Below, piece by piece: positions 1-64,000 of a stretch of DNA of 64,000 bases (position 1 is the stretch's first letter; each line of letters starts with the position of its first letter). A program made the translations under genes and the position numbers. The notes beneath the pieces are model-generated. The model was not told the origin of the DNA. It was given only the letters and a program-made list of their open reading frames with translations, and did not search any database. Location: NCBI RefSeq assembly GCF_900186955.1, contig NZ_LT906438.1, positions 3,534,001 through 3,598,000 on the forward strand. The letters are read 5' to 3'. Origin of the DNA: Bacillus pumilus (GTDB lineage: Bacteria > Bacillota > Bacilli > Bacillales > Bacillaceae).

Positions 1-285
1 ATTTGGGGTGCCATGCAAAGTTTATCTGTCACGCTTTTGAGCACTGTTCTAAGTGACTGCTCCCAAACCCACCGAGGCAAAGTGATGGCTTTTTACAGCC
101 TTGCGTCCAATCTTGCCGTTATGCTTGGTTCCGCTCTTATGGGACCTGTCTATGTCCATTTCGGCTATCATACGGTAGGGCTTGTATGTGCTCTCGTTAC
201 GCTTGTTGGTTTTCTTATTAGCTTCGTCAGCTATAAACGTGAACGAACCTTACAGCAGAAACATAAAAACACATTTGAAACGTAA
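1..285 (+). CDS. ywfA: MFS efflux transporter, C-terminal part (YwfA-like)
   Basis: The reading frame is already open at the first base of the window, so this is the 3' end of a gene that begins outside it. The visible ~94 residues have two hydrophobic helices (around LASNLAVMLGSALMGPVYV and LVCALVTLVGFLISFV) and a basic tail, like the last helices of a DHA1-type major facilitator drug exporter. In B. subtilis the MFS gene ywfA lies just upstream of bacA, so the symbol rests on position plus fold. It does not resemble BacE as I remember that sequence. A terminator follows directly, so it is not co-transcribed with bacA. Confidence 0.6.
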   Translation: MWGAMQSLSVTLLSTVLSDCSQTHRGKVMAFYSLASNLAVMLGSALMGPVYVHFGYHTVGLVCALVTLVGFLISFVSYKRERTLQQKHKNTFET

Positions 286-295
286 GTTCAATTCA

Positions 296-323
296 CTGCA
301 CATCTAGGTATGTGCAGTTTTTT
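296..323 (+). terminator. Rho-independent terminator after the MFS gene
   Basis: CTGCACAT and ATGTGCAG form a perfect 8-bp stem around a 6-base loop, followed by six T residues. It separates the MFS gene from the bac operon. Confidence 0.9.
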
Positions 324-370
324 AGATCAATTTTTAATATCATCATAAAATACATTTTTTATAAATTTTG

Positions 371-400
371 TTGACAATTGCCAATTTTATTTTTTATAAT
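371..400 (+). promoter_or_regulatory. Sigma-A-type promoter of the bac operon
   Basis: A perfect -35 TTGACA and a perfect -10 TATAAT are separated by 18 bases in a very AT-rich stretch about 35 bases before bacA. AT-rich DNA of this kind is typical of AbrB/CodY/ScoC targets, which are known to control bacA in B. subtilis. I cannot point to a specific operator. Confidence 0.75.
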
Positions 401-434
401 CTAGTAAAAATTTGAAAAAGATTGGATGGTAAAC

Positions 435-2504
<2,070 letters not shown>

Positions 2505-2519
2505 AAAGGAGTGCTTTCA

Positions 2520-3941
2520 TTGAGTAAAAAAACCGTACTTGTCATTGCTGATCTGGGAGGATGCCCGCCCCATATGTTTTATGAAAGCGTGGCTGTATCG
2601 TATCATATCGTTTCTTATATCCCGAGACCTTTTGCTATTACAAAGGGACACGCTGAGCTAATCGAAAAATACTCTATTGCGGTCATCAAAGATCGAGATT
2701 ATTTTGACAAAAACCCTTCTTTTGAACACCCAGATTCGATTTACTGGGCACATGATGATTATCTAAAATCCGAGGAAGAGGTGGTGGACGACCTAGTTCG
2801 CGTCGCTTCCTTTTTCAAAGCGGATGCGATCACCACCAATAATGAATTATTCATTGCACCAATGGCAAAAGCCGCTGAGCGACTTGGGCTGCGCGGCGCT
2901 GGGGTAAAGGCGGCTGAATTAGCGCGTGATAAAAGCCAAATGAGGGCTGCATTCAACGCGGCTGGGGTCAAAGCAGTAAAAACTCAGCCTGTCACGACTT
3001 TAGCTGATTTTCAGCAAGCCATTGAACATATCGGTACACCGCTTATTTTAAAGCCTACATATTTAGCAAGCTCCATTGGCGTGACCCTTTTTCATGACCG
3101 ATCCGGCAGTGATGATCTCTTTTTAAACGTACAATCCTATTTGCAAACCATTCCCGTTCCAAACGCTGTGACGTATGAAGCACCGTTTGTCGCTGAAACG
3201 TACTTAGAGGGGGCTTACGAGGATTGGTATCAAGACGACGGCTATTCTGATTATGTCAGTGTAGAAGGATTAGTTGTTGAGGGTGAATATATCCCTTTTG
3301 TCATTCATGATAAGACCCCTCAAATCGGCTTTACAGAAACGGCTCATATCACTCCGTCGATCCTAGACAATGAAGCCCAGCAAATCATCATTGAGGCAGC
3401 GAGGAAAGCAAATGAAGGATTAGGTCTTGAAAACTGTGCCACTCATACAGAAATCAAGCTTATGAAACATCGAGAAACCGGACTGATCGAATCAGCAGCT
3501 AGATTTGCTGGCTGGAATATGATTCCGAATATCAAAAAGGTCTTTGGGGTGGATATGGCTAAGTTGCTGATTGATGTATTAGTCGATGGAAAAAAAGCTA
3601 ATTTGCCAAAAGAACTACTTTCTGGACATACGCATTATGTAGCAGACTGTCATTTATACCCTCAGCATTTCAAAGAGAACGGACACATTCCGCCTGAGGC
3701 CACACACATCACCATTGATCATGTGCATATTCCGCAGGACACTTTAGTTGGAGATACTGTCATCATCAGCGAATCTGTCCCACCTAAAGGAACATTTGTA
3801 GATCTATCTTTATTTGAAGCATTTAATGGCATCGTGTCTCTTGAATTAAAAGGGTCGTCTTCTCAGGAGGTTGCCGCCTCCATCCGTAACATTCAAAAGC
3901 AGGCAGCCATTCAGTTAATGGATGAATTAGTGAAGGGATAA
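2520..3941 (+). CDS. bacD: BacD, alanine-anticapsin ligase (ATP-grasp)
   Basis: BacD joins L-alanine to anticapsin using ATP, giving bacilysin. The ~473-residue ATP-grasp protein has the lysine-bearing LILKPTYLASSIGV segment (near residue 175) and the Mg/ATP segment THTEIKLM...ESAARFAGWN near residues 310-335. The N-terminus KKTVLVIADLGGCPPHMFY matches BacD. I choose the TTG start because AAAGGAG lies 8 bases upstream of it; the longer GTG option starts inside that ribosome site. The protein is 3-4 residues longer than I recall for B. subtilis. Confidence 0.94.
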   Translation: MSKKTVLVIADLGGCPPHMFYESVAVSYHIVSYIPRPFAITKGHAELIEKYSIAVIKDRDYFDKNPSFEHPDSIYWAHDDYLKSEEEVVDDLVRVASFFKADAITTNNELFIAPMAKAAERLGLRGAGVKAAELARDKSQMRAAFNAAGVKAVKTQPVTTLADFQQAIEHIGTPLILKPTYLASSIGVTLFHDRSGSDDLFLNVQSYLQTIPVPNAVTYEAPFVAETYLEGAYEDWYQDDGYSDYVSVEGLVVEGEYIPFVIHDKTPQIGFTETAHITPSILDNEAQQIIIEAARKANEGLGLENCATHTEIKLMKHRETGLIESAARFAGWNMIPNIKKVFGVDMAKLLIDVLVDGKKANLPKELLSGHTHYVADCHLYPQHFKENGHIPPEATHITIDHVHIPQDTLVGDTVIISESVPPKGTFVDLSLFEAFNGIVSLELKGSSSQEVAASIRNIQKQAAIQLMDELVKG

Positions 3942-3956
3942 GAAAGAGAGGATGTC

Positions 3957-5153
3957 GTGGTGAAGATCTTACCATCTAACATGATTGAACGGCTGCCAGA
4001 ACAAAAATTTGGAACCGTATTTGAGAAAATTGCGCATAAAACACAACACGGAGCGAACATTGTGAACCTTGGTCAGGGAAATCCTGATCTTCCTACTCCG
4101 GCGCACATTGTGAATGCCCTTCAAGAGGCAGCAGGCTCTTTGCAATTTCAGCAATATGCACCTTTTAGAGGCTTTGACTTTTTCAAGCAAGCCATTGCAG
4201 ATTTCTACAGAAAGGAATTCGGCATTGAGGTTGACCCGAAGAAGGAAATTGCCCTTTTCAATGGAGGAAAAACAGGGCTTTATGTGATGAGTCAGTGCCT
4301 GCTTGATCCAGGGAATATTGCCCTCGTCCCCGATCCGGGATACCCAGAATATCATTCAGGTATCTTGATGGCGGACGCAAAGCCACATTGCATCCAGCTT
4401 GAAAAGAAAAATGGCTATTTGCCGAATTTCTCTTCAATTGATCCAGACGTGTTAAAAAAGGCAAAGGTGCTTTTCTTAAATTATCCGAATAACCCAACTG
4501 GTGCTGTGGCGAATGAAGCTTTTTTTGAAGAGGCTGCAGAATTTGCGTCCGCTCACGATCTGCATGTGATTCATGATTTTGCTTATGGTTCCTTTCATTA
4601 TGAGCAAAAACCAGTGAGCTTTCTAAAGGCTCCTCTTGGGAAAAACGTAGGAGTGGAATTATATTCTTTATCCAAAACATTCAATATGGCAGGATGGAGA
4701 GTCGCTTTTGCTGTAGGCAATGAGGACATCATTCATGCCATTAACGCCTTCCAGGATCATGTGTTTGTCAGTATGTATGGTGGATTTCAACATGCCGCCA
4801 CCGTCGCTTTACAAAGTGATGACTGTCATATTCAATCATTGAAAGAAGTCTACATTGAACGAATGGCTTTCTTCATCAGTCAAGCCGAGAAGCAGCTTGG
4901 CTGGACCATTGAACGTCCAGCCGGCGCCTTTTATTTGTGGGCACCGATTCCTGATGATTTCGAGGATTCTCATGCATTTGCCGACTATTTACTCGAGCAT
5001 GCAGATGTCGTCGTGACGCCTGGGGGTGTGTTTGGAACACATGGAAGACATCATGTCCGCATCTCAATGGTGGCGCCAATTGAACAGCTTGCCCTTTTTA
5101 TCGATCGGCTGCATATACTGCCAATTCGTTTTCATCAAAAAACCCGCATATAG
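3957..5153 (+). CDS. bacF: BacF, PLP aminotransferase of bacilysin synthesis
   Basis: BacF is a class I/II aminotransferase that transaminates the tetrahydro-HPP intermediate to tetrahydrotyrosine. Evidence: the 398-residue fold-type I sequence, substrate motif NLGQGNPDLPTP at the N-terminus, NYPNNPTGAV, the PLP lysine in YSLSKTFNMAGWR (near residue 238), and HVRISM near the end. In B. subtilis bacE, the bacilysin efflux and self-protection gene, lies between bacD and bacF; here only 15 bases do. Two tandem GTG codons could start it; both lie after AGAGG. Its stop codon lies inside the terminator hairpin. Confidence 0.92.
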   Translation: MVKILPSNMIERLPEQKFGTVFEKIAHKTQHGANIVNLGQGNPDLPTPAHIVNALQEAAGSLQFQQYAPFRGFDFFKQAIADFYRKEFGIEVDPKKEIALFNGGKTGLYVMSQCLLDPGNIALVPDPGYPEYHSGILMADAKPHCIQLEKKNGYLPNFSSIDPDVLKKAKVLFLNYPNNPTGAVANEAFFEEAAEFASAHDLHVIHDFAYGSFHYEQKPVSFLKAPLGKNVGVELYSLSKTFNMAGWRVAFAVGNEDIIHAINAFQDHVFVSMYGGFQHAATVALQSDDCHIQSLKEVYIERMAFFISQAEKQLGWTIERPAGAFYLWAPIPDDFEDSHAFADYLLEHADVVVTPGGVFGTHGRHHVRISMVAPIEQLALFIDRLHILPIRFHQKTRI

Positions 5154-5162
5154 CGGGTTTTT
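5137..5162. terminator. Bidirectional terminator between bacF and bacG
   Basis: AACCCGC and GCGGGTT pair around a 5-base loop, with A-runs on the left and T-runs on the right, so it works for both convergent genes. The bacF stop codon lies in the loop region. Confidence 0.88.
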
Positions 5163-5167
5163 CATAT

Positions 5168-5959
5168 TTATATACTTTTCATCGAACCACCATCGACAGA
5201 TATTTGCTGTCCGGTGACATAGGAGGCTTCCTCTGATGCGATAAATGCCGCCAATGAAGCCATTTCACTCGCTGAACCTACTCTTTGCATCGGGATTCCT
5301 GACGCAACAGCCTGTACAGCTTCTTCCCGTGATAATGACTGCTCACGCATCATGTTTTCGATAAACTGTTCATATCGATCTGTAGCAATAAATCCTGGGT
5401 TTAAACAATTCACTGTGATCCCTGAGGGCGCAAGCTGTGTGGCTGCATTTTTACTAGCATTGATAATCGCTGCATTCATCATACTGTTCGTAAACATTTG
5501 ATCACCAGGTTCCTTCCAAAGGTTCCCGACAATTTGAATGATCCGGCCATATTCATGTCTTTTCATCATCGCTGCCGCACGTTTCATCATATCAATGTAC
5601 GCTAGGGCTTTCTGAGAAAATGCTGCCAGCATCTGCTCGCTTTCACAAGAATCAAAAGTATCTGGCTTCCCTCCTGGAATGTTATTAATCAACACATCCA
5701 GTCTGCCATACTCTTTATCTATTGCCGCAAAGGCCTCAGCTCGCACTCCTTCATGCGACATATCACCACAGAAAAGAGACACCGGCTCCTTTGTTTCTGC
5801 CATACGCTCAATATGCTGCCGCGCATCTTCTAGTAAGGATTGATTTCTAGAATTGATGATGACCTTTACATGGTCCTGGGCGGCAAGCTTTATGGCGATT
5901 GCCTTCCCAATCCCTGTACTTGCCCCTGTTACAAATGCAATTCTTTTAGACAAACTCAT
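5168..5959 (-). CDS. bacG: BacG, dihydro-HPP reductase (SDR)
   Basis: BacG (YwfH) reduces the BacB product dihydro-HPP to tetrahydro-HPP, the substrate of BacF. The 263-residue SDR has TGASTGIG at the N-terminus, VLINNIPGG instead of the usual NNAG, GNLWKEPG in the active-site region, and an end reading YVTGQQISVDGGSMKSI, nearly identical to what I recall of B. subtilis BacG. The ATG is placed 6 bases after AAAAGGG. In B. subtilis bacG follows bacF on the same strand; here it is inverted, so it needs its own promoter and is uncoupled from bacABCDF. Confidence 0.9.
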   Translation of the reverse strand: MSLSKRIAFVTGASTGIGKAIAIKLAAQDHVKVIINSRNQSLLEDARQHIERMAETKEPVSLFCGDMSHEGVRAEAFAAIDKEYGRLDVLINNIPGGKPDTFDSCESEQMLAAFSQKALAYIDMMKRAAAMMKRHEYGRIIQIVGNLWKEPGDQMFTNSMMNAAIINASKNAATQLAPSGITVNCLNPGFIATDRYEQFIENMMREQSLSREEAVQAVASGIPMQRVGSASEMASLAAFIASEEASYVTGQQISVDGGSMKSI

Positions 5960-6023
5960 CCACATCCCTTTTCTGCTTAACTTAGAAAAATACATAAAAT
6001 GACACTTACAGAATGTATTTCAA

Positions 6024-6054
6024 CAAAAAAAGACCTTTCTCCTGCGAAAGGCCT
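6024..6054 (-). terminator. Terminator of the sps operon
   Basis: On the minus strand, GGCCTTTC and GAAAGGTC pair (one G-T) around a GCAGGA loop, followed by seven T residues just past spsL. Confidence 0.85.
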
Positions 6055-6061
6055 TTGTTCT

Positions 6062-6517
6062 TTATTTAAATGTCGTTTCCCAATCAAATCCGATTGTCTC
6101 GTCATTCCAAGCGATTCTCTTTTCATCTGGGTTTTTCGGGTCATAGGATTCTGTCGTGAAATAGACAATTTGCAGCGGCGTCTCGCCTAGTACCCGGTAG
6201 CCATGTGCGACACCCTTTGGGATGAGGAGGAGCATTGGATTGTCTTCCCCCATATAATACACATCGGTTTGACCCTTTGTAGGAGAGTCCTCACGCAAAT
6301 CGTATAAAACGACCTGAGCATGACCTGCTGGGAAAAACCAAACGTCATCTTGCTTTTCATGATAATGAAAGGCTTTGATCACACCTGGAAAGCTTTTCGA
6401 CCACGATGCCTGCCCAAAACGTTGCAGCATCGGCTCATCATCTCGAATGAGCTCTGCAAAAAAGCCGCGATCATCACAATGTTTCATGAGTTTTTTCGTT
6501 TGTACACCATCAATCAT
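6062..6517 (-). CDS. spsL: SpsL, dTDP-4-dehydrorhamnose 3,5-epimerase-like
   Basis: Last gene of the spore polysaccharide operon. The ~151-residue RmlC-type cupin has the substrate stretch SWSKSFPGVIKAFHYHEKQDD and PKGVAHGYRVLG near the C-terminal half. RmlC epimerises C3 and C5 of dTDP-4-keto-6-deoxyglucose. The ATG chosen overlaps the end of spsK by 8 bases and has GAAGGGAG upstream; longer in-frame starts would lie deep inside spsK. With SpsI, SpsJ and SpsK it completes dTDP-L-rhamnose synthesis. Confidence 0.88.
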   Translation of the reverse strand: MIDGVQTKKLMKHCDDRGFFAELIRDDEPMLQRFGQASWSKSFPGVIKAFHYHEKQDDVWFFPAGHAQVVLYDLREDSPTKGQTDVYYMGEDNPMLLLIPKGVAHGYRVLGETPLQIVYFTTESYDPKNPDEKRIAWNDETIGFDWETTFK

Positions 6518-7364
6518 GCTGATGCCATCTCCCTTCTTTCTGCAAAAATTCGTGAAGCGCATCCTTCCAATGTCTCGGCTTCCAGCCTGTGGCTTCAATC
6601 GCTTGAAGGTCTAACACAGAATAGGCTGGACGAGGTGTTTGGAAGCCGTACTCTTCTGTGGAAATTGGCTCAATGGTCGTAGACAGGCCGCTTTTTGTCA
6701 CAATTTCTGACGCAAAGTCAAACCAGGAACAGCTTTCTCGGTTACTGACATGATAAATTCCTGCCTGTTGATCAAATAAATGAATGATGGCCTCTGCGAC
6801 ATCTTTTGTATAAGTAGGTGAGCCTATTTGGTCATTCACGATGCGCAAATGATCCTTTGTTTCTGCGAGCCGTAGGATGGTATTCACAAAATTATGTCCC
6901 TCATGTCCGTATAGCCACGATGTACGGATAATTTTCACTTCGTCTGATACAAGATGAAGCAATTCCTCACCAAGCTTTTTACTTTTTCCATAAATGGTGT
7001 GAGGATCTGGCTGTGCATCGACTTGGTAAGGCGTGTCTGCTTGCCCGTCAAACACATAATCTGTACTGACATGTAGCACATCAGCCCCTATGTTCTTAGC
7101 CTCCAGCGCTGTATAGTAGGCGCCAATGCCATTAACAAGATACGCCTTTTCCGTTTCTGTTTCACACTGATCTACAGAGGTATATGCTGCTGCACTGACA
7201 ACAATATTAGGGCGAAAGTGTCTCATCGCGTGTCTGACTGCTTGCTGGTCTGCGATATTGAGCATGCTCCTCGTTAAGGCAATGACGGTGATGTCTTTCT
7301 CCTTGAGCTGTCTGCTCAATTCTTTCCCTAGTTGCCCGCCTGCACCGGTGATTAAAACTTTCAT
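6510..7364 (-). CDS. spsK: SpsK, dTDP-4-dehydrorhamnose reductase
   Basis: RmlD-family SDR of 284 residues that reduces dTDP-4-keto-L-rhamnose to dTDP-L-rhamnose. It has the nucleotide motif ITGAGGQLGKEL at the N-terminus, VSTDYVFDG, and the catalytic YGKSKKLGEE (Tyr-x3-Lys) near residue 130, then RTSWLYG. It lies 3 bases after spsJ and overlaps spsL, so it belongs to one transcript with the other sps genes. Confidence 0.92.
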   Translation of the reverse strand: MKVLITGAGGQLGKELSRQLKEKDITVIALTRSMLNIADQQAVRHAMRHFRPNIVVSAAAYTSVDQCETETEKAYLVNGIGAYYTALEAKNIGADVLHVSTDYVFDGQADTPYQVDAQPDPHTIYGKSKKLGEELLHLVSDEVKIIRTSWLYGHEGHNFVNTILRLAETKDHLRIVNDQIGSPTYTKDVAEAIIHLFDQQAGIYHVSNRESCSWFDFASEIVTKSGLSTTIEPISTEEYGFQTPRPAYSVLDLQAIEATGWKPRHWKDALHEFLQKEGRWHQHD

Positions 7365-7367
7365 CCG

Positions 7368-8333
7368 TCACCCTTCTTCGCTCTGATCATATTTGGCATG
7401 ATACCAATTGATCGTTTTTTCAATACCTGCTTCAAATGATGTCTCCTGCGTCCAGCCAAGCTCCCGTTTTAGCTTACTGGCGTCAATCGCATACCGTCTG
7501 TCATGTCCTTTACGGTCTTCAACAAACGCAATACGGTCATGACTGATCCCGAGCTGCGTCAGAATGGTTTTGGTCAAATCGAGATTCGTTTTCTCGTTGC
7601 CGCCGCCAATATTGTACACTTGCCCAGCTGTTCCGTTTTCAAGGACCTGCTTTACAGCTCTCGCATGATCCTCTACATACAGCCAATCGCGAATCTGCTG
7701 GCCGTCCCCATAAATCGGGATCTTTTCTCCATTGATTGCTTTTCTAATAATCGTCGGTATTAATTTCTCTTCATGCTGATGCGGTCCATAGTTGTTGCTA
7801 CATCTTGTGATCATTGCAGGTAATTGGTGAGTGTGGATATAAGATTTTACAAGCAGGTCTGAGCTTGCCTTGCTTGCTGAATAAGGATTATTCGGTGAAA
7901 GTGGTGTTTGTTCTGTGAAAGCAGGATCATTCAGTTCCAAATCTCCATATACTTCGTCTGTTGAAATATGAATAAGTTTTTTCGCCTTTCCTTTTAAGAC
8001 CGCTTCAAGCATACGGTACGTTCCGAGGACATTTGTTTGAATAAAAGGCTCTGCCGATTCAATACTGCGATCAACATGGGATTCCGCTGCAAAATGAATG
8101 ATGGCATCATAGACTTCATCAAACGCTTGATCTAGCTCATGTTGAAGAGCGATATCCCCTTGAATAAAACGAAAATGAGACAGCTTTAATAATTCCTCCA
8201 TCTCCTCTGGATGACTGGCATATGTTAACTTGTCAAAAACAGTGAGCCGGACATCTGTTTCCTGAAGCAACAGCTTCACAAAATTCAGTCCAATAAATCC
8301 AGCTCCGCCTGTAATTAAATAAGACTTCGTCAT
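7368..8333 (-). CDS. spsJ: SpsJ, dTDP-glucose 4,6-dehydratase
   Basis: RmlB-type extended SDR, 321 residues, converting dTDP-glucose to dTDP-4-keto-6-deoxyglucose. Visible motifs: [12 protein letters not shown] for [24 protein letters not shown] with the catalytic Asp/Glu pair, and [13 protein letters not shown] (Tyr-x3-Lys), then [11 protein letters not shown]. It overlaps spsI by four bases (ATGA), which indicates coupled translation. Confidence 0.94.
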
Positions 8334-9070
8334 TCGTATCCCTCTTTTTTCTTCATCGTTTCAAACATTTTCGTCGATGCTTGGTGGAGAGATTCATGTG
8401 TTCCTGCATCAATCCACCACCCTTTTAACATATCATAGGTCAGCTGGCTATTTGAGATATAGAGATTGTTTACATCTGTAATCTCTAATTCGCCTCGATC
8501 TGACGGCGAGATTTTCTCAATATATTGAAAGACTTCTTGATCATAAAAATAGATACCCGTGACGCAGTAGGATGAACGCGGATGCTCCGGCTTCTCCTCA
8601 ATTGATAAAATTCGGTGGTGGGCGGCATCAATTTCTGCAATACCAAACCGCTTTGGATCTGCCACTTCTTTCAACAGAACCTTCGCTCCGCTTTCTTGCT
8701 GCTGAAAGGCTTCAACAAAAGGGGTTAGCGAATCCTCAAATACATTATCACCAAGCATTAGCACAAACTTTTCCCCTTCTACAAAGGGCTTTGCGTAGGA
8801 TAAGCCGTCCGAAATTCCAGAAGCTTCAGGCTGGACCTGATACACAATGTTCATCCCTAGTTCCTGATCGCCTTCAAGTAGCTTTTGAAACAGCGGGATT
8901 TGTTCTGCTTGTGATATGACCATTACATCCAATATTCCCGCTTCTTTCAATTTGAACAATGACCAATAAATCATCGGATATGGGCCAACCGGCAATAAAT
9001 GCTTATTGAAAATCTTTGTTAAAGGTGCCAGTCGTGATCCCTTTCCTCCTGCTAAAATAACTCCCTTCAC
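8330..9070 (-). CDS. spsI: SpsI, glucose-1-phosphate thymidylyltransferase
   Basis: RmlA-family nucleotidyltransferase of 246 residues that makes dTDP-glucose from dTTP and glucose-1-phosphate. It starts with the signature [17 protein letters not shown] and has [10 protein letters not shown] near residue 105, [10 protein letters not shown], and the C-terminal [12 protein letters not shown]. It follows spsG by two bases. It begins the dTDP-rhamnose half of the sps pathway. Confidence 0.93.
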
Positions 9071-9072
9071 AT

Positions 9073-10101
9073 CTACACATCCTTATGTTCTTTTTGGTGA
9101 TGATTCATGAGGTGTATAAGAATGTTTTTCACTCGTTCGGTTCCTTTTCCATCAATGAGTGACCGTCCATTGAGATGGATGCTCCTGCGGAGAAAGTAGC
9201 TGCCGGATAGTCTGCGAGTAGCACGCCATATATCCTTTTCATCCACAAGGCGACCTAATCCAAGATGGTGACAGGCTCCCTTTTGTGCAAAACGAGTGGC
9301 TGTTACTGCTTGGTGGTCTACTTGCGAAAGGACAATGCTGGGCACTCCGATACAAACGGCCTCATATAACGTCATCCCGCCAGCAACAATCGCTAGATCG
9401 GCTTCTGCAAGACGGGCAGGTAATTGATCCGTATGACGAATGAATTGAATATGTGCAGCCTCGATTTCTTCTTCGATGCGAGAGGCTTTTCCTGTAACCG
9501 CTAGAATGTGTAAATGGCAAGCTTCGAGAAGTGCTGATACAGCCTTTGTTAATAATTCGCTTGGATCACTGCCTCCAAGGCTGATCACCACCTTCTTACA
9601 TTCTTTGCGAACCTCATATGTGTCTTTTAATTTGCTGATCTCGTGATCTAACAATAAATAAGGTGTTCCATAAAAGTAGTCCGTTCCATTTACTTGCAGG
9701 TGTTTTTCATCCAGTCCACCATAAATGCCGTTTACGACAGCATCAGCAAGCTGGCAAGCTTCTGTTCTTTCTTCTTCAAATAAGACCAGTTTTGCATTTC
9801 TGGAGGACGCTTTGATCGATCGAAGGAACTGAAGGTCACAATCAAGGACATCGATTAGCAGAAGATTAGGATTTAGCTCTTTTATGTCCTGCTCCATTTG
9901 AAGGAATACGTTTGATTCCTGCACCAAATGAACGTGCCATGCTGGATGCGAGAGCATTTCTACACAAATCTGTTCATTTGTATAAAAATATAAGTCGTTT
10001 CCTTCTTGAATCAGTTCCTTTGCCAGCCGTTTCATTCTAACGACATGCCCCATCCCTCTTAAAAAACCACCGTACACAACAATCATGATTTTTTTATTCA
10101 T
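9073..10101 (-). CDS. spsG: SpsG, PseG/MurG-like sugar-nucleotide hydrolase or transferase
   Basis: A 342-residue GT-B-like protein related to PseG, which removes UDP from an activated amino sugar during nonulosonic (pseudaminic/legionaminic) acid synthesis. The N-terminus [20 protein letters not shown] fits the PseG glycine/histidine loop, and the C-terminal half has [11 protein letters not shown] and [20 protein letters not shown], the nucleotide-binding face. Its start overlaps the spsF stop (ATGA). The exact substrate in spores is not established from sequence. Confidence 0.87.
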
Positions 10102-10838
10102 TCAGCATCCTTCTGTCTCACAAATTGATTCAACCGAACAATATTAGGGTCTTGTTCACAAATGACGATAAGCTCAGCCGTAGGCACAGTAATAGATCCA
10201 CCGGCTTTCTCAAGTAAACGGGTAGCAAATACATAATCTTCTTCTGTATCAATCGTGAATCGATAAGCAGGATATGCGAGTTCTTTGGGCGGTGTGAATA
10301 ATTGCAGTTGAAATCGATCAGGATGCTTTCGGATATACAGCGTGACATGCTCACGCTCCGGCTGCGTAAGGGGAAAATTGTCGATTTCACGTAAAATGGA
10401 TGCGTCGATCATTTCCCCGGAAATACCGAGTGGCGTTCCAGTCGTATACGTATAATCAGCCTTCTTCCGTCTATGTTCTTCAAGCATTTTCGACAAAAGC
10501 GCCGGATCTATAAATGGATTATCTCCCGTTAAACGTACAATGGTTTGTGGTTCAAAATGTTGAGCTATCTTTGCGAATCGCTGCAATACATCCATCTCAC
10601 TGCCACGAAATACCTTATAGCCCTTTGATAAACAATAATGAGCCAATAGATCATCTTCTGCTTCGACTGTTGTGGCGATCATGAGGTTCTGCGTTTTGTG
10701 ATTGTAATGATCTGATTGCTTTACCCGTTCAACGATGAAATCGATCAATGCCATACCTCCGATCGGCTTCATCACCTTTTTTGGCAGTCTTGTTGAGCCC
10801 ATTCTAGCCTGTATGACAAAGAGCACATCATTGATCAT
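10098..10838 (-). CDS. spsF: SpsF, CMP-nonulosonate cytidylyltransferase-like
   Basis: NeuA/SpsF-type cytidylyltransferase, ~246 residues. The N-terminus FVIQARMGSTRLPKKVMKPIGG contains the nucleotide loop, followed by RGSEMDVLQRF and RLTGDNPFIDP. The family activates acidic sugars as CMP derivatives. The ATG has AGGAG 7 bases upstream and overlaps the end of spsE by 11 bases; a longer reading frame would extend into spsE. With SpsE it implies a sialic-acid-like residue on the spore surface. Confidence 0.88.
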   Translation of the reverse strand: MINDVLFVIQARMGSTRLPKKVMKPIGGMALIDFIVERVKQSDHYNHKTQNLMIATTVEAEDDLLAHYCLSKGYKVFRGSEMDVLQRFAKIAQHFEPQTIVRLTGDNPFIDPALLSKMLEEHRRKKADYTYTTGTPLGISGEMIDASILREIDNFPLTQPEREHVTLYIRKHPDRFQLQLFTPPKELAYPAYRFTIDTEEDYVFATRLLEKAGGSITVPTAELIVICEQDPNIVRLNQFVRQKDAE

Positions 10839-11952
10839 TTGTAGACTCCTGCATGAGCACATCTTTCCACGAAACCCCTGTATGGGCTGGAATGTCTCTG
10901 ACAGCCTTGACGCCAAGTAAAATCTCCATGTACCGCGGATGCAGACCTTGGCTTTTTTTTCCTGGACGTAATACGGCTAGATTTTCTTCGGTCAATGTCT
11001 CGCCCTTTGCAATCCCTTTTGTCGTAAAAATCCCTCGATACGCAAATTCACGAATCTGCCCTTCAATGGCTGTTGTCGTTTTAAAAGAACTGCCAAGGAG
11101 CTCCTCTGACACAGAATGAGCGTCTGTTTCTGATTGATTTCGGTCCTTTTCTGCCGCTCGAATATGCTGAACCATTTCCTTTAATTCTCCGGGATTGAGC
11201 GCAAAGGAATGATCGGCGCCAGGCAGCGTCTTATCTATCGTAAAATGCTTTTCAATCATGGCTGCCCCAAGCTTCACAGCAGCAACAGGGGCTTCAGTAG
11301 GATGCTCACTATGATCGGAAAAGCCGATGACTGCCTCAGGAAAAGCGGCGGCTAAGGTTTGGAGCACACGAAGATTCGTATAAGCTCTAGGTGCTGGATA
11401 CTTTGCGACGCAATGCATGATGGCGACCTGATCGTTTTGCACGCTTGTAACCGCCTCATATGCTTCATGAACATCTGCAATAGTGGCCCCGGCTGTTGAG
11501 AAAATGATGGGCTTTTGAAAAGAAGCTGTGTGACGCAAAAGAGGCAAATGATTGATTTCATAGGATGCCAGTTTGAAAGCTGGTGGATCGGTTTGATTTA
11601 ATAAATCCGCAGATTCTTCGTCACACACTGTGCTTAAAAATATTAGCCCTTTTTCCTCACAGCGGGTTAATAACACCGGCAGCCATTCTGGCGGCAGCTC
11701 CATTTGTTCGACTAAGGAAAAAATGGACACCTCTTCTCCCTTGGCTGTTTCGTATAAACCCGGTTCCTTTTGATACATCCGATCAGCTTGGAACATTTGA
11801 AACTTCACTGCATCGGCACCTGCTTCTTTTGCCACATCAATTAAAGCAAGCGCCTGATCCAGCTTTCCATCATGGTTAATGCCTGCCTCTGCAATGATAA
11901 AGACAGGCGCGCCATCCCCCACTTTGCGATCTCCAATGTAGAAATGCGCCAT
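10828..11952 (-). CDS. spsE: SpsE, NeuB-type nonulosonic acid synthase
   Basis: Condenses phosphoenolpyruvate with a hexosamine-derived sugar to a nine-carbon acid sugar. The ~374-residue protein has an N-terminal NeuB barrel (IAEAGINHDGKLDQAL, DAVKFQMFQADRMY, ISTAGATI region, IGFSDHSEHP, EKHFTIDK, PGADHSFAL) and a C-terminal antifreeze/SAF domain (RGIFTTKGIAKGETLTEENL). The ATG sits 8 bases after AAAGGAGAG and one base after the spsD stop; the longer open frame upstream lies within spsD and is rejected. Confidence 0.92.
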   Translation of the reverse strand: MAHFYIGDRKVGDGAPVFIIAEAGINHDGKLDQALALIDVAKEAGADAVKFQMFQADRMYQKEPGLYETAKGEEVSIFSLVEQMELPPEWLPVLLTRCEEKGLIFLSTVCDEESADLLNQTDPPAFKLASYEINHLPLLRHTASFQKPIIFSTAGATIADVHEAYEAVTSVQNDQVAIMHCVAKYPAPRAYTNLRVLQTLAAAFPEAVIGFSDHSEHPTEAPVAAVKLGAAMIEKHFTIDKTLPGADHSFALNPGELKEMVQHIRAAEKDRNQSETDAHSVSEELLGSSFKTTTAIEGQIREFAYRGIFTTKGIAKGETLTEENLAVLRPGKKSQGLHPRYMEILLGVKAVRDIPAHTGVSWKDVLMQESTNDQ

Positions 11953-11953
11953 C

Positions 11954-12829
11954 TTATCTCTCTCCTTTTTTCGGCCATACATGGTAATACAAGAAGGCAT
12001 TTGTTGTTCTAAATCCCATCTTTTCATACAGCTGAATGGCGGTTGTGTTATGCAGCTGTGTTCCGGCAGAAATAAAACGATGCCCTCTCTCATAAGAGAC
12101 CTTCATCATCTCAATAAACAGCTTTTTCCCGATCCCTTTTCCTTGTACATCCGGTCTAATCGCAAACAGCTCAAGCGCCAGCTCATCGCCCTTGGTCATC
12201 CCTTGTATCAAGCCCACGACTTCATCGTTCACCTTTGCTACGATATTGATATCTGCACGTCCGAGCACATTATTTCTCATCCACTCTTGATAGAAATGCT
12301 GGACGACATTCTGGTCTAAAAATGGATCGAGGGCATACCGGCTTTTGACAAAAGCCTGATAAGCGAGTGACACCGCCTCATCGTATTCCTTTTCATCCGG
12401 CAGACTGATGACCACATCTTCACCTGTTGATGGCATTTCCATGTGAACAGGTGGCGCTTCAAGACGAGTGAGACCGCCCACATAGTACACATGTGACAGC
12501 CTTTGGACGATGCGGTTTTTTTCAACATCCGCCGCTTCAAGACGTAAAAAGAAAAAATCGCATTTTTCTGTTCTCATCCAATTGATGAAGCGCTCCATCA
12601 ATTCCTGAAAAGCAGATGCTGACTCAGCTTCCGCAAACTTCACATGAAAAATATGCTGATCAAATATGCCGCTTTCCCATTTTGACCAGTCGTATAACAG
12701 CACTGCTTTCAGCTGGGCGCCACTGACAAGACCAAACTGTTTGAAGCCTTTCATTTGTTCAATTTGTGGACCGTATTTCTCAATCCAAGCGGACAGCACC
12801 TGATCGTCTATTGCATGAACGGCCTTCAT
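11954..12829 (-). CDS. spsD: SpsD, GNAT acetyltransferase
   Basis: A 291-residue protein with a C-terminal GNAT fold: AIRPDVQGKGIGKKLFIEMM is the acetyl-CoA loop and NTTAIQLYEKMGFRTTNAFLYYH the terminal strand-helix. Between SpsC (aminotransferase) and SpsE (NeuB) it most likely acetylates the amino sugar made by SpsC, parallel to the N-acetylation step of legionaminate and pseudaminate routes. It overlaps spsC by four bases. Confidence 0.86.
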   Translation of the reverse strand: MKAVHAIDDQVLSAWIEKYGPQIEQMKGFKQFGLVSGAQLKAVLLYDWSKWESGIFDQHIFHVKFAEAESASAFQELMERFINWMRTEKCDFFFLRLEAADVEKNRIVQRLSHVYYVGGLTRLEAPPVHMEMPSTGEDVVISLPDEKEYDEAVSLAYQAFVKSRYALDPFLDQNVVQHFYQEWMRNNVLGRADINIVAKVNDEVVGLIQGMTKGDELALELFAIRPDVQGKGIGKKLFIEMMKVSYERGHRFISAGTQLHNTTAIQLYEKMGFRTTNAFLYYHVWPKKGER

Positions 12830-14004
12830 GAAGATGCCTTCTGTTCTTTTAAAATAGACAGCACCGCAGTGATGACATCCTGCACATCTTCATCTGTCAT
12901 GCTTGGATAAAGAGGCAGTGAGAGAGTCCGCTTGTAGTACGCGAGTGACTCAGGGAAATCCTCTGGTGAATAGTGATAGGTTTGTTGATAGTATGGATGC
13001 AAATGAACAGGGATAAAGTGAACACTCGTGCCGATTTTATAGTCCTTTTGCAGCTGATCAATCAGCTCATTGCGTGTGATGAATGCTTCTTTCGGGTCCA
13101 CTTGCAGTACATATAAATGCCATGCATGTCTTCCCTCATGATGGACTGGCGGCAGGATCAGCCCTGCTTCCTTTTGAAATGCTTGATTGTATGCTTTCGC
13201 AATTTGTTCTCTCCGTGCCTGCATATCATCTAAACGGCTTAGCTGAACAAGCCCTAACGATGCCTGCACATCAAACATGTTCATTTTATAGCCAGGTTCC
13301 TCGACCTCGTAGTACCACGTTCCTTTTTCTCCATAACGATTCCATGCTCCCTTGCTCATCCCATGGAGTGCTAGTCTTCTGATCCGAGCGGCAAGTGCAT
13401 CATCATTCGTCGTCAGCATGCCGCCTTCTCCGGTCGCTATATTTTTCGTCGCATAAAAACTAAAGGCAGTCGCATCACCAATCGAACCAACGGGCTGACC
13501 GTGGTACGTTGTGTAAAGAGCATGAGCGGCATCCTCAAGCACAAATAGATCGTACTTTTTGGCAATGGTTAAAATCCGGTCCATATCGCACGATTGACCA
13601 GCAAAATGAACAGGGACAATCGCTTTTGTGTGTGGTGTAATCGCCGCTTCTAGTTTCTCTGCATCGAGGTTGAGTGTCGCTGGGTCAATATCGACAAATA
13701 CAGGAGCTGCCCCTGTATGAATGATCGTATTGGCTGTTGCGCAGAATGTCAGAGGCGTTGTGATCACCTCATCCCCATTCCCAATCCCTCTTGCTTTTAA
13801 GGCTAAAAATAAAGCAGCCGTACATGAATTGACAGCGATCGCATGTTTTGCACCGGTCAGCTGCCGAAACTCTTCTTCAAACTGTCTGACTTTTGGTCCG
13901 GTTGACAGCCAGCCGGATTTTAATGTTCCAATGACTTCGTCAATTTCTTCCTGCTCAATCAACGGCAGGGCATAAGGAAGAAATTGTTCTCTCTTTTTTT
14001 CCAT
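12826..14004 (-). CDS. spsC: SpsC, DegT/DnrJ/EryC1 sugar aminotransferase
   Basis: PLP-dependent aminotransferase of 392 residues acting on a nucleotide-linked keto sugar. Seen: SGWLSTGPKVRQFEEEF at the N-terminus, AVNSCTAALFLAL, the VLEDAAHAL aspartate, and the catalytic lysine in FSFYATKNIATGEGG (near residue 185), then the GYKMNMFDVQASLG stretch. All are family hallmarks. The ATG follows GGGGTG by about ten bases. It supplies the amino group for the NeuB branch of the sps polysaccharide. Confidence 0.93.
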   Translation of the reverse strand: MEKKREQFLPYALPLIEQEEIDEVIGTLKSGWLSTGPKVRQFEEEFRQLTGAKHAIAVNSCTAALFLALKARGIGNGDEVITTPLTFCATANTIIHTGAAPVFVDIDPATLNLDAEKLEAAITPHTKAIVPVHFAGQSCDMDRILTIAKKYDLFVLEDAAHALYTTYHGQPVGSIGDATAFSFYATKNIATGEGGMLTTNDDALAARIRRLALHGMSKGAWNRYGEKGTWYYEVEEPGYKMNMFDVQASLGLVQLSRLDDMQARREQIAKAYNQAFQKEAGLILPPVHHEGRHAWHLYVLQVDPKEAFITRNELIDQLQKDYKIGTSVHFIPVHLHPYYQQTYHYSPEDFPESLAYYKRTLSLPLYPSMTDEDVQDVITAVLSILKEQKASS

Positions 14005-14025
14005 ATCGCTTGCACACCCCTATCC

Positions 14026-15438
14026 TCATCTCTGAAAATCCACACCTGTTTTTGTTTGAAGCAGAGAAAGCAGAACATCGGTCGATCGCGCATGCGGATA
14101 ATGTTGTTTAATGAACTCAGCTCCTTGCCTCTTTGCCAGCTTCATTTCTTGATCATCCGACAAAATACGAATGGCTTTCTCAGCCAGTTCAACAGGGTTT
14201 TCCATATGATAGCTGCCAAGCGACTCGTAATAAGGGTATCTTCTGCCTTCTGTCATTTTCCCGATCAGCACACTCTTTTCAAACAGCATCGCTTCAAGGC
14301 CGACGGTTGATGTGAGCGTAATGACCATATCCATATAAGGCAATAGGTCATACAAGTCGATTTCTTTTTTAATCAATCTCACATGATTTCCTGCTCGTTC
14401 AATGGACACATACTCATTTAATCGGTTTCGGGCAATTTCCCACGGATGCGGCTTCATGATCAACTGAATGTCTTTCCGTTTTGCAATCGTTTTAAGCACA
14501 TCACCATAGAAGGCTTCTGAAAACGGCTGCGTTGCCACAAGCACGGTCTTTTTGGCAGGATTGAAGTTCAATTTTCGAAAGACCATTTCCTGTTGAAGCG
14601 GCGTTCGATCCTTCACCAAATCAAACCTCGGATGACCTGTGATCTCCACCTGTTCCGGCTGACAGCCTTTGTGTACATACCAGTCTTTTTCATACTTTCC
14701 AAACACCCCGTGGCACGTCGTGAAAATCGGCAAAAAGGCTTCGTCTCCCATCAGTGCGCCGTGCTGAAGACAGATACTCGTGAGCTGGCGTTTCACAGTT
14801 TGCAGTGCAAGTACGCGGCTGTAAGCATCCTCCGTTGTCCCCACAATAATGGCTGCAATTGGCTCCATCTGAAATAGCACTTCTGTCTGGTCAATCACAT
14901 CAATAAATTGCACAATGTCCTTCCGAAGCTTTTCTCTAAAAAAGACATTGCCAAAGACGGGGTGCTTTGCGTAAGGTTTAAGGAGAGCATTTGCTTTCTC
15001 AATATATTCAGCATGGGCTTCTTTATTAACCTCTCCTGCTAATTCTGGCTTGCTGATGACCGGTAAACCAAAATAGTCTGCCTTCTTCCAGCGAGCAAGC
15101 ACCACCGTTTGACTCGGATGGAACCGCGTGTAATTTTGTTCAGTAAAACGCAGATGTTCAAAGTGAAGCAAGACCTTTCCATTCGCCGGACGATAAGCAA
15201 TACGCTTGATCTGCTGCTTATGTTGATCAAAAAATGGCTGAATCTCTTCCGGCAATGGACAATCGGTTGTCAATTCATGACCGAATGCTTCATCCTCCAT
15301 ACGTTCCCTCACTTCAGGACTGATATATTGATAGAAATTGCTGATCAACCCAAGAGGAATTTGTTGATAGGACAAATCCTTCATGAGATTTACATACTCA
15401 AAATACACCTGCCAATAATGATGAATATAGTGCGACAC
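14026..15438 (-). CDS. spsB: SpsB, CDP-glycerol/capsule-type transferase
   Basis: A 470-residue GT-B-like protein similar to SpsB and to CDP-glycerol glycerophosphotransferase or Kdo-type capsule transferases. Typical pieces are LQHGALMGDEA, GHPRFD, LVATQPF, IMKPHPWE and MVITLTSTVGLEAMLFEKSVL in the nucleotide-binding half. It starts at GTG, with AGGTGA from the end of spsA serving as ribosome site. Likely transfers a polyol-phosphate or acidic sugar to the growing spore polysaccharide. Confidence 0.88.
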   Translation of the reverse strand: MSHYIHHYWQVYFEYVNLMKDLSYQQIPLGLISNFYQYISPEVRERMEDEAFGHELTTDCPLPEEIQPFFDQHKQQIKRIAYRPANGKVLLHFEHLRFTEQNYTRFHPSQTVVLARWKKADYFGLPVISKPELAGEVNKEAHAEYIEKANALLKPYAKHPVFGNVFFREKLRKDIVQFIDVIDQTEVLFQMEPIAAIIVGTTEDAYSRVLALQTVKRQLTSICLQHGALMGDEAFLPIFTTCHGVFGKYEKDWYVHKGCQPEQVEITGHPRFDLVKDRTPLQQEMVFRKLNFNPAKKTVLVATQPFSEAFYGDVLKTIAKRKDIQLIMKPHPWEIARNRLNEYVSIERAGNHVRLIKKEIDLYDLLPYMDMVITLTSTVGLEAMLFEKSVLIGKMTEGRRYPYYESLGSYHMENPVELAEKAIRILSDDQEMKLAKRQGAEFIKQHYPHARSTDVLLSLLQTKTGVDFQR

Positions 15439-15444
15439 TTTAGG

Positions 15445-16293
<849 letters not shown>

Positions 16294-16390
16294 TTATAAA
16301 ATTGTATTTTTTTAATGATCTATCTTTGAAAAACGCGAACTTTTTGGTAATATAAGTAATCATTTATGTGTATTAAAGGAGTAAAGAACA

Positions 16391-17065
16391 TTGGAAGCTA
16401 TGAAGAATGATCACTCCCAACAAGAGGAAGTAAAAGATTTTTTTCGATTTTTCAAAATTTTTGTCGCAACAAAAACGATTATTCGCTCATATCAACATTC
16501 CTATATTCCCATTTGGCTGATGATGCTCCTTGCAAGTATCGCTGGTACAGGCTGGGTCTACGAAGGGTATTTTAGCGAGTATATGGGCAATCATATTCCA
16601 TTTCCTTTTATTTTGTTACAAGGTGCGGGATATGGTATTCTCGCAGGCAATCTCGGTCTATTTTTCGGTGTACTCATCCTAAAGTGGTTAGGGCGTCTTT
16701 TTTTCGGCAGTCAAACGGCATATCGAGATGTACTCAAAGCCTTCACGCTGACGACCTTTTTCCCTTCCGCTTTATTTGCACTCAGTTGGATTTGCACGAT
16801 TGGAATGCTTGGTCCGTATACGTTTGTCAAAATCTCACCCTATTTAGATCAGCATTTTGAGGTATGGTATTATCTCGATCTTTTGACACTGATTGATGCT
16901 TATGCAAAGACGTGGATATTTGGAATGACTGTTTTAGGCATTGTCGCTGTGATGAAGCTGAAATTATGGCAAGCCTTCCTCATCGTGATCACACCGCTTG
17001 CGGCATGTTTTCTTATCATTACTCTTTTATTTGGTGTCCAGCGCGCTGTAAATTGGATGATGTAA
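16391..17065 (+). CDS. Yip1-domain-like integral membrane protein
   Basis: A 224-residue membrane protein with about five hydrophobic helices (WLMMLLASIAGTGWVY, FPFILLQGAGYGILAGNLGLFFGVLILKW, AFTLTTFFPSALFALSWICTIG, TWIFGMTVLGIVAVM, AFLIVITPLAACFLIITLLFG) and a charged N-terminus. Helix layout and the central FTLTTFFPS part fit Yip1-domain proteins. The TTG start has AAGGAG 9 bases upstream; an ATG three codons later is possible but too far. It is divergent from spsA and has its own terminator. Function unknown; I do not recall a counterpart at this spot in B. subtilis. Confidence 0.75.
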   Translation: MEAMKNDHSQQEEVKDFFRFFKIFVATKTIIRSYQHSYIPIWLMMLLASIAGTGWVYEGYFSEYMGNHIPFPFILLQGAGYGILAGNLGLFFGVLILKWLGRLFFGSQTAYRDVLKAFTLTTFFPSALFALSWICTIGMLGPYTFVKISPYLDQHFEVWYYLDLLTLIDAYAKTWIFGMTVLGIVAVMKLKLWQAFLIVITPLAACFLIITLLFGVQRAVNWMM

Positions 17066-17100
17066 GGCCTGACAAAGAATGCGAGGGTTTGCCCGCGCCT

Positions 17101-17128
17101 AAGGAACTGCACCACAGTTCCTTTTTTT
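17101..17128 (+). terminator. Terminator after the Yip1-like gene
   Basis: AGGAACTG and CAGTTCCT form an 8-bp stem with a short loop followed by seven T residues. Confidence 0.88.
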
Positions 17129-17250
17129 CGTTCAATGTACATATTCTCCCCTCCTGTCTCATAGTGTGAAAGAGAGAAAGAATGCTATGGAAACAACAGG
17201 TGCTCAAGCGCCTTCTGTTTAGAACACCATGAGGAAAGAGGAGGAACGTT

Positions 17251-17793
17251 ATGAAATTGAAAAATCAATTTGGGCAAGGTTCGGGTTTCGAAGGTCAAGA
17301 TTTTCGCCAGCAACAATATGGAGCAAATCCGTATCCTGCGCAGCAGATGGGTTATTCAGTCCCTCCCCAAACGCAGGGTCAAATGCAAGGACAAATGCAG
17401 CAGGGATTTTCACCAATGCCGTCTACTGGTTCTTCACCAGGGGGGCAGGGCACGCAGAGCGGCGGGCAGCCGTATCAAATTCCTTCTGGACCGATTTATC
17501 AGCAGAATGTCACTGGTCAACTGCCAATCGAGCAGTCCTATATTGAAAATATTTTACGATTGAACCGCGGCAAGGTAGCCACGATTTATATGACGTTTGA
17601 GGCAAGTAAGGAATGGAACTCGAAGATTTTCAGAGGCGTCATTGAAGCTGCAGGACGTGACCACATTATCATTAGTGATAACAAGACAGGAACACGATAC
17701 TTACTATTAACGATCTATCTTGATTACATTACGTTTGATGGGGAAATTCAATACGACTATCCATACTCCATGTCCACGTATTCTCCGAGGTAG
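17251..17793 (+). CDS. gerQ: GerQ, spore coat germination protein
   Basis: GerQ (YwdL) is the coat protein that holds the cell wall hydrolase CwlJ in place during germination and is crosslinked by transglutaminase Tgl. The 180-residue protein has a Gln/Gly/Pro-rich N-terminal half with repeated MQGQMQ-like stretches, the known crosslink-donor region, and a conserved C-terminal domain from SYIENILRLNRGKVATIYMTF to FDGEIQYDYPYSMSTYSPR. GAGGAGG lies 6 bases before the ATG. Monocistronic, with its own terminator. Confidence 0.95.
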   Translation: MKLKNQFGQGSGFEGQDFRQQQYGANPYPAQQMGYSVPPQTQGQMQGQMQQGFSPMPSTGSSPGGQGTQSGGQPYQIPSGPIYQQNVTGQLPIEQSYIENILRLNRGKVATIYMTFEASKEWNSKIFRGVIEAAGRDHIIISDNKTGTRYLLLTIYLDYITFDGEIQYDYPYSMSTYSPR

Positions 17794-17808
17794 ATAACGC
17801 ACATATCG

Positions 17809-17840
17809 CAAAAGCAAGGAGCAGGCGCCCTTGCTTTTTT
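17809..17840 (+). terminator. Terminator after gerQ
   Basis: AAAGCAAGG and CCTTGCTTT pair around a 9-base loop, followed by a long T-run. Confidence 0.88.
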
Positions 17841-17861
17841 CTTTTGATTAGGTTTTTGTCA

Positions 17862-17919
17862 CACCTCTAGGGCGCTCGTCATAAGATGCCTAGTAGTTTT
17901 TATCAAACGCCTAGAGGTG
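17862..17919 (+). promoter_or_regulatory. Inverted repeat and possible sporulation promoter before the cupin gene
   Basis: CACCTCTAGGGCG on the left and CGCCTAGAGGTG on the right are complementary except for one extra G, with ~33 bases between. The right arm contains the ribosome site of the cupin gene, so folding in RNA would hide it. Between the arms, CATAAGAT resembles a sigma-K -10 (CATAnnnTA). Both readings are inference. Confidence 0.4.
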
Positions 17920-17925
17920 ACATTC

Positions 17926-18543
17926 ATGACTGTTGAGCTGGATTATACTTCCCCAAATGTTAAATATTCATACGATCTGAATCAAAGCCCCCTTGTGAAA
18001 TACGATCAGCATAACCTGATTAACGTTTTAGGAAAAAAACAATTAAACTCGTTGGATCAAGTATCTCTGCTGGATATATATTTGAGTAAAAGCAAAGTCG
18101 TAGAGCCTCATTATCATCAAAATGCCGCAGAGCTTGTTTATTGTATAGCCGGTTCTGCTGCCGTCTCGATGCTGAATCCATTTACAAAAAAACTTCACAC
18201 CTATACCATCACCCCAGGACAGGTAGCAAACGTACCTCAAGGCTGGTGGCACTATGAAGTTGCCCTTCAAGACAGAACTCATTTATTAGCCATTTTCAAC
18301 GCATCTACGCCAGAAGTGATCCTAGGCTCAGACCTTCTCACCCTCACCCCTGCTCACATCATGGCACATACGTATTGCATGAACGAAACACAGTGGAAAC
18401 AGGCGACACAGCCGGTGAAGCCAAGTGTATTTATCGGACCATTTTGCCACAGAGAAGAGGAAGCACAAACGAACCCTGTCCCTCCGTCTCACTACATCCC
18501 TTATTATCAAGCACCGCCAAACTACGTCCCTTACTGGAATTAA
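17926..18543 (+). CDS. Cupin-domain protein, possible spore coat component
   Basis: A 205-residue protein with one cupin barrel in its first two thirds: the metal-ligand pattern HYHQNAAELVYCIAGSA, then PGQVANVPQGWWHYEVAL, like one barrel of the oxalate decarboxylase family. The C-terminus is a Pro/Tyr-rich tail (SHYIPYYQAPPNYVPYWN) of the kind common in spore coat proteins. AGAGGTGA precedes the ATG; a GTG three codons upstream overlaps that site. It sits between two terminators, next to gerQ. Enzymatic activity is not established. Confidence 0.72.
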   Translation: MTVELDYTSPNVKYSYDLNQSPLVKYDQHNLINVLGKKQLNSLDQVSLLDIYLSKSKVVEPHYHQNAAELVYCIAGSAAVSMLNPFTKKLHTYTITPGQVANVPQGWWHYEVALQDRTHLLAIFNASTPEVILGSDLLTLTPAHIMAHTYCMNETQWKQATQPVKPSVFIGPFCHREEEAQTNPVPPSHYIPYYQAPPNYVPYWN

Positions 18544-18544
18544 G

Positions 18545-18582
18545 AAAAAAACCGATGCCCCTCTCAGAGCATCGGTTTTTTA
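18545..18582. terminator. Bidirectional terminator between cupin gene and ywdK
   Basis: AAAAAACCGATGC and GCATCGGTTTTTT form a long perfect stem with a 10-base loop, with T-runs on both strands. Confidence 0.93.
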
Positions 18583-18584
18583 GC

Positions 18585-18956
18585 TTATAAATTTTTTGCT
18601 GCTGCAATGACAAGCATGATCCAAGAAGCAATAAACGCCACTCCGCCAATTGGGGTAATGGCACCTAGAATCTTCACCTGAGTCAATGCTAGGACATAAA
18701 GGCTTCCTGAGAAGAAAAGGATACCTGCAAGCATCACCCAGCCAGCGGTTGGGACTAGAGAAACACCTGACAGCTTATCTGCAAGAAAGGCGACAATAAA
18801 TAGTCCAATCGCATGGAACATCTGATATTGAACCCCTTTGTTCCAAATCTCTATATACTTTTCAGGGATTTTCCCTTCAAGACCGTGCGCACCGAAGGCT
18901 CCGAGTCCAACAGCTAGCATCGCATTAATCGCACCTAAAATGAAAAATAGTTTCAT
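18585..18956 (-). CDS. ywdK: YwdK, DUF423 small membrane protein
   Basis: A 123-residue protein with four predicted membrane helices, starting [31 protein letters not shown]. The early GAFGAHGLE signature and the four-helix layout define DUF423. No biochemical role is known. It lies 70 bases after ywdJ on the same strand, as in B. subtilis. Residue composition is strongly hydrophobic with a short Lys-rich end (AAAKNL). Confidence 0.88.
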
Positions 18957-19026
18957 TCGTCATTCTCCTTATCTCGTCAATTATATTTATCATAGCGCGG
19001 GTGACAGACGATATTCAACTTTCCCT

Positions 19027-20334
19027 TTACGTTGACACGAGATTGTCGGATTTCTTTTTCTTTCGTAACAGAACTTGATCGACCGCGATCGCAATGAGTG
19101 TACCTAGAACAAGTCCATTGCTTAATAATGAAATGAGCACAGGATGCATGCCTTTCAAGGCTTCCTGCGGTACAAACATCGCCCCTACACCTGCTAAAAC
19201 GGCAATCCCTAGGACAAAGCGAATCCGCGGAATTTCTTCTTTCTCATACTGATCAAACTCAGACATCGCAATTCCAATCATCGAGGAGAACACCACAAAG
19301 TTTACAGCAAGCCCCACAGGTGATGGCAATGCGGAGAAAAAGCTCATGAGCAGCGGGAATAAACTAATGAGTACAATGAGCAGACTTCCTATGAAAAATG
19401 GCTTTCTCGATGGAATTTTCGTTGTCTGGATAAATCCTGCTGCCCCGGAAATAGGTACAGGCGCAATCGCTCCGATCAATCCGCTCAGTAAGTGACCAAA
19501 TGCTGCGACAAAACCAGCCGGACGAGCTCTCTTCCGCTCACGCAGTTCACCAAATGCCTTCACTGAACTTTCCACAATTCGAATACTTGCCAGCATGTTC
19601 ACAATGAGTAATATGGTAATGAAAAAGGACGTGACAAGCAATCCACTGTCAAAGACTGGCATGCCGAATGGGAAAAGCTTCGGAAACTCGATGATTTTTT
19701 CTGGAATTCGAACCGGCTTTGCCAACCCGAGTAAAGCGAATAACAACCAGCCTCCTGCAAGGGCAAACAACACAGAAAACTGTCTTAAGTAATGCCATTT
19801 TGAGCGGCTGATCATGAAGGTCAGGATAATAATGAAGATTGATAAGCAAAAGACAAGCCCATCCACCTGATTTCCCCTATAGCCGATGCCCATCAGCCCT
19901 TTCATGATCGGCTGACTTAACTGGACAACTAATAATAGCAAGTAAATGCCTGTGACGACTGGCGTAAATAAAGACGCGAGCCAATTAATGATTTTAAATA
20001 AACTAAAAATAAAAAAGAAAGCGGCACTAAAAATTAAAGCCCCTTGTAGTGCTTGCAGAGTTTCAGGATACGTCGCAAAGATGGTTCCTGTCATACCTGC
20101 ATAAAGGGTATACACACCCCACCAAAGCCCCGCTGGACTTTCATTGATTGGCAGCATATGGCCGCATAAACACTGAACCATCGCCACAAGACCAAGTGAA
20201 AAGAATGTACTTTGAATCAGCTCCGCTGACTGCACTTGGTTCAATTCAAATGCTTGTGCAATCGCAATTGGTACAGCAATAGAAGCTGCGATAAAAAATG
20301 CCATCCACTGAATGGCGCCCAAAAATAGTTTCAA
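19027..20334 (-). CDS. ywdJ: YwdJ, NCS2-type purine/pyrimidine permease
   Basis: An integral membrane transporter of ~435 residues with 12 or more hydrophobic stretches. The last third contains ARPAGFVAAFGHLLSGLIGAIAPVPISGAAGFI, matching the conserved helix-8 to helix-10 region of nucleobase-ascorbate (uracil/xanthine permease) transporters, though the usual QN...G signature is weak. TTG is preferred as start because AGGTG lies 6 bases before it; the GTG three codons upstream lies in that site. Substrate unknown. Confidence 0.82.
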   Translation of the reverse strand: MKLFLGAIQWMAFFIAASIAVPIAIAQAFELNQVQSAELIQSTFFSLGLVAMVQCLCGHMLPINESPAGLWWGVYTLYAGMTGTIFATYPETLQALQGALIFSAAFFFIFSLFKIINWLASLFTPVVTGIYLLLLVVQLSQPIMKGLMGIGYRGNQVDGLVFCLSIFIIILTFMISRSKWHYLRQFSVLFALAGGWLLFALLGLAKPVRIPEKIIEFPKLFPFGMPVFDSGLLVTSFFITILLIVNMLASIRIVESSVKAFGELRERKRARPAGFVAAFGHLLSGLIGAIAPVPISGAAGFIQTTKIPSRKPFFIGSLLIVLISLFPLLMSFFSALPSPVGLAVNFVVFSSMIGIAMSEFDQYEKEEIPRIRFVLGIAVLAGVGAMFVPQEALKGMHPVLISLLSNGLVLGTLIAIAVDQVLLRKKKKSDNLVST

Positions 20335-20367
20335 ACCGATCACCTTCCCTTTATCGTGACAAGACCA

Positions 20368-20700
20368 TTAAAAATCAAAGATAGAGTCGCCGTTCCCATC
20401 CTTCTCTTTTTGCACCTCTTCTTGATGCTGAAATTTCTTCGCACCACTCGCACCCATCAGTTTCTCAAGCATGGCTTGATCTGAGGATACGGGCGGCGCG
20501 GGCGGTGTCTGTATCGAAGAAGGTGGCGAGATAACCGGCGTTTGCGGCATTTGCACCTGTGATGGTGCATCGAGAATGACATCACATAGTGAAGAAATCG
20601 CCGCCACTTGGCGTTTCACCTCTTCATCATTTTCACTTTGTTTCGCCTTTTGAACCGCTTCCTCCATTTTTTGAAGCAGGCTTGATATATGAATATTCAA
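20368..20700 (-). CDS. ywdI: YwdI-like small soluble protein
   Basis: A ~110-residue protein with a charged coiled-coil N-terminus (SSLLQKMEEAVQKAKQSENDEE), a Pro/Ser-rich middle (QTPPAPPVSS), and an acidic end (DGNGDSIFDF). The TTG start is chosen because GGAGG lies 8 bases upstream; the ATG 13 codons earlier has no site. Position just upstream of ywdJ on the same strand supports ywdI. No function known. Confidence 0.72.
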   Translation of the reverse strand: MNIHISSLLQKMEEAVQKAKQSENDEEVKRQVAAISSLCDVILDAPSQVQMPQTPVISPPSSIQTPPAPPVSSDQAMLEKLMGASGAKKFQHQEEVQKEKDGNGDSIFDF

Positions 20701-20870
20701 GGGTAGACCCTCCAATCTAAAAAAGTCTCTTTTCAACATTATTTTACCAAATGAACAAACGAAATGGGTTCATTTTTTCAAAGCAGTCTGCTCCCGCCTC
20801 TCTTATTTGACCCGACATAGCCCTTCACACATAATAAAGGAAACAACATCGTTTATGAAAGGATTGAATA

Positions 20871-22229
20871 ATGGACAAACTCACTACTCTTTTTCAGAAA
20901 CAAAAAGTCTTTCAAAAGCCGCCGGTGGAAGAACGCATCCGTCTTCTTAAAGACTTAAAAGCAGCCATCAAACAGCATGAGAAGGATATTTTACAAGCCT
21001 TGGCCCATGATTTACATAAATCCGAACAGGAGGCCTACACAACAGAGATCGGGATGGTGTATGAGGAAATCAATCATACCATCAAGCACCTCCACAAATG
21101 GGCAAAGCCAACACGCGTGAAAACGCCCCTCACTCATATCGGGTCGAAAAGCATGATTATGAAGGAACCTTATGGCAATGTGCTCATCATTGCCCCTTGG
21201 AACTATCCTTTCCAATTGGCCCTTTCTCCATTAGTTGGTGCCATTGCTGCGGGTAATGCCGTTATTTTAAAACCGTCTGAGCTGACGCCGCAAGTTTCAG
21301 AAGTAATCAGTGCAATGGTCGAACCTGTATTTCAAGAAGACCATGTAGCTGTCGTAGAAGGCGGTGTAGATGTGAGTACAGAGCTGTTGAAACTGCCCTT
21401 TGATTATATCTTCTTTACAGGAAGTGTGGCAGTTGGCAAAGTCGTCATGGAAGCCGCCGCAAAGCATTTGACCCCTGTCACACTTGAGCTTGGCGGAAAA
21501 AGCCCTTGCATCGTCACGCCTGATGCAGATATCAAATTAGCGGCAAAGCGAATCACGTTCGGCAAATTTACCAATGCTGGCCAAACGTGTATTGCACCAG
21601 ACTATTTGCTTGTTCATGAATCCATTAAAGACGATCTTTTGCGGGAAATGACAGCCTGTATCCGTGACTTTTATGGCGAACAACCGGAAACACATCCGCA
21701 CTTTGGGAAAAATGTCAGCCAGCGTCATTTTGACAGGCTCTCACAATTTCTCTCAAATGGAACGATCGTTACAGGTGGACAGCGCAACGAAAACGAGCTC
21801 AAAATTGCACCAACCATATTAGACCACATCACATGGGAAGATCCTGTCATGCAGGAGGAAATTTTCGGACCGATTCTGCCTGTCATGACCTTCGATTCTC
21901 TGCACGAGGCAGCTCATATGATCAAAACAAGACCGAAGCCGCTTGCGCTTTACTTATTTACAACAAGTAAAGAAACAGAAGCCTATATTCTAGACCATCT
22001 CTCATTTGGCGGAGGATGTATCAATGACACGCTCATGCATGTCGCTACTCCTTACCTGCCATTCGGAGGCGTGGGTGAAAGCGGCATGGGACGATATCAC
22101 GGGAAAGAAAGCTTCTTTACGTTTACGCATGAAAAAAGCGTCCTGCGCCAAACCAATCGCTTCGATTTTTCCTTCCGTTATCCAAATGCGAAAAACGGAC
22201 TCGACTTGGTTCGTAAATTTTTAAAATAA
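20871..22229 (+). CDS. ywdH: YwdH, aldehyde dehydrogenase
   Basis: Class 3-like NAD(P) aldehyde dehydrogenase of 452 residues that oxidises aldehydes to acids. The NAD face has [34 protein letters not shown], the catalytic Glu in [11 protein letters not shown] (near residue 207), the catalytic Cys in [13 protein letters not shown] (near residue 240), and [10 protein letters not shown]. The C-terminus [12 protein letters not shown] is short and amphipathic. Divergent from ywdI; GAAAGGA precedes the ATG. Confidence 0.93.
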
Positions 22230-22231
22230 AC

Positions 22232-22265
22232 AGGACGAAGGGTCTCTCCCCTCGTCCTCTTTTTA
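22232..22265. terminator. Terminator between ywdH and ung
   Basis: AGGACGAAGGG and CCCCTCGTCCT form a near-perfect stem, followed by CTCTTTTT. The last bases overlap the ung stop codon. Confidence 0.85.
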
Positions 22266-22943
22266 CTCAATATCTTGGATACACCAGTTGATTTCTTCGA
22301 TCCCCATTTGCTTTAAATACGCGTTTACCTTTGAAAACGGACGACTGCCAAAAAAGCCGTTTCTTGCAGAAAAAGGACTTGGATGAGGTGACTCAATGAT
22401 GTAATGCTTGTTTTGATCAATGCGTTCTTTCTTATTTTGAGCATGTCTTCCCCACAGCACAAAAACGACGGGCTGATCACGTTCATTCAGCACATCAATC
22501 ACGCGGTCTGTCACACGTTCCCAGCCTTTGCCTTTATGCGAGTTCGCCTCGCCCTTTCTCACGGTTAGCACAGTGTTTAAGAGCAGCACACCTTGCTCTG
22601 CCCAGCTCACAAGTGAGCCGTGATTTGGAACAGGACAGCCAAGATCATCCTTTAGCTCCTGAAAAATATTTCTCAACGATGGCGGATGCTTCACACCAGG
22701 CTGAACAGAAAAGCTTAATCCATGTGCCTGACCTGGACCATGATAAGGGTCTTGTCCCAAAATCACCACTTTGACCGCTTCATATGACGTCAAATGAAGC
22801 GCACGATAAACGTCATCTGGTTTCGGAAAAACGATCTGCGTGCGATATTCTTCCTTCATCCATTCACGTAATTCCTGATAATATGGCTGTTCAAATTCAC
22901 TTTTCATCACAGCCCACCAGCTATCATTTAAAAATGGCTTCAT
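22263..22943 (-). CDS. ung: Ung, uracil-DNA glycosylase
   Basis: Removes uracil from DNA in base excision repair. The 226-residue family 1 glycosylase shows the catalytic-Asp motif [20 protein letters not shown] (near residues 60-80), [34 protein letters not shown] and the DNA-intercalating [13 protein letters not shown] loop. AAGGAGG lies 9 bases before the ATG, and the start overlaps the ywdF stop (ATGA), so the two are coupled. Confidence 0.96.
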
Positions 22944-23767
22944 TGGGGTTCTCCTCCTTGTGTCTGCTGCGTTAGTCTTGAGATCATCGGTTTTCCATCC
23001 CACACAATCTCACTCTCTGATTCTCGTTTTTTCATTGCTGGTTCTTCTAATAAGACAGCAAAGTTCGCTGTCGGAAGGTCACCCAGCCCATGCTTTTCAC
23101 TTAGATCATCTAAGTAGTTCTTCCTTGTCTCACCAAGATCACTAGACTGATTCCCTCCGCCGTCAAAAAACGCATAGATCACGCTGGCAGCTGGCACTCG
23201 TTTGATCCGGGCATGCTGTGATACACGCAAAAAGAAGTCCCAGTCCCAATAATGATGCATCGCTGGATCAAAATAGCCAATCTCATCGTGTATACAGCGT
23301 TTATACATACTGCCGGAAGGAACATATGTAGAAAAGACACGCATATCCTCAATAGCAGCTGTATACGCAAACAAACGTCTTGACACCGGGAAGCGGGTCG
23401 CGCCTTTTTCTTCAAATGACACAATTTCTGCATCAGAAAAGACAAAATCGGCGTCCTCCAGCGCCTTACTCATACGTTCAATATGACAAGGTGTAAAGTA
23501 ATCATCGTCGTCACTCAGCATGATGACATCGCCAGTCAGCTCCCGCACCCCCACGTTTCTAGCATTCACATGCTGGACGTTCTCATCTAAATGGATCAAG
23601 CGGATCGGAAGTTCGGGGTAGAGTTCCTGAATGATCTCGACGCGCTCTCCTGCATCATTCACAACCACAATTTCAAAAGGCTGTACGGTTTGTCTCGTAA
23701 TAGATTCAAGCAGCTCACACAGTGCGCTGAGCCGGTTATGTGTCACAATTAATAAGGAAATCTTCAT
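22940..23767 (-). CDS. ywdF: YwdF, family 2 glycosyltransferase
   Basis: A 275-residue GT-A glycosyltransferase: [20 protein letters not shown] at the N-terminus, [26 protein letters not shown] and the metal-binding [11 protein letters not shown] near residue 95, then [18 protein letters not shown] as the acceptor/catalytic part. It has a good AAAGGAG site and is followed immediately by ung. Acceptor unknown; cell-surface glycan is the likely context. Confidence 0.88.
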
Positions 23768-23895
23768 ATTCAGCTAACTCCTTTAATAGATTCGTCTTTT
23801 TCCATTAAAACATAAAATGACGTTCTTCTCATGATATAAAAGGCGGTTTGATGTGACGGGAAAATGGGAATTTTCGATGGAAAGGAGTGATCACG

Positions 23896-24201
23896 ATGGA
23901 ATATTTCACAGTAGAAAATAGCAAAGAAGCGAAGCAGACCATTGAACAAATACGCTCAGCAAAAGATGATATTTTTGTTTTTGCATACGATCCAGAACGC
24001 TCTGATACCGTCACAGAGCATACGAATGCCAAAAGCATGACAGCGGTCGATCAAGGGATTTTAGATCAAATTGCCAATGTCATCCGCACTCGGGATGACG
24101 AGCTCATGGCCAAAATGATGTCAGTTGGCGCCGATCAGGAATTAGCTTTAACTCTTTTAGACGAACTGAAAAAGGGGAAATTGGTGATTTGTAAAAGGTA
24201 A
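23896..24201 (+). CDS. General stress protein 17M-like (YflT domain)
   Basis: A 101-residue soluble protein with the pattern DIFVFAYDPERSDTVTEHTNAK, then VDQGILDQIANVIRTRDDELMAKMMSVG. This is the shape of the heat-induced stress protein YflT domain (a His/Asp-Arg-Thr core followed by a DELxxK helix). AAAGGAG lies 8 bases before the ATG, so the upstream GTG is rejected. Sigma-B control is usual for relatives; I did not find a clear promoter. Followed by a strong terminator. Confidence 0.75.
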   Translation: MEYFTVENSKEAKQTIEQIRSAKDDIFVFAYDPERSDTVTEHTNAKSMTAVDQGILDQIANVIRTRDDELMAKMMSVGADQELALTLLDELKKGKLVICKR

Positions 24202-24206
24202 GGGGA

Positions 24207-24239
24207 AAGGCGTTCTTCCTAGGGTAGAACGCTTTTTTA
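24207..24239 (+). terminator. Terminator after the YflT-like gene
   Basis: GGCGTTCT and AGAACGCT-type arms form a stem around TCCTAGGGT, followed by six T residues. Confidence 0.87.
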
Positions 24240-24326
24240 TGTCGTTTCATTGTGATAAATGGAAAAGCTGATTATAATAAGGATAGAACAGTAACTGTTA
24301 CACATCACATTGGAGGTTCAGCAACT

Positions 24327-25136
24327 ATGTCTATGAATAAAGCACTCACCATCGCAGGCTCGGATTCAAGCGGCGGTGCAGGTATCCAAGCAGATTTAAA
24401 AACGTTTCAAGAAAAAAACGTCTACGGGATGACAGCTTTAACCGTTGTCGTTGCAATGGACCCTCATAACCATTGGGATCATCAGGTGTTTCCAATTGAT
24501 ACGGCGACGATTCGTGCGCAGCTCTCTACCATTGTAGAAGGTATTGGGGTAGATGCGCTGAAAACGGGTATGCTCCCAACGGTCGACGTGATCGAACTTG
24601 CAGCTGACACCATCAAAACATACGACCTAAAAAATGTCGTCATTGATCCTGTTATGGTTTGTAAGGGTGCGAACGAAGTCCTTTATCCAGAGCACGCGGA
24701 AGCACTGCGCGAAAAGCTTACGCCACTGGCAACCGTCATCACGCCTAACCTTTTCGAAGCAGGTCAATTAAGCGGAATCGGTGAGATCAAAACGATCGAA
24801 CAAATGGAAGAAGCAGCAAAACGCATTCACGAACTTGGTGCCAAGTATGTGGTCATCACTGGAGGCGGTAAGCTAAGCGCAGATAAAGCGATCGATTTGC
24901 TTTATGATGGACAAACCTTCGAACGACTTGAAACAGAGAAGATCGACACAGAATACACACACGGCGCAGGCTGCACATTCTCAGCAGCAGTCACAGCTGA
25001 ACTGGCAAACGGCTCAGACGTGAAAGAAGCCATTTATGCAGCAAAAGAATTCATCACAGCTGCCATCAAAGGCTCTTTCCAACTAAACGAATACATCGGA
25101 CCAACAAAGCACTCTGCTCATCGTTTTGACAGATAA
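24327..25136 (+). CDS. pdxK: PdxK, pyridoxal/HMP kinase (ThiD family)
   Basis: Phosphorylates pyridoxal and related vitamers (and can act on HMP); a ribokinase-fold ThiD paralogue. Seen: ALTIAGSDSSGGAGIQADLKTF at the start, VYGMTALTVVVAMDP, VIDPVMVCKGANEVL, VITPNLFEAGQLSG and the anion-hole/catalytic EYTHGAGCTFSAAVTAEL near residue 210. The 269 residues match B. subtilis PdxK (YwdB). The chosen ATG follows TGGAGG by 10 bases; the upstream frame is not conserved. Confidence 0.92.
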   Translation: MSMNKALTIAGSDSSGGAGIQADLKTFQEKNVYGMTALTVVVAMDPHNHWDHQVFPIDTATIRAQLSTIVEGIGVDALKTGMLPTVDVIELAADTIKTYDLKNVVIDPVMVCKGANEVLYPEHAEALREKLTPLATVITPNLFEAGQLSGIGEIKTIEQMEEAAKRIHELGAKYVVITGGGKLSADKAIDLLYDGQTFERLETEKIDTEYTHGAGCTFSAAVTAELANGSDVKEAIYAAKEFITAAIKGSFQLNEYIGPTKHSAHRFDR

Positions 25137-25142
25137 AACAGA

Positions 25143-25183
25143 AAAAACCCGATTCGCCTTGTTAGAAGGTGAATCGGGTTTTG
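25143..25183. terminator. Bidirectional terminator between pdxK and the esterase gene
   Basis: AAACCCGATTC-CCTT and AAGG-GAATCGGGTTT form a long stem around GTTAG, with A-run and T-run on the outer sides. Confidence 0.92.
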
Positions 25184-25184
25184 T

Positions 25185-26258
25185 TTATCGAAAGCTGCGT
25201 CTCTGTGCAAACAGCCAATCTGTTAAGCCTGGTGTCTCATAAGCAGGCGTCCATGATGCATGGTCATATCCATACTTGCTTGCGTACTCCGTATAAAGCG
25301 GCTGGCCACCAGCTTTTTGAATAGCTTGAATTGTATTTCTCGCATAGCTGATAGGGATGATGGAATCATCTTCTGCATGAAATGCCCATATTGGCTTGTG
25401 TGCTAAAATTCCTGCCTTGCTTGGATCTGCACCCCCCGCAATAGGAATCATCGCTGCAAACAAACGAGGATATGTGATGTTCAACTGGTACGTGCCAAAT
25501 CCACCTTGTGATAAACCCGTCGCATAAATTCTTTTCTGATCAATCTGATAAGAAGTTAACACATGCTGAAGGACATCATAAGCTTTGTGTAAATCTGGTG
25601 AAAATTGAAACACGTTTGTCAGATCGATTTCATTTTGCAAATTTCTTGTTAATGCAAAGCCTCCATCGACAGCATTTCGCGCCTGAGGTGCTAGTACGTA
25701 CGAAGGATGTTTCTTTTGAACTTCAGGGGAAGCCCATAAAACTGCACCATCATTCGCAAGTAACTGCTTTTGATTGTCTGTTCCCCTCTCCCCGCCTCCA
25801 TGTAAGAACAGGACTAGAGGATAGGCTTTACCCCTCTTACGGTTTTTTGGAATATACAGCCGATAAGGCATTCCTTGGTATTCGAAAGATAAAAAAGATG
25901 ATGCAATGTCCTCTCGTGTGACAAAGCGATAATTGTACGTAGACGTGGAAAGGCGGTGGTTTTTCTTGTAAGCGCTTACTTTTAAAGTCGTATCAGTTTC
26001 TATATGAATGGGCTTTTTGTATAACTGACTTTGAGTTGTCGGCTGGCTGCCATCTGTTGTGTAATAAAGAGAAGCTTTTTGAACGTGAGAATGCAGAGCT
26101 ACCTCTTGTGAACGATAATATTGACCAGATGGGACTGAAGCAGTTGATGCAAAATACGACGTATGATTTCGGGCAGAAGAAACGGAAGGAAAAAGAAAAC
26201 TCATAGAAAATAGGACAATGATAAAGGTGATCAGGCATTTCTTGGTTGTATGGTTCAT
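25185..26258 (-). CDS. Secreted alpha/beta-hydrolase with N-terminal chitobiase-type domain
   Basis: A ~357-residue exported esterase. Residues 1-30 are a signal peptide (KKCLITFIIVLFSMSFLF ending SVSSARN). Residues ~35-105 resemble the chitobiase C-terminal (CHB_HEX) beta-domain: SLYYTTDGSQPT...YKKPIHI...LKVSAYK. The rest is a poly-hydroxybutyrate/feruloyl-esterase-like hydrolase: LVLFLHGGGERG, nucleophile Ser in YATGLSQGGFGTYQ (near 248), acid in HAEDDSIIP (near 296), His in GYDHASW. AGGAGG lies 6 bases before the ATG. A cre-like site upstream and another inside suggest CcpA control. Substrate unknown; polysaccharide esters are plausible. Confidence 0.82.
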   Translation of the reverse strand: MNHTTKKCLITFIIVLFSMSFLFPSVSSARNHTSYFASTASVPSGQYYRSQEVALHSHVQKASLYYTTDGSQPTTQSQLYKKPIHIETDTTLKVSAYKKNHRLSTSTYNYRFVTREDIASSFLSFEYQGMPYRLYIPKNRKRGKAYPLVLFLHGGGERGTDNQKQLLANDGAVLWASPEVQKKHPSYVLAPQARNAVDGGFALTRNLQNEIDLTNVFQFSPDLHKAYDVLQHVLTSYQIDQKRIYATGLSQGGFGTYQLNITYPRLFAAMIPIAGGADPSKAGILAHKPIWAFHAEDDSIIPISYARNTIQAIQKAGGQPLYTEYASKYGYDHASWTPAYETPGLTDWLFAQRRSFR

Positions 26259-26319
26259 ATCGTTCCTCCTGTACATGCTCAGATGAATTTTTATTTATTA
26301 TTTATCATGACAATAGAAA

Positions 26320-26333
26320 TGTCAACGCTTTCA
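26320..26333. promoter_or_regulatory. cre-like CcpA site upstream of the esterase gene
   Basis: TGTCAACGCTTTCA fits the cre consensus TGWNANCGNTNNCA at every defined position. It lies ~60 bases before the esterase start, in its promoter region, suggesting carbon catabolite control. Confidence 0.6.
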
Positions 26334-26361
26334 TTTTAATTTCTGAATCATCTGACCGAAA

Positions 26362-26398
26362 TAAAAGAGTGCACTCGCACGCAAGTACACTCTTTTAT
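26362..26398 (-). terminator. Terminator after ywdA
   Basis: AAAAGAGTG-ACT and AGT-CACTCTTTT form a stem with one mismatched pair; T-runs lie on both outer sides. Confidence 0.83.
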
Positions 26399-26412
26399 CC
26401 ATAAATGAATAC

Positions 26413-26667
26413 CTACTTTTGCTGATCAGATTCTTTCGCCATTTTTCGAATAAAGGCTTCAATGGATTCAACAAATAAGGCATATTCTTTCATTTGTTTA
26501 TACGTATCTGACAGCTTCTCTTTTAATTCTTCCTGCTCTAGAGAAGGTTCACCGAGAATAGATTGGACTTGAATGAGCAATTCTTTATATTCTTCACGTT
26601 TATCTTCAACATGATCTGCCATTGTCTCCAAGCGTTTTCTAGTCGTCGGCTGCTGTTTTGAATTCAA
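26413..26667 (-). CDS. ywdA: YwdA-like small coiled-coil protein
   Basis: An 84-residue, highly charged, mostly helical protein (KREEYKELLIQVQSILGEPS, then EELKEKLSDTYKQMKEYALF). No known domain. The TTG start has AGGGG 8 bases upstream. In B. subtilis ywdA is the last gene of sacT-sacP-sacA-ywdA; the same position and strand here support the symbol. Unlike a tight operon, 190 bases and a terminator separate it from sacA, so it probably has its own promoter or lives on read-through. Confidence 0.6.
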   Translation of the reverse strand: MNSKQQPTTRKRLETMADHVEDKREEYKELLIQVQSILGEPSLEQEELKEKLSDTYKQMKEYALFVESIEAFIRKMAKESDQQK

Positions 26668-26845
26668 ATAAACAACCCCTTTTTTTGTCCTACCGCATTT
26701 GGATAAACGTCAGCCTCAGCTGTATATATTTTAAAATGATACCATAATGCCACTTGATATCCTATATGTAAAACGTCATCAAACCGCTTCCAGCCAACCT
26801 TGTATATACATGATATAGCTCCTTAGATACAGGCTGAATTCACTA

Positions 26846-26873
26846 GAAAAAAGCAGATCATTGACCTGCTTCT
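26846..26873 (-). terminator. Terminator overlapping the sacA 3' end
   Basis: On the minus strand AAGCAGGTCA and TGATCTGCTT form a stem with an internal mismatch, followed by six T residues; the stem begins in the last sacA codons. Confidence 0.7.
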
Positions 26874-28315
26874 CTTTGTAAATGCCATGTTTTTAGTTTA
26901 AGATTTGTTTCATTTCTACCACTGATCGAGATTGATTTATTTCCCGGGGAAGGAAAGTAACGAGCAGTCAATACTTCCCGGCCTCCGTTTACAAAAATCT
27001 CAATCGACGATGCATCGATAAAGATGTGAAGATCTTGTAATTCCTCTATTGCTACTTCTCGAACTTCTTTTGATCGATCTTCAAATCGATCTCGCTCTAG
27101 TGTCAGTTTGCCCTCATCTTTATCATAAATGATACGGGCTGCCGCTCGAATACAGCATTCAAACCCTTTTTGTGTATCAATTTGATCAATGAATAACTCT
27201 GCGCTCGTAATATCATCTACAGGAATCGATTGGACGGAGCGTTTGATATGGAAAATATGCTCATGTTCGTTGGTTCTCATCGCCTGAAGCTCAGTGACTG
27301 GCTTTTGAATCAGATGTCCGTCATCATCTAAACACAGCTCTCTCGGAATGGTGAGGCAGTGTATCCATTGATACGAAATCGTTGGGTGATGCTCTTCTCC
27401 TTGATCAGGCACTCCCATCCATCCGATTAAAAGACGTCTGCCTGATTCGTCTAGAAAGGTTTGCTGCGCATAGAAGTCAAAGCCTCGGTCCAGCTCCTCA
27501 AATGCTCCGTGCGTATATTGATAGGTATGGTCATCCAATCTCCCAACAAAATAGCCTGATTGATGTGTATTATGATATTTTAAGCCATCCGGCTTGAGCC
27601 CCTGCGGCGACACAATCAATACATCCCGGCCATCTAATTCAAATAGATCTGGACATTCCCACATATAGCCGAAATCCTCTAATCCATTTTTCCCACTGCC
27701 TGCAATGATGCCTTGAAACGTCCAATTATCTAAAGTATCAGAGGTAAACAAGACGAGATTCCCTTTCAGGTTCAGGCTTTGTGCACCTAGAACCATGTAC
27801 CACTGGCCATTTCGCTTCCATACTTTCGGATCACGAAAATGGGCGGTGAATCCATCTGGCAGCGTCGCCACGACACCTTTTTTCTGAAAATGAATGCCAT
27901 CCTCTGAAACAGCTAAACATTGATACGTCTCGCGGTTCCCTTGTTCATCGCGAACGTTGCCAGTGTACATCACATACATATGTCCATCGTCAATGACTGC
28001 ACTGCCAGAATAACAGCCGTTTTGATCAAACCAATCACTTGGCGCAAGGGCGGCTTCCTCGTGCTGCCAATTTACTAGATCTGTCGATGTGTAATGGCCC
28101 CAAAATTTTGCGCCGTGACCCGTTTCGAATGGCTGCCACTGATAAAAAACGTGGTAAACGCCTTTCCACTGAATCAACCCATTCGGGTCATTTAAAAGAC
28201 CTACTGGCGGCATTAAATGAAAATGCTGGCGGTACACATCTTTTTTCACCAAATGCTCGTAGTTTCGAATACGTTCTGCTACCTTTTGACGAAGTACTGC
28301 GTCAGTTGTTGTCAT
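26858..28315 (-). CDS. sacA: SacA, sucrose-6-phosphate hydrolase
   Basis: GH32 enzyme that splits sucrose-6-phosphate into glucose-6-phosphate and fructose in the cytoplasm. ~485 residues with the nucleophile motif GLLNDPNGLIQW, the middle FRDPKVWKR, the acid/base WECPDLFEL, and a C-terminal beta-sandwich ending in IEIFVNGGREVLTARYFP. I start at the ATG 11 bases after AAGGAG; the GTG four codons earlier touches the site. It lies 19 bases after sacP and is co-transcribed with it. Confidence 0.95.
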   Translation of the reverse strand: MTTTDAVLRQKVAERIRNYEHLVKKDVYRQHFHLMPPVGLLNDPNGLIQWKGVYHVFYQWQPFETGHGAKFWGHYTSTDLVNWQHEEAALAPSDWFDQNGCYSGSAVIDDGHMYVMYTGNVRDEQGNRETYQCLAVSEDGIHFQKKGVVATLPDGFTAHFRDPKVWKRNGQWYMVLGAQSLNLKGNLVLFTSDTLDNWTFQGIIAGSGKNGLEDFGYMWECPDLFELDGRDVLIVSPQGLKPDGLKYHNTHQSGYFVGRLDDHTYQYTHGAFEELDRGFDFYAQQTFLDESGRRLLIGWMGVPDQGEEHHPTISYQWIHCLTIPRELCLDDDGHLIQKPVTELQAMRTNEHEHIFHIKRSVQSIPVDDITSAELFIDQIDTQKGFECCIRAAARIIYDKDEGKLTLERDRFEDRSKEVREVAIEELQDLHIFIDASSIEIFVNGGREVLTARYFPSPGNKSISISGRNETNLKLKTWHLQREAGQ

Positions 28316-28334
28316 GACTGTGACCACTCCTTGA

Positions 28335-29723
28335 TTATTTTTCGACTTCTTTTACTTTAAAGATGATGGTAAGAGTAAATGAAACAGCAACAGCGATTAA
28401 CATACCAATCACATAATTCACCACATTTTGCACACCGAATGGCGCTGCAATCGCAATCATCGGAATCCCCGTTAAACCATAGGCGTTGGCGGCTACCTTT
28501 GTGAAGACAACAAATGCCCCGCCTAATGCGCCTCCGATCATCGCGGCAATAAACGGTTTACGATAGCGGAGGTTGACACCGAATATAACAGGCTCGGTAA
28601 TCCCTAGGAAAGCTGAGAAGGCTGCAGGAAGTGCAATTTCTTTTGTTTTCGCGCGTTTCGCTAAGAAAAAGACTGCCAAGCCTGCCCCGCCTTGCGCTAC
28701 GTTGGACATCGCCCAAATTGGCAGCAAATAGTTCCGCCCAATATCATTCAGCAGTCCTGCTTCAATCGCATGGAAGCTATGATGAACCCCTGTGAGCACA
28801 ATGAGAGAGTAGGCTCCTCCGAAAATGAACCCTGCTAAGAAGCCTGCATGATCATAAATAAATGTCAGTGCATTTGAAATTCCTGTACCGAGCATTCTTC
28901 CAAGCGGTCCAACAGCAATAAACGTCACAAATCCAGTTGCAATCACCGTCACAAATGGGGTCACAAGTAAATCAATACTGTTCGGAACCACTTTTCTTAA
29001 ATTCTTTTCAACAAGACACATGATGTACACAGTCAATAACACTGGAATGACTGTTCCTTGGTAACCAAGAAGAGCAATATCAAAATTGAATAAATGCATA
29101 TACTCTGGTTTCGCATCCGTCAGTCCCCACGGGTTGAGCAGGTTCGGGTGAATCATAATCCCCCCAATAACGGCTCCTAAATACGGATTTCCACCAAACT
29201 CTTTCGCTGCACTGACACCAATTAAAATCGGTAAAATGATAAAGGCTGCACTTGAGAACATATCAAGCATTTGGAAGATCGCGGAGCTTGGGTCAGCCCA
29301 TTTGAAGGCTTTCATCATGCCTAAAAGCCCCATTAATAAACCGCTTGCAACAATGGCTGGAATGATCGGTACAAAAATATTTGACAACGTCTTTGCAAAA
29401 CGTGCAAGTGGATTCATTTTTTGTTTCACTGCTTCATCATGGCTGACAGGTTTTTCTTTCTCGTCGTCTGTCTCAAGGCCGGTCTCACGAGCAAATGGTT
29501 CATATACTTTGTTGACCGCTCCCGTTCCAAAAATGATTTGGAATTGCCCCGAGCTTGAGAAAGCCCCCTTTACCCCTTCAAGTTCCTCAATGGCATCTTT
29601 GTCAATCAGTTCCTCATCTTTCATCACCAATCTGAGTCTTGTTGCACAATGCGTGGCACTGATGACATTTTTCTTGCCGCCTAATAGTTCTGTTAATTCT
29701 TTGGCTGTTTTTTGATAATCCAT
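28335..29723 (-). CDS. sacP: SacP, sucrose PTS enzyme IIBC
   Basis: Imports and phosphorylates sucrose through the phosphotransferase system. The 462-residue protein has an N-terminal EIIB domain with the phosphocysteine motif ISATHCATRLRL (Cys near residue 26), a charged linker, then an EIIC domain with ~10 helices and the ITEPVIFGVNLRYRKPF segment and LTGVHHSFHAIE. No EIIA is present, as in B. subtilis, where another protein donates phosphate. GGAGGAG precedes the ATG. Controlled by the upstream RAT/terminator. Confidence 0.95.
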   Translation of the reverse strand: MDYQKTAKELTELLGGKKNVISATHCATRLRLVMKDEELIDKDAIEELEGVKGAFSSSGQFQIIFGTGAVNKVYEPFARETGLETDDEKEKPVSHDEAVKQKMNPLARFAKTLSNIFVPIIPAIVASGLLMGLLGMMKAFKWADPSSAIFQMLDMFSSAAFIILPILIGVSAAKEFGGNPYLGAVIGGIMIHPNLLNPWGLTDAKPEYMHLFNFDIALLGYQGTVIPVLLTVYIMCLVEKNLRKVVPNSIDLLVTPFVTVIATGFVTFIAVGPLGRMLGTGISNALTFIYDHAGFLAGFIFGGAYSLIVLTGVHHSFHAIEAGLLNDIGRNYLLPIWAMSNVAQGGAGLAVFFLAKRAKTKEIALPAAFSAFLGITEPVIFGVNLRYRKPFIAAMIGGALGGAFVVFTKVAANAYGLTGIPMIAIAAPFGVQNVVNYVIGMLIAVAVSFTLTIIFKVKEVEK

Positions 29724-29744
29724 GTTGTCTCCTCCTTTTTTAAA

Positions 29745-29839
29745 ACAAAAAAGACCTAAAATTCACTAACGATAAAAGGACATACACGTCCCCTCGTTAC
29801 GCAAATTTTAGGTCTTGCCTGCCTGACAGTCACAATCCC
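29745..29839 (-). promoter_or_regulatory. Ribonucleic antiterminator (RAT) and overlapping terminator of sacPA
   Basis: Reading leftward, a RAT-like sequence (GGGATTGTGACTGTCAGGCA continuing into GGCAAGACCTAAAAT) covers 29839-29805. Its last part pairs with the matching arm ATTTTAGGTCTTTTTT near 29747-29758 to make a terminator stem of ~13 bp plus inner pairs. The two structures are mutually exclusive. SacT-type antiterminators are known to stabilise the RAT when sucrose is present. A one-mismatch cre-like TGAAAGCGTAATCA lies just upstream (29867-29854). Confidence 0.92.
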
Positions 29840-29947
29840 GCGATATCAAGTTTTGATTACGCTTTCATCATAGTATAAGAGCGTGACGTGCGTCAACCTC
29901 TTTTTTCGAATCTATTGACCCATATACACTATTTAAAGTAGTGTGCA

Positions 29948-29970
29948 TAAAAAAAAGCCTGCATGCAGGC
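29948..29970 (-). terminator. Terminator after sacT
   Basis: GCCTGCATGCAGGC is a perfect palindromic hairpin followed on the minus strand by eight T residues. Confidence 0.85.
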
Positions 29971-29977
29971 ACAACCA

Positions 29978-30811
29978 CTAAACCAATTCGGCATCCTGCA
30001 GACGCTGGACATGCAGCGTGATGTAGCCGATCTCCGATTCAGGGAGATGAAGTTCATATTCATTTTTTAACAATTCAGCGAGTCCACGTGCACACTGGTA
30101 AGCCAAATCATACTTTGTTTGGATAAAACTCAGCATGTCATCGTCCATGATTTGAAATGCCTCATTTGATTCCAACCTGCCTAATGCATACCTCAAATGT
30201 GTCACAAGTCGCTGATAGGAAATACTATCCTCATCAATTGAATGCTGAAAATAGCTTTCTATATGCTCGATCATTTCTTTGATCATCGTTGTATATTTCA
30301 CGGTTTTTTTCATGGACTCCGTATTCATTTTGGCCGTATGAATATGGAGTGCCACATACCCTGCCTCATCGTCCGGCAGTTCAACCCCAAGCCGATCCTT
30401 TACATAACGAATGGCATACTTTCCAATTTCATATTCCTGCTTATATAAGACTTTGATCTCACCAAGCAATTTATTATATAGCACAATGCCCTTTTGAATG
30501 CGCTCAATGGCAAAGGATAAATGGTCAGTCAGTGATATGTGGATATGATCACTAAGTGGCATCATCAGTTCACCCTCTGCATAACTGATGATATGCTCTG
30601 CCACCTCAATATGAACTTCGGGCAATGTCGCAAGAATTTGTTTGAATTTCTCATTTTCTTCACGCACAACAAAGATTTTCTCTATTTTTTGAACGGGAAC
30701 GACGTCATTTTTCCCCTTCTGAAAAGCAATTCCGGGCCCCATCACAATTTTCTCCTGATCACCCTCCTTTACAATCACTGCATTGTTATTCAATATCTTA
30801 TATATCTTCAA
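29978..30811 (-). CDS. sacT: SacT, BglG/SacT-type transcriptional antiterminator
   Basis: Binds the RAT in the sacPA leader to permit transcription when sucrose is imported. 277 residues: an N-terminal RNA-binding CAT domain ([32 protein letters not shown]), then two PRD domains of ~105 residues, with conserved histidines in [13 protein letters not shown] and [12 protein letters not shown] of PRD1 and in [12 protein letters not shown] and [10 protein letters not shown] of PRD2. Those histidines are phosphorylated by PTS proteins. ~140 bases separate it from the RAT. Confidence 0.95.
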
Positions 30812-30863
30812 GGGGTATCCTCTCCCACTAGATAACGTTTCTTATGTGGGATTTTACCCTGTT

Positions 30864-31142
30864 TCATCTCCCATGTAAAGGTAAGAGCGGACCAGCACGC
30901 GCCTCTCTCGTCGTCTTCTCATCAAGCATCATCAGACTTTGCTTAAACAGTTTCTCTAACCTGCGCTTCTTGTTCTTTTCTTCTGCCAGCTTCTCTAGCT
31001 CTCTCTCTTTCACGACTTGAAAGAAACGATCATCCACCGCAGCCGCCTGAAAACGTTGCTGCTTCATCATCACACCAGGATTCACAAGCACATTCATCAT
31101 GAAACCAAACCATACACTCAACCAGTTTTTGAATTTCCTCAC
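30864..31142 (-). CDS. ywcI: YwcI-like small protein
   Basis: A 92-residue protein, start RKFKNWLSVWFGFMMNVLVN, with one hydrophobic/amphipathic N-terminal stretch and a basic coiled-coil middle (ELEKLAEEKNKKRRLEKLFK). No recognised domain. It sits just upstream of sacT on the same strand, where B. subtilis has ywcI; symbol by position only. It reads away from the DnaA-box region shared with vpr. Confidence 0.55.
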   Translation of the reverse strand: MRKFKNWLSVWFGFMMNVLVNPGVMMKQQRFQAAAVDDRFFQVVKERELEKLAEEKNKKRRLEKLFKQSLMMLDEKTTREARAGPLLPLHGR

Positions 31143-31319
31143 TGAACATCCCTCCGCTTTTCTTAGAATCTAGCAGTTCTAGCAAAACAACTGCTCCTAT
31201 CATATCCCGAGAAAAAAGAGAGGTTTGTCACAATCTGGGTGAAAAAACAAACTAGTTTTCAGAAGTTTTGTTGAAAAGTGCAGAAGATCATTATTTACGA
31301 GGATGTTTGAATAAAAATT

Positions 31320-31594
31320 TTATACACACTATATCCAAAAGATAAGCACACCTTATCAACAGGGTTTATCCACATATCAACACCCCATTACTAGATTTTG
31401 TGTATGAGATTTTTTTGTTTTCCATATATATATCTAAATAATTGAGTTATCAACAGGAGTTTGTGCATAAGTGAGACTTTATAAACAAAATAGTTCTTTG
31501 TAACTATGTAAAATAAGACCATTTTAGTAAAGGAATTGTTTTCATCGTATTGAATACTTAATAACGGGCAGTGAATCTTTCCTATTTATCCACA
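31320..31594. other. DnaA-box cluster in the ywcI-vpr intergenic region
   Basis: Six sites match the DnaA box within 275 bases: TTATACACA (31320), TTATCAACA (31353), a perfect TTATCCACA (31366), TTATCAACA (31447), TTATGCACA on the minus strand (31462-31470) and a second perfect TTATCCACA (31586). A weaker ATATCAACA is at 31374. B. subtilis is known to carry oriC-flanking DnaA-box clusters that titrate DnaA, and I recall the ywcI-vpr region as one of them. The whole 31143-31642 gap otherwise holds only AT-rich DNA and the vpr leader. Confidence 0.8.
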
Positions 31595-31642
31595 AAAAGA
31601 AAGGCTATCTCCCTAAAAACACAGCTAGAAAGGGGAAAATTA

Positions 31643-34069
31643 ATGAAAAAGGTCATCTCTCGTTCTTCTGTTCTATTGTTCTCCACTATTTTTATTTTAT
31701 CCACATTCTTTACAGGTCAACAGGCTAGTGCCGCTCCATCAAACAAACAGGTGGAACTGGAAAAAGCAGAAATCTTCGGTGAAATCAATGTCAATTCTAG
31801 AAAACACACCACTGTCATTGTTGAATTAAAGGAAAAATCCTTAGTTGAAGCAAAGCAAGAAGGCAAAGCTCAAACAAAGGCCTCCCTCAAAAAATCTCGA
31901 ACAAAAGTAAAAAATGAAGCACTCAAAGAAATTGATAAAGCGAGTGTTCGTCAAGAATACGAAAAAGTCTTCTCTGGTTTCTCTATGAAACTTCCTGCAA
32001 ACGAAATTCCGAAGCTGCTCGCAGTTGACGGAGTAAAAGCCGTTTATCCGGATGTTACATATCAAACAGATGAAGTGAAAAAAGAAAGCATCCAGCTTCC
32101 AAACGAAGATGTCTCCCCCCTTATGGATAAAAGCGCTCCATTTATCGGTGCCCCAAAAGCTTGGGATGCCGGCTACTCTGGAAAAGGGGTAAAAGTCGCT
32201 GTCATTGATACTGGAGTAGACTATACCCACCCTGATTTAAAAGGAAACTTCGGTTTATACAAAGGCTATGATTTTGTTGATAATGATTATTCTCCGCAAG
32301 AGACACCTAAAGGAGACCCTAGAGGTGAATCGACAGACCATGGCACACACGTCGCAGGAACAATTGCTGCCAATGGACAAATTAAAGGTGTCGCAAAGGA
32401 TGCCTCACTTCTTGCGTACCGTGTACTTGGACCAGGCGGTTCTGGGACGACTGAAAACGTCCTTGCAGGCATCGACCGTGCTGTTACTGATGGAGCAGAT
32501 GTCATGAACCTCTCTCTCGGAAATAGTGTGAATAATCCTGATTATGCTACAAGCATCGCACTCGATTGGGCCATGTCTGAAGGCGTTGTCGCTGTCACAT
32601 CAAATGGAAACAGCGGTCCGAACAGCTGGACAGTCGGATCTCCCGGCACGTCAAGAGATGCAATATCTGTCGGAGCAACTCAGCTTCCGTACAGCCTTTA
32701 CAATGTGAAATTCCCGAACTATTCTACTGCAAAAGTGATGGGCTACTACCAAGAGAGTGATTTAAAAGCACTTGACCAAAAACAAGTCACACTCGTCCAT
32801 GCAGGTATCGGTGACGAAAAAGCGTTTGAAGACATCGACGTGAAAGGAAAGGTTGCCGTGATCGAACGAGGAGCCATTGCCTTTGTTGATAAAGTCGACA
32901 ATGCAAAAGCTGCTGGTGCAATCGGCGTTGTGATGTATAACAACACCGATGGAGAAATCCCTGTCGATGTACCGGGTCTTGCTCTTCCTACGATTAAGCT
33001 TTCAAAAGCTGAAGGAACGGCGCTTGTCAAAGCCATTGAGGCTGGAAACAATACAACGACTTTCTCCATTCAATTTGTCAAAGAACTTAGTGAGCAAGTC
33101 GCTGACTTCTCCTCTCGTGGACCAGTTGTGGATACGTGGATGATTAAACCTGATTTATCAGCGCCAGGCGTCAGCATTGTGAGTACAATCCCAACGCATG
33201 ATCCTTCTCAACCTTACGGATATGGCTCAAAGCAAGGGACAAGCATGGCTTCACCGCATGTGGCAGGGGTTGCAGCGATCATGAAGCAAGCAAAACCATC
33301 TTACTCAACAGAACAAATCAAAGCATTACTCATGAATACAGCAGAAAAACTATTTGACGCAAACGGCAGCCCATTCCCTCACAACACACAAGGGACAGGC
33401 AGTGTTCGAATCATTGAATCACTCCAAGCGTCATCTATCGTTTCTGATGCGAGTTATTCTTACGGCACTTTCTTGAAAGAAAAAGGCGTTCAAATCAAAA
33501 CAAAGAAATTCAAGGTAGAAAACCTTTCAAAAGCACCGAAAACGTATACCATTGATTACAAATTCGATGGCAGCGGCATCAGCACAAATGGAACGAAAAA
33601 AATCACTGTCAAAGGGAATTCCACTGGGTCCTTTACTTCCGCGGTACAAGTGAAATATGGTAAAACGAAAAAAGGAACGTACCAAGGCAGCATTACCCTT
33701 CGCGAAAATGGCAGAAAGGTCACAGAGATTCCGACTTTATTGATTGTAAAAGAGCCTGATTATCCTCGCGTCACTTCGGTTTCTGTAGAGCCGGATAACC
33801 GTGCTGGAAGCTATGTCATTAGCAGCTATCTGCCTGGCGGAGCTGAAAACCTTGCATTCCTCGTCTACTCGACAGATGGAGAGTATTTAGGTGAAGCAGG
33901 TGTTTATCAACATGTTGATAAAGGAGAACACCGCGTAAAATGGAATGGCACAATTAATCAAGGTCAAAAGCTCGAATCTGGTGAGTATACAATGCTTGCG
34001 TATGCAAGTTTGAAAGGGAAATCCGACACTGTTCAAACGAAGGAACCTTTCGATATTTATCCTGAATAA
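31643..34069 (+). CDS. vpr: Vpr, secreted subtilisin-family serine protease
   Basis: Extracellular serine protease of ~808 residues. Order: signal peptide (to ASA near residue 29), inhibitor-I9 propeptide (to ~150), S8 catalytic domain with Asp in AVIDTGVDYTHPDLKG (near 189), His in DHGTHVAGTIAANG (near 233), a PA domain insertion (~370-470), and Ser in GTSMASPHVAGVAA (near 534). The last ~190 residues are beta-rich. AAAGGGG lies 7 bases before the ATG; the open frame upstream is unsupported. Vpr also helps mature Phr signalling peptides in B. subtilis, relevant to the phr gene here. Confidence 0.95.
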   Translation: MKKVISRSSVLLFSTIFILSTFFTGQQASAAPSNKQVELEKAEIFGEINVNSRKHTTVIVELKEKSLVEAKQEGKAQTKASLKKSRTKVKNEALKEIDKASVRQEYEKVFSGFSMKLPANEIPKLLAVDGVKAVYPDVTYQTDEVKKESIQLPNEDVSPLMDKSAPFIGAPKAWDAGYSGKGVKVAVIDTGVDYTHPDLKGNFGLYKGYDFVDNDYSPQETPKGDPRGESTDHGTHVAGTIAANGQIKGVAKDASLLAYRVLGPGGSGTTENVLAGIDRAVTDGADVMNLSLGNSVNNPDYATSIALDWAMSEGVVAVTSNGNSGPNSWTVGSPGTSRDAISVGATQLPYSLYNVKFPNYSTAKVMGYYQESDLKALDQKQVTLVHAGIGDEKAFEDIDVKGKVAVIERGAIAFVDKVDNAKAAGAIGVVMYNNTDGEIPVDVPGLALPTIKLSKAEGTALVKAIEAGNNTTTFSIQFVKELSEQVADFSSRGPVVDTWMIKPDLSAPGVSIVSTIPTHDPSQPYGYGSKQGTSMASPHVAGVAAIMKQAKPSYSTEQIKALLMNTAEKLFDANGSPFPHNTQGTGSVRIIESLQASSIVSDASYSYGTFLKEKGVQIKTKKFKVENLSKAPKTYTIDYKFDGSGISTNGTKKITVKGNSTGSFTSAVQVKYGKTKKGTYQGSITLRENGRKVTEIPTLLIVKEPDYPRVTSVSVEPDNRAGSYVISSYLPGGAENLAFLVYSTDGEYLGEAGVYQHVDKGEHRVKWNGTINQGQKLESGEYTMLAYASLKGKSDTVQTKEPFDIYPE

Positions 34070-34082
34070 ATGTGAATCACAA

Positions 34083-34120
34083 GAAAAGCCTTGTATGAGT
34101 GGATCGCTCATCAAGGCTTT
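34083..34120 (+). terminator. Terminator after vpr
   Basis: AAAAGCCTTG and CAAGGCTTTT pair, with inner ATGAG/CTCAT pairing as well, around a short loop; the T-run is four bases. Confidence 0.8.
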
Positions 34121-34149
34121 TCGATCATATATGGAGGAAAGAGAGATTG

Positions 34150-34377
34150 ATGTTGATATTGCTATGGATCGTTTCTTTTTTTATTGCTTTTTTTCTAACG
34201 ATCACCTTGGTGTATTTTTTCACCCTTTTATATGCGAACCATCCTCGTCCTTTTCATCAAGCATGCGAGCTGACGGTCTATGTGTCCTTCATTTACCCGC
34301 TTAGTTTGCTGGTGACAGCCGCGTTTATTTTCATCATGATGCTCCTCTTCCCTATCTACCGGCTGCGTGGACGGTAA
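34150..34377 (+). CDS. Small two-helix membrane protein
   Basis: A 75-residue protein made of two long hydrophobic helices (LILLWIVSFFIAFFLTITLV and VSFIYPLSLLVTAAFIFIMM) joined by a short polar loop (YANHPRPFHQACE), with a basic end RLRGR. GGAGG lies 12 bases before this ATG and 9 before an adjacent TTG, either of which could start it. It lies between the vpr terminator and the convergent ywcH. No family recognised. Confidence 0.6.
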   Translation: MLILLWIVSFFIAFFLTITLVYFFTLLYANHPRPFHQACELTVYVSFIYPLSLLVTAAFIFIMMLLFPIYRLRGR

Positions 34378-34392
34378 ACAGACATACATACG

Positions 34393-35394
34393 TTATGCAT
34401 CAAAGGCTTCTTTTAATAAACGATAAGATGTGAGCCGGTCTTGCATGCGGTGAGTGATGGTCACGGCGATCACTTCATCTGTACGATAAGCCTTCGTTAG
34501 TGCCGTCAGCTGTTTTTTCACAGAAGATGGCGTTCCAACCACCATCCTTTGACGATTGGCAGCCACTCGTTTTTGTTCATATGGACTATAGGAATAAGCC
34601 TGTGCCTTTTCATATGAAGGAAAGCCCCCGAGGTTTTGCCCCTGTTCATTGGCAAGTAAGGATAAATCTAAGCTGACTGCCAGTTTTTCTGCCTGTTCCT
34701 CTGTTTCAGCACATAAAACGAAGACCGCCAGACTAACGCGCGGCTCATCACCGAATGCTGAAGGTTCGAACCGGTTGATATATTGCTCCACAGAATCTTC
34801 TCCGCCTTCGCCATTGATAAATAGAGCAAACGTATAGCCTGCACCTGCTTTCGCCGCAAGTCTTGCACTTCCTCCAGAGGAACCAAGCATCCATACTTCT
34901 GGTGCAGTCTCTACCTTCGGAGAAGCGGTTAAATGAGGCAGTGGATAAAATTCATCTGCTAGGTCGTGTAAATAGACCTTCAGCTCTTCTACCTGCTCAG
35001 GATATTGATCACCTAGACGTTTTCGTTCACCATGATGAAGAGCTATGGAGGAAATGGGCATACCACCAGGAGCACGTCCAATCCCAAGATCAATTCTGCC
35101 AGGAGCGAGTGCTTCAAGAACCCTGAAGTTCTCTGCTACTTTATAGGCACTGTAGTGGGGCAGCATCACACCGCCTGAGCCAATACGTATATGTGACGTA
35201 ACGGCTGATAGATGACCGAGAAGCACCTCTGGGCTCGATCCTGCAAGCCGGTTTGAAAAGTGATGCTCTGATACCCAAAAACGGTGATAGCCCCACTTCT
35301 CTGCCTGCTTTGCCAATTCAACCGTTTGCTTTAAGGCTTCAGCAGGTGTTGCATCTCCAATCAAAGGAGATTGATCCAGTATACTTAATTTCAT
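34393..35394 (-). CDS. ywcH: YwcH, luciferase-like flavin monooxygenase
   Basis: A ~333-residue LLM-family (bacterial luciferase-like) FMN-dependent oxidoreductase of the MsnO8 type. Visible: SILDQSPLIGDATPAEALKQ, RFWVSEHHFSNRLAGSSPEV, RIGSGGVMLPHYSAYKVAENF, GRIDLGIGRAPGG and VWMLGSSGGSARLAAKAG. GAGGTG precedes the ATG. It lies in an operon after nfrA1, a flavin reductase that could supply reduced FMN; that pairing is inference. Substrate unknown. Confidence 0.9.
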   Translation of the reverse strand: MKLSILDQSPLIGDATPAEALKQTVELAKQAEKWGYHRFWVSEHHFSNRLAGSSPEVLLGHLSAVTSHIRIGSGGVMLPHYSAYKVAENFRVLEALAPGRIDLGIGRAPGGMPISSIALHHGERKRLGDQYPEQVEELKVYLHDLADEFYPLPHLTASPKVETAPEVWMLGSSGGSARLAAKAGAGYTFALFINGEGGEDSVEQYINRFEPSAFGDEPRVSLAVFVLCAETEEQAEKLAVSLDLSLLANEQGQNLGGFPSYEKAQAYSYSPYEQKRVAANRQRMVVGTPSSVKKQLTALTKAYRTDEVIAVTITHRMQDRLTSYRLLKEAFDA

Positions 35395-35415
35395 CTTACT
35401 GCACCTCTTACAGAA

Positions 35416-35442
35416 ATCCCCCTCTCTCAATCGAAAGGGGGA
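35416..35442 (-). other. Intercistronic hairpin between nfrA1 and ywcH
   Basis: ATCCCCCT and AGGGGGAT form an 8-bp GC-rich stem around 11 bases. On the minus strand only TTTCTGT follows, so it is a poor terminator and may tune ywcH levels or act as an mRNA processing/stabilising element. Confidence 0.55.
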
Positions 35443-35450
35443 TGTCTTAT

Positions 35451-36200
35451 TTATTTTCGATTAAAGCCCTTCTCTTTCACAAATTCCCCAAGGAAGGCAC
35501 GCTTTGGCTGACTAAAGCCGCGAAGCATCTGCTTAGACCAAGTATCGGTTCTCTCTCCGTTTGTCCGTTCTTCATAATATGATGAAATACGGTCATCGTA
35601 TTCTTTTATATAACGATCCACATGTGCTTCATCTTGCTGATATGAATTTTCATGATAAATGAGTTCAACTGGCAGTCGTTCCTTTTGTGACGATTGACTC
35701 GCTGGATGTCCGACAACCAGACCAAATAACGGCAGCACATATGATGGCGTTTCAAGCAAATCAGAGACTTCTCTCAGTTGATTACGCAGACCGCCTATAT
35801 AGCAGATCCCAAGTCCCATTGATTCTGCGGCTATACTCATATTTTGCGCAGCGAGCGCCGTATCAATGACGCTAATGAGAAAGGCTTCCGTATTCTCAAG
35901 CGCCTCCTGATGATTCTTCCCTGCTTTTTTTGCAATATCATCATGGCGTTTCAAGTCTGCACAGAAGACAAAGAAATGCCCATTCTTCTCAACGTATGGC
36001 TGATTCCCAGCCAGTTCAGCAAGCTTGGCCTTCTTCTCCTGATCTGTCACCCCAATAATACTATACGCCTGTACATAGCTTGATGTCGAAGCAGCCTGTG
36101 CACTTTTAATAAGTGTCAGCACCTCTTCTTCGGACAAACGCTCGTCTGTAAACGAACGGATGGACCGATGATTTAATATCGTTTCTATCGTTTTGTTCAA
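35451..36200 (-). CDS. nfrA1: NfrA1, FMN-containing NADPH nitro/flavin oxidoreductase
   Basis: NfrA-type flavoprotein of 249 residues that reduces flavins, nitro compounds and quinones with NAD(P)H. It has the FMN-binding start NHRSIRSFTDERLSEEEVL, SAQAASTSSYVQAYSIIGV, MGLGICYIGGLRN and VLPLFGLVVGHPA. The TTG start has AGGAGG 8 bases upstream. In B. subtilis (ywcG) it forms an operon with ywcH and is stress- and Spx-linked; the arrangement is the same here. Confidence 0.92.
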   Translation of the reverse strand: MNKTIETILNHRSIRSFTDERLSEEEVLTLIKSAQAASTSSYVQAYSIIGVTDQEKKAKLAELAGNQPYVEKNGHFFVFCADLKRHDDIAKKAGKNHQEALENTEAFLISVIDTALAAQNMSIAAESMGLGICYIGGLRNQLREVSDLLETPSYVLPLFGLVVGHPASQSSQKERLPVELIYHENSYQQDEAHVDRYIKEYDDRISSYYEERTNGERTDTWSKQMLRGFSQPKRAFLGEFVKEKGFNRK

Positions 36201-36271
36201 TTAGAAGACCTCCTTCACTTCTACTATCATAAGGCAAAGCCATATGGCTTTTCAAAAATTAAAACTCGAAT

Positions 36272-36299
36272 GAAAAAAGACAGTCTATGCTTAGACTGC
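36272..36299 (-). terminator. Terminator after rodA
   Basis: CAGTCTA and TAGACTG pair around AGCA; on the minus strand TCTTTTTT follows. Confidence 0.85.
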
Positions 36300-36310
36300 C
36301 CTTACCCGTT

Positions 36311-37522
36311 TTATTTAAATAAATAACTTTGGTATTTCGTTAATTGAACACTTGCATTATAAGCAATCCCGAATCCAATGAGAACAGATAAAACAGAGCT
36401 TCCTCCGAAGCTGATAAATAGGAGCGGAATTCCTGTTACAGGCATCACGCCTATGTTCATCCCAATGTTCTGGAACGTATGGATCACAATAAGTGCTGTA
36501 TATCCCACACAAAAGAATGACGCGAATCGGCTATAAGGATGGATACGGTCAATCAGCACGACAAGCCGGTAGATCAAGAAGAAGAACATGATCACAACAA
36601 ACGCACAGCCGATAAAGCCAAAGGCTTCTCCTATAATGGAGAAAATCATATCTGTTTGTGCTTCTGGGACATAGACCTTTAAGTTTTTAACCCCATTCCC
36701 AAAAATCTGTCCAGCACCAATAGCCATAATGGCCTGGTCTACTTGGTATTTATCAGACCCCGACGCATCCTGAGTCTGCGCTTGGTTGGTTGACGTTGAA
36801 CTATCAGGTAGCCAAGCGGTAATCCGGTTAATCTGATACTGCTGAATACCAATTGTTTTCGCAACATCAGGGAAAAGTATGATCACGGCTAACACAGCGG
36901 CAACTAAAAGCACAACAACGGAACCGATGAGAGAAATCAGCTTCCAATTGACCCCTGATAAAAACACCATCACAACGACAATAAACATACAGACAGCTGC
37001 CGTACCTGCATCCTGTAAGAAAATCAGTCCAACTGGAACAGCTGCCACCCCGGCAATTTTTAATAGAAGGAAGATATCATCTTCTAATGTCCGTTTTCCT
37101 CTAGGGCTTGACTTGCCAATAACAGATGCGAGCATCATAATCAAACCAATTTTCATGAACTCTGAGGGCTGAAGTGTTCCAACCCCCGGTATCACAAACC
37201 AGCTTTTTGCACCATTTTTAATTGGAGCAAAATCATGACCTCCGATTTGTGCAGGAGCGACTTTCAGAAAGAGTAACAACAGGATGCCGCCTATAAAAAT
37301 ATAGAGACTTAGCTTCTCTAATTGCTCCAAATCAAAGTAATTTATGGCTACGATACATATAACTCCGACCATGTAATAAATAATCTGTCTGGTCCATGCA
37401 TTAGATCCATACTGCCCAAATTGACCCGCAGCATAAATCGCAATGACACTGATGGCAAAGAAGGCTAAAAATATAAAAATTAAATCCCCTTGATAGTACG
37501 GAGATGTATTCTGCTTGTTCAT
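36311..37522 (-). CDS. rodA: RodA, SEDS peptidoglycan glycosyltransferase
   Basis: SEDS-family polymerase that makes glycan strands for cell elongation together with a class B PBP. 403 residues, about ten helices, with [25 protein letters not shown] containing the conserved W and the PSE-K motif, [12 protein letters not shown] (catalytic Asp region), the large extracellular loop with [10 protein letters not shown], and [23 protein letters not shown] near the end. AAGGGTGG precedes the ATG. Single gene with its own terminator. Confidence 0.94.
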
Positions 37523-37996
37523 GAACTAACCACCCTTATTACAAAACATAAAAGCCCTTATTTATATTAGATTGAAATTTTCACAAAAGCAACTCACCTT
37601 AAATATGACGGAAGATACATCCGAAAGGTTCCAATCATTTTTCAAAAAATGAAATACTTTTCATCCTAACAATAGGAAAAAATTCCTCTATACTCTTTCC
37701 ATTCAACCGATCACGAGTCCTTTAAAAAGATTATTTTACAGATATTAAGGGGAAAATTCAATGACCTATGTGGCGATATGACAAGCAATTATCAAGTCAG
37801 CATAAGTTTTATGGACAGAAAAGGAAAAAACTACTCTACGGAATAAGGCCCATTTTCCAATTATTGAGTTTACTTCAAAGTCAATTGTGGTATAATACTT
37901 GTAACAAAATGTTCACAATATCTCCTAAAAACAGACACAATTGCATCCTGACCTCTCATTTGAATTGAACATCAACTTACAAAGGAGTTGGATACG
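37523..37996. other. Intergenic region between rodA and ywcE
   Basis: About 470 AT-rich bases with the divergent rodA and ywcE control signals. Besides the TATAAT near 37891, I see small palindromes (AGGAAAAAATTCCT near 37672) and an isolated AAGGGG followed by a 6-codon frame (near 37747-37781). No credible protein gene. Confidence 0.5.
37869..37896 (+). promoter_or_regulatory. Probable promoter of ywcE
   Basis: TATAAT preceded by TG (extended -10), with a weak -35 TTTACT 16 bases upstream, about 100 bases before the ywcE start. Confidence 0.5.
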
Positions 37997-38263
37997 ATGG
38001 ATATGTTCTTTGCGTACCTATGTATTGCAACGGCTACACCCCTGTTTTTATGGCTCGAAAACAGAAAAATTGCACTAGCTTCTATTCCACCCATTATGAT
38101 TATGTGGATTTTCTTCGGTCTTTACATGACAAGCAGTTTATCTCCAGCAGGACATACCTTCATGATCGCATTCTTTGCCATTAACGTCATTTTGGCACAT
38201 ATTGCAGCGTTCCTCATTTATGGACTTCCATTCATTCGCAAAAGATTCAGTAGCACCAGATAA
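37997..38263 (+). CDS. ywcE: YwcE, holin-like spore morphogenesis membrane protein
   Basis: An 88-residue protein with three membrane helices and a short basic tail, start [20 protein letters not shown]. In B. subtilis YwcE is needed for proper spore envelope formation and germination and behaves as a holin when tested in E. coli. AAAGGAG lies 9 bases before this ATG, so the in-frame TTG nine bases earlier is rejected. Convergent with qoxD across a shared terminator, as in B. subtilis. Confidence 0.9.
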
Positions 38264-38303
38264 ATAACGCACCACTTATTGGAGACGTTATCAACATCAT
38301 GAT

Positions 38304-38340
38304 AAAAACCACTCACCTTTGAGAGATGAGTGGTTTTTTA
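38304..38340. terminator. Bidirectional terminator between ywcE and qoxD
   Basis: AAAACCACTCA and TGAGTGGTTTT form an 11-bp stem with T-runs on both strands. Confidence 0.92.
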
Positions 38341-38721
38341 TTATTTCTCTGAATGCTCAGATTGCTTTGGCGCAGAAGGTGAATAACCGTCTTTGCTGTT
38401 CTCTCCGTGGCTGTAGTGAGCCGCAAAGATCCAAACAGATCCGATAACGAAGATAATCGCACAAAACAGACCAAACAATGTATTTCCGACTTGAACAGTT
38501 CCGTTCTCGCTTTCTGTCATGTGCATAAACATGAATAGCTGCAAGAACGCTTGAATGAAGGCAAAACCAAAGATAATCCAAAGTTTTGCAGAACTGCCAA
38601 TTTCAGCTCCAATGGCAATCCAGAATGCTAAGATCGTTAGCACGATGGATAGGATGAAGCCAACTACGTGTTTCCAAGGGAAGTGTTCGTGCTCTGCTGA
38701 GGAATTTGTTTTTCCAGCCAT
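38341..38721 (-). CDS. qoxD: QoxD, quinol oxidase subunit IV
   Basis: Small subunit of the aa3-600 menaquinol oxidase, 126 residues, three helices (VVGFILSIVLTILAFWIAIG, WIIFGFAFIQAFLQLFMFMHM, LFGLFCAIIFVIGSVWIFAA), and a charged C-terminal tail. Helps assembly or stability of the complex. It starts one base after qoxC. Confidence 0.94.
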   Translation of the reverse strand: MAGKTNSSAEHEHFPWKHVVGFILSIVLTILAFWIAIGAEIGSSAKLWIIFGFAFIQAFLQLFMFMHMTESENGTVQVGNTLFGLFCAIIFVIGSVWIFAAHYSHGENSKDGYSPSAPKQSEHSEK

Positions 38722-38722
38722 A

Positions 38723-39340
38723 TCACAAAAGCCCCCCTAATCCGATCAAGTAAACAGCTGTGAAGATGAAAATCCATACTACATCAAGGAAATGCCAGTA
38801 TAGACTTGAGATAAAAATCTTCGATGCTGTTTGTGGAGTTAATCCACGTTTTTTAATTTGGAACAAGACCCCGGTAATCCAGAAGATACCGATGGATACG
38901 TGTAGTCCGTGAGTTCCTAAGAGTACAAAGAATGCAGACCAATACGCACTTGTATGAATGCTCGCGCCCTCATGTACATAATGGAAGAACTCGAAAATCT
39001 CAAAGCCAACGAAGCCTGCACCTAGAAGCAGTGTCAGAATCGTCCAAATGACAACCCCTTTTGTACTTCCACGGCGCATTTCATGAACGGCAATCCCACA
39101 TGTAAATGAACTAACCAATAGCAGGAATGTCATGATCAATACAAGCTTCATATCAAACAGCTCAGCTGGTAAAACGCCGCCAGCTGTTCTGCCATGAAGA
39201 ACAAAGTAGGTCGCAAAAAGTGTTGAGAATAACACGATTTCCGCGCCAAGGAATATCCAGAAACCAAGGATGTTTAAACGTCCCGTTTCAGACTGATATT
39301 CAAGCGGTGCATTTGCATAGCTGCTATCATTATGTCCCAT
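38723..39340 (-). CDS. qoxC: QoxC, quinol oxidase subunit III
   Basis: 205-residue subunit with five helices, including NILGFWIFLGAEIVLFSTLF, GLHVSIGIFWITGVLFQI and SLYWHFLDVVWIFIFTAVYL, typical of COX3-type subunits. The start overlaps the qoxB stop by one base (TAATG), indicating coupled translation. Confidence 0.95.
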   Translation of the reverse strand: MGHNDSSYANAPLEYQSETGRLNILGFWIFLGAEIVLFSTLFATYFVLHGRTAGGVLPAELFDMKLVLIMTFLLLVSSFTCGIAVHEMRRGSTKGVVIWTILTLLLGAGFVGFEIFEFFHYVHEGASIHTSAYWSAFFVLLGTHGLHVSIGIFWITGVLFQIKKRGLTPQTASKIFISSLYWHFLDVVWIFIFTAVYLIGLGGLL

Positions 39341-41298
39341 TACTTCTGCGCCTCCTTATTCTTTTTCTCTGTTTCAATCACTTCTTCAACAGGAATATAG
39401 TAGCCATCGTCGTATTCGAATGAACGTAAAATCATCGTTGCAAATACACCGATTAAGCCAATAACGCCAATCCAGTACCATTCAAATACAAGACCGAATG
39501 CACCAAGTCCGAAGAATGCAGACATGATAAGCGGTCTGCCTGAATTGTGCGGCATGTGAATTTTCTTGAATTCTTTTTCAGGATGAACGTCTACATTGTT
39601 TTGCTTCCAATGATGGAATGCATCTGGTGTTGTCACTTCTGGAAGTGCTGCAAAGTTATAATGCGGCGGAATTGCAGAAGATGTCGCCCAGTCAAGAGTA
39701 CGTCCCTCTCCCCAGCTGTCTCCAGACACTTCACGCTTCGCGTGTCTCCAGCTGTAGTAAATGTTGTAGCAAAGGATGATGAATCCGACACCCATCATAA
39801 ATGCACCAATTGTTGAGATAAAGTTTAGTGCAGTCCAGCCATCTTCTGGTCCATACGTATAAATACGTCTTGGCATTCCTTGCAGTCCTAAGAAGTACTG
39901 CGGGAAGAAACAGATGTTAAATCCGATCATGAATACCCAGAAGAACCATTTGCCGATTCTTTCGTTTAACTTGTAACCAAACATTTTTGGATACCAGAAA
40001 ACAAGACCAGCAAAACAAGCAAACACAGTACCTGCGATTAATACATAGTGGAAGTGGGATACAAGGAAGTACGTGTTATGGTACTGGTAATCCGCAGCTG
40101 CCATCGCAAGCATAACCCCAGTGACACCACCGATAACGAAGTTCGGGATGAAACCAAGTGCCCAAAGCATTGGTGAAGTAAAGCTGATACGGCCTCGATA
40201 CATCGTAAAGAGCCAGTTAAAGATTTTCACACCTGTTGGTACAGAAATTGCCATTGTTGTAATCGAGAAGAATGAGTTAACCGCTGCACTGTTCCCCATT
40301 GTAAAGAAGTGGTGAACCCACACAAGGAAACTAAGAACAGAGATTGCCACAATCGATACAACCATCGCTTTGTAACCAAACAACTGTTTTCTTGAGAACG
40401 TCGCAAAGATTTCTGAGAAAATACCGAAAGCCGGCAGGATCACGATATATACCTCAGGATGTCCCCAAATCCAGAAAAGGTTCGCCCAAAGCATTGGCAT
40501 ACCGCCTGCTTCGAGTGTAAAGAATGCAGAACCGAATAAACGATCAAATGTCATAAGTGCTAAAGCAACTGTTAGTACAGGGAATGCGAATACGATGATG
40601 ACAGACGTGATCAATGTTGTCCATGTAAACATTGGCATACGCATAAGCGTCATACCTTTTGTACGCATTTTTAAGATGGTCACCATGAAGTTAATACCAG
40701 TCATAAGTGTACCAATACCTGCAATTTGGAGCCCGAGCAAGTAATAGTTCTGTCCAGGTCCTGGTGAGAAATCATTTCCGGCGAGCGGCATGTAACTCGT
40801 CCAGCCTGCACTTGGTGATCCTCCAATGACGAAGGAAATGTTGAACAGCATCGCTCCGACCATAAATGTCCAGAAGCTCAGGTTGTTCAAATAAGGGAAT
40901 GCAACGTCACGTGCACCAATTTGAAGAGGTACAACGACGTTGATTAAACCAATTAAAAATGGCATCGCCATGAATAGAATCATGATCGTACCATGCGTTG
41001 TGAAAATTTCATTATAGTGGTTGGAATCTAAAAACGTATTATTAGGAAGCGCCAGCTGTGCGCGCATCATCAGTCCGTCTACCCCACCGCGGAAGAACAT
41101 AATCACAGCAGCAAGGATATACATGATCCCAAGCTTTTTATGATCAACTGATGTTAGCCATTCTTTCCAAAGCCATTTCCACTTTTTAAAGTAGGTTAAA
41201 ACAAACACGATAGCAATGGAAGTAAGAGCGATAGAAATTTGCGCACCAAGAATTAATGGGTCTCCAGTTACAAAAAACTCATCCCATTTCAAATGCAT
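39340..41298 (-). CDS. qoxB: QoxB, quinol oxidase subunit I (heme aa3)
   Basis: Catalytic subunit of the proton-pumping menaquinol oxidase, 652 residues with ~14 helices. Heme a ligand in [16 protein letters not shown], CuB/active-site [15 protein letters not shown] (His-Tyr crosslink motif), the HHFFTMGN di-histidine, and [18 protein letters not shown] with the heme a3/a ligands are all intact. Bears the C-terminal extension found in QoxB. 27 bases after qoxA. Confidence 0.96.
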
Positions 41299-41325
41299 AA
41301 CGGCCTCCTCCTTTCCTTAGTCAGT

Positions 41326-42282
41326 TTATTCATTATCTAGTTTTCTTTTATAGTTCTTCACATTCTCGAAAGGATCTGTTTTGGAATGCGGAGAAACTGA
41401 TTGGTAACCTAAACGTTTGCGTGCTTGGAGTGCGTATTCAGAATCCTCTCCATGCTTCGCAAAGGATAAATGTGTTGATGAGAATGTCTGCACATCTGCA
41501 GCATCAGGAAGCATCAAGTAGTCATACGTTTTCTTCGTTAACTTTGGTGCTTCTTTTTTCGTTTTGCTTACCCATTTATCATAGTCAGACTGCTTCATCG
41601 CATTGACTTTGAATTTTTGCTGAGCAAAGCCCTCTCCTGTGAAGTTGGCGTTTCTTCCTTCATATGTGCCAACTTGATCAGCTTGAAGATATTGTTCCAT
41701 CTCCATTCCAGCCATCGCATACTTCTCCCCGCCTAGCTGAGGAATCCATAGTGATGCCATTGTATCAGCAGAAGTGATTTTGAATAAAACCGGCTGATCT
41801 TTTGGAATGTTTAAGTAGTTCACTGTCTCAATATTTTCCTCTGGATAGCTAAAGATCCATTTCCAATCAACAGCTGTAGCATAAACGACAAGAGGATCTT
41901 TATGGCTTGTTGCTTGAGGTGCCTCTTCCAAAGAGTAAATTGTTTTTACAGTTGGAACTGAAAGGGCAGCAACGATTAATATTGGGATCACTGTCCAGAT
42001 AACTTCTAGAAGCGTATTCCCGTGTAGTTCTGGATTATAAGAGGCGTTTCCAACGTCCTTACGCTCACGGTATTTTACCAAAATGATGGTAAACAGTACA
42101 AATACCGCACCAACGATAAAGAGCATGAATCCGATGGATAAAAGGATTAAGTCTTTTTGTTGTGCTGCGACAGGTCCTTTAGGATCTAAAACAGCGATAT
42201 TGCTGCAACCTCCTAATAAAAAAACACTCACGAGCATCGCTAATAAAAGCATAGGTTTAATGGCTCTGAACAAGAAGATCAC
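41326..42282 (-). CDS. qoxA: QoxA, quinol oxidase subunit II lipoprotein
   Basis: Membrane-anchored subunit II, ~318 residues. The N-terminus has a lipobox (VFLLGGCSN), then two helices and a cupredoxin domain (VDWKWIFSYPEENIETVNYLNIP, LWIPQLGGEKYAMAGMEM) that lacks the CuA ligands, as expected for a quinol enzyme. I start at GTG (reading MIFLFRA, as in B. subtilis), with TAAGGA 6 bases upstream; the preceding ATG is too close. First gene of qoxABCD. Confidence 0.94.
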   Translation of the reverse strand: MIFLFRAIKPMLLLAMLVSVFLLGGCSNIAVLDPKGPVAAQQKDLILLSIGFMLFIVGAVFVLFTIILVKYRERKDVGNASYNPELHGNTLLEVIWTVIPILIVAALSVPTVKTIYSLEEAPQATSHKDPLVVYATAVDWKWIFSYPEENIETVNYLNIPKDQPVLFKITSADTMASLWIPQLGGEKYAMAGMEMEQYLQADQVGTYEGRNANFTGEGFAQQKFKVNAMKQSDYDKWVSKTKKEAPKLTKKTYDYLMLPDAADVQTFSSTHLSFAKHGEDSEYALQARKRLGYQSVSPHSKTDPFENVKNYKRKLDNE

Positions 42283-42768
42283 CATCCTTCCTTAGATAAT
42301 GTATATATTGCTGAATAATTGTGAAAAGCCATCTGCCTTCGAAAACTTTTCTTCCCTTTGTAATGCTATCAAAATCTGTTAGAGTTAGCTTCCCTTTTTT
42401 CAAAAGTTCATTTATTTTTCAACAGATTTCTATTAAAATGTCATAAATTCGACATAAATTTATATTATTGCACACACAATAAATTTCTAGGATTTTGAAA
42501 AGTTGAGAGTTGAAGGCAAAGGACAAACAATCAAGAACTTTGTCAAATTTAGGTTTACCACAATAAAAAAGTTTGGTCAAATTTCAATTTAACTTAATGA
42601 AATTTTATCTAGGTAAACAATTTCAAAATAGGTATCCCCACATTTAACAAAAACCTTACTCATTTTAACGCAAGTTCACAAGAAAAGAAAGTATCGATCC
42701 TCTGTGTATACGCTGTAAGAATTGGTAATGATGCTGAATTAGTGGAATCTCGCTAAAGACTTCCAACA
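42283..42768. promoter_or_regulatory. qoxA control region with inverted repeats
   Basis: Nearly 490 bases of very AT-rich DNA upstream of qoxA. It contains TTATTG-CACACA-CAATAA (42465-42482), an inverted repeat ATGTC/GACAT (42438-42455), and inside the latter a Spo0A-box core TGTCGAA on the minus strand (42454-42448). No gene seen. Respiratory operons in Bacillus are commonly under ResD, Spo0A or AbrB; which one acts here is not shown. Confidence 0.5.
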
Positions 42769-42790
42769 AAAAACCGGCTCAGCGCCGGCA
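42769..42790 (-). terminator. Terminator of the galKET operon
   Basis: CCGGC and GCCGG pair around GCTGA (with a flanking G/T), followed by six T residues on the minus strand. Confidence 0.82.
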
Positions 42791-42798
42791 CTCTGCAT

Positions 42799-43881
42799 TT
42801 ATTCATCTCTCACTAAGATGTCAGGTCGTCTATAGATCTTCCCTTCATGTTCAATGTCCATGTACGTCCACTTGCCTGTATACGTTAAAAAGCGGTTGCC
42901 CTCTTTTTCTACAACAATCGTATCCTCTGATTTCAGTCCAGGCAATGAAGGGTTCCATGTAAACACTTGATGAAGCTGAATTTCTTCCTTCGATGAGGGA
43001 ACAGCAATGATTTCCCTAGATACAAATCCCGTCTTTCCCCCTTGATGAAGCTTTTTCCAGCTATCAGGGAAGCCCTCTTTTTCGTACTGAGCAATACCTG
43101 CTTTCAGAACATCTCCTAATGTTTCCCCAGGACGTGTGGCGGCATTCATGACCGTGTCAATTCGTGCTAGCCGCTCTTTGTTCTCTTCAAGCTCCTTCGG
43201 AAGCTGACCAAAGTAAACAGACCTTGTAACATTTGCAACGAGCCCGTGCCGCTCCGCGCAGAGAACAACAAGCGCGTGCTTTTGAAGAGCTTTATCTGTT
43301 GGAATCGGGTGACGGTATTGATGGATCCGGTCATCCGTTGCCACAAGCAGGACTTCTATCGTCATCCCTTGCGCAATGGCTCTTTGAGCAACAAGCGAAG
43401 CAATCTCGTGCTCGGTCTGCCCTGGAACGATTTCTTGACAGACACTTTCTACAATGACCGCTGTTTCATGACAGAGCGTTTCATATTGTCTGAGCTGTGA
43501 GGCAGTTAGGATCGAGCGAATATTCGACAAATCCGGTTCGATCCATTCGAATCCATCCATTTGAATGTCCGTCCCAATTCGTTTACCTTTTGTGAGTTCT
43601 TGAATGTATGGGGTCTCATCCTCATACCAATCCATTGTGACCACTTGAAACGGATGATCGACGTACGCCATTTCCTCTTCAATGATCCGCTTTTCTTCCA
43701 TTTGATTCACAATGAGAACGAGGTCGTCTTTTAAGACGAGCAGCTGGCACACGCCCTCTGGCGTATTTAACACAATATGATTCCTTCTTCCGCCTGTCAG
43801 CCAGGAGAAGTTATTTCGCTTTTGAATCAAAACACCCTCAAGCTGCTTTTCTTCCATTAGTTCTCTTACTTGTTCAATCAT
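42799..43881 (-). CDS. M24-fold (creatinase/prolidase-like) protein, metal site degraded
   Basis: A 360-residue protein with a creatinase N-terminal domain (~1-125) and a pita-bread M24 domain (~135-350). The five metal ligands of true M24 peptidases are mostly gone: in VVLCAERHGLVANVTRS the two Asp positions are Cys208 and Asn217, the HGxGH-type motif reads HQGGKTGF, and the first Glu position is Asn310 (TWNPSLPG); only Glu319 (KSEDT) remains. So it is probably not a metallopeptidase; metal-free creatinase shows the fold can do other hydrolysis. It follows galT by 4 bases, so a role in the galactose operon is likely. Confidence 0.72.
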   Translation of the reverse strand: MIEQVRELMEEKQLEGVLIQKRNNFSWLTGGRRNHIVLNTPEGVCQLLVLKDDLVLIVNQMEEKRIIEEEMAYVDHPFQVVTMDWYEDETPYIQELTKGKRIGTDIQMDGFEWIEPDLSNIRSILTASQLRQYETLCHETAVIVESVCQEIVPGQTEHEIASLVAQRAIAQGMTIEVLLVATDDRIHQYRHPIPTDKALQKHALVVLCAERHGLVANVTRSVYFGQLPKELEENKERLARIDTVMNAATRPGETLGDVLKAGIAQYEKEGFPDSWKKLHQGGKTGFVSREIIAVPSSKEEIQLHQVFTWNPSLPGLKSEDTIVVEKEGNRFLTYTGKWTYMDIEHEGKIYRRPDILVRDE

Positions 43882-43885
43882 CTAA

Positions 43886-45406
43886 TCACCTGCCTGTTTG
43901 AAGTGTTTGAATGAAACGGTTAAAAGCTATTTTCCCTTGCTCAGTTCTTTTAAACACACCTGCCTGCGAGAGAATTCGAGAAAAAATAAAGCCAATTTCT
44001 TTTTGTAAAATGGTTTCGGTATTGTTCTCTGTAAAGGAATTCTCTTCAAGCAGCCGCTTCGCCCAAGCCTCGTGCTTCATGATAGCAGGACGGGCTTTGA
44101 TTTCTTCAAGTGGATTTTCGGATAGCAAAACCTCTTTTAATTGGCTTATTTCCTCTGCTAATCTACCAGGAAGCACAGCAAGGCCCATGACTTCAATTAA
44201 TCCGATATTCTCTTTTTTAATATGGTGGACTTCTTCGTGCGGATGGAAAATGCCGTCCGGGTGCTGCTTATTTGTACGGTTATTACGAAGCACTAAATCT
44301 AATTCATAGGCATCCCCGTGGCGCCTCGCAATAGGTGTAATGGTGTTGTGAGGTGTCTCTCCTGTATGAGCGATGACCCCCACCTCTTCATCTGAATACA
44401 GTTTCCACTCATGTAAGATAAAGTCTGCTGCATCTGCGAGCGACTGCCGCTCACTGCTTCGAAGGCGGATCACAGACATCGGCCATTTCACAATACCAGC
44501 TCGCACACCTGGAAAGGCATTGAGAGAAAAGACCTCTTCCATCTCTGCTTTTGCCATCGGAAATTCATGTGCACCGCCCTGAAAATGGTCATGACTTAAT
44601 ATACTGCCACCGACAATCGGAAGGTCGGCGTTCGACCCGATGAAATAGTGCGGGTATATAGATATGAAGGAAAGCAGTCGTTCAAAGGTCTTTTTGGTGA
44701 TGCTCATTGGCTCATGTGTGCCTTTGAACACTATACAGTGCTCGTTGTAATACACATAAGGTGAAAATTGCAGAAACCACGATTCACCTGAGAGTGACAC
44801 AGGAATAATCCGATGATTCTGTCTCGCTGGATGGTTAATCCGTCCCTCGAACCCAACGTTTTCTTTACAAAGGAAACAAAGAGGGTATTGCTTTTGACTG
44901 AGCTTCTTGGCTTCAGCGATGGCTTTGGGGTCCTTTTCCGGCTTCGATAGATTAATGGTGATCTCTAGCACACCATCGTCTGTTCGTGTAAACCACTGTA
45001 CATTTTTGGCGATCCTGCCTGTATGAATGTAGTGTGCATGCTGCTGCATCTCATAGAACCAGCTCGTAGCTGCCTTCGGTCCTCCCTGCTGACGTTTTTC
45101 CTCAAACTTCGCATAGATGACACTTGGAGGTGCCACCAAGCAGCCCATGATTTTCGCATCTAGTAAATCACGATACGTATCCGTCCCCTCAGGAATAAGT
45201 TCTGTTTCTACTGCCCAATCGAGCATCGGCATTAAGATGTCTTCAAGGTCTTCTTCTCCTGAGACTGTTCTTGCTTCCGCTTCATCGAGTCTGAGCACCT
45301 CAAGCAGTCGATTTCTCGTATATTCGATATCTAGTGATGTTATCAGCTCTTTATTCATCCCGTATTGAATCAGCTGTTCCAGCTTTTCAAAAATATCAAT
45401 TGCCAT
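43886..45406 (-). CDS. galT: GalT, UDP-glucose-hexose-1-phosphate uridylyltransferase (Firmicutes type)
   Basis: Leloir pathway enzyme exchanging UMP between UDP-glucose and galactose-1-phosphate. 506 residues, the longer Gram-positive type 2 form: FLCKENVGFEGRINHPARQNHRI, FSPYVYYNEHCIVF, LPIVGGSILSHDHFQGGAHEFP (active-site His-x-His equivalent), and HEEVHHIKKENIGLIEVMGLAVLPGRL. It follows galE by 34 bases in the order K-E-T. Confidence 0.94.
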   Translation of the reverse strand: MAIDIFEKLEQLIQYGMNKELITSLDIEYTRNRLLEVLRLDEAEARTVSGEEDLEDILMPMLDWAVETELIPEGTDTYRDLLDAKIMGCLVAPPSVIYAKFEEKRQQGGPKAATSWFYEMQQHAHYIHTGRIAKNVQWFTRTDDGVLEITINLSKPEKDPKAIAEAKKLSQKQYPLCFLCKENVGFEGRINHPARQNHRIIPVSLSGESWFLQFSPYVYYNEHCIVFKGTHEPMSITKKTFERLLSFISIYPHYFIGSNADLPIVGGSILSHDHFQGGAHEFPMAKAEMEEVFSLNAFPGVRAGIVKWPMSVIRLRSSERQSLADAADFILHEWKLYSDEEVGVIAHTGETPHNTITPIARRHGDAYELDLVLRNNRTNKQHPDGIFHPHEEVHHIKKENIGLIEVMGLAVLPGRLAEEISQLKEVLLSENPLEEIKARPAIMKHEAWAKRLLEENSFTENNTETILQKEIGFIFSRILSQAGVFKRTEQGKIAFNRFIQTLQTGR

Positions 45407-45440
45407 TCCCTCTGTCCCCTCTCTTGCCTGCCTTTACGTT

Positions 45441-46433
45441 TTATTCACTTTGGTAGCCATCTGGATGCTTCTGAAACCATTCCCACGCACTCTGAATGAT
45501 CGTGTGAAGGTCAGCATATTGAGGTGTCCATCCCAATTCTTGCAGTGCTTTTTCAGAAGAAGCAATCAGCTTTGCTGGATCTCCCGCGCGCCTTTTTGCC
45601 ACTTGTGCAGGGATAGCATGCCCCGTGACTTTTCTGACGGCTTCTACGACCTGCTTCACAGAGAACCCTGTTCCATTCCCTAAATTGTAGGTCGCACTGC
45701 CTTTTCCAGCACGCAGCCGGTCAACAGCTAAGATGTGTGCCTCTACTAAATCCATCACATGAATGTAATCTCTAATACACGTGCCATCCTCTGTCTCATA
45801 ATCATCACCGTAAATCATGATTTGATCCCGTTTTCCTAAAGCAACTTGCAGAATAATTGGAACGAGATGCGTCTCAGGCTGATGATCCTCTCCGACAAGT
45901 CCTTCTGTATGGGCACCAGCTACATTAAAGTAGCGAAGTACCACGTATTCTATTCCATACGCTTGCTCAGACCACTTCAGCATTTTTTCAATGGCTAGTT
46001 TCGTTTCTCCATAAGGATTCGTTGGGTTCGTTTCATCCGTTTCATCGATCGGCACCCGCATCGGTTCACCGTATGCAGCAGCAGTGGAAGAAAAGACGAT
46101 GTGTTTCACATCAAATTCATTCATGACTTGTAGTAAAGCAGTTGCTCCGCCGACGTTGTTGTTATAGTACTTAAGCGGGTCTGTTACACTCTCCCCAACA
46201 AGTGAATCTGCCGCAAAGTGCATGACTGCTTCTATTTGATGCCTTTTGAACACCTGTCTTAAAAAGGCGTGATCTCGTAAATCACCCTCCTCTAAGACAG
46301 CTCCTTCCAAAACAGCTTCTTTGTGGCCTGTCTGCAAATTATCCACTACCACTACTCGTTCGCCTTTCGCTAAAAGAGCCGCCACCGCATGACTGCCTAT
46401 GTACCCTGCTCCTCCACAAACTAAAATTGTCAT
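45441..46433 (-). CDS. galE: GalE, UDP-glucose 4-epimerase
   Basis: Interconverts UDP-galactose and UDP-glucose. A 330-residue extended SDR with [15 protein letters not shown] for [25 protein letters not shown] and the catalytic [13 protein letters not shown] (Tyr-x3-Lys near residue 148). The ATG overlaps the galK stop by one base (TGATG); the longer frame that runs back into galK is rejected. Confidence 0.94.
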
Positions 46434-47611
46434 CACACTTCCCCCTTTGTGAGTTCTCTTGCGCCGCCTCCAATTCCAGCTGTGTAAAAAGAGGCTTGAA
46501 TCCCTGTTTTCTCTTGATATATCGCACCAGTTTCTTCTATAAATGAATCTAGCAGCTCTTCTTTCACGATGCTGATCGTACATCCGCCAAAGCCTGCACC
46601 TGTCATACGGGAGCCAATCGTCCCCGGGTGCCGCCAAGCTGCTTCAGCCAGTGCATCTAGTTCAAGTCCTGTTACTTCATAATCATTCTTTAAAGAATGA
46701 TGAGAAGCCTTCATGAGCCCACCTAGTTCTTCCATTTTATCATCTTTCAGAAAATTTACTGCTTTCATCGTCCGCTCGTTTTCCGTCACGACATGTCTTG
46801 CTCGTTTGCGGCAGACGTCATCTTCAATCAAGTGGGCAACCCTCGCAAATTCATCCGCAGTGAGCTCACATAAGTGGGCAATGTCGATTTCTTTCTGAAG
46901 ATCATTTAAAGCGGATTGACACTCTGCCCGGCGCTCATTGTATTTGGAATCAGCCAGTGTCCGTTTTTTGTTTGTATTGGCGATGACAAGCGCAAGTCCC
47001 TCTTGCCGAAACGGACTATATTCAAAGGCAAGGGTGTCACAATTGAGCAAAATGGCGTGATCTTCTTTTCCAAGGGCAATCGAAAACTGATCCATGATCC
47101 CGCAATTGACACCAATAAATTCATTCTCTGCACGCTGTGAAAGGAGGGCAAGTTGGACATTTGAAACGCTGAATGAATGCCATTCATTGATGAGAACAGC
47201 GGTAACAAGCTCAATGGAGGCAGAGGAAGACAGGCCTGCACCATTTGGAATATTGCCACTGTACACAATGTCAAAGCCTTCTTCTATCTTCATTCCTGCT
47301 TCGATAAACTGTTTGAACACACCCTTCGGATAATTTGCCCAGCCGTCCGATTCTACGTAAGCGATTTCAAAAAGATTGAATTCTTTCACACCATCACGAT
47401 CAAAGTTCAAGGAATACATTCTCACGCGGCCATCTGACCGCTTCGCACAAGCAGCATACGTCCCGAGAGTAAGCGCGCATGGAAATACATGTCCTCCATT
47501 GTAATCTGTATGTTCACCAATCAAGTTCACTCTTCCTGGGGCAAAAAAGTAGCGAAGTTCTTCTCTATCTCCAAATTGCTGGTGAAATGCCGCGCGTAAC
47601 GTATCGATCAT
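46433..47611 (-). CDS. galK: GalK, galactokinase
   Basis: GHMP kinase that phosphorylates galactose at C1, first step of the Leloir pathway. ~392 residues with the galactokinase signature [22 protein letters not shown], the ATP loop [28 protein letters not shown] (catalytic Asp region), and [14 protein letters not shown] near the C-terminus. I favour the second in-frame ATG because AGGGG lies 7 bases before it; the ATG two codons earlier is adjacent to the site. First gene of galKET. Confidence 0.94.
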
Positions 47612-47701
47612 ATCCATTCCCCTTTTCTCTTCTGATACTTTTTATTTTAGTTGTCCCAGCAGCATCAGTTCAATGGTAAAAAAATCGTTAAAAAATACCC
47701 T

Positions 47702-47779
47702 TTTTTTGCTGTGAATGGTACGATGTGATATGAGGTGTAACATGATTCTAAATAGAAAAAGGTTGTTTTTTGCTGTGAA
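47702..47779. repeat. Direct repeats in the galK-araC intergenic region
   Basis: TTTTTTGCTGTGAA occurs twice, at 47702-47715 and 47766-47779, 64 bases apart (about six helical turns). The second copy overlaps the ribosome site of the AraC-type gene. Such direct repeats are typical AraC operators; likely binding sites of the neighbouring regulator for galK activation and autoregulation (inference). Confidence 0.55.
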
Positions 47780-47793
47780 GGAGGGTTTCCAAT

Positions 47794-48639
47794 TTGAAGA
47801 AAGAAGCATTTGCATTTCGTTTTCACCATTCTGGTGTGACATTGCCAGCACAAATCTGGTCTGTTGGCTGGGAAGTTCAATCTTCTTCGTTATATAGCTG
47901 GAATGGCGTGGAGCGGAAGGATCAGGGCAAGTGCATCTTTCAGCTCACACTGTCTGGACATGGCATGATTGAAATCGGAGAGAAACGTTTCAAAGTATTG
48001 CCGGGTCAGGCCTTTCTCGTGAAAAGCCCAAGTGCCTACCAATATTATTTTCCAGAAGACAGTGAGCATTGGGAATTTCTTTATTTAACGCTTTACGGGG
48101 AAGCCTGCGATCTTTGCTTTGACCAATTTATTGACCAAGGAAAGCAGGTCATGCGTTTTCATCCGAATTCCAGACCTATCCGCCTGCTCAAGACCATTTA
48201 TGATGAAGCCAGTGAAAGACGGATTACCAATCCATTTGAGGGGTCTAGCCTTGCTTATCAATTTGTCATGGAACTGTATTCATATTTGCCAAAGCTTGAG
48301 GGACAAATGGAGAAATGGCCCGAGCCTATCGTTCAAGCGGCATTGTTTGCCAGCCATCATTTTCACGAGGAAATTGGCCCGGACGATATGGCAGCTGCGG
48401 CACGTTTATCCAAAAGTCATTTTACGAGGGAATTCAAAAAGGCCACTGGCTTCACACCTATTCACTATCTAACCAATATTCGGTTAGAAAAGGCGGAAAC
48501 GTTACTGAAAACAACAAAATACTCGATTGAAGAAATCGCCATACAGTGCGGCTACAGAAATGCGAATTACTTGAATAAAGTCTTTCGAAAGAAAATCGGC
48601 ATGTCTCCAAAGCAACTGCGGGAAACAAGCGATGCATAA
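47794..48639 (+). CDS. AraC-family regulator of the galactose operon
   Basis: A 281-residue regulator: an N-terminal AraC_binding cupin (LTLSGHGMIEIGEKRFKVLPG, then VKSPSAYQYYFPEDSEHWEFLYL) and a C-terminal double helix-turn-helix (DMAAAARLSKSHFTREFKKATG; YSIEEIAIQCGYRNANYLNKVF). The TTG start has GGAGG 9 bases upstream. Divergent from galK, so it most likely controls galKET in response to a sugar. B. subtilis has no such gene here as far as I recall. Confidence 0.85.
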   Translation: MKKEAFAFRFHHSGVTLPAQIWSVGWEVQSSSLYSWNGVERKDQGKCIFQLTLSGHGMIEIGEKRFKVLPGQAFLVKSPSAYQYYFPEDSEHWEFLYLTLYGEACDLCFDQFIDQGKQVMRFHPNSRPIRLLKTIYDEASERRITNPFEGSSLAYQFVMELYSYLPKLEGQMEKWPEPIVQAALFASHHFHEEIGPDDMAAAARLSKSHFTREFKKATGFTPIHYLTNIRLEKAETLLKTTKYSIEEIAIQCGYRNANYLNKVFRKKIGMSPKQLRETSDA

Positions 48640-48676
48640 TAAAAAGCAGCCGCTTTCACAATTGGCTGCTTCTTTT
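48640..48676. terminator. Bidirectional terminator after the AraC gene
   Basis: AAAAGCAGCC and GGCTGCTTCTTTT form an 8-bp stem with a 12-base loop and T-rich flanks on both strands. Confidence 0.82.
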
Positions 48677-48932
48677 ACGCTTTCGTCAGGTCAACATGAA
48701 TTCTCCCTTGTCTTAAAACAATGGTCATTTGCGTGTCAGGTGTCATTAAGTTTTCCAAAATGTCCGTTGCTGTTTGAAGCGCAATGTCCATTCGGTTGAT
48801 CTTTTCCTTTTCTTGTTCCGAAAACGCTTCTGGATGTGCGGTCATTTCTTTGACTAGCCTCAGCACTTGTTCATGCTGCTTTTCTGTTTGCTGATATATG
48901 ACATCATATAATTCGTCTGGCCTGCTGCTCAT
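48675..48932 (-). CDS. Small soluble hypothetical protein
   Basis: 85 residues, charged and helical in the first two thirds (TEKQHEQVLRLVKEMTAHPE, EKINRMDIALQTATDILENL) and ending in a beta-like segment (MTIVLRQGRIHVDLTKA). AGGTGA lies 6 bases before the ATG. No family recognised. It follows the GtrA-family gene by ~27 bases and may be co-transcribed with it. Confidence 0.62.
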   Translation of the reverse strand: MSSRPDELYDVIYQQTEKQHEQVLRLVKEMTAHPEAFSEQEKEKINRMDIALQTATDILENLMTPDTQMTIVLRQGRIHVDLTKA

Positions 48933-48959
48933 TTCATATCACCTATCTTTTTTCATGTG

Positions 48960-49379
48960 TTAAATCGCATCTTCTTTTGTTTTCTTGAAGACGAACCATT
49001 TACTGGCGACATAATTCACGACCACAATCACAAAGTTGACAAGAATTTTTGCGACAGTTTCATTGAGCGCCATTTGGGTCACAAATAAAATCATCAGCCC
49101 TAGATCTACACCTAGAGACATGAGACGAACACTAAAAAATGAAGAAAGCTCACGCATAAGGCTTTTCGTATCACGGGCCTTTTGCTTGAAGACATACTTC
49201 TTATTGGTGATATAAGCAAAGAGAACAGCAAATACCCATGAAACAACTGTAGCTGTTTTATAATCCATGGAAAACATCTCAACGAATAAGTAGAAGCTGA
49301 CTATGTTGACGATGGTTGTACACACACCCATCACAAGATACATGACAACTTCTTGATACTTTTGAAAAAGGCTATACAT
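48960..49379 (-). CDS. GtrA-family membrane protein
   Basis: A ~139-residue protein with four helices (VMYLVMGVCTTIVNIVSFYLF, ATVVSWVFAVLFAYITNKKYVF, FFSVRLMSLGVDLGLMILFV, ILVNFVIVVVNYVASKWFVF). The NKKYVF and SKWFVFK loop ends are GtrA hallmarks. GtrA proteins are thought to help move lipid-linked sugars across the membrane. Start uncertain: AAGGA lies 12 bases before this ATG, and another ATG four codons earlier is adjacent to it. B. subtilis has an unrelated-name gene (ywcD) nearby; equivalence not verified. Confidence 0.8.
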   Translation of the reverse strand: MYSLFQKYQEVVMYLVMGVCTTIVNIVSFYLFVEMFSMDYKTATVVSWVFAVLFAYITNKKYVFKQKARDTKSLMRELSSFFSVRLMSLGVDLGLMILFVTQMALNETVAKILVNFVIVVVNYVASKWFVFKKTKEDAI

Positions 49380-49659
49380 GTCTTTCTTCATTCCTTCTTG
49401 GTGGTTTCTGTTTCTTTTAGAATACCATCTTGAGAAGAACTTCCCAAACGAACAATATGTACGTCCTGCACAGATGAAATTTGTTCTACTCGATGGCATA
49501 TGTCACCTAATTGGTTTATATAAGCCAAATGTTTTAGGTCTTTTTCATTATTTTAATTTATAATCTTTTAACTGACTTTACAATTGTTTATTATTAGAAG
49601 TAAGAAATCAATATTTATGGGTTTTTTAGTCATTTTTTTAGGAACGTGGTAGGTGATAG

Positions 49660-49709
49660 ATTTTACAAAATAGGTTAAATGTCATCATTTTTCGACAAAA
49701 TCTATTTTG
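49660..49709. promoter_or_regulatory. Spo0A box and palindromes upstream of slrA
   Basis: Minus strand TTTTGTCGAAAAA (49700-49688) is a perfect match to the Spo0A box core TTGTCGAAA. It overlaps a CAAAAT-CT-ATTTTG palindrome (49696-49709), and a second one, ATTTT-AC-AAAAT, lies at 49660-49671. A weak TTGCGC/TACAGT promoter pair follows (49707-49734). The rest of the 49380-49798 gap is AT-rich and empty. Confidence 0.6.
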
Positions 49710-49798
49710 CGCTGTTTTCATCCACACGTACAGTTACTAGACGGTTTGTTCAAGTCATTGGTTGCAGATGAATATGTCTTATTGAACTGGAGGATATT

Positions 49799-49939
49799 AT
49801 GGATACGCAAGTGAAAAGAAGAGTTGACGAAGAGTGGGTTTATTTGATTCAGGAAGCGAAAAAAATTGGACTAGCCATCGAAGAAATACAAGCTTTTTTA
49901 ACATCCAACGGTGATCAGAAGATGATAAACAAACCGTAA
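49799..49939 (+). CDS. slrA: SlrA/SinI-type antirepressor, 46 residues
   Basis: A small gene easily missed: MDTQVKRRVDEEWVYLIQEA then KKIGLAIEEIQAFLTSNG. This is the SinI/SlrA pattern (D-x-E-W-V-x-L-I-x-E-A-K...G-L-x-x-E-E-I-x-x-F-L) by which the antirepressor helix pair binds and disarms SinR, releasing matrix genes and repressing motility. TGGAGG lies 5 bases before the ATG. In B. subtilis slrA lies between the ywcD and ywcB genes next to its repressor gene ywcC; here ywcC is missing. Position favours slrA over sinI. Confidence 0.85.
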   Translation: MDTQVKRRVDEEWVYLIQEAKKIGLAIEEIQAFLTSNGDQKMINKP

Positions 49940-50237
49940 ATCAACGCCGTTATCCTTTGTCTTTCAGACTGCTTTGGCTAAAAGTTCTGACTTGTCAATT
50001 GACCTTTTAAAAATCCTTTCATGACGATACGCTACAGTAGAACACCCCTTCATACCAATCCCTTCCACTCATGGGGTTCTGTCTTTCTATATTAGGAGGA
50101 CAGTCCGTTTCCCGTTCTTTATATGATCCCTTTTTAGCCGCCATTCATAAAAATTGTTCTTCTCTCGTTATAAAACCAAGCTCCCCACCCATATATTAAG
50201 CATGAAAACAATGAGAAAGCAGAAAGGTGGGTAGAGC
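49940..50237. other. Gene-free stretch after slrA
   Basis: About 300 bases without a supported gene. No slrA terminator is obvious. A 42-codon frame beginning MGFCLSILGG near 50072 has no ribosome site. ywcC would be expected hereabouts by comparison with B. subtilis; I find no trace of it. Confidence 0.5.
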
Positions 50238-50927
50238 GTGAGTTCAGATTCCCTTTCCTATTATCACCAAAAAAAGGATCAGTATTATCATGGCGTGAAC
50301 CCGGTCATTGTCAGCCGTATTCGTGAGGAATGGACGTCTTTATTGGATATCGGATGCGGCACAGGCAAGCTTGGAAAAGTCCTGAAACAAAAGGACCGGA
50401 CCATTTATGGAATTGAATCGTTTGAGAATGCAGCAAAAGAGGCTGAGCAAGAGCTAGATCATGTGCTATGCGGAAATATTGAACAGATGACGCTCCCTTA
50501 CGAACAGGAACAATTTGACTGCATTATATTCGGAGATGTCCTTGAACATTTATTGGACCCGTGGGCCGTTTTAAAGAAGGTCAAACCTTTCCTTAAAAAA
50601 GAAGGAGCCATCCTGTCATCCATTCCAAATATCGGTCACATATCAACCGTTTTAGAATTATTAGCCGGCAGATTCACTTATACAGATGCAGGATTAATGG
50701 ATCAAACTCATTTACGTTTCTTCACTCTTCATGAAATTCATGCACTTTTTCATTCAGCAGGCTTTCGTATTCGCGAACTCGAAACCATTCGCGTACAGCA
50801 TCCTACCTACGCGAGCGTGATGAGTGATTTACATGAATTACTTATGAAGCATGGCATTCGTTCAGATTTTCATGAGGCCGCTACCGCCTATCAGTATGTG
50901 GTTGAGGCGGTTCAGCTTCATGAGTAA
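50238..50927 (+). CDS. Class I SAM-dependent methyltransferase
   Basis: 229 residues with the SAM-binding loop LLDIGCGTGKLGKVL (near residue 35), acidic YGIES, CIIFGDVLEHLLDPWAVL and GAILSSIPNIGHIS. This is the Methyltransf_23 type often found beside glycosyltransferases. The GTG start has AAGGTGG 7 bases upstream. It overlaps the next gene by 8 bases, so the two are a coupled pair, probably modifying a surface sugar. Target unknown. Confidence 0.82.
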   Translation: MSSDSLSYYHQKKDQYYHGVNPVIVSRIREEWTSLLDIGCGTGKLGKVLKQKDRTIYGIESFENAAKEAEQELDHVLCGNIEQMTLPYEQEQFDCIIFGDVLEHLLDPWAVLKKVKPFLKKEGAILSSIPNIGHISTVLELLAGRFTYTDAGLMDQTHLRFFTLHEIHALFHSAGFRIRELETIRVQHPTYASVMSDLHELLMKHGIRSDFHEAATAYQYVVEAVQLHE

Positions 50928-51588
50928 CCCCACCATCCTGTTTGTTTTATGTGTAAATGATGAGTCTATGTTTCAGGCTTGCTTTCGGCAGCTCGCTTCA
51001 CTTCCTGCTCCCCATGGATATCATGTGGAGGTTTTGCCGATTAGACATGCATCCAGTATGACCTCTGCTTATAATGAAGCCATCACTCATCCAGCTCAGT
51101 TTAAAATTTATCTTCATCAAGACACCTTGATTGTCAAACAGCATATGCTGCTTGAGTTGATCCCGCTTTTTTTACAAAATCCATCACTTGGGATGATTGG
51201 GGTCATAGGTGCAGAAAGCGTGCCTGACAATGGAATCTGGTGGGAAAGTCCTGATTGCAGGGGGAAAGTCATTGAATATCGTCACGACACCTATCAGCTG
51301 CTTTCGTTTGAAAGTGGTCGTCAACAGGCAGAAACGCAAGATTATATGAACGCTTCGGCGATTGATGGTCTTTTCATGGCGACGCAATATGATGTGAAGT
51401 GGCGTGAGGACCTCTTTGATGGCTTTCATTTTTATGATGTTTCGCAATCCTTTGAATTCATGCAACAGGGCTATGAGGTTGGCATTGCGAAACAAGAAGA
51501 GCCTTGGTGCATCCACAAATGCGGAGATCATTTTGATGCGGAAGCATATGAAAAAGCGAGACAAACATTTCTTGCAAAATATCGATAG
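50920..51588 (+). CDS. StrF-type glycosyltransferase-like protein
   Basis: 222 residues starting NPTILFVLCVNDESMFQACF, with SMTSAYNEAITHPAQFKIYLHQDTLI (DXD-like HQD) and GMIGVIGAESVPDNGIWWES, then IDGLFMATQYDVKWREDLFDGFHFYDVSQSF. The layout fits the glycosyltransferase family named after the StrF domain. The ATG overlaps the preceding methyltransferase stop. Terminator hairpins follow. Confidence 0.75.
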   Translation: MSNPTILFVLCVNDESMFQACFRQLASLPAPHGYHVEVLPIRHASSMTSAYNEAITHPAQFKIYLHQDTLIVKQHMLLELIPLFLQNPSLGMIGVIGAESVPDNGIWWESPDCRGKVIEYRHDTYQLLSFESGRQQAETQDYMNASAIDGLFMATQYDVKWREDLFDGFHFYDVSQSFEFMQQGYEVGIAKQEEPWCIHKCGDHFDAEAYEKARQTFLAKYR

Positions 51589-51610
51589 AAAGCACCCTTT
51601 TTGGGTGTCC

Positions 51611-51650
51611 AGAATGTAGAGAAACTCATGTTTTTCTACATTCTTTTTTA
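51611..51650 (+). terminator. Terminator after the glycosyltransferase gene
   Basis: AGAATGTAGA and TCTACATTCT form a perfect 10-bp stem followed by TTTTTT. A smaller CACCC/GGGTG hairpin (51593-51607) precedes it. Confidence 0.88.
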
Positions 51651-51663
51651 TTTTCCACATCAT

Positions 51664-51869
51664 GATGTTAGGTACCCGATAAACATCATTTTGAACAAAA
51701 TAAGTGGATCGAGAGAAGGACGACCTTATTTCTCACTATAATACCGTTTTACTTTATCTATGATAAATGAAAAATCAATGTACTGATCAATTTTACGAAG
51801 CAAGTGATCGTGTTCAACCAATTGATCTAGTCATACAAATTCAGCTTCGTGCTGAGAAGAATGTCTAAT
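51664..51869 (-). pseudogene. Relic of an IS1182-type transposase (N-terminal part)
   Basis: Translating the minus strand in one frame gives HEAEFV, stop, LDQLVEHDHLLRKIDQYIDF, SFIIDKVKRYYSEK, stop, then GRPSLDPLILFKMMFIGY. This is the start of DDE transposases of the IS1182 type (EFVSxxxLVPxDHLLRKID...GRPSLDPxxLFKMM). Two in-frame stops, and loss of everything after ~70 codons at the adjacent terminator, show it is dead. It marks past insertion at the edge of the rap-phr region. No terminal repeats found. Confidence 0.8.
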
Positions 51870-51944
51870 GTGGAACATGAGAAAAACACCTTCCTTTAAT
51901 ACGCTTTTCTCTATTATAAAATGGGGAAATGTAAATTTTAAGGG

Positions 51945-51979
51945 GGAAAATAAAGCTGTCGAGATTTTCTCGACAGCCT
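51945..51979 (-). terminator. Terminator after phr
   Basis: GCTGTCGAGA and TCTCGACAGC form a perfect 10-bp stem with a 3-base loop; TTTATTTT follows on the minus strand. Confidence 0.88.
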
Positions 51980-52003
51980 GACCCTAAAGGTCTGTTTGAT
52001 TCA

Positions 52004-52288
52004 TCAAGTAGATAATCTAGAATCACGTGTTCCAAAACGAACATCAGGATTTTCACTAGAACGGGTTCCATTCCTCACAGCAAAATCGTTATCTTGTTGA
52101 GATAAAGTTATAAGAGGAAAATCCTCAGTAGTAACGCTACTGCCTGTAGCATTCCTTACAGTCAGATCAGTGGATTCTGGAGAAGTAGCATTTCTTGAAT
52201 TCACATCAAAATCGACAGATGATAAAGAGATCACACCTAGCAATGCTGAAGCACTCAAAAAACCAGTAAGAACCGTTTTAAAATTCAT
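52004..52288 (-). CDS. Phr precursor with several pentapeptide-like units
   Basis: A 94-residue exported pre-peptide, about twice the usual Phr length. A signal-like start (FKTVLTGFLSASALLGVISL) is followed by repeated units DVNSRNATSP, LTVRNATGSS, FAVRNGTRSS and PDVRFGTRDS. SRNAT, VRNAT, VRNGT and VRFGT resemble mature Phr pentapeptides such as SRNVT (PhrE) and ARNQT (PhrA). Phr peptides are secreted, trimmed by proteases including Vpr, re-imported by Opp, and inhibit their Rap. It overlaps the rap 3' end by 11 bases, the normal rap-phr arrangement. AAAGGGG is 11 bases before the ATG. Confidence 0.85.
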   Translation of the reverse strand: MNFKTVLTGFLSASALLGVISLSSVDFDVNSRNATSPESTDLTVRNATGSSVTTEDFPLITLSQQDNDFAVRNGTRSSENPDVRFGTRDSRLST

Positions 52289-53405
52289 ATGAACAGTCGC
52301 CCCTTTGGATTTGTTTTCGGGCGTACATCACTTTTTCATACATTTTTACAGATTCATCCATACGCCCATTCTCATTATAGTACCGAGCCGCTTCAAGCGC
52401 TAGGTCTTCCATATATGGATAACCCCTCTCATTCTCTAATTTTTCCAACGAGCTCAAGACTTCACTTAGGTTTGCTGTTTTTAAAAATAAAATTTCCAAT
52501 ACCATCAGCAACGATAAAAACAGATCATTTTTTCTATTCTTCGCTTCTTCCAAGCCTCTTTTGAAAAATCTTTCACCCTCAATAAATTCCTTTTGACTCA
52601 AATGAAATAACGATAATTCATAATAAACCAAAAGCAACTCTGTAGCATTAATAGGCTCTCCTTCTAGAATAACCTGATTAAAATAAGCTAGCGCCCTATT
52701 ATAATCACCTAATCCTTTATAACAACACCCAGTATTAAATAATGACTTCACAATCATTGGCTTATTAGAAATTGCCTTAGATTTTTCTAAAGCTGACAAT
52801 AAATGAGGAAGCGCCTTTTCTCTGCATTCAAAATCAATGAAATTACCTGCCATAACAGTTAGACAATTAATTTCTCGAATCATATAAAGTGAATTACTCT
52901 TATGTGCCTTATAAGTATCATAAGAAAGACCAACGTAATACATAGACACGTGTGTCTGTTTCATGTGATAAAACACTTCTGATAATTTGTAATAAAATTC
53001 CGCTCTTTCTAACTCATCCCCTACTTGCTCCAAGCGCTTTTCCGCGCGCTTATAGAACACAATAGCTCTAATAAACTCACCATTTTTGAATTCATACATT
53101 CCTTGAAAAAAATTAAAATAGTATTCAAGAATGGCTGACATCTTCTTTCCTTGTCCTTCTACAGCTTTCAAGTAATCCGATTTTTCAAGTGGTTCTTTAG
53201 AAGGCTGCACATAGTCTGTCATCAATTGATGACGGAACTCCATCAACTGAAAATAAAGAACCGCCTGTTCATCTTCTTCCATGACATCGATATCTTTTCT
53301 AACCTCTTCTTTTAGTATTTGGGCCTCTTTAACATTGAATCTTTTTATATGGTTATACCATTCATTTATCTTGATCGCTACAACTGGAGACGGTATAGAC
53401 GCCAT
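52278..53405 (-). CDS. Rap-family regulator (phosphatase or ComA/DegU binder)
   Basis: 375 residues, the standard Rap length. N-terminal three-helix bundle (VVAIKINEWYNHIKRFNVKE, then QFMEFRHQ-type YFQLMEFRHQLM) and six or more TPR units (for example YYKLSEVFYHMKQTHVSMYY, KSLFNTGCCYKGLGDYNRAL, YYELSLFHLSQKEFIEGERF, EAARYYNENGRMDESVKMYE). Rap proteins dephosphorylate Spo0F or block ComA/DegU and are inhibited by a cognate Phr. The ATG follows AGGGGGG by 7 bases. Its target cannot be told from sequence. Confidence 0.93.
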   Translation of the reverse strand: MASIPSPVVAIKINEWYNHIKRFNVKEAQILKEEVRKDIDVMEEDEQAVLYFQLMEFRHQLMTDYVQPSKEPLEKSDYLKAVEGQGKKMSAILEYYFNFFQGMYEFKNGEFIRAIVFYKRAEKRLEQVGDELERAEFYYKLSEVFYHMKQTHVSMYYVGLSYDTYKAHKSNSLYMIREINCLTVMAGNFIDFECREKALPHLLSALEKSKAISNKPMIVKSLFNTGCCYKGLGDYNRALAYFNQVILEGEPINATELLLVYYELSLFHLSQKEFIEGERFFKRGLEEAKNRKNDLFLSLLMVLEILFLKTANLSEVLSSLEKLENERGYPYMEDLALEAARYYNENGRMDESVKMYEKVMYARKQIQRGDCSYEF

Positions 53406-53708
53406 CTACAATCCCCCCTAGAAAACCAATTTTTAATAAATGTTAGCACAAGAATTCCTAATAAAGACCTATTTATCCATTTATATGTAAAATTTTCGGC
53501 ATGGCGCAAGCACTTTTTAAGCAAGTAGGGCACAAGACATATAGGTTTTTAGATGCTATCGCAGCAGTTAACCCATTTAAATCCCATATAAGCGCATTTG
53601 AAGCATCACACTATGGAAAATCCCCGAGCATAAATAAAGGTGCTTAGAATCGAATATGAACGCTCTTGGTGGTGTTTTTGAAATATACTCCATGTTTTTT
53701 AAGAAACA

Positions 53709-53740
53709 AAAGAACAGGCTCTTTAGCCTGTTCTTTATTA
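53709..53740. terminator. Hairpin terminator in the rap-toxin interval
   Basis: AAGAACAGGCT and AGCCTGTTCTT form an 11-bp stem with a 4-base loop, T-flanked. It probably ends the leftward transcript of the small membrane-protein gene at 53869 or a remnant. The rest of 53406-53868 holds no supported gene apart from the sites listed. Confidence 0.8.
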
Positions 53741-53770
53741 TCAAGTGATGACCATATTAAAGAACCTATA

Positions 53771-53785
53771 TTGCGGTCACCGCAA
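53771..53785. promoter_or_regulatory. ComA-box-like palindrome
   Basis: TTGCGG-TCA-CCGCAA is a perfect inverted repeat. The B. subtilis ComA box is TTGCGG-N4-CCGCAA; the arms are identical but the spacer is one base short. Could bind ComA or a relative with different spacing. Confidence 0.45.
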
Positions 53786-53868
53786 CCCAAAAAGAAATTT
53801 TCCAATGAATTCCCAAAGATGAATCAATCAATGATAGGATGAAAACATGTCAAAAAAAGGAGGGAGAA

Positions 53869-54054
53869 CTATGACTTATGCTGTTTTATTTTTTTCCGCC
53901 GCCACTTAATAAAAGTCACTGAAAACACAAGAAGTAAAATCGCAATAAGCTTGAAAATAAAGCGAGTGAAGAAAGTAGCATCTTCGAACTCCGTTGCAAA
54001 GATACAAGCTCCTATGATTATCCCGATCATGCCTACTACCCAATTCCAAAACAC
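53869..54054 (-). CDS. Small two-helix membrane protein, candidate immunity protein
   Basis: 61 residues with two hydrophobic helices (FWNWVVGMIGIIIGACIFAT and FIFKLIAILLLVFSVTFI) and a strongly basic tail KWRRKKIKQHKS. The GTG start has AGGAG 8 bases upstream; ATG codons up to 54123 lack a site. It is divergent from the secreted hydrophobic-core protein at 54147, an arrangement seen for toxin and immunity genes. That role is inference; no family recognised. Confidence 0.55.
   Translation of the reverse strand: MFWNWVVGMIGIIIGACIFATEFEDATFFTRFIFKLIAILLLVFSVTFIKWRRKKIKQHKS
53871..53909 (+). CDS. Very short open frame (12 codons) with a strong ribosome site
   Basis: AAAGGAGGG lies 6 bases before ATG, and the frame reads MTYAVLFFSAAT then stop. 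It overlaps the 3' end of the small membrane-protein gene on the other strand, and lies ~85 bases after the ComA-like palindrome. It may be a leader, a signalling mini-peptide, or the scar of a deleted gene. Coding is unproven. Confidence 0.3.
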   Translation: MTYAVLFFSAAT

Positions 54055-54146
54055 ATCAACCACTCCTAAATTAACTTTTTTTAAAGAAAAGCATTTTTTA
54101 TCCATGTGTATATTATCGCACAAAAAACAAGGGGGAAATATCCAGA

Positions 54147-54818
54147 ATGAAAAAGTTCATAATCGTACTTTTAGGCCTGACGTTATTTCTAACAGTTCCA
54201 TTACAAACCGTAGCCGCAGTAACCCAAGAACCTCAAGAAATTAAAGAATCGTACCAAACAGAAATTGAAGGCAAACTACATATTTTCAATTCTGTAGTCA
54301 AAGGCAGCACTCAAACGATAACCATTGATAATGGCGAAAAAGTAGAAACCGTCTTTTATGACCGAGCAAAAGAAGAACTTCGCATCAACAATGAACTAGT
54401 AGACATTAAAGAATTTAAAGAAGCTGGACAAGAATTATTAAATGAAGACGGCGAGTTTAGCACAAAATCAAACAAAGATTATCAATGGAGACTTGTAAAA
54501 ACCTATAAAAACAAATTCAACGTTACTCTTGCTATTGTCGCTCTTGTGACAACTACAATTTTGGCATTACCGACAGGGACCGGCGCTGTAGCAGGCGCAG
54601 TCTTGACACTAAAAGCAGTTGCCATACTTGCAACAACAGTAACTACAGCTTCAGGATCAACAGGTCAAAAAGTCTTTCATTACACTTTCAAAACATACTA
54701 CAGCCCGAAAAACGGCTACTGGAACAACAAATTTGTCTTATCTGTCTACAAAGATTCAAAGCGTAAAAAACATGTTAAAACAGTTTCACATACGACACGT
54801 CTTGGGAAAAAATATTAA
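54147..54818 (+). CDS. Secreted protein with central hydrophobic hairpin, candidate toxin
   Basis: 223 residues. A signal peptide (KKFIIVLLGLTLFLTVPLQTVAA, cleaved after AVA/AAV), then a polar domain to ~125, then a ~45-residue hydrophobic Ala/Thr/Gly-rich stretch (TLAIVALVTTTILALPTGTG, then AVAGAVLTLKAVAILATTVT), then a basic aromatic tail (TYYSPKNGYWNNKF...KRKKHVKTVSHTTRLGKKY). The core could form a two-helix membrane hairpin, as in pore-forming or SdpC-like antimicrobial precursors, but I recognise no family. GGGGGA lies 10 bases before the ATG. Confidence 0.6.
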   Translation: MKKFIIVLLGLTLFLTVPLQTVAAVTQEPQEIKESYQTEIEGKLHIFNSVVKGSTQTITIDNGEKVETVFYDRAKEELRINNELVDIKEFKEAGQELLNEDGEFSTKSNKDYQWRLVKTYKNKFNVTLAIVALVTTTILALPTGTGAVAGAVLTLKAVAILATTVTTASGSTGQKVFHYTFKTYYSPKNGYWNNKFVLSVYKDSKRKKHVKTVSHTTRLGKKY

Positions 54819-54822
54819 AAAA

Positions 54823-54850
54823 AGAAGCAGGCTCCATTAGCCTGCTTTTC
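54823..54850 (+). terminator. Terminator after the candidate toxin gene
   Basis: AAGCAGGCT and AGCCTGCTT form a 9-bp stem around CCATT, followed by TTC. Between here and 55085 I see no supported gene; a 61-codon minus-strand frame lacks a ribosome site. Confidence 0.85.
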
Positions 54851-55085
54851 TCATGTTTATGTAATTCTTGATGTCAACATGCCAACTCGGCATCGCATGA
54901 CCTCAAATGTTTCATTCGCTGAATTTTCCGCACTATTTTCACACTCCTTAAAGATTTTTTGTTGTGTGGAGAGAATACGAACAAAGTAGCTTCTCTGGAA
55001 GATCCAAAATGAGCTAAAACACGAATGAAAAATTGTGGCCATCTATGCAAGAGACATGATTTCGCGAATATTGCTTTTTTTTCGT

Positions 55086-55910
55086 TTAAATCAGATTAAA
55101 TCCTTTTAAAGTATATAAGTTTGCCTGTTCAAGTGACTGATTAAAATTGACTGAGCTATCATAATGATTATACTGCGCTTCTTTTTTTCCGGTCCGATCG
55201 AAGAAAATCTTAAACCAGTAATAGATCGGATAGGGCCTTTGTTGAATTGTACTTCCGTCTGGCAAACGTAAATGTACATATTCAATAGTCTCTGCTGTTT
55301 CATCATTAACATTAGGAGTCATTGTAGCGTGTTCCACAGAATCAGGTATATACTCGCATATCTCAACACGAGTAGCTTGATTGATTCTATGATGAGTCGA
55401 ACCAAAAGAACGGCAAATCAGCGGGCGAGAATCGTAAACTGAACATGATTTTGTTTCTGGATCAAGTAGTGGACAAGGAAAGCTATTCCGTCCAACTGTC
55501 ATGTGTTTCTTCATTTGTTCAACAATTATTGTGCCATCGTTCGGTGTATATATCTCTAAATTTCTCCAGGTGTCCGGTCTCTCATTTTTAATCGTTTCAC
55601 ACTGATCCAAAGCAGTATCATATATTTTTTCTACTCGATCTTTGCTCCAAGTCTTCAACTCACGCATAATAAATTCAAACTCAATTTCAGTTATGGAAAA
55701 ATCATCATAGCAGCAGTTATAACACCCCTTTTGACATGGAGGAATATTACCTGTTGATTTTTGATAATCTTCTATTTTTCGTTCGTACTTTCTGTATGTC
55801 TGGATAAGCCGTACAGCTCTTGATTCAGGATGAATGTCACTATGACACTTTTTATATTTCTTCCCGCTACCACAGAAACACGGGTCATTTCTTGAGATTG
55901 TCTTAACCAT
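55086..55910 (-). CDS. SEC-C / YkgJ zinc-iron cluster protein
   Basis: 274 residues. The N-terminus has a SEC-C zinc motif (ISRNDPCFCGSGKKYKKCH, residues ~5-22). A YkgJ-type cysteine cluster follows: PPCQKGCYNCCYDDFSITE near residue 60 and FPCPLLDPETKSCSVYDSRP then LICRSFGSTHH near 145-175. YkgJ-like proteins are presumed to bind zinc or an Fe-S centre; activity is unknown. The ATG is chosen over upstream codons because SEC-C normally sits at the very start. Accessory gene at the end of the insertion. Confidence 0.82.
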   Translation of the reverse strand: MVKTISRNDPCFCGSGKKYKKCHSDIHPESRAVRLIQTYRKYERKIEDYQKSTGNIPPCQKGCYNCCYDDFSITEIEFEFIMRELKTWSKDRVEKIYDTALDQCETIKNERPDTWRNLEIYTPNDGTIIVEQMKKHMTVGRNSFPCPLLDPETKSCSVYDSRPLICRSFGSTHHRINQATRVEICEYIPDSVEHATMTPNVNDETAETIEYVHLRLPDGSTIQQRPYPIYYWFKIFFDRTGKKEAQYNHYDSSVNFNQSLEQANLYTLKGFNLI

Positions 55911-56241
55911 TTGCCTTTCCCCCTCTAACAACAGGATCAACCCATTAATTTCCTAAACAATTTATCATAGATTACTAAGCCAGTACGAAGCAAAAAATAC
56001 CGTCTTGCGCCTGCAAGACGGTCAGTAACCTTTCCATATGTCACTCTTCCAAGGCCGATATTTCATATAATAGAATGCTTGCCCCTTCTCGACTTAACAC
56101 AATACCTCAAGATAAAGTCATGTTTTAATCAGGCTCATCACCCTTTTCGGGTGCCTTTTTTATGATATACTGTCATAAACAGCCAGATCGTCTCATATGC
56201 ATTGGAGTACCTTGTCCCTAATTCGTACAAAGGAGGAAACA
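55911..56241. ncRNA. Possible small RNA upstream of ywcB, with orphan hairpins
   Basis: A plus-strand terminator (CACCC-TTTTC-GGGTG then CCTTTTTT, 56139-56161) follows no gene on its strand. About 75 bases earlier CATATAATA (56064-56072) contains TATAAT and also fits a sigma-K -10. A second hairpin, CCGTCTTGC/GCAAGACGG (56000-56021), is T-tailed on the minus strand. An ~85-base transcript (about 56078-56161) is plausible; it could also be a ywcB attenuator. No protein gene seen. Confidence 0.35.
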
Positions 56242-56556
56242 ATGGCAGACAAAAAAGTTCATTATAAGAAGGTTGCCGCTTCAGAGGATTTTCGAAAACT
56301 TCTCGAGGAAAAACGCAGATTTATCGTACCGATGACGATTTTCTTTTTTCTCTTTTACTTTTCACTTCCGGTTGCTACATCCTACTTCACCTTTTTGAAC
56401 ACGCCGGCAATTGGCGCGATCTCATGGGCGTGGTTATTCGCCCTCACACAATTTGTGATGACTTGGGTATTATGTGGACTTTATGCGAGGAAAGCAGCTC
56501 AGTTCGACAAATATGTAAGCGCTTTAAAAATTGAATCAAGAGGTGATGACGAATGA
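56242..56556 (+). CDS. ywcB: YwcB, DUF485 membrane protein
   Basis: 104 residues with two helices (RFIVPMTIFFFLFYFSLPVA and SWAWLFALTQFVMTWVLCGL) and a cytoplasmic charged N-terminus (EDFRKLLEEKRRF), the DUF485 pattern. DUF485 proteins pair with acetate-type sodium symporters as a small partner. AAAGGAGG lies 5 bases before this ATG. It overlaps ywcA by four bases. Confidence 0.92.
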   Translation: MADKKVHYKKVAASEDFRKLLEEKRRFIVPMTIFFFLFYFSLPVATSYFTFLNTPAIGAISWAWLFALTQFVMTWVLCGLYARKAAQFDKYVSALKIESRGDDE

Positions 56557-58094
56557 GCATGACCGCTTTTATTTTATTCATAGCGATCGTAGGGCTCACA
56601 TTGGTCATCACGTATTTTGCTGCGAAAAAAACGAGCAATGCGAGCGATTTTTACACAGCAGGTGGAGGTCTGACTGGATTTCAAAACGGACTTGCCATCG
56701 CTGGGGACTATATGTCTGCCGCATCATTTTTAGGAATCGCTGGAATGATCGCGTTAAATGGATTTGATGGCTTTTTCTATAGCATTGGCTTTCTAGTGGC
56801 GTATCTTGTCGTACTTTACGTTGTAGCCGAACCGCTTCGAAATCTAGGAAAATATACGATGGCCGATATGATTGCTGCACGATTTAAGCGTCCTGCCATT
56901 CGAGGAGTTGCTGCGTTTAACACAATCACAGTCTCTACTTTTTATATGATTGCACAGCTTGTTGGGGCAGGTGCATTAATCAAGCTGCTTCTTGGCATTG
57001 ATTACTGGATTGCGGTACTAATCGTCGGTGTCTTAATGACCATTTATGTCGTGTTTGGTGGCATGATCGCAACCAGCTGGGTACAGATTACAAAGGCTGT
57101 GCTTCTCATGCTTGGGACACTGATTATTTCACTGCTTGTATTTGCAAAGTTTGATTTTAGCCTGCTGAAGATGTTTGAGGAGATGAAAACAGCGACCCCG
57201 CTCGGTGGGGCATTTCTTCACCCGGGAAATAAATATGATGTGCCTTTAGAGACCCTGTCTTTGAACCTTGCTCTAGTGCTTGGGACAGCAGGTTTGCCGC
57301 ATATTTTGATCCGGTTTTATACGGTGAAGGATGCCATTTCTGCGCGTAAATCTGTTCTATCCGCTACGTGGATCATCGGTATTTTTTATCTAATGACAGT
57401 TTTCCTTGGCTTCGGTGCTGCTGCCTTTGTTGGAACAGAAGCGATCACAGCAGCAGATGCAGCAGGAAATATGGCCGCTCCACTGCTCGCCCAAGCCCTT
57501 GGAGGAGATTTGCTATTTGCCTTTGTTTCCGCTATTGCCTTTGCGACCATTTTGGCGGTCGTAACTGGTCTCGTCCTATCCGCCGCGTCTGCCTTTGCGC
57601 ATGACTTTTATAGTCAGATCATCCGCAAAGGGAAAGCGAGTGAACGGGAACAGGTAAAAGCGGCACGCTTTGCTTCCATCGGCGTGGCCATTCTTTCTAT
57701 CATTCTCGCATTATTTGCCCAATCGTTAAACGTTGCTTTCCTTGTGTCACTTGCCTTCGCAGTGGCAGCAAGTGCAAATTTACCATTGATTATCTTCACT
57801 GTTTTTTGGAAACGATTTAATTCTACGGGTGCCATTGCAGGGAGCTTAGTAGGACTGCTGAGCGCACTGATTATCGTCTCGCTCAGCCCAAGCGTCTGGG
57901 ACCCATCGGGAGCAGCCATCTTTACAGGAGACCCACTCATCCCGCTGTCGAACCCTGGAATTATCTCGATCCCGCTTGGATTCCTTGCCGCTTACTTAGG
58001 CACGATCTTCTCCTCTGAAAAAGCAGATGAAGACACCTTTACAGAAATTCAAGTAAAGGCACATACAGGGATGCATATGGATACTGATTCATAA
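56553..58094 (+). CDS. ywcA: YwcA, sodium/monocarboxylate (acetate-type) symporter
   Basis: 513-residue SSS-family transporter with 13 helices, closest in motif to ActP: SDFYTAGGGLTGFQNGLAIA, DYMSAASFLGIAGMIALNGFDG, GLPHILIRFYTVKDAISARKS and FATILAVVTGLVLSAASAFAHD. Likely takes up acetate or similar short acids with sodium. Starts inside the ywcB stop (ATGA), so the two are coupled. Confidence 0.94.
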   Translation: MSMTAFILFIAIVGLTLVITYFAAKKTSNASDFYTAGGGLTGFQNGLAIAGDYMSAASFLGIAGMIALNGFDGFFYSIGFLVAYLVVLYVVAEPLRNLGKYTMADMIAARFKRPAIRGVAAFNTITVSTFYMIAQLVGAGALIKLLLGIDYWIAVLIVGVLMTIYVVFGGMIATSWVQITKAVLLMLGTLIISLLVFAKFDFSLLKMFEEMKTATPLGGAFLHPGNKYDVPLETLSLNLALVLGTAGLPHILIRFYTVKDAISARKSVLSATWIIGIFYLMTVFLGFGAAAFVGTEAITAADAAGNMAAPLLAQALGGDLLFAFVSAIAFATILAVVTGLVLSAASAFAHDFYSQIIRKGKASEREQVKAARFASIGVAILSIILALFAQSLNVAFLVSLAFAVAASANLPLIIFTVFWKRFNSTGAIAGSLVGLLSALIIVSLSPSVWDPSGAAIFTGDPLIPLSNPGIISIPLGFLAAYLGTIFSSEKADEDTFTEIQVKAHTGMHMDTDS

Positions 58095-58100
58095 GGAAGA

Positions 58101-58121
58101 GCCGGCTGATGAGCCGGCTTT
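58101..58121 (+). terminator. Terminator after ywcA
   Basis: GCCGGCT-GATG-AGCCGGC is a perfect 7-bp stem with T-rich tail. The same hairpin with its loop recurs at 58780. Confidence 0.87.
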
Positions 58122-58140
58122 CTTTGTGTTGTTCTTTTCC

Positions 58141-58284
58141 TTAGTAAGGTATAAATTGACCTTTTAACTTATTTTTATACTTCTCTAATCTGGCAAACCT
58201 TCTACGTGTGATCAAAGAGCAGCATGTGACGAGGATCAACAAAATTTCATGCTCTTCCCCTCTATTATCAATCACACTTTTCAT
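58141..58284 (-). CDS. Unannotated 47-residue protein with a perfect ribosome site
   Basis: AAGGAGGTGAT, an almost complete match to the 16S rRNA 3' end, lies 8 bases before the ATG. The frame reads MKSVIDNRGEEHEILLILVT then CCSLITRRRFARLEKYKNKL and KGQFIPY, stop. A short hydrophobic stretch with CC followed by RRR and a basic helix suggests a peripheral or single-pass membrane peptide. No family recognised. It is opposite in direction to ywcA and the DUF4288 gene. Confidence 0.6.
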   Translation of the reverse strand: MKSVIDNRGEEHEILLILVTCCSLITRRRFARLEKYKNKLKGQFIPY

Positions 58285-58435
58285 CCCTATCACCTCCTTT
58301 TTATGTGTGTTCAAACATCCTCCTACACAACATCATTCATATGTTATCATTTTATACACATACTGGAAATCATTTCACATGTTGAGAAACTCTCATTTGA
58401 ACAAAAAAAGCTGCAAGAAAGAAGTGACATTACTT

Positions 58436-58774
58436 ATGCGTCAGATATATTCTGCCAAGTTATTATTCGAATCCATCTCATCACCAAGCAGTATACCCGA
58501 TAAAATATTTGAAGAACGAATCATTTTGGTGCGAGCAAAAAACCATTGTAAAGTAAAGGATATTGTCAAAAAAAGCTTTCCAGAAGAAACCTTTGAGAAT
58601 GCTGAAGGCGGACAAACGACCATTAAATTAGCAGCCATATTAGATGTCTTTGAGCTTGTAGATGACTTAGATCAAGAACCACTGCATTTAAGTGAGGTGT
58701 ACAGCCGCCACCTTATTTTTGATAAAGAAACATCAGCGAAAGAAGCCATCGAGGCTTATTCTTTAGACAAATAA
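58436..58774 (+). CDS. DUF4288-like protein
   Basis: ~112 residues: RQIYSAKLLFESISSPSSIP, FEERIILVRAKNHCKVKDIV, FELVDDLDQEPLHLSEVYSR. The 'sAKLLFE...FEERIiL...YSR' pattern fits DUF4288, unknown function. Ribosome site weak (GAAGTGA ten bases before the ATG; an alternative GTG is 12 bases earlier). The long open frame further upstream covers the minus-strand small gene and is rejected as coding. Confidence 0.68.
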   Translation: MRQIYSAKLLFESISSPSSIPDKIFEERIILVRAKNHCKVKDIVKKSFPEETFENAEGGQTTIKLAAILDVFELVDDLDQEPLHLSEVYSRHLIFDKETSAKEAIEAYSLDK

Positions 58775-58779
58775 AAGAA

Positions 58780-58803
58780 GCCGGCTGATGAGCCGGCTTT
58801 TTA
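58780..58803. terminator. Terminator between the DUF4288 gene and the NTF2-like gene
   Basis: Same GCCGGCT-GATG-AGCCGGC hairpin as after ywcA, with T-rich flanks on both sides, serving two convergent genes. Confidence 0.88.
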
Positions 58804-58804
58804 T

Positions 58805-59179
58805 TTAATAGCGCTGAAATAACTCTGGATTTTTCGGAACGTTTTCTAAATAAACGATTTTTCCTTTGTCGTCCAGTTGTGCAATATCAATTCCTTCTGC
58901 TGTATAAACACGGCCATCCGAAAGTTTTCCACAAACGGCCCAGTTGGTTTCATACTTTCCGTCTTCTCTTTTTTTCCATCCATCCCACATATGCTTGATG
59001 TCTTCATGCACGTGGAAAAATGTGTTTAAAAACTGTGTAAACGCTTGGATCCCAGGCTTCTCTGCACCATTTAAGACAATCATGACATCGTCAGAAAACA
59101 ATGCGAGCAATTCATCCATTTGCTCCTGCCCTTTTCCAGCTTCATCGTAGCGGCGAAAATACGTATCGAGCACTTCCAT
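58805..59179 (-). CDS. NTF2/SnoaL-like protein
   Basis: 124 residues with the cone-shaped NTF2 fold pattern: a helical start (VLDTYFRRYDEAGKGQEQMD), ELLALFSDDVMIVLNGAEKP, FHVHEDIKHMWDGWKKREDG, and YETNWAVCGKLSDGRVYTAE with GIDIAQLDDKGKIVYLENVP. Such proteins bind or isomerise small molecules; the substrate is unknown. AAAGGAG lies 8 bases before the ATG. Single gene. Confidence 0.8.
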   Translation of the reverse strand: MEVLDTYFRRYDEAGKGQEQMDELLALFSDDVMIVLNGAEKPGIQAFTQFLNTFFHVHEDIKHMWDGWKKREDGKYETNWAVCGKLSDGRVYTAEGIDIAQLDDKGKIVYLENVPKNPELFQRY

Positions 59180-59274
59180 TGTTCATTCTCCTTTATTTAC
59201 CTGTCATTTCGACAATAATCGAACAATTTGATTGTACACAATTGTTTCTCACCTGTCTATTTTCCCCGAAATCA

Positions 59275-59303
59275 GAAAAGACATGAATTGAGTCAATCCA
59301 TGT
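59275..59303 (-). terminator. Terminator after thiE
   Basis: On the minus strand AGACATG-ATTGA and TCAAT-CATGTCT pair with one mismatch, followed by TTTTC. Confidence 0.75.
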
Positions 59304-59313
59304 CTCCTCCAGA

Positions 59314-60793
<1,480 letters not shown>

Positions 60794-60810
60794 CTGTATC
60801 GTCCTCCCTT

Positions 60811-61698
60811 TTACTCTGCTCCCCATACATAGGATTTCGTATGCTTTAACCATTCTCTTGCCGCAAACGACAAATAGCGATCCTTTCGCCAAATGACTCC
60901 TAAATGCCATGGGATCGACGTATTTAAGGAAATGACTTTCACCTTTTCAGGATCAAGATCACGGCAGATCCGCTCAGGCAGAAGGCCAATTCCCAAGTTC
61001 TCGGCTACCATCTCACTAATGAAATCCCATTGAGACGTTTCATAAATGACATTGGGCCGGAAGCCCGCATTCATACATTCATTCAATATCCGGCTATGCA
61101 GAACAAAGTCTTCTCGAAAGAAAATAAAGGACTCTTCCTTTAAATCAGCTAAATCAACCTTATCTCGACCTGCCATCGGATGTGATGGATGCGTCACGAG
61201 CTTCATGTCCTCTTTAATAATGGTGTACGTATGAAAGATTTTATCATTTGCAGGCAGAACAATGACACCAATATCTAACGAACCATCTTCGACCCCTTCC
61301 TCTACTTTAATAGAGCCGTGCTCCACTAATTGAAATGTGACATCAGGATACTGCTGACGAAATTCTCCCATGACATTCGGGAAAAAACTCGATCCAATCA
61401 TCGGCGGCAGCCCGATGCGAATATGCCCTTTTTTGACATTCATTAGATCATTTAGCTCGCTCGTTAAATTTTGAAATGATTGTGTGATTTCACTCGCCTG
61501 GGTATACATCGTTTGTCCAGCATCTGTCATTTCAACCTGCCGGCCATTCCGATAAAACAACTGCACCCCCAGCTCATCCTCGAGATTTTTGACCATCTTG
61601 GAAATGGTAGGCTGCGACACATAAAGAGATTGTGATGCTTTTGTGAAGCTTTTTAACCTCGCCACTTCTAAGAAATATGTTAAATGTCTAATGTCCAC
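60811..61698 (-). CDS. ywbI: LysR-family regulator (CidR/YwbI-like)
   Basis: ~295-residue LysR regulator: winged HTH ([22 protein letters not shown], then [20 protein letters not shown]) and a PBP2-like effector domain. The GTG start lies after GGAAGGG; longer in-frame starts overlap the site. Divergent from cidA/cidB-type genes as in B. subtilis ywbI-ywbHG, where it is the regulator responding to acetate/overflow metabolism (CidR). Effector not shown here. Confidence 0.88.
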
Positions 61699-61863
61699 AT
61701 GACTCACCCTTCCTATAGACAAAAGGAATACTAATTATTCGATATATGTATTTTACCTATAACTGAACGTGCTGTACACTTTAAAGTAAGCTAATCAATT
61801 GGAACGTTGTCATGTTTTTGTGAAACAGTGAACAATTTATATAGAAAAAGGAGTGAACAGAAA

Positions 61864-62247
61864 GTGAAATTGCTCAAAACGCCGCTGATTGCTGTCCTTC
61901 AGATTATGGCTTTGTTTGTTTTTGCGAAATTGATGAATGTGCTCGCGGCCTTTTTGCATTTAAGAATACCGGGTACGATTTTAGGCATTCTGGTCATTTT
62001 CTTATTACTTCATTTTAAAATCATTCAATTAAAATGGATTGAACTTGGTGCCGTATGGCTGCTCGGAGAACTGCTGCTATTCTTTATCCCATCAGCCGTT
62101 GGTGTCATTGATTATGGAACATTGATTTCTCAATCTGGTACAAGTATTGTCCTTGTCGTCTTACTGAGTACCTTTGTCGTCATGCTCTCGACTGGTATCA
62201 TGACGCAAATGATTGCGAAAAGAAAGGAGCGGAAAAAGCTATGTTAG
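61864..62247 (+). CDS. ywbH: CidA/LrgA-type holin-like protein (YwbH)
   Basis: 127 residues, four helices: LIAVLQIMALFVFAKLMNVL, LRIPGTILGILVIFLLLHFK (LrgA signature), WIELGAVWLLGELLLFFIPS and SIVLVVLLSTFVVMLSTG. Thought to make membrane lesions or pores tied to overflow metabolism and lysis. The GTG start follows AAAGGAG by 10 bases. Overlaps ywbG by 7 bases. Confidence 0.9.
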   Translation: MKLLKTPLIAVLQIMALFVFAKLMNVLAAFLHLRIPGTILGILVIFLLLHFKIIQLKWIELGAVWLLGELLLFFIPSAVGVIDYGTLISQSGTSIVLVVLLSTFVVMLSTGIMTQMIAKRKERKKLC

Positions 62248-62921
62248 TTGGCGCACTATTTCTGATCTTAACGGTTCTTTTATATCTCGGATCAAAAGCG
62301 GTGTATAAACGGCATCCGAAGGTCTATGTCTCACCATTACTTGTGACACCGCTTGTCCTTGTCGTCTTTCTGTTAATCGTCAACATTCCTTACGATGCAT
62401 ACAATCAAGGCGGGAAATGGCTCACGAATATGCTTCAGCCTGCGACTGTTGCTTTTGCCATTCCTTTATATAAGTATTTTCACATTCTGAAGAAGCATGC
62501 AGCGGAAATTATTTTGAATGTGGCTTGCGGTTCTGTCATTGCGATTCTATCTACGGCATTTATCGCGAAGTTGTTTCATTTGGATACAGGCCTTATTGAA
62601 AGTCTTGTTCCAAGGTCGGTCACAACACCAGTGGCGATGAGTGTGTCAGAAATGATTGGCGGGATGCCGTCCGTTACGGCAGTATTCGTCATTTTAACCG
62701 CACTGTTTGGGTCAATCATCGGTCCAATGATCATTCGTTATTTCCGTATTGATAATGACATTGCCATGGGCGTCCTGCTTGGTACTGGTGCACACGGGGC
62801 AGGAACATCGAAGGCATTTGAAATGAGCTCCGTCTCAGGGACGATCTCAAGTGTGTCAATGATTCTTTCAGCCATAATTACATTATGTGCAGCACCTCTC
62901 CTCATGTCGTTTGCCTTATAA
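62241..62921 (+). CDS. ywbG: CidB/LrgB-type membrane protein (YwbG)
   Basis: 226 residues with seven or more helices; LrgB hallmarks are PATVAFAIPLYKYFHILKKH, ESLVPRSVTTPVAMSVSEMI, GGMPSVTAVFVILTALFGSI and GTGAHGAGTSKAFEMSSVSG. Works with the CidA-like partner. Confidence 0.93.
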   Translation: MLVGALFLILTVLLYLGSKAVYKRHPKVYVSPLLVTPLVLVVFLLIVNIPYDAYNQGGKWLTNMLQPATVAFAIPLYKYFHILKKHAAEIILNVACGSVIAILSTAFIAKLFHLDTGLIESLVPRSVTTPVAMSVSEMIGGMPSVTAVFVILTALFGSIIGPMIIRYFRIDNDIAMGVLLGTGAHGAGTSKAFEMSSVSGTISSVSMILSAIITLCAAPLLMSFAL

Positions 62922-62957
62922 AAAAAGCCATTTCCTTTATCAGAAAATGGCTTTTTT
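62919..62957. terminator. Bidirectional terminator after ywbG
   Basis: AAAAAAGCCATTT and AAATGGCTTTTTT form a long stem with T-runs on both strands. Confidence 0.92.
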
Positions 62958-62958
62958 C

Positions 62959-64000
62959 TTATGCTTGTATGAAGACAACCTTTAAATAATTTCCTTCTGG
63001 ATAATTCTTCGTCGTACGGAAATCCTCAGGAAGTGTATATTCTTCAAGGATACGATAGGTTTGTCCTGATTCTTTAAAGGCCTGCGCAATAAATCCTTTG
63101 AATTTCTTCATACCAAATGCACTGCTATTCGTTGATGCCACAATGACGCCGTTCTCAGCTGTGATTTGGATAGCTTCTTTTAATAGCTTCTTATAATCCT
63201 TCGCCGCACTGAATGTGTGCTTTTTCGTGCGTGCAAAGGATGGCGGATCTAAGATGACAAGATCATAGGTCCATCCTTTTTTCGCAGCAAACGGAAAGTA
63301 CTTAAAGACGTCCATGACTTTAATATCCTGCCCGTCCACAACTATATCGTTGACTTCAAACTGTTCAGATGTTTTTTTCAAACTGCGGTTTGCGACATCT
63401 ACACTTGTCGTCCTGCTCGCTCCGCCAAGCGCTGCTGCCACGGAGAAAGCACCTGTGTAAGAAAATGTATTGAGCACGGTCTTTCCTTTTGCATAGCGAT
63501 CTCGAATTGCTTTTCTCACATGACGTTGATCAAGAAAAATGCCTGTCATCGCACCATCATTTAAGTAAACCGCTACGTTCATGCCATTTTCTTTCACGAT
63601 GAGAGGAAATTGACCTTTCTCCCCTTTTACAAAATCATCATCTTCTATATACTGTCCCGACGTATCAAATCGTTTCTTTTCATAAATGCCTTTATAGTCT
63701 GGATATACATGCTCAAGTGCAGCCAATACTTCCGCCTTGAATGTATAAACTCCTTCGCTATACCACTGGATGAGATAGAAGCCGTCATAATGATCAATCG
63801 TGAGCCCGCCAATGCCATCTCCCTCTCCGTTGAACACACGGAAAGCAGTCGTCTGTGCATCATGAAATAAATGCGTTCTGCTTTTCGCTGCCTGCTCAAG
63901 CTTGGAGACAAAAAAGGCATGGTCTATTTTTTCGTTGGCATCAAAGGTGAGTACCCAGCCGATCCCTTTATTTTGCACACCATAATACCCTTTTCCTAAA
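62959..64000 (-). CDS. ywbD: rRNA large-subunit methyltransferase, partial (YwbD/RlmI family)
   Basis: Runs off the right edge: the frame continues as LGKGYYGVQNKG up to the last bases, so the N-terminal PUA domain is missing. Visible is the RlmI-type EEHEEE domain (FRVFNGEGDGIGGLTIDHYDGF) and the SAM domain (VLNTFSYTGAFSVAAALGGA, VDVANRSLKK, DLVILDPPSFARTKK, VIVASTNSSAF). This is the RlmI/RlmL-like family that methylates 23S rRNA. Position beside ywbG/ywbH supports ywbD. Confidence 0.9.
   Translation of the reverse strand, partial: LGKGYYGVQNKGIGWVLTFDANEKIDHAFFVSKLEQAAKSRTHLFHDAQTTAFRVFNGEGDGIGGLTIDHYDGFYLIQWYSEGVYTFKAEVLAALEHVYPDYKGIYEKKRFDTSGQYIEDDDFVKGEKGQFPLIVKENGMNVAVYLNDGAMTGIFLDQRHVRKAIRDRYAKGKTVLNTFSYTGAFSVAAALGGASRTTSVDVANRSLKKTSEQFEVNDIVVDGQDIKVMDVFKYFPFAAKKGWTYDLVILDPPSFARTKKHTFSAAKDYKKLLKEAIQITAENGVIVASTNSSAFGMKKFKGFIAQAFKESGQTYRILEEYTLPEDFRTTKNYPEGNYLKVVFIQA

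Follow-up and report, generated by a model that had tools for sequence, protein, structure and literature searches.

The multi-pheromone Phr proteins already known raise the question why cells keep differing copies of a pheromone in one precursor. It is raised again by a short reading frame beside a rap gene of Bacillus pumilus, located in a stretch of 64,000 nucleotides (contig NZ_LT906438.1, positions 3,534,001 to 3,598,000), which is called the window here. The initial annotation described this frame as a Phr precursor that may encode four different pentapeptides. The units are compared here with the pheromones used by related receptors.

Structure of the precursor gene

The features of the locus are collected in Table 1. 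The 94-residue frame is real. It runs on the minus strand from an ATG at 52288 to a stop codon at 52004-52006, while the plus-strand frame over the same positions is interrupted by stops. Like a Phr propeptide, it is a small ORF overlapping rap, and shares 11 nucleotides at its 5' end with the 3' end of that gene. The first 72 nucleotides are 93-94% identical, as DNA, to those of multi-unit precursors from plasmids. Sigma-H-like sites number 13 in both strands of the window, and 0.11 would be expected over the length of rap.

Table 1. Features of the rap-phr locus (positions in the window)
Feature	Position	Strand	Basis
phr-type gene for a 94-aa precursor with five xRxxT units	52004..52288	minus	ORF, translation, homologues
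N-terminal 24 aa, hydrophobic, signal-peptide-like	52217..52288	minus	judged by eye from sequence
Unit 1, SRNAT, aa 31-35	52184..52198	minus	
Unit 2, VRNAT, aa 44-48	52145..52159	minus	
FPLIT, aa 57-61, possible degenerate unit	52106..52120	minus	inference from relatives
Unit 3, VRNGT, aa 71-75	52064..52078	minus	
Unit 4, VRFGT, aa 83-87	52028..52042	minus	
Unit 5, SRLST, aa 90-94, extreme C-terminus	52007..52021	minus	
AAAGGGG, likely phr ribosome binding site	52300..52306	minus	11 nt upstream of phr ATG
Rap receptor, 375 aa	52278..53405	minus	RapH_N and TPR matches, PDB relatives
Sigma-H-like promoter site within rap	52567..52593	minus	12/13 positions of the consensus; weak

All four units named at first are present, but the C-terminal SRLST had been overlooked and the count is five. 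The description of a Ser-rich linker after each unit holds only in part: Arg-Asp follows unit 4, and unit 5 ends the protein. SRLST is a C-terminal pentapeptide with Arg at position 2, as in a Phr, and occupies the place where single-unit precursors hold their pheromone. A sixth unit, now degenerate, may be present in FPLIT, since FRLIT occurs in that region of plasmid-type relatives.

It is very improbable that the frame encodes a small protein unrelated to Phr, with xRxxT repeated merely through its amino acid composition. The ORF has no match to Pfam or NCBIfam at the cut-off, which would suit such a protein, but the overlap with rap in a place identical to that of the ordinary Phrs of Raps 69-72% identical, the exact pheromone matches given below and a shuffle test all speak against it. 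At least five R..T motifs in the mature part were obtained in 57-74 of 200,000 shuffles, varying with the assumed start of the mature part, while [SV]R.[AGS]T reached five matches in none of 200,000. Chance origin of the pattern was rejected on this test. Among the 147 ORFs of the window (ATG start, at least 60 residues), phr is the only one with at least three [SVAI]R..T motifs within 75 residues. Together with the homologues described below, these data support the reading of the frame as a Phr precursor whose pheromone-like units are several and differ from one another.

Conservation of the units in homologous precursors

In total 29 homologous precursors were found, and those with a species name belong to B. 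safensis, B. pumilus or B. altitudinis. Adding the window precursor and those of three loci gives a set of 33. The repeat number in pumilus-group homologues, which the initial annotation had proposed to check, ranges from 4 to 7: xRxx[T/I] matches number 4 in 11 precursors of the set, 5 in 11, 6 in seven and 7 in three, some of these matches (TRSTT, TRSAT) possibly arising by chance. The remaining precursor, P0019, has two and is apparently frameshifted. A C-terminal S[RK]xx[T/I] is present in 32 of the 33.

Free degeneracy of three units, the outcome named at first as contrary to several signals, is not what the homologues present. Unit 1 in the form SR.AT and the C-terminal S[RK]xx[T/I] are each kept in 28 of the 29, the exception being P0019 in both cases. 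At the position of unit 4, IRFGT occurs in some homologues. The Arg of unit 2 is missing in 10 of the 29, eight by loss of one residue and two (P0013 and P0029) by a larger loss, which indicates that not all units are essential; that of unit 3 is lost in P0004. In P0010, the commonest B. pumilus form (on 86 contigs), unit 2 has no Arg and the stretch with FPLIT is missing.

The mean column identity to the window precursor falls from 0.89 at the Arg and Thr of the units to 0.81 over all unit columns, and to 0.68 in the linkers. Random placement of five 5-mers equals the conservation of the units in 936 of 20,000 trials (P about 0.05), so the excess over the linkers is weak by itself and was dropped as strong evidence. 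L018 and L032, two chromosomal relatives, each differ from the window precursor by one synonymous change and no replacement in the alignable codons of the units. L018 has Ile instead of Val at the first codon of unit 4, outside the codon comparison, and L032 has unit 2 without Arg. The homologue and codon comparisons agree with the early view that the units are old and diverged and not fresh duplicates.

Several shorter precursors (L019/L034, P0014, P0024 and P0027) terminate directly behind a new SRNAT or SRVAT, as though a truncation had been followed by reconstruction of the C-terminal unit.

The losses in unit 2 and the FPLIT/FRLIT variation would also be expected if only one pheromone, SRLST or SRNAT, were working and the other units were relics of duplication and specificity switching in the course of being lost, as the transient-duplication model of Even-Tov 2016 (PMC5199041) would have it. 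We regard this as rather unlikely. Units 1 and 5 are retained almost throughout, and Arg and Thr stay while the other letters vary. It is important to note, on the one side, that RapK2-KR responded to only one of the two types encoded by its Phr (PMC5199041) and, on the other, that release and activity of both internal and C-terminal pheromones have been proved for Phr3T and Phr105 (PMC11343458).

The adjacent Rap receptor

The protein encoded by rap matches Pfam RapH_N (1.3e-24), followed by TPR families, and the solved structures nearest to it in sequence are those of Rap3T, RapH, RapJ and RapF. Of the eight RapF anchors, Y66, Y152, D194, N227 and D338 are kept and three are changed (Q183N, R223K and Q263L). 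The equivalents of D194, which binds the pheromone Arg, and of N227, the backbone-binding Asn, occur in all 86 distinct aligned Raps, including this one. RapF Q263 contacts pheromone residue 1, and the Leu found there in the window Rap resembles P263L of RapC, by which peptide binding was disrupted (PMC3601957).

The position of RapH Q47 is occupied by Glu in the window Rap and in 25 of the 86 aligned Raps altogether. RapH Q47E retains wild-type phosphatase activity (PMC3035606), so a role toward Spo0F is possible for the window Rap, and the idea that this Glu abolishes Spo0F activity was withdrawn.

Identity between the window Rap and multi-unit Raps of plasmid type (L061, L062, L019 and L034) is 89-90% over residues 1-155, but 51% over residues 160-345, the peptide-binding TPRs, and 80-83% at the end. 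The window Rap is thus mosaic-like, with N- and C-terminal parts near L061, L062 and L019 around the divergent middle part, and either recombination or fast divergence may have produced this arrangement. That the peptide-binding block is the most diverged part among the multi-unit relatives would also suit a receptor that has changed its specificity and left relic units behind.

A tree of 26 Raps unites the multi-unit Raps, both chromosomal and plasmid-type, with those using SRAMT and SRVMI in one clade (100/100). The Raps with VRNAT, VRNGT, IRFVT, IRFGT and IRLGT form another (100/100), and the IRLGT Rap of the window's own genome, L002, falls within it. At the position of RapF Q263, Gln is found in 16 of 20 S-type classes of Raps, I, A or L in 7 of 10 V/I-type classes (T, R and Q in the others), and L, L and P in the three multi-unit classes; these counts, which treat the Raps as unrelated, give hints that the multi-unit pocket may accept both the S- and the V/I-kinds of peptide.

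Match to the dedicated pheromones of other Raps

A Phr candidate was present at 111 of 120 loci with a Rap, and six further records were added. The comparison set consists of pumilus-group Raps at least 48% identical to the window Rap, a limit set after a gap in the list was seen. Among the matches listed, with 191 lower-ranked ones beyond, 31 pumilus-group plasmid records have a Rap of at least about 48% identity, and 21 of them were read. Nine of the ten others match the DNA of the SRNAT plasmid L070 at 96-99% over part of their length, and the tenth resembles the SRVAT records.

The dedicated pheromones of these mostly plasmid-borne Raps are SRAMT, SRVMI, SRKAT, SRVAT, VRNGT, IRLGT, SRNAT, IRFGT, VRNAT and IRFVT. 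All ten distinct pheromones read are found as units somewhere in the multi-unit family, and three of them in the window precursor itself. SRNAT is the sole pheromone-like unit in the Phrs of L069, L070, L072, L082 and L126, VRNAT occurs twice in those of L071 and L084, and VRNGT is the single unit in the Phr of plasmid pBP7 (L081/L036). Internal copies that can be C-terminal pheromones elsewhere have been named pseudo-repeats (PMC11343458), and these three units correspond exactly to pheromones of other systems. VRFGT is one change from dedicated IRFGT, the single unit in the Phrs of pSGAir0031 and pBPL056. SRLST was not found as a dedicated pheromone among the Phrs of the loci compared, the nearest being SRLAT, one change away. 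The nearest Raps with ordinary single-unit Phrs (69-72% identical) use SRAMT and SRVMI, both of which are units in multi-unit relatives. IRFVT stood on a list of six candidates before retrieval and was then found as the sole pheromone of pPL10 and pBP-MRL1; the other five (SRLST, FRLIT, SRVMT, SRLTT and VRFGT) were not found as dedicated pheromones in the Phrs read. The match to dedicated pheromones lends indirect support to the initial suggestion that the units may address several Raps.

In contrast, only two of nine pheromones of Raps from other Bacillus groups (45-54% identical) are units: SRLAT, SRFAT, IRNLT, VRMAT, SRYST, SRNMT, TRNRT, SRNAT and SRKAT were compared, and the seven that are exclusive to other-group Raps are absent from the units of the family. 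With the same 48% limit the other groups give one of five (SRLAT, SRFAT, IRNLT, VRMAT and SRKAT). The difference between 10/10 and 2/9 has a Fisher P of 0.0007, related sequences being treated as independent. Shuffling the unit columns, again with sequences treated as independent, gave a mean of 1.8 matches and a maximum of 8 in 100,000 trials (P <1e-5), and the two matches of the other groups are at the shuffle level (mean 1.6). Below 48%, the other Phrs of the window's genome (NRNHT, QRGHT, SRKQT, IRAIT and I/N/DRNTT) have no counterpart among the units of the family, nor have other-group pheromones at 41-44% (ERNVT, SRNIT, SRNVT, RRGHT, SRGHT, ARNQT and others), which are outside the count of nine.

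The compared Raps belong to one clade or its sister clades, so a shared binding code is expected. It is possible, though not probable, that the match reflects such a code and that all units act on the same Rap as a matter of dose or tuning, with graded affinity. This is the case for Rap3T, whose affinity differs between the internal and the C-terminal pheromone although both have the same effect (PMC11343458). However, the letters agree beyond what is obtained when units are shuffled within the S and V/I classes (P 2e-5) or dedicated letters are shuffled within class (P 9e-4), kinship being ignored in both tests. None of the seven pheromones exclusive to other-group Raps in this range of identity is a unit, and the V/I-type sister Raps have pocket residues different from those of the window Rap. 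The identity of internal units to pheromones used elsewhere also weighs against their being relics.

Codons of units and dedicated pheromones were compared for eight pheromones, SRVAT and IRLGT being left out. Most pairs have 2-4 synonymous differences and the flanks differ, which indicates that the peptides agree without agreement of the DNA, or that the agreement is old; recent copying from plasmid pheromones to units, or the reverse, was rejected on these grounds. L062 and L063 look alike at their 3' ends (SRVMI, stop and terminator), and an older recombination is therefore possible.

One assembly, G023, contains a five-unit chromosomal precursor and two plasmid-like contigs of 5,463 and 6,435 bases with further Rap-Phr pairs, whose Phrs hold SRNAT alone and VRNAT twice. 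Its rap and that of B. safensis FO-36b (L018) lie at identical contig coordinates. The window's genome has the chromosomal L002, whose IRLGT is a unit in the homologue P0013.

Genomic setting

The GC content is 34.7% for rap and 37.5% for phr, compared with 42.6% for the window. The neighbouring glycosyltransferase-like gene (50851-51588) is present in all 17 genomes taken as pumilus group, while the chromosomal type of rap-phr (at least 97% identical) is found in four (G000, which is the window's genome, G021, G023 and G024). It adjoins the glycosyltransferase-like gene in three of these; in G024 it lies 3 kb from a contig start and that gene is on another contig. The locus is accessory and was probably acquired.

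Downstream of phr there is a repeated element (51605-51981) with the hairpin GGCTGTCGAG..CTCGACAGC; the segments 51604-51667 and 51670-51981 are present in many copies in this and related genomes. In L018 and L032 the DNA past the element reads DPKACAPCPFLESCT, which we take to be typical of IS transposases. The element beside the acquired pair looks like an IS remnant.

The window's genome has sixteen Rap-like matches (L001-L016). L004 has an internal TGA, and no convincing Phr was seen downstream of L005, L006, L014 and L015. A second multi-unit Phr, with IRNTT, NRNTT and DRNTT, lies downstream of L009 (G000:C1:1208069-1209175).

Proposed function

The gene anatomy, the five units, the adjacency to rap, most pocket anchors, the variation of the units and the match to dedicated pheromones are directly established. 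With moderate confidence we propose that the locus is a chromosomal rap-phr quorum-sensing cassette whose five non-identical units are in several cases released, some silencing the cognate Rap and perhaps sister Raps. After export of the precursor, extracellular proteases of the subtilisin type would release from it several peptides of five residues or slightly more (eight subtilase matches were found in the window's genome). The released peptides would be re-imported, and some would inactivate the adjacent Rap by occupying its TPR pocket; the target would be Spo0F and/or ComA. The likeliest peptides for the cognate Rap would be SRLST, at the C-terminus, and SRNAT, the best conserved of the units. 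Points against the proposal are the frequent loss of unit 2, the three changed anchors of the Rap, and the absence of SRLST and VRFGT among the dedicated pheromones read. The repertoire of the family includes the dedicated pheromones of sister Raps, so the remaining units may act on those Raps by cross-talk; otherwise they may keep earlier specificities of the window Rap.

A more tentative proposal is that of a polyglot precursor, in a family that collects and keeps the current pheromones of sister systems, so that one gene silences several Raps. These would be its own Rap and those of resident or neighbouring plasmids, and P0013 would extend the list to a chromosomal Rap of the L002 kind. The differing copies are in effect a list that matches every dedicated signal read for the sister receptors, with natural single-signal controls. 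The choice between dose, relics and cross-talk is thereby reduced to a small binding matrix of five peptides and about seven Raps.

Comparison with known systems

Precursors with different pheromones have already been described (Even-Tov 2016, PMC5199041; mBio 2022, PMC9765709; Felipe-Ruiz 2024, PMC11343458). A multi-pheromone Phr is not unprecedented, and the window gene adds to a described type. Its match to the repertoire of sister Raps is the part not met in the text found of these three papers. The names pumilus, safensis and altitudinis are absent from the main text of PMC11343458, to which the search was confined, and pumilus is absent from the text found of PMC9765709. Neither pumilus nor safensis appears in that of PMC10075063, and the two mentions of pumilus in that of PMC5199041 do not concern this precursor. 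A literature search with the five pentapeptide strings gave nothing relevant among the matches listed, mostly words from sRNA work.

The best solved relative of the window Rap is that of the Rap3T-Phr3T pair of phage phi3T (PDB 8rst; PMC11343458). Phr3T resembles the window precursor in having differing internal and C-terminal pheromones, both of which, in Phr3T, are released and active. However, it is phage-borne with two units (RRGHTA and SRGHTS), whereas the window precursor is chromosomal with five units of the xR[N/F/L]xT kind. Several similar but non-identical units are also found in RapH-related Phrs with varying [S/I][D/I/N/Y]RNT[T/I] repeats (PMC5199041). These belong to another Rap branch, and are resembled by L009, whose Rap is 35% identical to the window Rap. 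Phr105 and the RapK2-type Phrs have repeated pheromones too, but as identical or near-identical copies (ERPVGT/EKPVGT; PMC11343458, PMC5199041). Related Raps of other groups (L026, L027, L052, L053, L056 and L058, of which L026 is from B. paralicheniformis and L027 from B. haynesii) have precursors with three to five nearly identical ERNVT units each.

The pumilus-group plasmid cassettes (pBA64, pBP6000, pBP7, pPL10, pSGAir0031 and others) belong to the same Rap clade or to sister clades. The pheromone of each is a unit of the window precursor family, but each cassette has one unit only, or two identical copies in the VRNAT type.
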